DNA of 33,692 nucleotides, taken from positions 1 through 33,692 of IMG/VR virus record IMGVR_UViG_3300005913_000035; one strand, given 5' to 3'. Origin of the DNA: a virus. A model generated the notes under the pieces. That model worked only from the letters and a program-made list of their open reading frames with translations. It had not been told where the DNA came from and made no database searches. Below are positions 1 through 33,692 of this stretch, in pieces; position 1 is the stretch's first letter; the number at the start of each line of letters is the position of its first letter. The position numbers and the translations under genes were made by a program.

Positions 1-1
1 G

Positions 2-1708
2 AACATGTTATACAACCAAGCTAACCAAGTACAATCAAGAAGAGGTTACGCTAAGCTCGGTGATAGTGTATGATCAACACCGTTCAGCTCTTACTTCTTT
101 CATAAGAGAGATGACACAGGTGCTATCATATGTCTATGAGTAGCAGGGACTATTATGTATAAGTTCGATGGTACAAACCGATCAAGCATTAAGACAGGAC
201 TAATAGCAGTAGACTGAGACGGTAATCCTACTAGATGGGATTTTGCTGTATATAAGAATGTGGTTTATATGTGTGACGGATTCAATAAGTATGCTAGCTG
301 GGATGGCACAACATACACAGAACTATGATTCTCAAATAATGTAGTAGCAACATTTGATAATACCACAGACATTATCTGAAAGTCATGAGGTTGAGTACAT
401 GGACTAAGTGATAATATGGAGATAGAGTTTAACACTTCTTGAACTATGCCAGCAGGTATAGTAGCGTGACAGACTTACTACGTGATTAACTCACAAGCAG
501 ATACAACTGAGTTCCAGATCAGTGCAACATACGCAGGCACAGCAGTTAACTTTACAACTGATGGTTCTGGTACAATCAACTACAAGTTCTCATCAACACC
601 TAGATGTAGATATATTTCTTATATGCATGAGACTATTTATGCAGCATGAGATACTAACAATCCAATAACCGTATATAACTCTGATACTCAAGCAGTTAAC
701 TGAAATATAATCACTAACACTGTAACAGTTATATGATGAGATGAACAAGGAAAGATAAACTGAATATTTGAGATGGCAGACGTTGCACTAATAATGAAAG
801 ACTATAAGTTTGTATGATATAGGCTTTGAAGTCCTACAGAAGTGTTAGATATTCAATCATGAGGTTACTCAGATAGATCTCTTTCAATCGTAGAGGACTC
901 GTTAGTTTTCTTATCAGAAAGGTGAGTTGATACACTAAAGTTTAGATCATGAATAACATGAGTTTCTGCGTTAGAAAGTAAGCCACTAGGAGAGAAGGTA
1001 AGAGAATTAACTAAGCTTATCGAACCAAAGTTCTATAACTCTAACGTAGCATACTACAACAGAGCAACCAACAACTACTACTTCTCATTTGATTCTAACT
1101 GAGACGACAGACCTGATAAAACATTAGTCTACTCAAGTAGCACACAAGGATGGTCAGAATACCTACTACCTCCTATCTATGATATGTGACAATACATAAC
1201 AGATGAGTGAGTGGTTAAGCATGTATTCACATCAGCACTATGATGACAGATGTATGAGCTAGAGTCAGGGTTAGATGATGATGGTGCAGTAATAGAATCA
1301 GAGATTGAAACTAAACCATTTGACTTCGGGGATCCAGCACAATCATACTCTATCTGATTTGTTGATGTTATCTGATATAAGCAAGAATGACTAGAACTAG
1401 TAATACAAGTGATATGAGACTGAGATGTAGTACAAGAGGCAACAGTGACTGACAGTAACATAGATATAACAAGTTCTGGTGCTAAACCATTATGAGTAAG
1501 CTCCTTAGGTATAGATACATTATGATGATCTAATCAATGAGACGATCTGCAGGTGTATCCGTTTACTATCAGAGTTCCTATGTTCACATATCTATCGACT
1601 ATCGCAGTCAACATAACTTGATCAGGTACACAATGGATATTTGAGAAGATGAAGATTGATGTTAACGGTCAACCAGTAGAACTATTTAATTATAACAATA
1701 TATTATAA
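2..1708 (+). CDS. Beta-propeller-like virion protein (tail nozzle / DNA-stabilisation type), 5' end cut off
   Basis: Read with TGA=Gly, this frame is open from the window edge to TAA at 1706 (568 residues visible). An ATG lies at 5, but the first residues (NMLYNQANQ, then RRGYAKLG) resemble the N-x-R-x-G entry found some 30 residues inside P22 gp10/T7 gp12-like proteins, so the true start is probably outside the window. The body repeats short beta-blade patterns, for example YMCDGFNKYASWDG, ISYMHETIYAAG and SLVFLSERGVDTL. I infer a short-tail hub or nozzle protein from this pattern and from the terminase-portal-capsid genes downstream; no catalytic motif is seen. Its TAA overlaps the next ATG as TAATG. 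The function is tentative; the reading frame is secure. Confidence 0.6.
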
Positions 1709-2964
1709 TGTCAAACATAACTAACCTACCTTTAATTGATTGATTCGAAACCACACTATCACAAGAGTGGGATGGATCAACTGGTACTATCAATGTTAAC
1801 GAGACTCCTTGATTCACGTTCCCAGCATGAGTTAAGACTTCAATCGTTGTTAATGCTGATAACAGTAAGATCCAGTTAGCAGAGATCAGTGCTTACGATG
1901 CATGAGCTAAAACAATGACAGTATCTAATATAACATTAGAAAAATGAGCTGGAGTTAACTACTCAGCACAAACACACTCAATCGGTTCTAAAGTAAGGAT
2001 TAGTAATAACTACGAGTTCTGGAAGGCTGTTACAACGGCTATATCATCTAAGCTAGATTCAGATGCCGATCGGACATGGAGTGCTGGTGTAGACTACGCA
2101 GGTATGGCAGGTAAGCCTCTCACAGAAACACAGAGAGATGCACTCACACCAGTAAATGGTATGATCATCTTAAATAGTACAAGCGGAGTACTTAATCAAT
2201 ATATTTCAGGAGCATGGACTAGTTTTGCTACAGGTACAACAGCTAACGCTAGTACTACAGTAGCCGGTAAAGTAGAGCTTGCAACAGATGCACAGATCAC
2301 AGCGGGTACAGCTACAGGAGAGACAGGAGCAGAACTCGTAAGCACACCAGTACAATCTAAGAAGTCTATCTCACTTAAGAACAGTGTATCAACCACATCA
2401 GATACAGATGAGTTTGTAGTCAATCAGAGTGCAGAAGATAAAAGAGTAACACAAGCTATACTAAGAGACCAGCTTGCAGCAAGTACAACAAAGAAAGGTA
2501 CTAGCGAAAGATCAACAGATGCAGAATATTATACAGCTTCTGATGAAGAAAGATACATAACACCTTACCTGTGAGCTTACGAACTATTTGCAGCAGATAC
2601 ATTAACTCTGGCCTCTGCTCCAACAACAAGAAACACAACATCAACAACGTATGTTGTTCAAAAGGAGTTTACAGCAGACAGAAGCTGAACACTAAGAATA
2701 AGTTATAACTTTGGGATGAACTGAGGTTGATGAGGTAACGCTGCTTACTCTAGGGTATTTATTGATTGAGTTGCTGCAGGAACAGAACACATTAAGTCAG
2801 AGGATGGTTCTGTAAGTGTTGTAGAAGACCTAGCCGTAGTAAGATGAGACTCTATTGAGATAAAAGTAAAGTCAATCGTATGAACAAATAACGCTTACAT
2901 AAGTTCAGCACTTGTTAGGTGTTGAATGGCCCCAGTAAACGCAGCAACACTAGTAACTGATTAA
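1708..2964 (+). CDS. Tail-fibre-like structural protein
   Basis: This is a 418-residue protein starting at the ATG inside a TAATG overlap with the preceding gene. The middle (about residues 170-215) carries the tail-fibre signature VAGKVELATDAQITAGTATG, a low-complexity Thr/Ala/Ser-rich repeat common in phage fibres and baseplate-attached proteins. The C-terminal part (from about residue 290) is beta-rich and Gly-rich, with many glycines written TGA, and resembles a small trimerising or receptor-binding tip. No enzyme motif is visible. It sits between the nozzle-like gene and the lysozyme-domain virion protein, so a role as a tail or head-fibre component is likely. The fibre class comes from the repeat; the exact position on the virion is inference. 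Confidence 0.65.
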
Positions 2965-2981
2965 TTATATAACCCTTAAAT

Positions 2982-5468
2982 ATGGCAATTCGCAAAAAAT
3001 TCGATCTATCTAAACTATGAGGACTTGACGTTGCTAACACTACTGCACAGGCAGATAGATGACTAGTTGCACCAAAGCTTGCTCCTGTACCTAATAATGT
3101 ACAGTCTGACAAACAATCAAGTCAGAACATGTTCGCAAATAAGTTTGCTAATCAATGAGTTCAGCCAGAACCTGTTGTTAATACACCAGCAGCTGCTGTT
3201 AATACACCAGCACCTAGTCCGTCTGTTCAATGAGCTAGTGGTTTCACTAAGCAACCAGATGTTGTGATCCAAGATCCAAACAAAAGAGAATTTTGAAAGG
3301 TTGACTACTCTACTATAGATGCTATGGATATATCTTGAGTAAAAAGATATGTAAACGAGGTTAGGGCTAGAGCTAGTCAGGGTCAAGAAGTTACCTATGA
3401 GGAACAAGTATTACTTGGTGAAGCAAATAATAGAATACAAGCAGACATACAAGCTCAACAAGTTGCTGATCCCTATGAACCACGCATAGCAGCAGAAGAA
3501 AAGGCTAGAGATATTGAGTCGGCACGTCTACAAGCACAATCTAACACACTAATCAATAGTGAGGAAGCTAGAATCAATGCAATATATCAACAGAGAACAA
3601 CACAAGCAGAAGAACAGTGAGCAAGGGCAGCTCAGTCAGCAGCAAGAAGTATGTCGTTTAGTGGATTAGGTAGATCTACATTTAACGCTGATCAGCAAGT
3701 TAGAATTCAAGAACAGACCAATCAGAACATGGCTATCCTACAAGAGGAGAAGTTCTTAGCTGTTGAGTTATACAGGGCTAAGTTAGCATGAGCAGATAGC
3801 AAGGCATTAGAATCATATCAGACAAGAATTAATACATTAAGAGATGATTCTGCTAAGTTTATGGCAGATCAAGCAGTTGACATCAATAGTTTCAACCAAC
3901 AGAACAACGCATCATATGAAGAAAAGATCAACAACATTATGGCTTATGCTCAGACTTATGTAGATCCTAACAACCCATTATCAGAAGCAGAGATGGCAGA
4001 AGCTGGATCATACGCTGAGTTACTAATAGACTCAGATGGTTGAATCAACAACGAGATACTTAAATCTATAGATCCTAGACTTATGGGAGAAGCTATAAAA
4101 TTAGCAGCAGAGATCAAGTGAGCTATACCAGAGCAAGGTAATTACCAGTTTATTAATTCAGGTAATGGATTAGTAGCAGTAGCTGATGAGAACACTTGAG
4201 AGATTAGATATGAGCAGGGTAATGTACAGACAACAAGAGAAGAGGATTTAAGTAATGAGAACCAAGATCTTGTTAATCAAGGATTAAGAAACGAACTATG
4301 ATTATGAGAGGATACTGGAGATCTAACAGACGACCAATACTACAAGGCAATAGTATCTGGTAAGCTTAACTGAAAGAAGTTCTTCGGACTATATGCTACA
4401 GCTGATCCAGACTGAACACAGTTTATAAGTATATACAACACAGCTAAGAACGATTGATTAGAGTGATTTATCTCTAAGTACAAAGGCACAAGCATTACTG
4501 CTGACATGGTAACACAGGCTGGTAATCAGTTTGGAGTAGATCCATTAGCACTTGCTGCTAAGATGGCACAAGATAGCTCAATGGGTACTAAGTGAAAGGG
4601 AGCTAGAAATAACAACCCTTGAAACGTATGACAGTTTGATAGTCTTGATGCACAAGGTATCACAGTAGAATGATACAAGACACTACAAGAATGAGTAGAC
4701 GCAGTAGCTTCTAACTTTGCAAGCAGAGCAAAGGCTATGAAACCATTAATACCAAATAAAGAGTCATGATCAGAAAAAGAAACATATCTTAATCTTGTAA
4801 AAAGATGATGATTAACTAAATCAGATCAAATGGAGATAGCTGATCTAGCCATTGATTGATGATGGAGTACTGAGTTTAATGAGGCTCTAAAGCAATGATT
4901 TAATGTAGAGCTATCCCCAACACAACAAACACAATATAACAAGGAGTTAGATAGATTCCAATGAAATGCGGTTGTTAAGTGATTCGAGGGATGACTGACA
5001 AGCTTCCAGTCTCTATGATTTGCATTAAGTGAGGGTTCATGACCATGAGATATGGCAGGTATATTTACCTTTATGAAAACACTTGATCCTACTTCCGTAG
5101 TAAGAGAAGCTGAGTATGAAGCAGCAGCAAAAAGTGCTTGAGTATGAGCTAGACTATCCAATACTTTTGATAGACTAACAAAAGGTAAATCATTAACTGA
5201 AAATCAAGCAGAAGACTTTAAAAAGATTGCTCAGGTGTATATAGAACAAAAGGCACAAAGCTATGACAGATTATATACTGACATGACAAGTAGATACTCA
5301 AAGTTTGGTATAGATCCTAGTCTAGCACCATTAAGTGCTACAGAGCAACTAAGAAACTACCTTGGCTGAACTAAAACAAATGCAGCAAACAGCGTAGCTA
5401 ATCCTAACGCAGTAACATGAGAACAGGCAACACAACAAGAGAATGATTTAATTAACTCATTATTCTAG
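2982..5468 (+). CDS. Internal virion protein with lysozyme/transglycosylase-like domain
   Basis: This 828-residue protein ends in TAG. The N-terminal half is alanine/glutamine-rich and probably coiled coil (about residues 120-330), preceded by a proline/alanine linker. A lysozyme-superfamily-like stretch starts near residue 505: the segment FGVDPLALAAKMAQDSS is followed by a NNNPGN motif, as in phage peptidoglycan-degrading ejection proteins. The usual catalytic Glu of the ES(S/G) motif appears as Asp at residue 531, so activity is uncertain. The C-terminal third is helical without motifs. Position beside the large ART-domain protein and upstream of terminase fits podoviral internal or ejection proteins that open the cell wall during DNA entry. 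The lysozyme assignment rests on motif reading only. Confidence 0.65.
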
Positions 5469-5470
5469 TA

Positions 5471-8425
5471 ATGGCTCCATACAACCCACTACAATCAATA
5501 AGCATGTGAAGGATCAACAGTGAATCCCTTAGATCTAATAACCCAGATAAGGTTCAAGATCAGAAAAGAAGAGATGCACAGAGATCTATGTCCGATAGAA
5601 TCACAACAGGTATTACTAACACTGGATCCATTAAGTCTCCAGTGTCTTCCCCTGTTAGATCTAACGTGCAAGATGTTATGACTCCTGCTACAATTAGAGA
5701 CCCTAGATCACCTAGACCATCTAACATGCCATTGATTGCTGGTAATGTATGAGTACAGCCACAAAAGTCAAACCTAATAACAAAAGATAAACTAAGGACG
5801 GTATTAGAGCAAGTAGATCCAAGTAGAAGACATATAGTACTTAGAGGTATAGTAGCTAAATGATGAGTTATTGAGTGATATAATGATCCACAATCTCAGA
5901 TAACCCAATCACCACAAAGAGCAGAGCCACAGTTCCCACTAGGTACAGCACCTAAGCAACAATGATTAAAATGATCTTTGGTTTCATGAGAGGAGCAGTA
6001 TTCAGTCAATCCATCATTTAAGTTTGACTCAGTAAAAGACCAATGACCTAATGCACTTAAGCTTATATGAAACGTACCATCTAGTGCTGCAAATGTTTGA
6101 GCTAACTTGCTACAGCTAGCAAACCCAAGCAACCGATGAAATATCATTAAAGGAGCTGGTAGTGTAATAGCATGAGCTGCAGTAAATATTGCTAAGTGAG
6201 CGTGAAAACTGGTAAATAGCATGAGCGAAGAAGAATATAATAGAGAGATATGACGTGTTGTTGGCTCTAAGTCTTCTTTCTTACAAAAGATAAACAACTC
6301 TGAAGCTGTTGCAGACCAGATGGGTGAAGTCCTTGCAAAGAGAGCTGGTTTCTCTAATTGAGAGTTTGATAGTCAGTTGTTAGCTAAGACAATTACAGAA
6401 GATCCTGTATGAGTTATATCAGACATAGCCTTTATATTAGAGTGAGGATGACTTGCTTGAGCGAAAGCACTATGATGATTAGCTTCTAAATGATCTAATC
6501 TAGCAAAGGCTTGAGACAGGCTATGAGACTTATGAAAACTAGCTTGATCTATAGATCCATACTCAATAATCCCAAAAGTAGCAGTATGAGCAGCGAAGGC
6601 AGCAAGCAAGTGAGCTCTTAAAGTATGATCTGCTATCTGAGAGGCAGGAGTTTGATTATTAGGCAAAGCAACAGGTACATCAGCAGATACAATCAAGGAA
6701 GTATATAGAACAGCTTGAAGCAAGTGAACAGTGGACGCATTAAGGTGAAGAACCAACGATACTTCTATACTAGAGGCAGTAAAATCATGAGTAGAAGATC
6801 TAAGAGAGCAAAGATCTATCTTGTACTGAAAGGATTTTGATATTCTTAAGAACAACACTAGTAAAATAAATATATCTCCAGTTAAGAAGGCGATCGTAAC
6901 AGAACTAACAGACTGACTCAATGTTAAGATAGTAGACTGAGAATTAGATTTCAGTAAGTCAAAGATTACATCTACAGCATCTCAAAAAGAGATAGTAAAT
7001 ATGTATGATGATATTACTAAACGAGATGACCTTAGTCCTCAATGATTAGATATACTAAAACAAAGAGTCTCAGATTACTGGAGAGGTACAGCAGAGGCTT
7101 CAAAAGCGGATAGAGTGTCAACAATGTTGTCAAAGCAGATTAAGTCACTAATCATCAATAAAGTACCAGAGTACGCAAGGATGACAGCTAAGTATGAAGA
7201 GATGAGTATATTGATCAGAGATATACAGTGAGCGTTAGGCTTATGAAATAAAAAAGCAACTACAACTGCGATAACAAAGCTTAAATGAGCGTTAAGACAG
7301 AACCAAGAGTTTAGACAGGCTATGATTAGGGAGATAGAGAAGTATGGTTGAGATAACATTATGTGACAGATCGCATGATCTCAGATGAACGAGTTATTAC
7401 CAAGATGACTTGCTTGAGTATGAGCATGAATCCTATGAATAGGTATATGATCACTAATAAATCCTCAATTCTTATTCTGACTGGCTGCATCAAGTCCAAG
7501 AATAATAGGAGAGATTGCGAACGCTCTAGGCGTAGCTACTAAAGAACTACAATCATATATGGATAATGTAAAGTGATTCTACAAGAGACCTAAGGTTGTT
7601 AACAGCGTACCATCTTGAGTTAGACAAGCACTACCTGAAGATACAAAAACAAACATAGGTTCAATTAAAAGCCCAATAGTAACACCGCAGACTAGGTCAG
7701 TGAATAATATTATAGAGAGATGAACAGCAAAAAAGCCATGAACAAGTAGAACAAACCCTATAGACAATATTAATAAGAAAGAAAAGGCGTTGAAATCCCT
7801 TAAATCAGAGGCTAAAAGTACTGTAAGAGATGTTATTAAGTCTAAGGGTACAATTGTGCCTAAATCACCTGAAATTACTAAACTATCTACAGAAGCTAAG
7901 AAGTATAAAACTGCTGATGAGTTTGTGAATAGCTTAGAAAATAACTGAGATATAATATACCATGGGACTAATAAAAAGTTTGACACACTTGATGTTTGAA
8001 AAAGTAAAATATGAGACGCTATATTCTTCTCTACTAAGAGATGATTTGCTGGTAAATATGCTTGAGACAAATGAAGAGTCATAAAATGATATTTAGATAA
8101 AAATTCAAAAGTAATAGACTTTACAAATAAGTGAGAAATGGATAAATTTAAGAATGAAATCTCAAAGAATTACCCATGACTAGTATATGTGATAGAAAAT
8201 AAACTACAACCTGCTCTTGATTCTTGAAACCGATGATTTATTGAGCTTGAAGTGTTCTGAATAAAGAAAGAATTAAAGAAGCTATGATATGATTGATATA
8301 TAGTAAGAGAAAGTTGATTACCATGATTTGAGGAAAATACAAAAAATATAGCACTCTTTAACACTGATGTTATTAAGACAGAAGCTCAACTACGTAAGAT
8401 CCGAGAAGAAGCAAACAACAAATAA
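5471..8425 (+). CDS. Large internal virion protein with C-terminal ADP-ribosyltransferase-like domain
   Basis: This 984-residue protein starts two bases after the previous TAG. The central part (about 200-680) is helical, with Gly/Ala-rich hydrophobic stretches near residues 645-690 (GLAGVGAGILGIGIG and onward) that could insert into a membrane. The last 150 residues match the ART layout of phage PolyVal-type polyproteins. H831 lies in IIYHGTNKKF, followed by a DAIFFSTKRGFAGKYAG block, then KKLGYDGYIVRE, and a closing block (IALFNTDVIKTEAQL) where this family typically has its VvF...ikSa ending. I infer that the protein is packaged and ejected, with the ART domain acting on a host target after entry. 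Glycine is very often TGA here, unlike in the capsid gene. An alternative is a structural protein with a degenerate ART fold. Confidence 0.7.
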
Positions 8426-8453
8426 TACATTAAAACATAACCAAAACTAAATA

Positions 8454-9989
8454 ATGACTTTAAAAGAACAAGCATTAAAAGAATTGGCTACAAGAAGACT
8501 TGAGGAGATACACGCACCACAAAGGGATTCTCTTCTTGACTTCATACAATTGTATTTCAAGAATGAGAAGCCAAAGGGAATAACTAATTTCCATATATCA
8601 CCCTTCCATAAAGTGATAGCTGATAGGTTAGAGAAAGTAATCAAGTGAGAGATTACAAGGCTGATTATAAACATACCTCCGTGACACTGAAAGACAGAGC
8701 TAATCACTAAGAGCTTCCCAGTGCATGCAATGGGTAATAATCCTTACCTACAGGTAATAGCGACAGGATACTCTACAACTCTTACTCAGGGATTCTCAAG
8801 TGAAGCAAAGGACTACTACAAGTCAGATACATTTAAGTCTGTATTCCCTAGAAGTAATTGAATCAATAGATCGCAAGATACTAAGGAGCACTGGAAGACA
8901 GCTGAGTGATGATCGTATTACGCAACATGATTTGACTGATCTATCACTGGTAAAAGATCTAATATATTTATTATCGATGATCCTATTAAGCCAAAAGAAG
9001 CAGACAGGTCTGACGTTGTTAGAGATTGAGTAAATAACTTATTCTTAACTACTGTACCTAGTAGACTATTTAACCCAGAAAAGGATGCGATTATTATTAT
9101 AATGCAGAGAACGCACGATAATGATCTATGTGGATACCTAATAGATAGGATGAACACTGGTTGATCTGAGTACGAAGTAATAAGTATGCCAGCAATAGCT
9201 GATCATGATGAAGTATGGGAGACTGAGAAATATTGAACCATCACTAGAGCAAAGGGAGAAGCACTGGACGAGAATAGATTTCCATTATCTACACTAGATA
9301 TATTGAAGAGCGATATGATGAACTGAGACTGATGAATGTCTGCACGGTCTACCCAGTATCAACAAGAGCCGATCAACAAAGAGACACAAGAGTTCCATGA
9401 GGAATGGTTTAAGTATCATGGAGAGTGAACAGAGAACAAGACACCAACATCACTAAGGATATTTACATCAGTAGATCCTGCCTTCAAAAAGTGACAACAT
9501 AACGATCAGACAAGTATTATGACTGTTTGACTTTCATCAGACCAAGTATATATATTAGAATATACGGCAGGCAAGTATTCAGCTGTTGAATTACAAGACA
9601 AGATTATCTACCATGTACAGAAGTGGAATCCAGAGAAAGTAGGTATTGAGGCTTTTCAAGCACAAACTATGATCGCACAACATCTTAGACTAGAACTGCA
9701 GAGAAGAAACATCTATGCAAGTATAGAAGAGATAAAACAAACTGGTGACAAACTGACCAAGATTAGAAAGCTAATAGCACCGTACAGAAGAGGACAGGTA
9801 TATCATAAGCACTGAATGGATTGACTAGAGACAGAACTCAAGAGATTTCCAAGAGGTAAACATGACGATATTATTGACTCACTGCAAATGGTATATGATA
9901 TGATATACTTAACACCGTGAACGAAGGTTAAAGTAGAATATAAGTTTGAATTCGATAGTAATGGTATCCCCTACACAATATGAAGCTAA
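8454..9989 (+). CDS. terL: Terminase large subunit (ATPase-nuclease)
   Basis: This 511-residue protein is the DNA-packaging motor. Walker A is PGHGKTE at residues 76-82, and both of its glycines are encoded by TGA. The Walker B acidic pair lies in FIIDDP (D175, D176). The RNase H-like nuclease half has SVDPAF (D341) and a C-terminal HDDIID (D471). Length and motif order are normal for TerL. The last residues are encoded TGA AGC TAA, and the portal ATG begins inside this TGA, giving a 10-base overlap. No small terminase subunit is recognisable nearby. It precedes portal, scaffold and capsid in the standard head order. The assignment is secure from the motifs. Confidence 0.95.
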
Positions 9990-11767
9990 ACCAAGATAAA
10001 CAATACGAGATAGCTAAACACGTACAAGAAACGCATGTCGATTATAGCGACAGGCTTTCTTCATGGAGAGAAAGAATGCTTAACATCTTCCAAGAGTATT
10101 CTACTTTTAGAACTCCTAGTAAAGATAGATGGACTCCAGACTTCAAAGTAAATAAAGCACACGAGATTGTAGACAAGGCAGTAGCTAAGGTTATGGCTTG
10201 AGCTCCTACATGGATAGTTGATAACATTAACTATAATATCGAAGACGAGCAGGCACAGAAGGAGGCAGAGGATGCATCTATAGGTATTAGAGAATACTTA
10301 GCAAAGATCTACAGCAAAGAAGACATGATCGAGACAGCTGAGTTAGTAGCTAAATCTATGCTTGTATATGGGTTGTCTATATCTAAGGTATCTTTCAAAT
10401 ACAAAGTAAAGAGAGATAAGACTAAGAGTACCGAGACTGTAGAAACAGAAGAATGATCATACTCAGAAGAAGTTACATCAGTGAGCGAAGGAATATCTGC
10501 TGAGTACCCTTGTATAGATGTTAAGTCATGGTCTGATGTTGTCTTCGACCCTAGATATACAAGACTAGAGGACCTCCCTTGTATCATAGAGACTAATAAA
10601 AACATTAGATTATCTTTCTTCACTAAAGACCGTTCAAGGTTTATGAATGTGGACAAACTAATAGAGTGTTGTATGGCTACAAGCAACAACCAATCAGATG
10701 ATAGATGATATAGATCACAGATTGAGTCTATCTTAGGAATATCATGAGTAGAGAACCCAAGCAAGTTTAGTTCTAGCTCACTAGATATTAAGTGTTACTA
10801 TGGTTACTACGATCTATCATCTGCAGAAGACCAAAGTGGTGAGAAGATGTATGAGTTCTGGGTAGTTAACAACTTAATAGTAGTATATGCAGAAGAGATC
10901 AGCTATATGCCATTCGAGGATGCAAGATGTAGTTATGATACAGAATCATTCTTAGCAGTATGACTAGTAGAACCTATGATTGGTCTACAGAAAGAGATGA
11001 ACTTCCAAAAGACTAGTGCAGCCAAGTATATCAACCAAACCCTTAACAGACAAATGGTGTGGAGTCCACAAAGTGGAGTTAATCCTTCTAAGCTAAATGA
11101 TCCTGTTATAGTAGCACAGAACGGTTGAGCAGCAGCACAAGAAAACTTGTATGAACTGCCACATAGAACACTATCGTCTGACTACTTCGGTAATCTACAA
11201 GACCAAGAGAGACAGATCCAAGCAGTAACATTTACTGTAGACACAGCAAACACAAAGACTACATGAGCGTTAACTAATACAGCAACTGGAGCAAAGATCG
11301 ATTATATGGAGAGTAATCTAGTAATGGACTCATTCAAAAAGCACTTTGAACAGTGGTTCATTAGGTCAGCCTATAAGATACTACAGGTAGCAGCAGATAA
11401 GCTAGAGTGAAATATAAAGATAAAGACGCCAGACGGCAAAGTAATCACAATGACTAAAGAGGTGTTTAGAAATGCAGTAGATAAATACGACATTAGTATT
11501 GAAGTATGATCTACGTCTTGGGATAGTAAACAAAGCAAGAGAGACGATGCAGCAGCACTTACTAATATCGTTGGTACATACATGTGAATGGGTTACGATT
11601 GATTCAATCTTGAGTATCTAGCTAAGCAGAACGTTTGACTATTCGACCAGATAGATCCTAAGAAGATAATCAGACCACAGATGCCACAGATGCCACAGAT
11701 GTGATTGCCACCATGATCACCACCACCAAGACAACAATGAGGACAAATGAATATATGACCAATATAA
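9980..11767 (+). CDS. Portal protein
   Basis: This 595-residue protein is identified as the portal from position (directly after TerL, before scaffold and capsid), length and general composition. The N-terminal half is mixed alpha/beta with many acidic residues. Residues about 330-440 are a helix-rich stretch beginning VGLVEPMIGLQKEMNFQKTS, similar to the stem region of podoviral portals. The C-terminus is a Pro/Met/Gln-rich tail (RPQMPQMPQMG). Its ATG overlaps the terminase end in the form ATGA. The portal forms the dodecameric ring through which DNA enters the head. No diagnostic short motif exists for portals, so the call leans on synteny, which is strong here. Confidence 0.85.
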
Positions 11768-11792
11768 AGTCTTTAGTTGATAACATAACCAA

Positions 11793-12077
11793 ATGTCATT
11801 GAAAGTATGGAATAATGTAAAGTCATTGATGATTAAGATAACTGGACAGGAAGATCAGTCTAGCTACTACAAGAGTCAGGTCGGTGCATTCACCAAACTT
11901 AAATCAATTAATGAGTTTGCTTATGTTATCAGCTATCGAGAACTTGAAGCAGATAAATCAATGAAGATGCTAGCGAATAAAGAGTGTGCAAACATTCCGT
12001 ATCGACAAGCTAATTATAATTGTGCTATCTGATTCTTGAACTTTATAGATAACATAACCTCCGAGGAGGTCATTTAA
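11793..12077 (+). CDS. Small protein between portal and scaffold, unknown function
   Basis: This 94-residue protein starts 25 bases after the portal stop. It begins MSLKVWNNVKSLMIKITG and contains one TGA glycine close to its end (residue 80), so a standard-code reading loses the last 15 residues. It is helical and charged with a few cysteines, and has no membrane segment or recognised motif. Its place between portal and scaffold suggests a head-assembly accessory. Near its 3' end the sequence CCTCCGAGGAGG is self-complementary and overlaps the coding end; this is the only purine-rich, SD-like stretch near a head gene. The function is not recognised. Confidence 0.6.
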
Positions 12078-12095
12078 CATTAAAACCCCAGCAAA

Positions 12096-12641
12096 ATGGC
12101 AACAACCAATTGAACAACTGACGAAAGTTTGACTCAGGAGGACTGACAAACGCTATACGAAGTAAACGGCGAGCAGTTAACACTTGATGAACTACAGAGC
12201 GGTTACATGAGACAATCAGACTACACTCGTAAAACACAAGAGTTAAAGAAGAGCGAACCGAGAGAAGAAGAAGATGAATCATGGATTGAAACAGTTAAAT
12301 CAAAATGATTTATGACAAATGATGAATTTGAAACTAAGCTAAGTTCTAAATTAGCAGAAAGAGAGTTCGACAACGATGTATTATCTAGTCCAGAACTTAA
12401 GAAACACGAGAAAGCAATAAGAAAACTAGTAGAACAGACCTGAATGTCTCCATACGATGTTATCGATGAATATTGATTTGGTAAATCAGAGAAGTTAAAG
12501 AAAGCAAAAGAATCAAGACTACTCTGAGACAGAGATTACGGAACATGACCTAAGTCTATATGAACTATGTCAGATGACGAGGTCGATGAATATATCAGCA
12601 AGAACTCAAAGATGGACAAATATAGAGTATCAGGGACATAA
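12096..12641 (+). CDS. Capsid scaffolding protein
   Basis: This 181-residue acidic, helical protein lies immediately upstream of the major capsid gene. Residues about 22-50 carry the block typical of phage scaffolds, YEVNGEQLTLDELQSGY followed by MRQSDYTRKTQEL. The rest is Lys/Glu-rich with predicted helices and a basic C-terminal end (KMDKYRVSGT), as expected for the coat-binding helix. It should form the transient core on which the procapsid assembles and then leave or be degraded. Glycines are mostly TGA. The assignment combines the conserved N-terminal block with position; both agree. Confidence 0.85.
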
Positions 12642-12670
12642 TACCCTTTTAACTTAAAACAATTTAACTA

Positions 12671-13894
12671 ATGGCTAATTCAGTACAACCAACTTTCCCA
12701 GAGATCTGGGCAAAGAAAATGCAGATGACTTTTAAAAAGGAGAACCAAGCGGAAGTATTCGCTGACACTTCTTACAATTCATCCCTAAAATCAGGAGACA
12801 CTCTCCACAGACAACTAGGTAATATCGATCCTAACGGTGCTCCAGGAGTACACGTAAGAGGTGCAGATATCGCTGAATCTTTCTACTCAGCTAGCGATGA
12901 GACTATGTCAATTGACAAAGAGTTCTCTACTCGTTACTTTATCGAAGGTTTTGACGAAATTCAATCAGACATTTCACTCGCAGCTTACTACGGTGAACAG
13001 TTCGGAGGACAGATGAAAGTACAAATCGATGCTACTGTATTCGGTGAAACACTAAACTCAGCTTCTATCGTAGATGCAGGAGATCTTGGTGGTACAGGTG
13101 GACAAGGTATCACACTATCTAGTTCTAATGTAATCAACGTTGTTGCAGCAGTAAGAAAGAAATTTAAGAAACTTAATGTTTCTACTGATAACATGAAGGG
13201 TGCAATCTCTCCAGAGTTCGTAGAATTCTTGACACTATACGGTGCAGGTAGAGATACAACAATGGGTGACGATGTAAACCGCAGAGGGTTCTTCGGTAAG
13301 TTCAATGGTATTAGTCTTTATGAGACCAACAATACTACTGGAACTGCTGTACTCGCTATGGCTACACAACCTACTAACGGTGATCCAATCACTCTAGCAG
13401 GACAAACATTTACTGCAGTATCTACTATCGGTACAACTGCTGGTAACTACAAGATCGGAGCTAACGTTGATGTTACAAGAGCTACTCTTACAGCATTGAT
13501 TAATAATCCAGCTACAACTAGCACAACTCAGGTTGCACTAGGTACATCTACATCTGAAGTTGTTAAATTATTTGCAGCTAGAATTTCAGCGGTAAATGAC
13601 GACTCAGCAAACACAATGACAGTTACACACAAGGGTGCTGGTACTATCGTAGTATCTGAAACACTAACTGATGGAACTGACACATGGACAGCTACAGCTC
13701 AGAAACAACACTGCCTATTCGTAGCAGGAAGTGGACCAGCTCTAGTCGTACAACAGACACCAAAAGTAAACGTCGTAGAATCTGAAGCTAGAAATGGCTC
13801 ATTTACTAAGATGGCTTGTTTATTTGGAGTGAAAACATTCTCTGATCAGGCAAAAATGATGACTGACGTACAACTTAACTCTAGTACTTACTAG
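12671..13894 (+). CDS. Major capsid protein
   Basis: This 407-residue protein, directly after the scaffold gene, is followed by a strong intrinsic terminator, as expected for a highly expressed coat gene. Residues 1-230 and 345-407 read as an HK97-fold coat protein (for example the SIDKEFSTRYFIEGFDE block near residue 78). Residues about 233-345 look like an inserted beta-rich domain of a kind common in phage structural proteins (DPITLAGQTFTAV ... GTIVVSETLTDG). All 37 glycine codons are GGN and none is TGA, in sharp contrast to its neighbours. It ends in TAG. The assignment as coat protein is based on synteny, size and composition. Confidence 0.9.
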   Translation: MANSVQPTFPEIWAKKMQMTFKKENQAEVFADTSYNSSLKSGDTLHRQLGNIDPNGAPGVHVRGADIAESFYSASDETMSIDKEFSTRYFIEGFDEIQSDISLAAYYGEQFGGQMKVQIDATVFGETLNSASIVDAGDLGGTGGQGITLSSSNVINVVAAVRKKFKKLNVSTDNMKGAISPEFVEFLTLYGAGRDTTMGDDVNRRGFFGKFNGISLYETNNTTGTAVLAMATQPTNGDPITLAGQTFTAVSTIGTTAGNYKIGANVDVTRATLTALINNPATTSTTQVALGTSTSEVVKLFAARISAVNDDSANTMTVTHKGAGTIVVSETLTDGTDTWTATAQKQHCLFVAGSGPALVVQQTPKVNVVESEARNGSFTKMACLFGVKTFSDQAKMMTDVQLNSSTY

Positions 13895-13901
13895 TCAATT
13901 T

Positions 13902-13930
13902 AGAGGGGGTAACCCTCCTCTTTATTTTAT
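13902..13930 (+). terminator. Intrinsic terminator after the capsid gene
   Basis: AGAGGGGGTAACCCTCCTCT at 13902-13921 folds as AGAGG-GGG / TAA loop / CCC-(T bulge)-CCTCT. It is followed by TTATTTTATT. It lies 8 bases after the capsid TAG and should end or reduce transcription between head and tail genes. Confidence 0.75.
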
Positions 13931-13949
13931 TAATTCTAAGATTACAATT

Positions 13950-14330
13950 ATGGCTACATATATTAAAAATGAAATCAAAACAGATAAAGGAATACTATCA
14001 ATCGATGGTGATCTATCTATGCAGATCAGCAAACTACCTGATAACCATAGAGGTTGAATCTTCAAAAATGATTATAGTGTTAATGTATCTGCTACTGATA
14101 AACCTTTTGAGTATAACATAGAAGATAATAAGATCTATTTCTACACACAAAACAGCAGTAAGATGGAAGAGCAGGAGATAGAACATGCTGCACTTATTGA
14201 GGGTAAAGATAAAGTAGAGACTGAAGAGATTATCGCTGGTAAATACTGCGAGTATATAGACCAATGGGAATATGTTCTGATTCATAACGGTAAAAACCTA
14301 ACAGCTAAAATTTTAGAATTAATCAAATAA
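13950..14330 (+). CDS. Small protein after the capsid gene, unknown function
   Basis: This 126-residue protein has an ATG 20 bases beyond the capsid terminator hairpin. It contains a single TGA glycine (residue 33, in NHRGGIFKND). The sequence alternates short beta-like segments with acidic stretches (DKPFEYNIEDNKIYFYTQNSS and after) and lacks membrane or enzyme motifs. Position between capsid and tail fibre would fit a head-completion or decoration protein, or an N-terminal partner of the fibre. I do not recognise the family. The downstream fibre ATG follows its TAA by four bases, so the two are probably co-translated. Confidence 0.6.
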
Positions 14331-14334
14331 ACTA

Positions 14335-16764
14335 ATGCCTAAGATGACCTCTGCGGAGTATATAAAAGAACTTGCGAGTTCTCCATTAACAAGGGAACAA
14401 CTAAACAAGCTATTGGATAGAAACAATATTAGCTATGAGTTGTGAGAACTTGACAATTTCTGATACGCTGTTCTTAATTGATTTAAGGGCAAAAGATCAG
14501 ATTTTTCTGCACAAAGAGAATGAGAGTACATGACTTGACTATCTAAATGATTGAGTCAGAAAGTTAAAGATATTGATAAGAAGATTGTAAGCTTCGAATC
14601 TACTAAGAAAGAGTTGGAGAAGATGCCTTGAAAGGTGCTTGCAACCGTTGACGCTGACCTTAAGAGCGTCAGAGAAGATCAAAAGGTATATAACGCCAAG
14701 ACATTACAAAACCTTGCTAAAAAGGCAGAGAAAAAACACGGTCATGATATGTCAGAAATCAAAGGTATAGACAAACAGTTTTCCAACCTAGAAACTAAGA
14801 TTAGTGATCGTCCAACAAGAGATGAAGTGTCCGACGCTATGAAAAAGAACTTTGTTACTAAAGATAATACTTTCACAAAAGAAGAAACTAGAAGTTATGT
14901 TAAAAGCAAACTTAATAAGATAGTTATACCATGAAAGTCATGAGGATCTGGTTGAGGAGGGACATGAGATGTAACAGCTGCAGCAGTCTTAGTGGATAAC
15001 TCTATTATTAGAGGTGATGGTGGTGCTAAGTGAGTACAAGGCAGTGGTGCAACTATAGACGACTCATGAAACATAACATCGAATAATATCAATCAAACAG
15101 TTGTTATTGGAGCAAGTCCAGTGTTTACTCTTGCGAATCAAACTATTGACGATAGTGAACTTATTGTTGCAGATACTACTAATGCACAGACTTTCGTTAA
15201 TAAGGTAGACCATGCCATATTGAAATCTAAGGGAACAGGAGTAAATACTACTTACGTTGCAACTGCAGCAGTAGGAGGAACAACCTTTGATATTCCAGAC
15301 GTTTTTACAGAAATTTATAGTGATGAAGGATATTTTTATATTCATTATTTAGGGTCAACTGGAACAACAGTAGCTAATTTAAATGCTGCATCTACATTTG
15401 TTTTTTTAGATAAGACAGGGGCTTTAGATCAACAAACAACAACACCTACAAGACAAGATTTAACTAGAAAAGTTTTTCTAATTAGAATTGCGGTAAATAC
15501 AGCAAATAATACTATTTTAGGTTTTGAATATTTAAACAACCCTACAGGTAACTATACTAATACTATCAGGGATTTATATTCATATCTTTTAGCTCAAGGA
15601 GTACCATTTAAAAAAGATTTAGTTGTTACGGGTAGAGCGGGAGATTTAGGGTTTGATATTTCGTCAGGAAGTTTAATGGAACTTGGGGGTACAGGAGATA
15701 TTTTTAATCCAAACATTAAAGATTTTGACGCTGTAGCTAATGCAGAATTTGCCTTAGTTCAAAGTGCTTCAGAAAATTCTACTGGAAATACAAACCTCCC
15801 AAAGTTTTGGGACAATTCAGGATCACTTACAGCTCTTGGTTCTACTACTTTAGTGGGTCATAGACTGTATAGATTTAGTAGTGGTAATCTTACAATTCAA
15901 TACGGTCAGGGCAATTATGCTAATATGGTTCTTGCTAAGGCAGGCGTACTAACAGAGGATTACGATCTAAACCCTGGGCTTGTAGACGCTACCTTCTTAG
16001 GTCGGTGGTTTATCGAATCTACAGCCACTAATACATCAGGGACAGTAAAGACAGCATTTGTTGAATACACTATTGGAGTACAGGGCGGAGTATCAAATTC
16101 CTTATCAGGTGCATTACTTAAGGGTAATAACTTGTCAGACTTACTAGATGTAAGTGCAGCTAAGACTAACTTGTCTTTAGATAATGTGGATAACACAAGT
16201 GATGCTAATAAGCCTGTAAGTACAGCAGGTCAAACAGCTCTTAATCTAAAAGCTAATATTGCATCACCTACGTTCACATGAACAGTGTCAGGCATTACAA
16301 AAGCTATGGTCTGACTTACTAGTGTTGATGATACAAGTGATTCAACTAAAAACGCAGCAAGTGTAACGCTAACAAACAAGACAATCTCTTGAGCTAGCAA
16401 CACAATCACAGTGGATGGTGTTAATGAAGTGGGATTTAGAATAATCCCTCAAAAGGTAAAAGCTGAAGACTATACATTAATATTAGAGGATAGTGCGACA
16501 TCTATTCATCACCCTAGTATAGACACAAGTGCAAGAACATATACAGTTCCAGCTAACGCAAGTGTAGCATATCCGATTGGTACTGCTCTTACTTTTACCA
16601 ACGATACAAGTGGTTGAGTAATCACTATCGCAATCACAAGTGATGTTATGATATTGGGCTGAGTAGGCACAACATGAAGTAGAACACTGGCAGCAAGTAG
16701 CATGGCAACATGCATAAAGATGACAGCAACAAGACGGATTATAAGCTGACCTTGACTTACTTAA
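14335..16764 (+). CDS. Long tail fibre protein
   Basis: This 809-residue protein has an N-terminal helical attachment region, a probable coiled coil (about 75-205), and a Gly-rich hinge near 203-212 written largely with TGA. A beta-rich body follows, then a classical fibre repeat near 620-670 (NLSLDNVDNTSDANKPVST, then SPTFTGTVSGITKAM and LTSVDDTSDSTKNAAS), and a small C-terminal tip. It is expected to bind the host surface. Residues 246-648 (15070-16278) contain 36 glycines but no TGA codon, while both flanks use TGA, and the first half of that block is visibly richer in TTT/TTA. This suggests a module acquired from a standard-code source. The fibre assignment is strong; the receptor is unknown. 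Confidence 0.85.
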
Positions 16765-16778
16765 TTAAATTACTAACT

Positions 16779-17360
16779 ATGGCAGTAATACAACAATTAT
16801 TAGCATCATATTGATGAGTACCAAAGACATACGCTACTTGGAATCCAAGCGATAAAAGTTCTTCTATAAATTTATCTTGATGAAACTTGAACGCTTCTAG
16901 TTCTAACTGATCAACATGGCAGTCTGCTAGAGCTACATTGTGAAAAACTTCATGAAAATGGTATTGGGAAGTAACTGCTTTGTCGATAAACACATCTAAT
17001 GACTTAATCATGGTGTGAGTTGCGACCACTGCAGCGAGCCTTACTAATGCTTATATATGATTATCAAGTAATTGATGGTCTTGGTATAATATATCACAAA
17101 AATTTAACTGATCTAGTTCTGCTTATTGAACCAATCGGACAAGCGGAGATGTTATATGAATAGCTGTAGATATATGAGGCAATAGTATTGAGTTTTATAA
17201 AAACAATATTTCTGCTTGAGTAGCATTTACTAATCTTTCTTGAACCATATATCCAGCTATGTCAATAATAAGAACTGTGGCAAATTTAACTACTAACTTT
17301 GGAGCTACTACAATGACATATACAGCACCATTATGATATAATCAATGATTTTATAATTAA
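16779..17360 (+). CDS. SPRY-domain fibre-associated protein
   Basis: This 193-residue protein is almost entirely one SPRY/concanavalin-like beta-sandwich. It contains KWYWEVTALS, then MVGVATT, SSNGWSWYN, GDVIGIAVDIGGNSIEFYKN and a closing TNFGATTMTYTAP. SPRY domains occur in phage tail-fibre tips and accessory proteins and mediate binding. Eighteen of its 21 glycine codons are TGA, the opposite extreme from the capsid gene. The conserved G-D-x-I-G core supports UGA=Gly. It lies directly after the long fibre and probably forms part of the adsorption apparatus. The domain call is confident; the role is inferred from position. Confidence 0.8.
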
Positions 17361-17371
17361 ACCCTTTAAAC

Positions 17372-17722
17372 ATGAAAATCAAAATTGAAGCAGAAATAAC
17401 AGAAGAAGATCTAATGATCCTAGCTATAAGGAAAGGACGAACAGAAAAGACAACAAAATACGAGACAACTGAAGAGCCTGCACTTGATGAGGACGGAGAA
17501 CCTATCCTTGATGAGGACGGAGAGCCTACAACTAACACAGTAAGCACACCTGTAGAGGTTAAAAGTAAAGAACCAAAATTATTTATTGAGGACTTATATA
17601 GTGAGGTAATAATTACTGACTCAGCTAAGATATTCACTGAGTATAGAACACAAGAACTTAGAGAGCAGATTAAGCAAATAGAAAAGGCAGTAAAAGATTC
17701 AGTAGTTCTATGATTTAGCTAA
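17372..17722 (+). CDS. Small acidic protein with a duplicated DEDGEP motif, unknown function
   Basis: This 116-residue protein starts 11 bases after the SPRY gene. It opens MKIKIEAEITEEDL, has two tandem copies of the heptad LDEDGEP near residues 38-51, and ends with a helical segment (RTQELREQIKQIEKAV). The last codons are TGA TTT AGC TAA, so the true end lies three residues past the position a standard-code reading would give. The stop overlaps the next ATG as TAATG, implying coupling with the DUF1353 gene. No fold or function is recognised; tail-fibre assembly or chaperone roles would fit the context but are unproven. Confidence 0.6.
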
Positions 17723-18090
17723 TGTCACAATTCACCAAGTTCACATCTATCCAACCCTTACCCAAGGAACGTATGCGGATCACCACAGCACCACTAGTTT
17801 ATCATGTATGACGTGAAGACAGTGACGAGGTGATAACTGTTCCTACTGGTTATGAGTTCGATTGAGCCAGTGTACCTATGGTATTTGGCATGGTGATACA
17901 GAGGGCAGAACCTCAAACAATACTAGCAGCTTGCCTACACGATTACTTATACACTGAGTGAAGAAGATATACTCTAAGCGAGACAGATTATATATTCTAT
18001 GAAGCACTAAGATGCTTTAATCCTAAGCGGAAATCAATGGTAATGTATATAGGTGTAAGGTTATGATGACGAGTATATCGATATAAATAA
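17722..18090 (+). CDS. DUF1353 family protein
   Basis: This 122-residue protein matches the phage DUF1353 layout: VPTGYEFDGASVP near residue 41, LAACLHDYLYTEGRR in the middle, a helical SETDYIFYEALR segment, and a closing MVMYIGVRLGGRVYRY. DUF1353 genes are common near tail or lysis genes, but their function is not established. Three conserved glycines (in FDGASVP and VRLGG) are TGA. It is coupled to the preceding gene by TAATG and followed by a hairpin terminator that overlaps its stop, so it probably closes the main structural transcript. Confidence 0.8.
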
Positions 18091-18139
18091 ATCATCTTGT
18101 CTCTCGCTATGTGAGGGACGGACATGATTTATTTTACAA
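18085..18139 (+). terminator. Long hairpin terminator after the DUF1353 gene
   Basis: The arms AAATAAATCAT (18085-18095) and ATGATTTATTT (18124-18134) are perfectly complementary. Inner bases GTCTCTC and GAGGGAC extend the stem with one wobble around a short loop. The right arm plus TTTAC supplies a T-rich tail. Because the hairpin is A/T-rich on both sides it could also work on the other strand. Confidence 0.6.
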
Positions 18140-18146
18140 AACCACT

Positions 18147-18377
18147 ATGACACCAGAAATCATACAAGAAATATTAAGCCAATGACCTATATTCGCAATA
18201 CTTGTACCCATAATTTATGCATTCTATAAATTTATGGATAGAGTCTATGATGACCATATAAAGCAAGTAAACACACTTACTGTTGTTTTCAAAGATACAA
18301 TAAGCAAGGTAACAGAAAATATAGGCGAAAGACTTGATAATATCGAGGACACCTTAGTTGACATTAAAAACAAATAA
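18147..18377 (+). CDS. Holin-like small membrane protein (BhlA/UviB type)
   Basis: This 76-residue protein begins MTPEIIQEILSQGPIFAILV, with one N-terminal membrane segment (about residues 12-29). A charged, helical cytoplasmic tail follows, ending in LDNIEDTLVDIKNK. This pattern, including the Q-G-P-x-F-A entry to the helix, is that of BhlA/UviB-like phage holins. It should assemble in the inner membrane and form lesions that end the infection cycle. It follows the terminator after DUF1353 and precedes HNH-like, exonuclease and papain-like genes. The start is the only ATG in the frame close to the terminator. The assignment rests on pattern similarity without other lysis genes immediately adjacent. 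Confidence 0.65.
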
Positions 18378-18387
18378 GTCAAACTAA

Positions 18388-18498
18388 TTGTTGTCTATAG
18401 TCTTGCTATTTTTATCGCTAATAGGTATAATGGATGTAATCGATATGATTAATATTTGAATTGTTTTAATAAGTATTTTATATATTACTTTAGGTTAA
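18388..18498 (+). CDS. Possible very small hydrophobic protein
   Basis: A 36-residue frame runs from TTG at 18388 (a short version starts at ATG 18430) to TAA at 18496. It is almost wholly hydrophobic, reading LLSIVLLFLSLIGIMDVIDM and then INIGIVLISILYITLG, which would give two short membrane helices. Its stop overlaps the next ATG as TAATG, a junction style seen at three other gene boundaries here. Against it, a good sigma70-like promoter (18403-18431) lies inside the same segment, and a transcript from it would lack the start. It could be a lysis accessory or chance. Treat as tentative. Confidence 0.35.
18403..18431 (+). promoter_or_regulatory. Sigma70-like promoter for the distal plus-strand genes
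   Basis: TTGCTA (18403-18408) and TATAAT (18426-18431) are separated by exactly 17 bases. The predicted start near 18438 lies about 60 bases before the ATG at 18498, downstream of the DUF1353 terminator. It could drive the HNH-like to papain-like gene block. Confidence 0.45.
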
Positions 18499-18989
18499 TG
18501 GCTGAGAACAATTTGATAAAACCTAATTGATCGATTCATAAACACCACTGCATACCTATTAGTACATGAGGCGAAAACCTAAAGCAAAACCTTGCTAGAG
18601 TGATTGATCGAGACCACAAACAGATACACGATACACTAGATATACCGATGAGGTTCTATAGTGAAAAAGTGAGAAAAATAAAAGAGAAAACTAATCACCA
18701 TATGATAACAAAACCTGAAACAATAGATCTATGGTGAGACCTACAAAAAGAATACTTTTCAAGAATACACCAATTACCAAGACATCTCCAAAAAGTACAT
18801 ATGGACTCGATGTTTAATATGGTACAATACTGGGCTACTCAATATGATCGTATTTCGAACGACAATATATTATGAGAACGAGAACCAAAGGGCAACACAC
18901 TATCATATAAATTTCATGAATCACACAATAAATATATTGAAATAAAAAAAGAGATAACAAAAGAAATTTATTTATTATTAAGCAAATAA
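18498..18989 (+). CDS. HNH-like nuclease-related protein
   Basis: This 163-residue protein has residues 12-45 reading like an HNH/ribosomal-inspection type motif: SIHKHHCIPISTGGENLKQN, then DRDHKQIH. The histidines and the P-x-S-x-GG turn match the beta-alpha-metal pattern, although the last metal-binding element is not clear. The second glycine of the GG pair is TGA. The C-terminal two thirds is helical and highly charged and is not recognised. A second protein with the same H-x(4-5)-P-x-S-x-GG pattern lies on the other arm (33014-33271). A DNA-nicking role in packaging or replication is possible. The frame is firm; the function is tentative. Confidence 0.6.
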
Positions 18990-18991
18990 TT

Positions 18992-19513
18992 ATGGATAAA
19001 GCAGTTTTCTTAGACACAGAAACAGGATGATTGAATGACAGAAAACACTCACTACTGACGATTGGCTATACAGTAACCAACAACCAACTGAGTAAAATCT
19101 TAACTAAAGAATACAAAGTACCCATCAAAGGAGAAGTATCCCAAGACGCTTTGAATATTAATTGACTAGACGTAGAGAACTGGGAGTCAGAGAGAACAGT
19201 TGCTGAGGTGGTCAAAGAGATCATCAAAGATGCTGAGGGTGATGAAGTGTCTCTATACTGACATAACATACACTTTGATCTGTGATTTATAAAGACTCAC
19301 GACGAGGAGGCATACAACGAACTGATGAGTATCTTTGGTAGGAGAATAGTTGACACAAAAGCTCTAATACAAGATATGAAGAACCGCTGACTATATGATG
19401 GATCTACTAGCATGCATAGGTTCGTATGACAGGACTGAGGCAAACACAACGCAGCAGAAGACACACTCTTGAATATAGAGTTACTGAAGAAATATTACAA
19501 GATGATAACTTAG
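18992..19513 (+). CDS. DEDDh 3'-5' exonuclease (DnaQ/RNase T-like)
   Basis: This 173-residue protein has all three exonuclease motifs. Exo I is FLDTETGG (D8, E10), Exo II is GHNIHFDLGF (D96), and Exo III is HNAAEDTL (H152, D157). It therefore belongs to the DEDDh superfamily with DnaQ and RNase T. The second glycine of the Exo I motif is TGA, direct support for UGA=Gly. The length is normal for a stand-alone proofreading-type exonuclease. No DNA polymerase is seen in the window, so it may act on host polymerase products, during recombination, or in nucleotide recycling. It ends in TAG and is followed by a 23-base A/T-rich gap. Confidence 0.9.
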
Positions 19514-19536
19514 TATTTATTAACTATATTATAATC

Positions 19537-19995
19537 ATGGAAAAACAACAATCAGCAGAACCTAGAAGAGAGGCAGCCATCGAGAAACTAGTAGCAGCAT
19601 GATTAGTAATTGCCTTATCGTTTGCCTATAAAGGATGTAAGGGACAAAGAGAAGTACAGACCAACCTAATCGAGGATCTAGTCCGTAAGACAGAGATGCT
19701 TGATACAAACAAGACCTCAGTTGGCAATCTGTATTCTAACTGATCTGATATATTATTCATAGATCACAACACAGAGAACGGTGAGCATTATAACTACGCA
19801 ATCAAGTGAGAAGAACACGAGCTTATATATACTATCGATAAGGTCGACTGAAAGTACTACGATAAGTGAACACTAGACGGCGAACCGCTATATGATGACA
19901 AAGCAATCTACTCAATCAATAAATCATTGAATAATATAATTGATGATAAAGAGGTTGAATGAGTAGTTTGAAACTATCAAGTTAAAGACCAATAG
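19537..19995 (+). CDS. Membrane-anchored protein of unknown function
   Basis: This 152-residue protein begins with a charged segment (MEKQQSAEPRREAAIEKL), then one membrane helix (about residues 18-32, VAAGLVIALSFAYKG). A soluble region rich in Asp, Asn, Tyr and Lys follows, ending GVVGNYQVKDQ. A cysteine follows the helix (KGCKG), but it is not a clean lipobox. The soluble part has beta-like repeats (YAIKGEEHELIYTIDKVDG). Position between the exonuclease and the papain-like gene at the end of the plus arm could suit a lysis or superinfection-exclusion factor. The family is not recognised. Confidence 0.6.
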
Positions 19996-20027
19996 ACTAC
20001 TTAATATTTATTCTATATTTTATAGTT

Positions 20028-20864
20028 ATGGAAGGAGGAGCATTAGAGAAGTACAATGAGAGCGACTGGAGAATGTGAGGAATGATTGACCGGGATAAAG
20101 TGCCAACAATTACACCTACACTCGTCGAGCTAGATCAAAACGAGTATCAACGCAACACTTGTACTGTATATGCTTCTATGGCTTCCTATGTTGCATCTAC
20201 TGGTAATCATATACCTGAGATACATAGATATGACATCGTAGACCAATCTATCGATAGGTGACTAGATATAAGTATCTGACGATGGGTAAGTATGGCGGTC
20301 AAACTTATATACGACCAGTTTGACGATGTATCATACGTAAGCTGTAAGATATGATCTGATGACTTCTGGGAAGCAATCAAAAGGTGATACCACTTAGTCG
20401 CATGATATAGTTGAAATAAAGTATATAACGATGACCGTGATGATGATGGATCGGTAGCAACTAATGATTGGGGTAAGTGAACCTATGGACACTGCATTAG
20501 ATTTGCCAAACAACCTTGAACCGATCTCATTATTGTAGACAACTACAAGCAGAGAGAAACAAACATATACAAGCTACCAGATCTTGCTGAGAAAATAAAA
20601 TCTTGAAACATGTTTTATAATTGCTACTTTTATATACCTAAGATAATTATACCTATGAGTAATTTACCAGAACACGGCACGTTTTTTTCAACACCCTTGA
20701 GATTAGAAGTATTGGAAGCACGGAAGACAGAACTATCAGTACATATCGATAATGGTTGAAAGCCAACATATAGCATCTATACATTTGATAATCCTACTGA
20801 CGAGACTGACATTATTGGTAAGATGCAAACTGAATTAGGTTTTTTAAGAAACTGACTAATCTAA
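20028..20864 (+). CDS. Papain-like cysteine peptidase/amidase-like protein
   Basis: This 278-residue protein, the last on the plus arm, contains a Q-x3-C pair (Q41, C45 in YQRNTCTVYASMASY), a later G-H-C motif (H155 in GTYGHCIRF) and an Asp-Asn following a strand (D171, N172 in LIIVDNYKQ). This order and spacing match papain-like enzymes such as C39/C1-type peptidases and some cell-wall amidases. It has no signal peptide. It could mature virion proteins, cleave host peptidoglycan cross-links or modify host proteins. The C-terminal 60 residues are not recognised. Near the end the frame passes one TGA before TAA. The fold call is motif-based and moderately sure. Confidence 0.65.
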
Positions 20865-20870
20865 TAACAA

Positions 20871-20900
20871 AAAGCCGTCATATAAAGACGGTTTTCTTGT
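20871..20900. terminator. Bidirectional terminator between the converging arms
   Basis: CCGTC (20875-20879) and GACGG (20887-20891) form a stem around ATATAAA. TTTTCTT follows on the plus strand. On the minus strand the same stem is followed by CTTTTTGTT. It can therefore terminate both arms, whose last genes stop at 20864 (plus) and 20961 (minus). Confidence 0.75.
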
Positions 20901-20913
20901 TGAAAGGATACAA

Positions 20914-20931
20914 TATACCCTTGTGGGTATA
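20914..20931. terminator. Perfect hairpin in the convergent gap
   Basis: TATACCC, TTGT loop, GGGTATA forms a seven-pair stem. It lacks a T-run, so it may be an RNA-stabilising 3' hairpin for minus-strand messages or a helper of the neighbouring terminator. The rest of the gap (20932-20960) shows nothing. Confidence 0.45.
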
Positions 20932-20960
20932 AACATCGCTAATATAAATCTATACAAAGT

Positions 20961-21200
20961 CTACATGCCTTTAGTAATCCTTTTAGGCTGATTGCATGAT
21001 CTATTTATGCTCCATCATTGATAATAACGGTGCATCGCTAAAGATCGTGTAATACTCTCGTGATGTTTTTGGTTAAATTCTTCATATAGCTCAGGATGTG
21101 CTTCTCATACTTTTTTGTATGAGATGTTTTTGGGTTGCATTATTTTGGTGCCAGCTGGAACAGTAACCAGTTCTTCCAAAGTCCATCATATTCTTATCAT
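20961..21200 (-). CDS. Small protein, unknown function
   Basis: This 79-residue protein is the last gene of the minus arm, beginning MIRIGWTLEELVTVPAGTKI and ending KRITKGM before TAG. It is basic and helical, with an aromatic patch (MHRYYQGWSINR). It contains three TGA glycines. Its ATG lies 10 bases after the preceding gene's TAG. No motif is recognised; the short length and basic charge would suit a host-directed early protein. The frame is supported by tight packing and by the convergent terminator just beyond its stop. Confidence 0.55.
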
Positions 21201-21210
21201 CTCGATAGCT

Positions 21211-21483
21211 CTATGTTGTCTTACTGTCATCAGCTTGAGTGAAATTTGTTTTCACTTCTCTTCTCGTATTTTCTTTAGGTTGTACTTCTTCAACATGTAT
21301 TTCAATAGTTTTAAATAATTTTTCTATTCACAATCCAGTTGTGATCTCCATTTTTGTTTTGTTGTTGTATATGGATATACTATCAACTGTGTTCCTTAGT
21401 TCCCATAATCAGTTGTCTATCCTATGCTTAAAAACATTCGGGTATGTTTCCCTTCGTAAGTTTTCTATCTCTTTGAATTCCAT
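21211..21483 (-). CDS. Small charged protein, unknown function
   Basis: This 90-residue protein is coupled to the upstream gene by a TAATG overlap at 21481-21485. It starts MEFKEIENLRRETYPNVFKH and is mixed alpha/beta, with a Lys/Glu-rich second half (IHVEEVQPKENTRREVKT). Two TGA glycines interrupt a standard-code reading. No membrane segment or motif is found. It forms part of a run of three small unknown genes at the end of the minus arm. Confidence 0.55.
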
Positions 21484-21905
21484 TAGTTAATGTAAAGTAA
21501 TACTGAAAGTATAGTAACGATTGTCATTAGTACAGTTACTACGTTGTTCCACATCTTGATAGAGCTATGAAGATTGTACACTGTTATCTCGTATGCTCTT
21601 ATCTCGCTACAGTGTCTTTGAATTATAGAAATGTTATTTTGATTTATATCAAATAGATCGTCTGCAATAGCTTCGTAATCTACTGGGCTAAACCAATAAC
21701 CTTTTACTCAATCCTCTTCTGCATACACTGCTACTAATCAATGATACTTTTCTAGGTTCTGAACGATAGAATTTACATTGTTGTTTGTTTCAATCATTTC
21801 GTTGATCCAAGATGAGTCAGCGAAAATCTCTTCCATCTCTGGGTAAGAAGCAATTACCTTGTAATAGTCTGCTTTAATTTGATTAGCTAGCTCTGTGTAG
21901 TTCAT
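21483..21905 (-). CDS. Tail-anchored membrane protein, unknown function
   Basis: This 140-residue protein has a soluble helical body (MNYTELANQIKADYYKVIAS and onward) and a single C-terminal membrane helix (about residues 122-138, NVVTVLMTIVTILSVLLYI). That gives a tail-anchored topology with the bulk in the cytoplasm. It contains two TGA glycines. It is coupled to the next gene by TAATG. Such proteins can act as antiholins or exclusion factors, but nothing in the sequence identifies a function. Confidence 0.6.
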
Positions 21906-21939
21906 TTTATAAGTGATGAATAATAAATAATCTTTTTTA

Positions 21940-22542
21940 CTAAGGTTTTCATAATCACATGTCTTGTATCTTTTGTTTTAGATATACGTTTTCTTTTTGT
22001 AGTAGTATTCTTTGTGCTGATCGATGATAGATAGGGATTTGGCATGGTCTTGTGTTTTTGGATAATTCATTGAACTTGTCATACTCCTCTTTTCAGTATT
22101 CATTGATTAGAGTTTGGTTATAATAGGCATATCTAACATCATCATCATACTCTCTCATATTATTATTACAATTGAAGCATTGAGGGTTTATATTCATTGG
22201 GTGAATACACACTCTTTTGTTCTTTCTTCATGTACGGTGTCATCAAGCCATTTTATGATACCGTGGTAATGCTTTGGGACAACTGTAACATTTTATTGTG
22301 ATAGAGTTGTACTCTACTGCTTTTGCCATCCTACAGTTAACTTGTAGTAGCTCCATACACCCTTGTCTTATGTTTTCTCCTGTTTCTCTTTTTTCTTTTG
22401 GGACTCTTGTTTTTACTATTCTTACTTTTTTATTGACTCACTCATCCCAATATTTCAATTGGGTAGTTAACCATCACTTAGCTCTAGCTACCTTGTACCT
22501 ATAGGCTTGTTCTATGTCTTCTATAGAGTTGTATTTTTTCAT
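21940..22542 (-). CDS. ninG: NinG-like recombination/Holliday-junction-associated protein
   Basis: This 200-residue protein has the lambda NinG layout. A zinc-binding CYSC pair (C85, C88) is followed by AGGHR (H102), NINPQCFNCNN (C122, C125) and a helical YAYYNQTLINEYGKEEYDKF segment, with a Lys-rich N-terminus. NinG (Rap) proteins bind branched DNA and help recombination. This fits the ERF annealase and YqaJ exonuclease on the same arm. The GG before H102 is written TGA TGA. The length is close to the family norm. It ends TGA TTA TGA AAA CCT TAG, so a standard-code reading would lose the end as well as the middle. Confidence 0.85.
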
Positions 22543-22548
22543 ATCTAT

Positions 22549-22576
22549 ATAATAACACTGTAAAGAATTATTGCAA
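22549..22576 (-). promoter_or_regulatory. Possible sigma70-like promoter before ninG
   Basis: On the minus strand TTGCAA (22571-22576) is 16 bases from TATTAT (22549-22554). The predicted start is almost at the ninG ATG (22542), implying a leaderless or near-leaderless message. The -10 is imperfect, so this is weak. Confidence 0.3.
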
Positions 22577-22589
22577 GTGGTTTGTCAAA

Positions 22590-23117
22590 TTAAGGTTGAC
22601 TTTTCCTCTTTGCTCATATATAGTTGATGGCATCCATCAACTCTTCCTCCAAGTGAGTCAACCACTGATTCTCAGTATAATCGTCACGATCAAGTCAGAC
22701 TCAATACTTATCCATACCCACTATAGATCTCTCCATCATCTTAATACAGTTCTCTAGTACTACTAGGTCAGTACACTGTCATATCTTGTTAATTGCTTGT
22801 AGTTTTCTGTGGTACAAGGGGTATTTGCTATCCTCAGTAGGCTCTTCTAAAAATTCAGTTGCTGAGTAGATTAAATGTCATTCCTCTTCTGCTTCTTTTT
22901 TGTTTGCACAATATCAACCACCTGGATAATATACGATTTCTTTATTGAAACAATTTCAATGATTTTTATACAAATAACTTCAATGATTTTTATACAAATA
23001 ACTTTGACCAGATTTCCAAGTTAGTCATGCTTCGTGCATGATTTTACATATTTGATCTGCCTCTTCTTGTGTAGTACAAACTATACAATCATCTTCTTTT
23101 AGGTCTGTTACTTTCAT
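22590..23117 (-). CDS. MazG-like protein with an N-terminal phage accessory domain
   Basis: This 175-residue protein has two parts. Residues 1-75 form a small domain shared with the gene at 23448-23948 (EEADQICKIMHEAGLTWKSG ... YYPGGGYC). Residues 100-170 resemble an all-alpha MazG/dUTPase-like NTP pyrophosphohydrolase, with KYGVGLDRDDYTENQWL followed by HLEEELMDAINYI (E157, E158, D162 as likely metal ligands). MazG-like phage proteins hydrolyse NTPs or lower alarmones. The N-terminal domain contains a 24-base perfect tandem duplication, so SYLYKNHG occurs twice; its paralogue has one copy. The ATG overlaps the previous gene's end by 10 bases in the ATGA style. Confidence 0.7.
22957..23004. 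repeat. 24-bp perfect tandem duplication inside the MazG-like gene
   Basis: Bases 22957-22980 are repeated exactly at 22981-23004. The unit is 24 bp, so it adds eight residues (SYLYKNHG) without shifting frame. The paralogous gene at 23448-23948 has a single copy at the same place. Confidence 0.95.
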
Positions 23118-23431
23118 AGTAATTTGTTTTTATTTCTAAAGGGCAATACATTGTTTATAAATTCTTCGGTTCGCTTGTCTTTGTCTTCTTCTCGTACTCC
23201 AGTTGCTTCAGGAAATATCTCCCACAGCATTCATGCAGTATCTAGTCATAAGTACTCTTTGTGTGCTTGTTCTTGGTTTGCACTTACACCCTGTAGCCTC
23301 ATATCCTCAAGATAACACTCTTGTATTACTTCGTATAGCTCTTTCTTAGTAAGAGGAGACATTCTTAATATCTCATCTACTGAAGATCTAAACTTAGCTT
23401 GTTCTGTGTGATTTTTAATTTCGTTAGTCAT
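23108..23431 (-). CDS. Small protein between two paralogues, unknown function
   Basis: This 107-residue protein is helical and charged. It begins MTNEIKNHTEQAKFRSSVDE and has SPLTKKELYEVIQECYLED near residue 25, then GMLWEIFPEATG and a basic end. Its last codons are TGA AAG TAA; the ATG of the MazG-like gene starts inside that TGA, so the natural stop sits only two codons past an ATGA overlap. The family is not recognised. It lies between the two genes that share the N-terminal domain and may be functionally linked to them. Confidence 0.6.
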
Positions 23432-23447
23432 AATGTTTTATAATAAA

Positions 23448-23948
23448 TTAAATTATTGTTACTTTATATCATAATTTATCCTCTATTTGTTTAACTGTCA
23501 TTTCTTTTGGTGGCGAGAGTTTTCTTACATATTTATACATAGAACAATAAAACTCCTCTCATCTATCACGCTTCTCTATTTCTTCTTTCCACGATATTAT
23601 ATATGGTTTTGAGGCTCATTTTATGGTGGTGAGATGTATTCAGTACAAAGATCCCGAGAAATTATAATTTTCACTAACCTCAACTAATTCACCCTCAGTA
23701 AACTCTTCTAAGAAGTCAGATGCTGGGAAGATTCTTGCTCTTTTTTTGCTTAAACAATATCAACCAGCTGGATAATATATGAGTTCTTCATTTAAAAAAT
23801 TTCGAGGATTTTTGTACAAATAACTTTTACCAGAGTTCCAAGTTAATCATGCTTTGTGCATGAGTTTACATATTTGATCTGCTTCTTCAAGTGTAGAACA
23901 AACTATACCATTATATTCTGTTAGGTCTGTTACTGTTATTTTCATCAT
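23448..23948 (-). CDS. Paralogue of the MazG-like protein's N-terminal domain
   Basis: This 166-residue protein could start at the ATG at 23948 or at the adjacent ATG at 23945; the latter matches the paralogue, which starts MKVTDL. Residues 5-75 are closely similar to the start of the MazG-like protein (EEADQICKLMHKAGLTWNSG ... SYLYKN ... YYPAGGYC), also at the DNA level. The remaining 90 residues differ and are basic/aromatic (ISWKEEIEKRDRGEEFYC), with no MazG motif. The shared domain is of unknown function. The pair suggests duplication followed by fusion of the common domain to different partners. Confidence 0.6.
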
Positions 23949-24012
23949 CTTGCAATTAATAATAAAACAATTGTTGATATTATGAGGTATGCTATTGGTA
24001 GATACTTTATCA

Positions 24013-24303
24013 TTATTTACTTATATTAGAACATGTTCCGTTTATCACGTAATCATGTGGTATCATTACATAATCATTGCATAGGTTGTTAATAAGTGAG
24101 TCTGACTGCTTCTGTGCTGAGTAGAATGCTGTCTCTCTCGCTCTCTTCTCTTGTTTTATCTCTTTAATCTGTATGGTTGTCGCATCCATAGTATTATCGA
24201 GTGCGGAGTTCATGGTTTCAATCATTCCGTTTTTCTGGTGAATAGTCAATCCTGATACTACAGTAACTATTAGTAGGGTAGCTCGTCATATATATTTTTG
24301 CAT
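24013..24303 (-). CDS. Rz-like spanin candidate / membrane-anchored coiled coil
   Basis: This 96-residue protein starts three bases after the lysozyme stop. It has one N-terminal membrane helix (about residues 6-20, GRATLLIVTVVSGLT), a long charged helix or coiled coil (QIKEIKQEKRARETAFYSAQ), then a Cys-containing C-terminus. This topology and its place directly after a secreted lysozyme fit an inner-membrane spanin or lysis accessory. Hosts with the UGA=Gly code may lack a typical outer membrane, which weakens the spanin reading; an antiholin-like or wall-anchoring role is possible. The sixth codon is TGA, so a standard-code start would miss the membrane helix. Confidence 0.5.
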
Positions 24304-24305
24304 GT

Positions 24306-24959
24306 TTATATATTATCACAAATAAAGATTTTAGATTTTTGTTTGGGTCTGAATATATTAAGTAATATTCATAACCGACTGTCTACTTGGACGTATTGGT
24401 CTGCCCTTACATTGGCAACTCGAGTACATTCTTTTTTGTATCAGTCGTCTACTTTTATTCACTCATCTAGTGCTGGGTTGTATAACTTATTGAATAATAT
24501 CCCACCATCTCTTAAGTGTCTTACTTCATGAGCGTATCGTGGCATTTTATTTCTCTGTGCTGCGTTCTGCCATACTTCTAAGCAATAATCTATTTGCTTA
24601 TATGGGTCGTTAAAGTCTTCTGACCTTATAAATTTACTATGATATGTACTATTAAGCTGACACAATCAGTTGTCTGTCGATCAGTTAGTGTTAGTTGGCT
24701 TAGCTGACATGTTCCAGCCTCCATTCTCTGCGTTCATTGTTAGTATAAATCATTTACAAGTGTAATCTGCTCTGTGTGCTACTCATCGTCTGTAATAAGT
24801 TCCAGAGTCGCTCCAGTCCTTAATGGCTTCACATTCATTATATGCGTATGTTGCTAGTCAATCTTGATACTCTCAGAATCAAGGTAAGTCAACAGTAGTA
24901 GCATTAGTAACTCATACAAGACAAAACATAATAGTCAGTCAGATTAGATAATTTCTCAT
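24306..24959 (-). CDS. Secreted lysozyme/transglycosylase-like endolysin
   Basis: This 217-residue protein has a signal peptide (about 1-20, MRNYLIGLTIMFCLVGVTNA, with a likely cleavage after Ala20). A lysozyme-superfamily core follows. The catalytic Glu candidate is E78 in TMNAENGGW, followed by TDNGLCQLN, the equivalent of the GLMQIN substrate-cleft motif, and a helix DYCLEVWQNAAQ. Several cysteines (C68, C100 and later) could form disulphides in the exported enzyme. It should degrade peptidoglycan after Sec export, so it may not need a holin for transit. The partner gene follows within three bases. Upstream lies a repeat-plus-hairpin element that may control it. Confidence 0.75.
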
Positions 24960-24978
24960 AATTAAGGTTAATAATAAG

Positions 24979-24995
24979 ATACCCACAATAGGTAT
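24979..24995. repeat. Small hairpin upstream of the lysozyme gene
   Basis: ATACC, CACAATA loop, GGTAT. It is one of several hairpins with an ATACC/GGTAT stem on the minus arm. It lies 20 bases before the lysozyme ATG and might influence its translation. Confidence 0.4.
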
Positions 24996-25013
24996 TAGAC
25001 AACACTGTCTACT

Positions 25014-25054
25014 CATACCCAGTACTAGTGGATATGGTGTAGATAGGTTACTTA
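25014..25054 (-). promoter_or_regulatory. Conserved AAGTAACCTATC element plus hairpin, copy 1
   Basis: On the minus strand AAGTAACCTATC (25042-25053) is followed by a hairpin with stem CATATCC/GGGTATG (25014-25036). A 22-bp segment (25033-25054) recurs perfectly exactly 300 bp away (copy 2). It fills the gap between the stop of the upstream gene and the lysozyme gene. The role may be RNA processing, termination or a phage-specific operator. Confidence 0.55.
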
Positions 25055-25282
25055 ATATTTGATATAAGAACTACTCGTTAATTCTTCGTCTATATGCCCT
25101 TTTATAAATCATCTAGCTTTTTCTTCACTCTTAAAACGTTTGTAAATACTCGTTTTATCATCAATAAAAGTAAAGTGACGCCATATAATTCAAGCCCATA
25201 AATACTGTGGGTAATAGCTACAGTTCAAATAACCACATTTCAGATCACTTCAATTAATCTCTTTTCTTATTCTATATTTCAT
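25052..25282 (-). CDS. Small basic protein, unknown function
   Basis: This 76-residue protein begins MKYRIRKEINGSDLKCGYLN and has aromatic and basic residues throughout (WAGIIWRHFTFIDDKTSIYK) before a helical end (EEKARGFIKGHIDEEL). Three TGA glycines are present. It is flanked on both sides by the two copies of the 22-bp repeat-plus-hairpin element, and its TAA lies inside the first copy. This gives it the look of a self-contained transcription unit or a small mobile cassette. No family is recognised. Confidence 0.55.
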
Positions 25283-25314
25283 TACATATCTTATATGTAG
25301 ATAAATGGTTTATT

Positions 25315-25354
25315 CATACCCACTAATGTAGGTATGGTGTAGATAGGTTACTTA
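25315..25354 (-). promoter_or_regulatory. Conserved AAGTAACCTATC element plus hairpin, copy 2
   Basis: Bases 25333-25354 are identical to 25033-25054. The hairpin here is CATACC/GGTATG (25315-25336). The stop codon of the upstream duplicated-domain gene (25348-25350) lies inside the repeat. Confidence 0.55.
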
Positions 25355-26055
25355 TTAGGATTACTAAACAAATTCCTATGCTGTAGTATGGTTTTGTTTA
25401 TTTCTTTGTTTCTGTTTTTGTTTGTTTCTAGTTCTTCTTGTAATTGATCAATCTTGACTCAATCAATAGTGTCGGCAGTCCGTGTTTTATTGTTATAGTT
25501 ACATGACCGCTCTGGTGATGATAACTTAGTCTGACTCTTCTTTTGCTTGGTTCGTTCTTCTCGTTGGTCTAGGGTTATAAGTTTTAGGTTGTTTCCAGAT
25601 ATTTTTGGATTAGAACTAATAAAAGTTCAATCGCATCCATTAGTTCATTCATATCAATAATATGAGTGGCTGTATCACCAAGTTACATCGTAAAACTCAT
25701 TAAACCAAAAATGAAACAGGTCTCGTCTTTTGTCATCTGTTTTTTCAATAACCCAATATTGTGGGAAACCTAATTTTTCGTGTTCAGTTGTTGTTTCTTG
25801 TTCATCTACTAAAGCCCACTCTTCTCGTTGATCTAGGGTAATTAGTGTTGGGTTGTTCTTAAATCTTTCTATATACTCATGGCAATTAGTTCAACCGTAC
25901 CCATCAGTTCATTCATATCAATAATATACATGTCCGATTCACCAGCTTACATCGTAATACTCACTAAACCAAGATTTAAACAAGTATCGCCTTGGATCAT
26001 CTTTTTCCTCAATTACCCAATACTTGGGAAATCATAATTCTTCATGCTTAGTCAT
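25348..26055 (-). CDS. Protein with a tandemly duplicated domain, unknown function
   Basis: This 235-residue protein is built of two copies of an 85-residue unit. Unit one starts HEELGFPKYWVIEEKDDPRR and unit two HEKLGFPQYWVIEKTDDKRR. Both continue with (S/T)WG...H.YYGYEGT(D/N)G and end LITLDQREE. A Lys/Asn-rich tail and a C-terminal coiled coil (about residues 200-225) follow. In both units the YYGYEGT glycines are TGA, so the duplication is invisible in standard-code frames. The repeats differ at about a third of positions, so the duplication is not recent. Aromatic and charged residues dominate; no catalytic motif is recognised. Confidence 0.65.
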
Positions 26056-26057
26056 GT

Positions 26058-26354
26058 TTAATTAGGTTCGTGAGTAAATCAAAGACACAATACTTGTGCG
26101 TCCATATAGCTAGGATATAGTCTGTTAATTCTGTAGGCTGTAGCAGCCTTTTTTCGTCCACCTACTCTTAACCAAGTAGATTGCAGTGATTGCATCTGAG
26201 CAAGCTTAATCTCGTAGTTGAAGCAATCGTAGCCTCTATCCAGCTGTGCATCAACAGTTTGAGCGTTAGCATGACCGAAGAATACAATTAGTCAGATCAC
26301 TACGATTATAAAATATACAATGCAAGATACGATAAAGTTTTGTTTGTTTGTCAT
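26058..26354 (-). CDS. Secreted or periplasmic small protein
   Basis: This 98-residue protein has a signal peptide (about 1-32: a long hydrophobic core, SCIVYFIIVVIGLIVFFGHA, then NAQT). A small mature domain follows with two cysteines (near residues 44 and 91) and a basic centre (RVGGRKKAATAYRI). The mature part, about 66 residues, might be disulphide-bonded. It is the first gene after the 26389-26417 promoter and precedes the duplicated-domain protein by two bases. A role outside the cytoplasm such as superinfection exclusion or envelope modification is plausible; no family is recognised. Confidence 0.6.
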
Positions 26355-26355
26355 G

Positions 26356-26371
26356 TGTGTAGAATTAGTAA
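26356..26371 (-). promoter_or_regulatory. Shared 16-base leader, copy 1
   Basis: On the minus strand TTACTAATTCTACACA lies immediately before the ATG. The same 16 bases precede the ATGs at 28505 and 29189. It substitutes for a Shine-Dalgarno sequence, which is absent at all three genes. Confidence 0.6.
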
Positions 26372-26388
26372 TTAAAGTTACTATCTAT

Positions 26389-26417
26389 AGTATATAGATA
26401 AGCTTCGAAAAAAGCAA
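26389..26417 (-). promoter_or_regulatory. Sigma70-like promoter for the secreted-protein/lysis operon
   Basis: TTGCTT (26412-26417) and TATACT (26389-26394) are 17 bases apart. The predicted start near 26382 gives a leader of about 28 bases that consists mostly of the shared 16-mer. The -35 box and the flanking GATTTGCTTTTT are the same as in the promoter at 29311-29339. Confidence 0.65.
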
Positions 26418-26459
26418 ATCTATTGTTAATAATTGAGTAACACTGCTTGACAACTATGA

Positions 26460-26521
26460 GTTAATTAATACACCCTACCTATTCTACAAACAAGGTGCAT
26501 TAATTAACCCATAAGGGTTAA
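26460..26521. repeat. Two adjacent inverted repeats after the SSB gene
   Basis: GTTAATTAATACACC (26460-26474) pairs with GGTGCATTAATTAAC (26494-26508) with one mismatch around a 19-base loop. TTAACCC/GGGTTAA (26504-26521, ATAA loop) overlaps it and includes the SSB stop codon. The two foldings are mutually exclusive. The second can serve as a terminator or 3' stabiliser for the SSB message. Confidence 0.6.
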
Positions 26522-26817
26522 AATGGCACATCAGTTTCCTCAGCTGCTTCGCTTAATACTTCAAGCTTCCGACCTCCGTTGTTCTGATAATGACGATCAT
26601 TGTACTCAGTAACTTTAGCATTATATATAACAGCTACTTCTGATCCAACTGCTAGGTGTTCTACTAGAGCAACCCTATCATCTCCCATCCAGTCAATCAA
26701 TACACTTTCAGGGTACTTGTCTTTGATCTCTTCTACTACGATAGATACCTTAGGAGTATCCTTTTGACCTACAGTCATTTTAGGTGTTACTACTTTTACA
26801 ATTCCTTGGAAGTTCAT
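26518..26817 (-). CDS. ssb: DUF3127-type single-stranded DNA-binding protein
   Basis: This 99-residue OB-fold protein matches the DUF3127 pattern: MNFQGIVKVVTP, then KVSIVVEEIKDKYPESVLIDW and VGSEVAVIYNAKVTEYNDRHYQN. Its C-terminus is acidic and ends TDVPF, the typical SSB tail that recruits partners. The DUF3127 family is best known from Bacteroidetes. It contains no TGA; its six glycines are all GGN, like the capsid protein and unlike its neighbours. It should coat ssDNA at replication forks and recombination intermediates together with the upstream ERF and YqaJ proteins. The length is typical. Confidence 0.85.
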   Translation of the reverse strand: MNFQGIVKVVTPKMTVGQKDTPKVSIVVEEIKDKYPESVLIDWMGDDRVALVEHLAVGSEVAVIYNAKVTEYNDRHYQNNGGRKLEVLSEAAEETDVPF

Positions 26818-26861
26818 AATTCATATTACAAATAATAAATTAGTTTAGAGACTTGTCGGTC

Positions 26862-27188
26862 TTACATATCATTTACTAGACTTGCTATAGCAATATCAAC
26901 CATGTCTCACTTACCCTGTCAGTCTCTAGCTTGGTAATAGGTCTTGCTGATTTGTTTTTCGTTAGACTCAGCCTTAATTAATTCTTCTTTCCGTTCTTGG
27001 TAGGTGTCTCGATCTTCTTTATGCTTCACTATAAACAAAGCCTCTGCTTTTACCTTACTGTTTCATTCGATTACATACTTAGCCTCTAGCTCCCTGCGGA
27101 CTTTATTAGCCTTGTTAAAACTAACAGCAACCTCAGCAAGGTGACGCTCTGTAGTAGTTCGGTATCATAGTAGATCGTCTAGTGTCAT
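26862..27188 (-). CDS. Small helical protein between exonuclease and SSB, unknown function
   Basis: This 108-residue protein begins MTLDDLLGYRTTTERHLAEV and is largely a charged coiled coil (residues 15-90), ending MVDIAIASLVNDM. Its ATG lies inside the TGA glycine codon near the end of the YqaJ gene, with a 10-base overlap, so translation is coupled. Placement between recombination exonuclease and SSB suggests a recombination accessory such as a loader or exonuclease partner, but no motif is recognised. Four TGA glycines are present. Confidence 0.6.
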
Positions 27189-27778
27189 CTGGAGATATAT
27201 TTATTAATAATTGTTTTAATCTGACTTTTTCATGATTCAAGTCATTCTTCTAGTTTTTCTTGTGACTTAGGGTCAATGTGTACTCTCTTAATCCGCATAG
27301 ACTCGTTGTAGTTTGGATTGTAAGCAACGAAGTCGCATCGTTGGCGTCCAGTCACATACATTTGCATTTGCATCTGTCGTACGTACTTTGTATCTATCTT
27401 ACCACTAAGTAACAATTCAAAATGTATCTTATCGCTTTGACACTTAATCTCTATCAATCAATCATCTCATATAAGTCAATCAGGACTGCATCAAGTGTAC
27501 TCGTCATACTCAACAAATCAAACCTCTACAACCTGATTACTTGTTTCAAGCTCGTACATACCTCTTGCTAGAGGTTCAAGTTCGTTGCCTCTGTCTGTGT
27601 GTGCATTACTATATTGCTCTTTTTCTGCACTGCTATAGTGTTCCGATAGCATCTCGCTTATATATGTTTCTAATCATTTTCAGTTAGATCATATAGCTTG
27701 TGCATGGCTTGCAGTCATTTTTAGTTGTCTGACTGCAAATCGTTCTGGAGTTCACTGATCTATGTTGTGGATTTTCAT
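27179..27778 (-). CDS. YqaJ/lambda-type recombination exonuclease
   Basis: This 199-residue protein has the motifs of the PD-(D/E)XK YqaJ family. These are RGNELEPLAR (E66/E68), YTGCSPDGL (D100), the strand GLIEIKCQS (E110, K112) and QMQMQMYVTG (Q135). These enzymes chew one strand of dsDNA to expose ssDNA for annealing. The neighbouring ERF-family protein is the expected partner, so the two form a Red-like recombination pair. It ends TGA CAC TAG, with the next gene's ATG inside the TGA. The start overlaps the ERF gene by 19 bases in the same ATGA fashion. Confidence 0.9.
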
Positions 27779-28260
27779 ATCTTTTTAGAATGTGATAGAA
27801 TATAGGCATCTACTTCTTTACCATTTCATTTATTGTTTTTGGCGTATGTTCTCAGCTCTTCAATGTTTTCGATCTCATCTACTTCCTTTTTAAGTTGTTT
27901 AATAGTAGATTCGCTTGCATTATTTCAATCATCGTCCTCGTCTGTAGAGATATTAAATAACTGTCATAGGTTGTAACGCTTACCATACGTGATAGCTCCT
28001 CATATCTTCTGAGGGTCACTTGCTATTACAGGGAACTCACTTTTTTCCTGTACATTCGTTTCTATGTCTATCACTCTTGTAATAACCTTGTTATCTAACA
28101 TCTGATGGATAATTAGTAGTCAGAAGTCGTTACATGTTGGTAGTAATTGTTCTAGTAGCTTATCAAGTGTCAGATATTTACTGACAAACTTTCCATGATC
28201 AGCTTTACCATCTTTACCATATTTCTTCATTAGTTTTTGTACCTCAAATAGTTTTTTCAT
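27760..28260 (-). CDS. erf: ERF-family single-strand annealing protein
   Basis: This 166-residue protein contains the ERF core: YLTLDKLLEQLLPTCNDFGL near residue 29, a TRVIDIETN strand, then DPQKIGGAITYGKRYNLGQL (about residues 83-103) and an acidic DEDDD stretch. The C-terminus is a Lys/Glu-rich helix. ERF proteins anneal complementary single strands during recombination-dependent replication or genome circularisation. It pairs with the overlapping YqaJ exonuclease. The last five residues (GKSTT) follow a TGA that overlaps the exonuclease ATG. The length is slightly below the typical ERF size. The assignment is secure. Confidence 0.9.
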
Positions 28261-28268
28261 AATTATAA

Positions 28269-28505
28269 TTAATAGATATAAATCTTTTCTTCGTATTTTA
28301 TTTCATCTGACTTTATTGGTGGTATATTGTTTATTTCTATGTTATATTCTGATGCACAGTATCCATCTCGTCCATCATCACTGTTCTCAGCTGACTGTCT
28401 GCTATAGCCTCATTCTTCTACTAGTCGATCAATAAAGTTGTGTTTTAGGTCATCCCGATTAAGTTCTATAAAGTTTTCTAGTGGCATGTCTCTTTCGATA
28501 ATCAT
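28269..28505 (-). CDS. Small acidic protein, unknown function
   Basis: This 78-residue protein begins MIIERDMPLENFIELNRDDL and has a highly acidic middle (SAENSDDGRDGYCASEY) and a hydrophilic end. It contains one TGA glycine (residue 32). It is preceded by copy 2 of the shared 16-base leader and followed after eight bases by the ERF gene, so it leads the recombination block. Acidic small early proteins often mimic DNA or inhibit host factors, but that is only a suggestion here. No family is recognised. Confidence 0.55.
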
Positions 28506-28506
28506 T

Positions 28507-28522
28507 TGTGTAGAATTAGTAA
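28507..28522 (-). promoter_or_regulatory. Shared 16-base leader, copy 2
   Basis: TTACTAATTCTACACA on the minus strand directly before the ATG at 28505. Copies 2 and 3 share a longer 25-base segment that continues upstream (AAATATTTA). Confidence 0.6.
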
Positions 28523-28529
28523 TAAATAT

Positions 28530-29189
28530 TTATTTAGTCATTAGTGATATTAATACATCACGCATCCACTGATGATGAGAATGATCAAAAGGAGAATCAA
28601 GATCAGCAGACTTATAAGAAAAGTAAGCGGACATAGCTGCACAATTAGCAGAACTAGCAGCAGACAATCTAATAGTCTCGTAGGATCTATAAGCAGAGGT
28701 TGCAGAAAAATAAGCACACTCAGCAGAGTAATCAGGGCTAGACACACGGGCAGACCTAGAAATACACTTAGCGGTATATGTAGCACGATCATAATCAATT
28801 ACTTCACCTAGCCGTATATCATTACACTCTTGAACAAGCTTCTTTCTTTCTTCACTTACATTATTATTTAGTCAGTGTTCTGGATCACACAAAATAGTGC
28901 GGTGTCGTTCCCTATATAAATCCCAAGTATATGTGTTGGTTGGGATTGCCTCAAGTAATTGGAGTGGGAAGATCAAAGCTTCTTCTTTAGGTAATCAGTC
29001 GAATATCGCCTCTGATATTTTAACTATCCATGCTGGTAGTTCCATTGTTTCTACTGCTGTTTCTAGTGTTTTATCTTTTGTTTGTACCATACCTCTATAG
29101 AAAGATCAAGTGTCTTGATGCTCTTTAGCAATTGCCAAGAATTTATCTTTTGTTTCTTGATCTCGTGTGGTGTAATCTTTTTTAGTCAT
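28530..29189 (-). CDS. Conserved phage-type protein with Ala/Ser-rich repeat tail
   Basis: This 219-residue protein has a first half that resembles a class often seen in phage genomes, with YRGMVQTKDKTLETAVETME, then LPAWIVKISEAIFDGLPKEE and FPLQLLEAIPTNTY. The second half (about 145-200) is an imperfect repeat of (S/A)A-x-x-AYFSA units (SAECAYFSATSAYRSYETIR and onward), probably stacked helices, ending in HSHHQWMRDVLISLM. The repeat region is written with unusually many GCT/TCT codons and has no TGA. It is the first full-size gene after the promoter at 29311-29339. The function is unknown. Confidence 0.65.
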
Positions 29190-29192
29190 GTG

Positions 29193-29208
29193 TGTGTAGA
29201 ATTAGTAA
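29193..29208 (-). promoter_or_regulatory. Shared 16-base leader, copy 3
   Basis: TTACTAATTCTACACA on the minus strand, three bases from the ATG at 29189. It lies in a leader of about 115 bases after the promoter at 29311-29339. Confidence 0.6.
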
Positions 29209-29236
29209 TAAATATTTAGTCTGACTAACTGAGTGT

Positions 29237-29296
29237 CTAGCACCGTATTAGCTGGTCAGATGTATCAGGGTATGTCGTGCTGGGTAGCTCCTCCAT
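29237..29296 (-). CDS. Possible leader peptide
   Basis: A 19-residue frame (MEELPSTTYPDTSDQLIRC, then TAG) starts about eight bases after the predicted transcription start of the 29311-29339 promoter. A weak stem of AGCAC with GTGCT spans it. It contains no TGA. It may be a regulatory upstream frame for the Ala/Ser-repeat gene or chance; no coding statistics could be applied to so short a frame. Confidence 0.3.
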   Translation of the reverse strand: MEELPSTTYPDTSDQLIRC

Positions 29297-29310
29297 AACT
29301 TGATGTTCTT

Positions 29311-29339
29311 ATTATATATAAAAGAAGTACAAAAAGCAA
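29311..29339 (-). promoter_or_regulatory. Sigma70-like promoter for the recombination/SSB block
   Basis: TTGCTT (29334-29339) and TATAAT (29311-29316), with a 17-base spacer. The -35 box and flanking bases match the promoter at 26389-26417. It lies just downstream of the HTH-like gene, which may regulate it. Confidence 0.7.
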
Positions 29340-29356
29340 ATCTTTATTCTTGACAT

Positions 29357-29551
29357 TTATAATATGATATTTGTGTATCATCAGTCAGTGAATAACTTAA
29401 GCGTCTTATCAAGGCAGTTACCTCTCTCTAACACTAATTTCAAAGTTACTGGACTTATTAGCAATTTCTTAGCTAATTTGTTTCTTGATATGTCTCCGTA
29501 TCTCTCTCGTGTCTGTATGTTGAATTGATCTATATCTAAGTTGTGTACCAT
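29357..29551 (-). CDS. Small HTH-like regulator candidate
   Basis: This 64-residue basic protein has residues 20-45 that read like a helix-turn-helix (SRNKLAKKLLISPVTLKLVL). This is followed by ERGNCLDKTLKLFTDGGYTN, whose GG is TGA TGA. Size and charge fit a Cro- or Arc-sized regulator. It lies between two strong promoters, one driving its own message (29886-29914) and one immediately downstream (29311-29339), the usual position of a phage control gene. The HTH call is by eye and could be wrong; an alternative is a small replication accessory. Confidence 0.55.
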
Positions 29552-29556
29552 GTGTT

Positions 29557-29859
29557 TTAATAAATTGGTAATAAAGAGTTCTCATTAAAGTAGTTTATTT
29601 TCTCTTGTGCTGTCATTCAACACATAGCAATATATCGTGATTTTGGTAGGAACTCTACTGGGTTATTCCAATCTACAAACTCCATTAGTCCAGAATCTTT
29701 AGAGAATAGTTCGTGATATGAATCATACGATCATCAGTATATTTGAAATAATCAAAACTTATTAAGCAAATCTACTTTTATATTTATCTCGTCTCGTGGT
29801 TTCCATCACATCTCTATACATTTATTGAGTGTTTGTTGTAGTTTTATTTTATCGAGCAT
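29557..29859 (-). CDS. Small protein under the consensus promoter, unknown function
   Basis: This 100-residue protein begins MLDKIKLQQTLNKCIEMGWK about 20 bases downstream of the predicted start of a perfect consensus promoter. It has a WKPRDEINI segment, an aromatic middle with TGA TGA (IYGGSYDSYHELFSK) and ends NSLLPIY. It is mixed alpha/beta, without membrane helix or motif. Expressed from the strongest promoter seen in the window and paired with the HTH-like gene, it is probably an early host-takeover or control protein. No family is recognised. Confidence 0.6.
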
Positions 29860-29885
29860 AGGTAGGTATTAGTAAGTAATAGTTT

Positions 29886-29914
29886 ATTATAGTGATGGTG
29901 TTGTTTTTTGTCAA
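29886..29914 (-). promoter_or_regulatory. Perfect consensus sigma70 promoter
   Basis: TTGACA (29909-29914), 17-base spacer, TATAAT (29886-29891), reading leftwards. The predicted start lies near 29879, 20 bases before the ATG at 29859. It sits in the gap after the DnaB stop and indicates use of the host housekeeping polymerase. Confidence 0.85.
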
Positions 29915-29938
29915 ACTTTATGGATTGACTTGTGATAA

Positions 29939-31198
29939 TTATTTACTCTGACTAGCTAGTTTCCCTGTTATTTTTGCACCACTCACATGGTATGTATAAG
30001 ATCACAATCATCATCATGATCTATTTTTCAATATATCAATCTCAATTCACGTTATCTTACTATTTCCATCTTCTTCTTTGTTTAATGAAAATACATTGTC
30101 TGCATCTTGTTCCAATTCTCAGCAGTCTTTTAAGTGTTCTAGTCCTATACTACCACTCTTAGCTCACTCCCTTGATACTTGTGCCAATGCTATTATATGG
30201 ATTCATAGCTCATTGCATAGTCTTTTCATTCTATTTGATATTTTGCCGATCTCATACGCCCTATTCTGTGGCTTCTCTGAGGTTGTGGCGAGCTGTATGT
30301 AATCTATTATTATAACCTTTATGTTATCACGATGATAGGCTGTATATATCTTGTGATAAATTGTGTAGTCGATAAGTGATGCGTCTGATATATCTAAGTA
30401 CTCTGGTATATAAGCGTAGTCATCTACTCAGCTCTTAGCGATCATATCCATTATCTGTATGCCCTTCTTGCTCTCAAAATGGTACGGAGCTATTCAGTAT
30501 CTGATAGACAGAAACCTTTGTAGTACTTCTTCTTTTGACATCTCACCGCTAAGCATCAAAGACTTAATTCATTGATCCATCAGGTTACTCATTATGTTAA
30601 CCGCTGTGAGTGTCTTTCCTACTCAAGGTCTAGCCATTATAATGGTTAGCTTTCAAGGCTTTAATCAAAATGTCTTAGAGTCTATCTCCTTGTATCCAAA
30701 CAATCATATCCTATTCTCTACTGTCCCTGCTTTCTCTAGTAGGTTATTAAGTGATTCCTCAATAGATAGATCGGTACTGGATTGATACATTAGCTCTCAT
30801 ATCTTGTTATATGATACACTCATTATATCATCAACCTTATCTAAGGTTCACAGCTCTATCATAGATCATAGCTTCTTGATCTCCCTTAGTTGTCGGATCT
30901 CCTTAAGTTTTTGAACATAATCTGATAGTCAATGTGTTCACCATACCTTAACTGATATACTTAGAATAGACTCTTGATAGTCAGCTCACAACTCCGCCAC
31001 TAACATCGTTATATCAATTGTCTTCCTTAGACTCATAAGCTTAGTAATCGTAGAATAGATAATCTTATTCCTACTACTAGTGAAGTAATGATCTTTTATA
31101 TCAGCTTGATATATAGAGTCAGGTGACTGTATAATACAAGATAGTACAGATTCTTCTACTTCCATATTCACTATTTGTTTGTTTATTTCGTTGATCAT
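29939..31198 (-). CDS. dnaB: Replicative DNA helicase DnaB
   Basis: This 419-residue protein has an N-terminal helical domain (1-100) as in DnaB and a RecA-type C-terminal domain. That domain has Walker A ARPGVGKT (residues 189-196, first glycine TGA), Walker B VIIIDYIQL (D299), ALAQVSREG, the conserved LKDCGELEQDADNV and KNRSGGGLG near the end. It unwinds DNA at the phage fork and is loaded by the overlapping upstream initiator protein. No separate primase or polymerase is present, so host enzymes are probably used. Its ATG lies within a TGA glycine codon of the initiator gene (16-base overlap). Length and motif order are normal. Confidence 0.95.
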
Positions 31199-31899
31199 GA
31201 GTCAAAGATAGAAAGTAAATCAGGGTTTATGTCGTTCTTATTGTTTGTCTTTGGTTTTTTCTCTCCCTTAAGTCGGTTCTTAGCAGTAAAGTACAGACTA
31301 GTGTATGATGTATTCTTGGCATAGTTTTCTATTGAGTCATACACTCAATCTAATATCACCTGCGTCCATCACTCATCTAATAACTTATCATTATCAATCA
31401 CACTAATAAATAAATTAGATAGTCACTTCTTTCTCTTAACTATTCTATACTTATCTATCCTAACCTTATCTATACTACCCTCTACTACGCCGTCCTTTGG
31501 TTGTCCATGGGACGTCCCACTATATCATATTCACATACTCTTCTTTCTATCAGCTCTTTGTTTAGGCTCTAGAAGCTCTATTCAAGGCATTACCTGTAGT
31601 AGCAGTTCTCTATATAAGCTATTAATCTTTCTGTCTGCACGCAACATATTGTGCTCGTTCCAGTCCATTATATATGATACTAAGTCCTCATTCAGAATCT
31701 TAACAAAACCCTTAGCTTGCAAGACCCTAATATTATCCTCACTAGATCACACTAGTCTCATAACACTAAACGCCTCACATACTCAATCATCATCAGAACC
31801 CATACAAAGATGGAAGTATAATGCTTGTGTTTCTGAGGGCATTTTAAGAAACCTTGCTGAATTAATTACATTGTTACTTATCATTCTACGTCTAGACAT
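31183..31899 (-). CDS. Phage replication initiator / replisome organiser
   Basis: This 238-residue protein has an N-terminus with the replication-organiser pattern: MISNNVINSARFLKMPSETQ, ALYFHLCMGSDDDGV and then VLQAKGFVKI ... YIMDWNEHNMLRADRK. This corresponds to a winged-helix origin-binding domain. The middle is a basic linker; the C-terminal part (about 175-225) resembles a DnaB-loader-type helical region. It directly overlaps dnaB, as initiator-helicase pairs do. The end reads TGA TCA ACG AAA TAA, with the dnaB ATG inside the TGA. Upstream lie a strong promoter and an intrinsic terminator, suggesting attenuation. The origin itself may lie within this gene or upstream of it but is not identified. 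Confidence 0.8.
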
Positions 31900-31925
31900 T
31901 AAGATGTTGTTGTAAAATTAATAAA

Positions 31926-31959
31926 GAAAAAAACTACTTGCGGGTGGTGTGCAAGTAGT
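31926..31959 (-). terminator. Intrinsic terminator in the leader of the replication operon
   Basis: ACTACTTGC (31933-31941) and GCAAGTAGT (31951-31959) form a perfect nine-pair stem. On the minus strand it is followed by a run of seven T. It lies between the promoter at 31977-32005 and the initiator ATG at 31899, so transcripts from that promoter must pass it. Confidence 0.85.
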
Positions 31960-31976
31960 CTAGTCGTATGAGTGTT

Positions 31977-32005
31977 ATTATACCGCACCCTTCCATAATA
32001 GACAA
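31977..32005 (-). promoter_or_regulatory. Sigma70-like promoter in front of the replication operon
   Basis: TTGTCT (32000-32005), 17-base spacer, TATAAT (31977-31982). The predicted start near 31970 is about 71 bases before the initiator ATG and only about 11 bases before the terminator stem. Confidence 0.75.
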
Positions 32006-32061
32006 GTACAGTACCACCCATACTTTTTTAAGCCAACCCTGATAGGTTAAGCCTTACTTTA

Positions 32062-32089
32062 ATTATAATGATCTTAAATTCAATTGCAA
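32062..32089 (-). promoter_or_regulatory. Possible second promoter upstream of the replication operon
   Basis: TTGCAA (32084-32089), 16-base spacer, TATAAT (32062-32067) on the minus strand, just after the stop of the two-TM gene. The -10 is perfect and the -35 partial. Between it and 31977 lies a T-rich stretch with GGGTGGT, complementary to the loop of the downstream terminator. Confidence 0.4.
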
Positions 32090-32093
32090 GTAA

Positions 32094-32261
32094 CTACATA
32101 GACAATCCAATTATACATAAGAACATTAAGATCAACGAAACACCTGTACATATTCTTAGCCACTTTGGCATTGTTTCCCGTCAACCGAACATATATATAA
32201 TCCCAAATACCTGTCAAGTAAACATACATATTCCAATAATTCAAAGTATTAGATCTTCCAT
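32094..32261 (-). CDS. Small two-helix membrane protein
   Basis: This 55-residue protein beginning MEDLILGIIGICMFTGQVFG has two membrane helices (about 4-24 and 34-54) joined by a short basic loop (GGRETMPKWLR). Two TGA glycines in the first helix and one in the loop hide it from standard-code gene finding. A longer start at a GTG upstream is possible. It could be an early membrane effector such as a holin-like or superinfection-exclusion factor. The overlapping plus-strand frame of isoleucine codons is its shadow. Confidence 0.6.
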
Positions 32262-32302
32262 AATAATAATTATAATAATAAAATAAGGCAACACAGCCAT
32301 TA

Positions 32303-32335
32303 CTACCAAGTAGGTAGTTTATGGATAGGTTACTT
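32303..32335 (-). promoter_or_regulatory. Conserved AAGTAACCTATC element plus hairpin, copy 3
   Basis: AAGTAACCTATC on the minus strand (32324-32335) is followed by a CTACC/GGTAG hairpin (32303-32317). It lies in the gap after the methyltransferase stop and before the two-TM gene, the same arrangement as at 25014 and 25315. Confidence 0.5.
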
Positions 32336-32354
32336 GATAATCAGGAAGTCTGAC

Positions 32355-32990
32355 TTATACAAATAAACTTACGGTCGTAGTTTCTAACCTTTTATTGATT
32401 ATGTCTATATACTTAGGCTCTTTCTCTATTAAGATACAATCTCTGCCTAGTTCTTTACAAGCTACTCAAGTAGTTCAAGATCAAGAAAAGCAGTCTAATA
32501 TAATGTCTCATTTATTACTATAATCGTTTATTATGTTCTTCATTAACCTTACTGGTTTCTGTGTTGGGTGTAGTCTTTGATCTCAGTCATTTATAAATCA
32601 TTGTTGAACAATAAAGTATTTATTTACAGACTTTTTAGGTATATTTGTTCGTGCAAGTTCACATTTACCAAAGGGGTTGTCAAAAGCTATCTCTCAAACC
32701 TTATCCCGAACAATCCAATGTCAGTTTACTGGAAGCTTGTCAGTAAAAAAGTTTCATCAAAATATAACAACATTTTTTCACACCCTTAAAATTTCTTCAA
32801 AGTATTCTTTACTGGGTGTAAACTTATCCCAATCATCTATATAGTGTCTGTCTGTCTTGCTTGATCAAAATCATCATACTCATTTCCAAGCATCTATCCC
32901 ATAAGGTGGATCAGTAAGAATCAGATCAACACTGTTGTCATCCATACCCCTCATTACTTCAAGACAGTCTCATTGTATTACCTGTATCAT
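32355..32990 (-). CDS. Beta-class DNA methyltransferase (N6-adenine or N4-cytosine)
   Basis: This 211-residue protein has motif IV, TDPPYG (D27-Y30), preceding motif I, DCFSGSGTTG (FSGSG at 168-172). A HPTQKP block (141-146) lies before motif I and IEKEPKYIDI after it. This order is that of beta-class amino-methyltransferases. The three motif I glycines are all TGA, which fixes UGA=Gly beyond doubt. No cognate restriction enzyme is seen, so it is probably an orphan enzyme protecting phage DNA or modifying regulatory sites. The target-recognition region is short. The DPPY tetrad favours adenine as the substrate. Confidence 0.92.
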
Positions 32991-33013
32991 TTGTTTTTAT
33001 AAATATAATAAAA

Positions 33014-33271
33014 TTATTTGACCCAGACTCAATCCTTATAATAGTACTCATTGTCACCCCAATCTAATATTTCGCTTATCTCACGCTTAAACTCTGGCGT
33101 CAAACATTTAGTATTTAGCTTAAGTAGACGGCTAAGCTGCTCAACTGGTGTGTCGTTATAAAAGAACCTATGTATATTGACGTGTGCTTTGTCTGGTAGT
33201 ACTAGTTTATTTACTCGCTCATTGCTTCCTCATTTACTTTTAGGTACGAGGTGGTGGATACTTGTTTTCAT
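33014..33271 (-). CDS. Small HNH-like protein
   Basis: This 85-residue protein begins MKTSIHHLVPKSKGGSNERV and continues VLPDKAHVNIHRFF, the H-H-x-x-P-x-S-x-GG ... N ... H pattern of HNH-type proteins. The first glycine of GG is TGA. The C-terminal half is helical and acidic. The pattern is also seen in the plus-strand gene at 18498-18989. It lies directly upstream of the methyltransferase (23-base gap), which could indicate a linked nuclease-methylase function, but the HNH call is from a short motif only. Confidence 0.55.
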
Positions 33272-33298
33272 AGGTTGGTATAAAATAATAAAGTCAGA

Positions 33299-33454
33299 TT
33301 ACTTGATATTCATTACTATGTCAATCATATGCATACTTATTCAAGATATATCATTATATAGTTCATTGCTCATACTATCCTCGTAGGTAACTCTAAACTT
33401 CATCAATAACGATTGAAGCAACTTTATTTCTTCTACAGTCATTTGATCGTTCAT
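33299..33454 (-). CDS. Very small helical protein, unknown function
   Basis: This 51-residue protein begins MNDQMTVEEIKLLQSLLMKF and is entirely helical and Met-rich. It has one TGA glycine (residue 38), which a standard-code reading would take as a stop, leaving 37 residues. It fits tightly between its neighbours in the same orientation (10 and 27 base gaps). No family is recognised. Confidence 0.5.
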
Positions 33455-33464
33455 AATATAATAA

Positions 33465-33692
33465 TTAACGTGATAAATTAGAATTTTGACCATATCTCTT
33501 AACAGAGAATAATGTCTCTGGGCTAGTATGTATAGCTAACAACTCATCAAGCCTCTGACGATCTTTAGCTACAAGTCTAGTTGCACCCTTACTCATCATA
33601 TAAGATCAGTCGTTATGGTATATAGTTCGTTTATTGCATGTGAATATTCAAGGACTCACAAACTTCATAGTAAATCTGTAGTTAGTTTTCAT
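33465..33692 (-). CDS. Small basic protein at the window edge, possibly truncated
   Basis: A 75-residue frame begins with an ATG formed by the last three bases of the window (MKTNYRFTMKFVSPGIFTCN) and ends at TAA 33465-33467. Because the ATG coincides with the edge, it may be the true start or an internal methionine of a longer protein. It is basic, with KGATRLVAKDRQRLDELLAI near the middle, and contains two TGA glycines. No family is recognised. It is the first visible gene of the minus arm, so the promoter is outside the window. Confidence 0.5.

Follow-up and report, generated by a model that had tools for sequence, protein, structure and literature searches.

A tailed-phage contig that reads UGA as glycine and CGA and CGG as tryptophan, very probably in the genetic code of Absconditabacteria

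Gene content and coding density of the contig

IMGVR_UViG_3300005913_000035 is a virus record of IMG/VR, classed as linear, whose full 33,692 bases were analysed here (hereafter the window). Genes for the terminase large subunit (TerL), portal, scaffold and major capsid proteins, recognised by PHROG matches, place it among the tailed phages (Caudoviricetes). The coding density of the contig is 0.84 under code 25 as against 0.16 under code 11; table 11 yields only 11 open reading frames (ORFs) of at least 100 amino acids, mostly on the strand opposite the real genes. Codons were counted in a hand-picked set of 46 ORFs, which hold 433 in-frame TGA and 365 GGN codons, together with 46 CGA and 20 CGG, that is, 66 CGR codons. 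The features on which the analysis draws are listed below, where G001 is the nearest relative, IMGVR_UViG_3300027983_000045 (TerL 91% identical after masking).

8454 to 9989, + strand: TerL (PHROG 38, E 1.5e-98), with 21 in-frame TGA and a CGG at codon 298
8679 to 8699, + strand: Walker A stretch of TerL, CCG TGA CAC TGA AAG ACA GAG (P-G-H-G-K-T-E), read directly
12671 to 13894, + strand: major capsid protein (MCP; PHROG 267), with no TGA, CGA or CGG
16776 to 17360, + strand: SPRY-domain protein (PF00622), start not settled, with TGA at 18 of 21 glycines, one CGG, codon 121, and TGG as Trp
17722 to 18090, + strand: DUF1353 protein (PF07087), with CGG19, CGG103, CGA117 and CGA120
18992 to 19513, + strand: DEDDh exonuclease (PF00929), its DTETGG written with GGA TGA
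20028 to 20864, + strand: protein of unknown family, 92% identical in G001, with CGG22 and CGG232
27179 to 27778, - strand: YqaJ-like recombinase/exonuclease (PF09588), with CGA13, CGA134, CGA147 and CGG162
29939 to 31198, - strand: DnaB-like replicative helicase (PF03796/PF00772, PHROG 19), with 21 TGA
32355 to 32990, - strand: DNA methyltransferase (MTase; PF01555), with 16 TGA, CGG95 and CGA114

The GC and AT skews both flip sign near 21 kb (position 20,900), at the point where gene orientation changes from + to -. The product of the gene at 5471–8425 has 984 residues and carries at its C terminus an ADP-ribosyltransferase domain (PF18760) of the kind found in polyvalent proteins. TerL had no homologue in the PDB, an MCP search among known phages gave one weak match, and scans of viral contigs returned no matches for the DUF1353 protein or the protein encoded at 25348–26055.

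TGA is read as glycine

We scored codon meanings with a Codetta-like profile score on alignments in which TGA, CGA and CGG were masked as X, the full standard code being applied to bacterial loci only; because of this masking, the outcome is independent of the assumed code. The alignments drew on 31 related IMG/VR loci found by TerL, plus longer stretches of several of those records, on 80 bacterial terminase loci, mostly from named standard-code bacteria, and, for YqaJ, MTase and DnaB, on another 40 viral loci. As a control, 59 other sense codons were scored in the same way; 55 came out with their table 11 meaning and four did not, namely CGC, CGT and TCC (3–5 sites each) and GTG (Ile/Val).

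At 126 sites, glycine was favoured for TGA over the next residue (Asn) by log10 57.2 and over Trp by log10 130, in agreement with the initial annotation, which had read TGA as glycine. Where the window has TGA in columns at least 80% conserved among outside homologues, the conserved residue is glycine in 19 of 21. Between the window and G001, 53 sites pair TGA with GGN and none pairs it with TGG. Homology spans in-frame TGAs in TerL, MTase, DnaB, SPRY, the exonuclease, YqaJ and ERF. Genome-wide, TGA makes up 0.54 of glycine codons, about half in replication and structural genes alike; the most significant excess in the window is in the gene at 5471–8425 (74 of 98 glycines), and the tail-fibre-like gene at 14335–16764 is low in TGA (21 of 76).

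The individual motifs put forward initially differ in weight. The MTase motif I was described as having TGA at three invariant glycines; all three codons are indeed TGA (170, 172 and 175), and the invariance holds for the first two columns (Gly in 69/70 and 70/70), codon 175 being mostly Leu (50) in homologues. The Walker A motif of TerL had been presented as proof from two invariant glycines. Its TGA codons (77 and 79) are where they were said to be; the glycines, however, are not invariant, since in 82 standard-code homologues column 77 is Arg in every one and column 79 is Leu in 64 and Gly in 7. Among the phage relatives, column 77 is mostly Arg with some GGA or TGA, and column 79 holds Gly, TGA, Leu, Thr or Ser. 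Because the homologue columns are Arg and Leu, we rejected Walker A as proof: glycine is compatible with these positions and not demanded by them. Judged by the alignments, it is the weakest of the examples first given, and other sites, such as MTase motif I, carry the case. The DTETGG motif of the exonuclease has the GGA TGA codons attributed to it, and TGG was confirmed as Trp (26 sites, log10 odds 30.1). All 46 ORFs end in TAA (36) or TAG (10), as had been pointed out, but with TGA counted as sense no other outcome was possible, so the real evidence for a sense TGA is the homology that extends across it.

A rival explanation takes TGA as Trp, as in code 4, or as a stop with regulated readthrough in a host of standard code; geNomad calls code 4 for 7.5% of predicted Patescibacteria viruses in a virome survey (PMC12807717). 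The margin of glycine over Trp in the masked test and the lack of any TGA–TGG exchange with G001 refute TGA as Trp, and the even spread of TGA over replication and structural genes argues against both forms of this explanation, to which we give practically no credence. A role of TGA as a glycine sense codon throughout the contig is thus strongly supported by homology.

CGA and CGG are read as tryptophan

The initial annotation had named the code as table 25. The glycine assignment of that table agrees with the window, whereas its reading of CGA and CGG as Arg does not. Residues of outside homologues that face window CGA are Trp in 40 cases and Arg in 3; those facing CGG are Trp in 23, Phe in 71 and Arg in none. 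With both codons pooled, the masked test favoured Trp over Arg by log10 13.3. For CGA alone, Trp was the best residue by log10 5.9 and led Arg by log10 8.7. For CGG alone, Trp led Arg by log10 4.6 but stood behind Phe by log10 1.4, because Phe prevails in one of the four columns that could be scored; taken by itself, CGG as Trp is therefore the weaker of the two assignments. Across the clade, CGA is Trp rather than Arg by log10 140.7 at 81 sites, an exponent that is overstated since the sites of relatives are not independent. The same test applied to standard-code relatives returned CGA as Arg.

Codon exchanges with G001 point the same way. Window TGG faces CGA or CGG in G001 six times and window CGR faces TGG five times (CGG alone: four TGG, no Arg), whereas exchanges of CGR with AGA, AGG, CGT or CGC number zero in either direction, against 135 conserved Arg (Fisher 5e-5 and 3e-4). 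This absence counts against CGA as Arg, because a change from AGA to CGA would then be silent and common. With nine further relatives assigned CGA as Trp, a CGR of the relative lies opposite a TGG of the window in 31 cases and opposite an Arg of the window in none (P 3e-23).

Individual columns agree with these totals. Trp reaches at least 80% in four CGR columns, and no strongly conserved Arg column holds a CGR. MTase columns 95 (CGG) and 114 (CGA) are each Trp in 10/11 other phages that have no in-frame TGA. In YqaJ, columns 13 and 147 (both CGA) are Trp in 12/12, and in 10/10 each among phages without in-frame TGA; CGA134 is likewise read as Trp, and CGG162 lies in a variable column. TerL column 298 (CGG) is F, Y or W in 80/81 outside homologues and F or Y in 25/26 phage relatives, never Arg in either. 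G001 has TGG at the position of DUF1353 codon 19 and at codons 22 and 232 of the 20028–20864 protein, all CGG in the window. Reading CGR as Trp raised the Pfam score of YqaJ from 78.2 to 87.0 bits and that of DUF1353 from 62.5 to 65.6 bits. On the other side, the MTase score did not rise (108.0 to 107.6), one window CGA faces AGA in the relative G011, and DnaB CGA102 faces Arg three times. For the PDB homologues of MTase, the displayed aligned stretches exclude the CGR sites. The protein encoded at 25348–26055 contains an internal duplication; its alignment sets CGA168 in the second copy opposite a TGG in the first, a pairing that hints at CGA as Trp.

Two readings that keep CGR as Arg were weighed against these data. 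The first is plain table 25 in a phage of a Gracilibacteria host that keeps CGR as Arg; published work assigns this code to such phages (PMC10746230, PMC13059738), and some relatives of the window do fit it, with CGA as Arg over Trp by log10 16 in G005, L006, G008 and L020 pooled. For the window itself, the exchanges with G001 (none with an unambiguous Arg codon, 11 with TGG) and the masked homologues strongly disfavour it, and we consider it very improbable. The second takes the Trp columns as ordinary Trp-to-Arg substitutions, TGG and CGG being one transition apart. It would have the conserved Trp columns of MTase and YqaJ all mutated while no CGR falls in a strongly conserved Arg column; moreover, 20 CGR sites are kept as CGR between the window and G001, and the pattern is absent in standard-code relatives. 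We regard such substitutions as an even less credible explanation than plain table 25.

By the combined evidence of homologues and exchanges, the code of the window is TGA as Gly and CGA and CGG as Trp. Since both CGR codons also encode Trp, translation with table 25 mistranslates about 66 residues; an annotation of this kind puts Arg where these phages make Trp, at about 0.6% of residues.

Decoding machinery and probable host

Neither ARAGORN nor Rfam found a tRNA in the window, although this linear contig may not hold the whole genome, in which case a tRNA could lie beyond it. No release factor or aminoacyl-tRNA synthetase was recognised in the contig either, and with all three undetected, decoding is most likely carried out by the host, whose machinery the phage would presumably use. 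UGA would then be decoded by a host tRNA-Gly(UCA) and CGA and CGG by Trp-charged host tRNAs, in a host that does not terminate at UGA.

The same three reassignments were described for bacterial genomes: according to Shulgina & Eddy (2021, PMC8629427), Absconditabacteria read UGA as Gly and CGA and CGG as Trp, and the window matches that code at both CGA and CGG. We propose that the contig represents a tailed phage, either entire or in large part, in the Absconditabacteria code with UAA and UAG as stops. That it is a tailed phage written in this code and relying on host decoding is, in our assessment, very probable. NCBI now lists this three-codon code separately, as table 37 (Absconditabacterales).

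The host originally proposed was Absconditabacteria/SR1 or Gracilibacteria. Because the literature ties CGA and CGG as Trp to Absconditabacteria, we narrow it to this group, an inference from the code alone. With the code as proposed, the host could instead be Gracilibacteria-like, from a lineage in which CGA is Trp as well. Some Gracilibacteria are reported to read CGG as Trp and others as Arg (PMC8629427), and the two groups have been united in one class (PMC13092985); CGA as Trp, however, was reported in the screen of PMC8629427 for Absconditabacteria only, and we consider a Gracilibacteria-like host unlikely. Terminase similarity in genome contigs was also tried as a route to the host and was set aside, as the matches, at about 30% identity, were confined to Alphaproteobacteria and other distant homologues with the standard code. 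For phages with UGA as Gly, the CGA/CGG pair provides a sign of the host that needs nothing but the phage genome, and it separates likely Absconditabacteria phages from the others.

A tRNA-like element that ARAGORN missed (Rfam tRNA, 41.3 bits) was observed in G001 (L032:11955–12028, - strand). Its 10-nt anticodon loop, AAUCAGUAGC, contains UCA, its acceptor stem is lengthened to about 18 bp, and the element folds far better than shuffled sequences (z -6.2); none was found in the window. In the relative G011, in which CGA is Trp, a weak tRNA-like match of 33.6 bits (L040:598–668, + strand) folds no better than shuffles.

Comparison with described phages

Phages and prophages that use code 25 are established for Absconditabacteria and Gracilibacteria (Liu et al, 2023, PMC10746230). 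The main text of that study contains no mention of CGA, CGG or arginine, whereas in the window both of these codons are also reassigned. RSA-ATP1, a 39-kb phage of an Absconditicoccaceae epibiont (PMC13059738), resembles the window in being tailed and in reading UGA as Gly; it differs in encoding four tRNAs, including tRNA-Gly(TCA), where the window has none. It was treated as code 25, and the main text of its description mentions neither CGA nor tryptophan. Reassignment of a sense codon is known in phages, PMC8629427 giving AGG as Met in phages of Bacilli. We found no report of CGA or CGG as Trp in a phage in the literature searched, a set that leaves most subscription journals and preprints outside its scope and is not proof of priority.

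Code states among related phages

The related phages show three to four code states. The standard code, with CGA as Arg, is found in G007 and L008, and by TerL in G006/L009. TGA is Gly and CGA Arg in G005 and G008, and weakly so in L006/L007 and L020. TGA is Gly and CGA Trp in the window, G001, L003, L011, G010, G011, G013, L021, L022 and L031, and weakly in L025. L012 and L014 may form a further class with TGA as Gly, CGG as Trp and CGA rare, which is tentative because it rests on one or two sites.

The standard-code phages (L008, L009/G006 and L010/G007) share the terminase family (TerL 48–51% identical) and the MCP family of the window; unlike the window, they have no TGA in TerL and read CGA as Arg. 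G007 has hardly any in-frame TGA and no TGA stops in 15 genes. In this it is like the code-neutral phages of Liu et al (PMC10746230), but a host reading CGA as Trp would misread its Arg codons. For a TerL tree, the three codons were again masked. In it, the standard-code rows form one clade (support 100/99) and ten CGA-as-Trp rows lie on one side of a branch with weak support (50/73). All code groups together require 5 changes, compared with 17 when shuffled; the tree gives no direction of code change because its backbone is poorly supported.

The capsid gene differs from the rest of the window in its codons. None of its 37 glycines is TGA (P = 2.7e-13 against the genome fraction), and because CGA and CGG are missing as well, its translation is the same whether code 11, code 25 or the triple code is used. 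In the 13 relatives with TGA as Gly and a long enough MCP match, the TGA fraction of MCP is 0 to 0.30 and always below that of their own TerL (0.28 to 0.68). This avoidance points to selection on decoding in the most expressed gene: the capsid gene would probably be the most highly expressed, and slower or less accurate decoding of the reassigned codons would most simply account for their absence.

On the simplest reading, each phage of the family presumably carries the code of its own host. We give an even chance to the further proposal that one family moved repeatedly between hosts of different codes, rewriting sense and stop codons each time while keeping a capsid gene that has almost no reassigned codons and can be read under all of these codes. 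The codes involved would be the standard code, UGA as Gly, UGA as Gly with CGG as Trp, and UGA as Gly with both CGA and CGG as Trp. Compared with Liu et al (2023, PMC10746230), the present analysis adds relatives in other codes within the same family. Three or four code states within one terminase family make the crossing of a genetic-code barrier by viruses testable, here for a barrier that involves sense codons, where it does not suffice to avoid a stop codon.

The TerL gene of L003 (L003:419–1891) has a mosaic appearance, its C-terminal half being nearly identical to that of the window and its N-terminal half resembling those of L021 and L022, which suggests recombination within the gene.

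Follow-up and report, generated by a model that had tools for sequence, protein, structure and literature searches.

Avoidance of the reassigned glycine codon UGA in the major capsid gene of a code-25 phage and its relatives

The major capsid protein (MCP) gene of a podovirus-like phage that reads TGA as glycine (genetic code 25) contains no TGA codon at all, and each of its 37 glycines is encoded by GGN (GGA 13, GGC 1, GGG 1, GGT 22). The gene lies on a 33.7 kb virus record that was analysed over its full length (the window), in which long reading frames are open only if TGA specifies glycine and 437 of the 805 glycine codons in 46 genes are TGA. Almost all genes of these phages use the reassigned codon freely; the exception is the gene for which translational demand should be highest, and its removal there is about as thorough as that of AUA. 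We propose that the codon bias of the capsid gene is the likely outcome of translational selection, UGA being a slow or supply-limited glycine codon in the same way as AUA.

Codon use in the capsid gene and its surroundings

Gene starts and small genes were called by an automatic longest-frame caller, so that the background contains some spurious frames (Table 1). In-frame TGA is carried by the terminase large subunit (TerL), portal, scaffold, tail-like and replication genes. The assignment of the MCP by its profile match is backed by the gene order terminase-portal-scaffold-MCP, which is common to the relatives. The best viral Foldseek match of the MCP model (pLDDT 61.9) is annotated 'Major capsid protein' (E 1.4e-36), and its top PDB matches include the capsids of Sf6, Che8 and P22 with a TM-score of about 0.25. 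Since these matches are known phage capsids but the scores are low, an HK97 fold is predicted as likely rather than shown. No tRNA gene, and hence no suppressor tRNA, was found in the window, a record that may be incomplete.

Table 1. Positions of the genes and blocks discussed in the text
Feature	Source	Position	Strand	Match or context	TGA among glycine codons
ART-domain (ART-PolyVal) protein	window	5471..8425	+	Pfam PF18760, E 1e-10	74/98
Terminase large subunit (TerL)	window	8454..9989	+	phrog_38, E 1.5e-98	21/36
Portal protein	window	9980..11767	+	phrog_332 / phrog_156	16/31
Head scaffolding protein	window	12096..12641	+	phrog_3927, E 1.3e-08; directly upstream of MCP	8/13
Major capsid protein (MCP), 407 aa	window	12671..13894	+	PHROG 267 major head protein, E 8.4e-20	0/37
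TGA-free, ATA-poor block in tail-fibre-like gene 14335-16764	window	15121..16281	+	overlaps stretch without L002 similarity	
SPRY protein	window	16779..17360	+	Pfam PF00622, E 2.1e-19	18/21
SSB	window	26518..26817	-	phrog_4932, E 3.5e-11	0/6
Tail-region gene, 1186 aa	L026	17849-21406			1/131
HK97-type prophage capsid	L124, in G030	2459-3607			21/29
Capsid-position protein, about 306 aa	L019	7288-8205		no PHROG match	TGA-poor
Capsid-position protein, about 306 aa	L022	7686-8603		no PHROG match	TGA-poor
Capsid-position protein, about 306 aa	L030	9903-10817		no PHROG match	TGA-poor
Capsid-position protein, about 306 aa	L031	14671-15603		no PHROG match	TGA-poor

TGA would be expected 21.1 times among the glycine codons of the MCP gene (binomial P 3.0e-14), and its complete absence compares with 410 of 708 in the rest of the window (P 4.5e-14). 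The recount thus bears out the original prediction that the capsid gene avoids TGA completely, as it does the heavy TGA use noted in the SPRY and ART-domain proteins. TGA triplets number 0, 9 and 20 in the three frames of the gene; only the reading frame is depleted, so that it is codons that are avoided. Avoidance of a DNA motif was ruled out, since the other two frames keep normal TGA. The GC3 of the gene is ordinary (0.26; window median 0.29), and G+C content is therefore not the cause of the depletion. The bias extends to other amino acids, with no ATA among 19 isoleucine codons (0.49 elsewhere in the window) and one TAT among nine tyrosine codons (0.61 elsewhere).

The scaffold gene shows no TGA depletion, though its product is probably abundant too. 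Across the window genes, the TGA share falls with an optimality score computed from non-glycine codons (rho -0.44), but there is no gradient when isoleucine and the MCP are left out (rho -0.04, n=31). The SSB gene had likewise been singled out as TGA-free, and in the window it is (P 0.009, uncorrected for the 46 genes), but the SSB genes of two relatives contain three (L002) and six (L026) TGA codons, so that the window case is probably due to chance. A scan of viral contigs for SSB returned none.

Related phages and other capsid families

Searches of viral contigs gave 31 loci with the TerL query and three with the MCP query. Twenty-two rows have a recognisable MCP, the window (L001) included, of which 18 use code 25 and four (L004, L011, L012, L013) the standard code, with TGA near zero in all genes; L005 is the same contig as L002. 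In 18/18 code-25 rows the MCP has a smaller share of TGA than its contig's other genes, with P<0.05 in 17. For pooled counts, 12 code-25 rows were kept after removal of six near-duplicates (L003, L007, L009, L024) or partial MCPs (L015, L020); among the standard-code phages, the near-duplicate L013 and the distant L004 were omitted. The pooled MCPs have TGA at 32 of 384 glycines compared with 0.51 elsewhere (Mantel-Haenszel OR 0.07; CMH z -16.7), the share being lower in all 12, and the two other frames have normal TGA density. In-frame TGA per 100 codons is 0.67 in the MCPs, 3.48 in TerL, 2.34 in the portal and 3.36 in the scaffold, with little difference in the other frames. In the code-25 TerL genes 193 of 361 conserved glycines are encoded by TGA, as befits code-25 phages.

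TGA is one of several codons that these MCPs avoid. In the 12 pooled relatives ATA is used for 26 of 241 isoleucines compared with 0.55 elsewhere (OR 0.09), and TAT (OR 0.27), GAG (0.38) and TTT (0.43) are also avoided, while GGT (5.6), ATC (4.4), AGA (4.0) and TAC (3.6) are preferred, as are TCT and GCT; the bias towards optimal codons therefore spans several amino acids together and not one codon. In 22/22 rows the MCP has a smaller ATA share than the remainder of the contig, with P<0.05 in 20. The MCPs of the standard-code phages L011 and L012 have no ATA among 38 isoleucine codons and prefer ATC (OR 9.4). Since standard-code relatives have the same bias outside glycine, the capsid gene is codon-optimised whatever the code. 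To judge by these codon counts, TGA is in the code-25 members added to the codons that a codon-optimised MCP avoids. The clade of L011 and L012 sits among code-25 relatives in three trees, and a code or host switch has probably occurred within the phage family to which L011, L012, L013 and L004 belong.

Depletion also occurs, more weakly, in a second, unrelated capsid family. In a prophage-borne family of HK97-type siphoviruses (three genomes) it is clear in two, where TGA encodes 9 of 34 capsid glycines compared with 356 of 416 in the rest (P 4e-13), and 13 of 37 compared with 310 of 411 (P 1e-6). The third, L145, has 15 of 35 compared with 189 of 334, a difference that does not reach significance by itself (P 0.085). 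All three capsid genes have reduced ATA. A further HK97-type prophage capsid, L124 in G030, shows no depletion (Table 1) and is possibly part of a decaying prophage.

Some of the TerL relatives encode proteins of about 306 residues in the capsid position, with TGA at 0/24, 0/25, 5/24 and 3/23 glycines. By gene order they are putative capsid proteins. A profile comparison with hhalign did not link the family to the MCP family, and its fold model has a pLDDT of 36. The member in L019 has no TGA (0/24), but ATA encodes 10 of its 16 isoleucines, so that ATA is not avoided there. A search of viral contigs with a TGA-rich Walker-motif pattern gave chance matches and no new code-25 family.

TGA-poor sequence was also noted in tail regions. 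In the tail-fibre-like gene of the window, the first 200 residues share 80-96% identity with L002, and a TGA-free block further on coincides with a stretch that lacks L002 similarity. The block therefore resembles a swapped module, and from this pattern it is probably a receptor-binding one. In L026, the 1186-residue tail-region gene has a single TGA among 131 glycine codons together with ordinary ATA (45/94), and its codon use suggests that it was recently imported from a standard-code phage.

Translational selection and its rivals

The reading that we consider likely starts from copy number. The number of capsid protein copies needed would far exceed that of every other phage product, and this demand would select the capsid gene for optimal codons. 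In a code-25 host, UGA-glycine would be read by a single dedicated tRNA-Gly(UCA). As the phage supplies no tRNA of its own, UGA would be a slow or supply-limited glycine codon, as AUA would be for isoleucine, and mutations that create TGA or ATA in the capsid gene would be purged. Selection would then act on speed or supply and not on accuracy. Because the bias outside glycine is present in standard-code relatives too, and TGA is not singled out, translational selection is the best reading of the data. The original suggestion that the most abundant products are selected against UGA decoding is accordingly the best-supported reading in its general form, but ATA is avoided equally and the TGA gradient among the other genes vanishes once isoleucine is set aside. 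Points against the explanation are the scaffold gene (8/13), the lack of a TGA gradient outside the MCP, the L124 capsid (21/29), the non-significant result for L145 by itself, the ordinary ATA use of the L019 capsid-position gene, the much higher TGA use of host ribosomal genes than of the MCP, and two host genomes, G020 and G072, in which the ribosomal pattern is reversed.

Codon use was also compared in genomes of the host class. Eight Gracilibacteria-type genomes were recovered through a TGA-bearing motif, and 117 genomes of the class through ribosomal protein L2, of which 24 have TGA in L2; code-25 genomes without TGA in L2 are unrecognisable in this way, so that the sample is biased against finding avoidance. 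Twenty were analysed (G018, G049, G058 and G092 were left out), with ribosomal genes defined by position around L2, without annotation. The TGA share of the ribosomal clusters is below background in 16 of the 20 genomes, significantly so (P<0.001) in seven (G030, G032, G040, G050, G057, G066, G079), and significantly above it in two (G020, G072). The depletion is strongest in G066 (L091), with TGA at 68 of 303 ribosomal glycines compared with 2179 of 3172 and with low ATA and TAT as well, which makes this genome a good model for UGA-glycine optimality. In most host-group genomes, however, the ribosomal genes are far less depleted of TGA than the MCP. Contrasts of non-glycine codons in host ribosomal genes and phage MCPs correlate with rho of 0.07 to 0.69 across these 20 genomes. 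G040, which is a single contig, has one gene each of tRNA-Gly with anticodons UCC, UCA and GCC. In G020 (L083), a small code-25 genome, 260 of 279 glycines of the ribosomal cluster are TGA-encoded, above background. When the first 20 kb of the window were compared at the DNA level with 353 genomes of the host class, no convincing protospacer or prophage emerged, and TerL gave weak matches only, in two of 29 host genomes.

Accuracy could be selected in place of speed. UGA may sometimes be misread, for example as tryptophan, and a shell of hundreds of subunits may be intolerant of wrong residues, leaving GGN only. Peptides that indicate misreading of UGA are reported from a BD1-5 bacterium (PMC4032931), where, in the proteomic data cited, 40 peptides with glycine at UGA stand against single peptides with tryptophan, alanine, lysine and aspartate, so that misreading appears rare (PMC4032931). 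In TerL, TGA is less used at conserved than at variable glycines (0.53 versus 0.66, P 0.0075), as accuracy would have it; in the portal, the scaffold and three other genes there is no such difference at P<0.05. Within the MCPs, conserved glycines (20/209) and variable ones (8/83) use TGA equally seldom, which gives no sign of extra protection at critical sites, and some MCPs have TGA at invariant glycines. Avoidance of ATA and TAT, for which there is no misreading story, is also left unaccounted for. Supply or speed is therefore favoured, with accuracy as a minor and unlikely rival.

A capsid gene recently acquired from a standard-code phage, which had not yet gained TGA, would also be TGA-free. 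The family does include standard-code members (L011, L012, L013, L004), and recent TGA-free imports seem to exist, as with the tail gene of L026. The original prediction had named such an acquisition as the finding that would count against it, and trees and codon swaps point away from it. The MCP tree broadly resembles that of the portal, and in each of the MCP, portal and TerL trees the two standard-code phages group as a single clade, with the window MCP outside it. MCPs with zero or low TGA are scattered all over the tree. Between the window and L002, TGA and GGN are swapped at none of 34 shared glycines in the MCP, compared with 6 of 35 in TerL and 8 of 25 in the portal. In four of the 12 pairs (window-L002, L008-L010, L017-L021, L026-L032), exchanges and GGN-GGN changes number 10:22 in the MCPs and 63:34 in TerL, portal and scaffold together (P 9e-4), so that synonymous changes have accumulated in the MCPs without gains of TGA. 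The import-like gene of L026 moreover keeps its normal ATA, of which the window MCP has none. Together, the trees and codon swaps make a recent import of the MCP from a standard-code phage very unlikely.

It is more improbable still that the MCP is kept free of TGA for translation in a standard-code host, or under an active UGA-recognising release factor. Code-11-compatible phages of these hosts have been reported (PMC10746230), but the portal, terminase, scaffold and tail genes of the window need UGA as a sense codon. As the late TerL, portal and scaffold genes are full of TGA, no virion would be possible where UGA terminates. No release factor RF2 was found above the cut-off in any of the 20 code-25 host genomes, whereas RF1 was found in 19, in 14 of them above its own cut-off, and avoidance of ATA would be unexplained. 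The suggestion that release factor, timing of expression or a standard-code context lies behind the pattern thus finds no footing in either the late virion genes or the hosts. Chance or base composition, which may suffice for a small gene such as SSB (0/6), can safely be set aside for the MCP given P 3e-14 in the window, recurrence in every code-25 row, frame specificity and ordinary GC3.

Comparison with known systems

Capsid genes of this kind offer a natural way to ask if a reassigned stop can ever rank equally with its synonyms. We tentatively suggest, as a reading to which we give somewhat less than even weight, that a reassigned stop stays second class long after reassignment, with UGA-glycine decoding through a single tRNA forming a bottleneck even without a competing release factor, one that capsid genes, as the most demanding genes in the cell, would expose. 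On that reading, the use of TGA in capsid genes would be a gauge of the maturity of the new code in each host lineage. In practical terms, two codons could serve as a diagnostic: a gene poor in both TGA and ATA suggests expression, and one poor in TGA with normal ATA suggests recent import from a standard-code genome. Searches of the open-licence PMC literature turned up no description of code-25 capsid genes that avoid TGA. While phage coat genes are known to be under translational selection, a case in which a reassigned stop codon is the strongest target appears, from these searches, to be undescribed.

The closest precedent for selection of this kind is the report that phage head and tail genes favour host-preferred codons relative to non-structural genes (Lucks et al. 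2008, PMC2266997). The likeness lies in translational selection on phage structural genes. The phages treated there have standard-code hosts, whereas among the common codons avoided here a reassigned stop is the most strongly shunned. The avoidance is moreover clear here in the MCP alone and not in the portal, scaffold or tail genes, unlike the head and tail genes of Lucks et al. In alphaproteobacterial gene transfer agents, the capsid gene g5, which encodes the most abundant particle protein, is described as having among the best tRNA adaptation in its cluster (PMC9765227). No code change is involved there, and tRNA adaptation was computed where codon contrasts are used here.

A reassigned codon is reported to be avoided in Blastocrithidia, where in-frame reassigned codons are rare in genes for cytosolic ribosomal proteins and anticorrelate with abundance, with a similar but weaker trend for AUA (PMC12153298). 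That system is a eukaryote with UAR read as glutamate, UGA as tryptophan and a stop of dual meaning, whereas the present one is a phage with UGA read as glycine and a host group without RF2 above the cut-off.

In stop-recoded phages with late-gene code switching, as summarised in PMC10746230, recoded stops stand in late structural genes and the hosts use the standard code. They resemble the window in having in-frame reassigned stops within phage genes, but they recode the late structural genes, whereas here the codon is absent from the MCP, and the window yielded no suppressor tRNA. A code-switching phage of that type, with late genes gated by a suppressor tRNA, was considered for the window and rejected, as no tRNA was found there (the record may be incomplete) and the MCP excludes TGA. 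By its code, the window is of the same kind as the phages of Gracilibacteria and Absconditabacteria described by Liu et al. (2023, PMC10746230), which have dense in-frame TGA. Those authors suggest that the tRNAs which read TGA may be in better supply (PMC10746230); the capsid genes analysed here point in the opposite direction.
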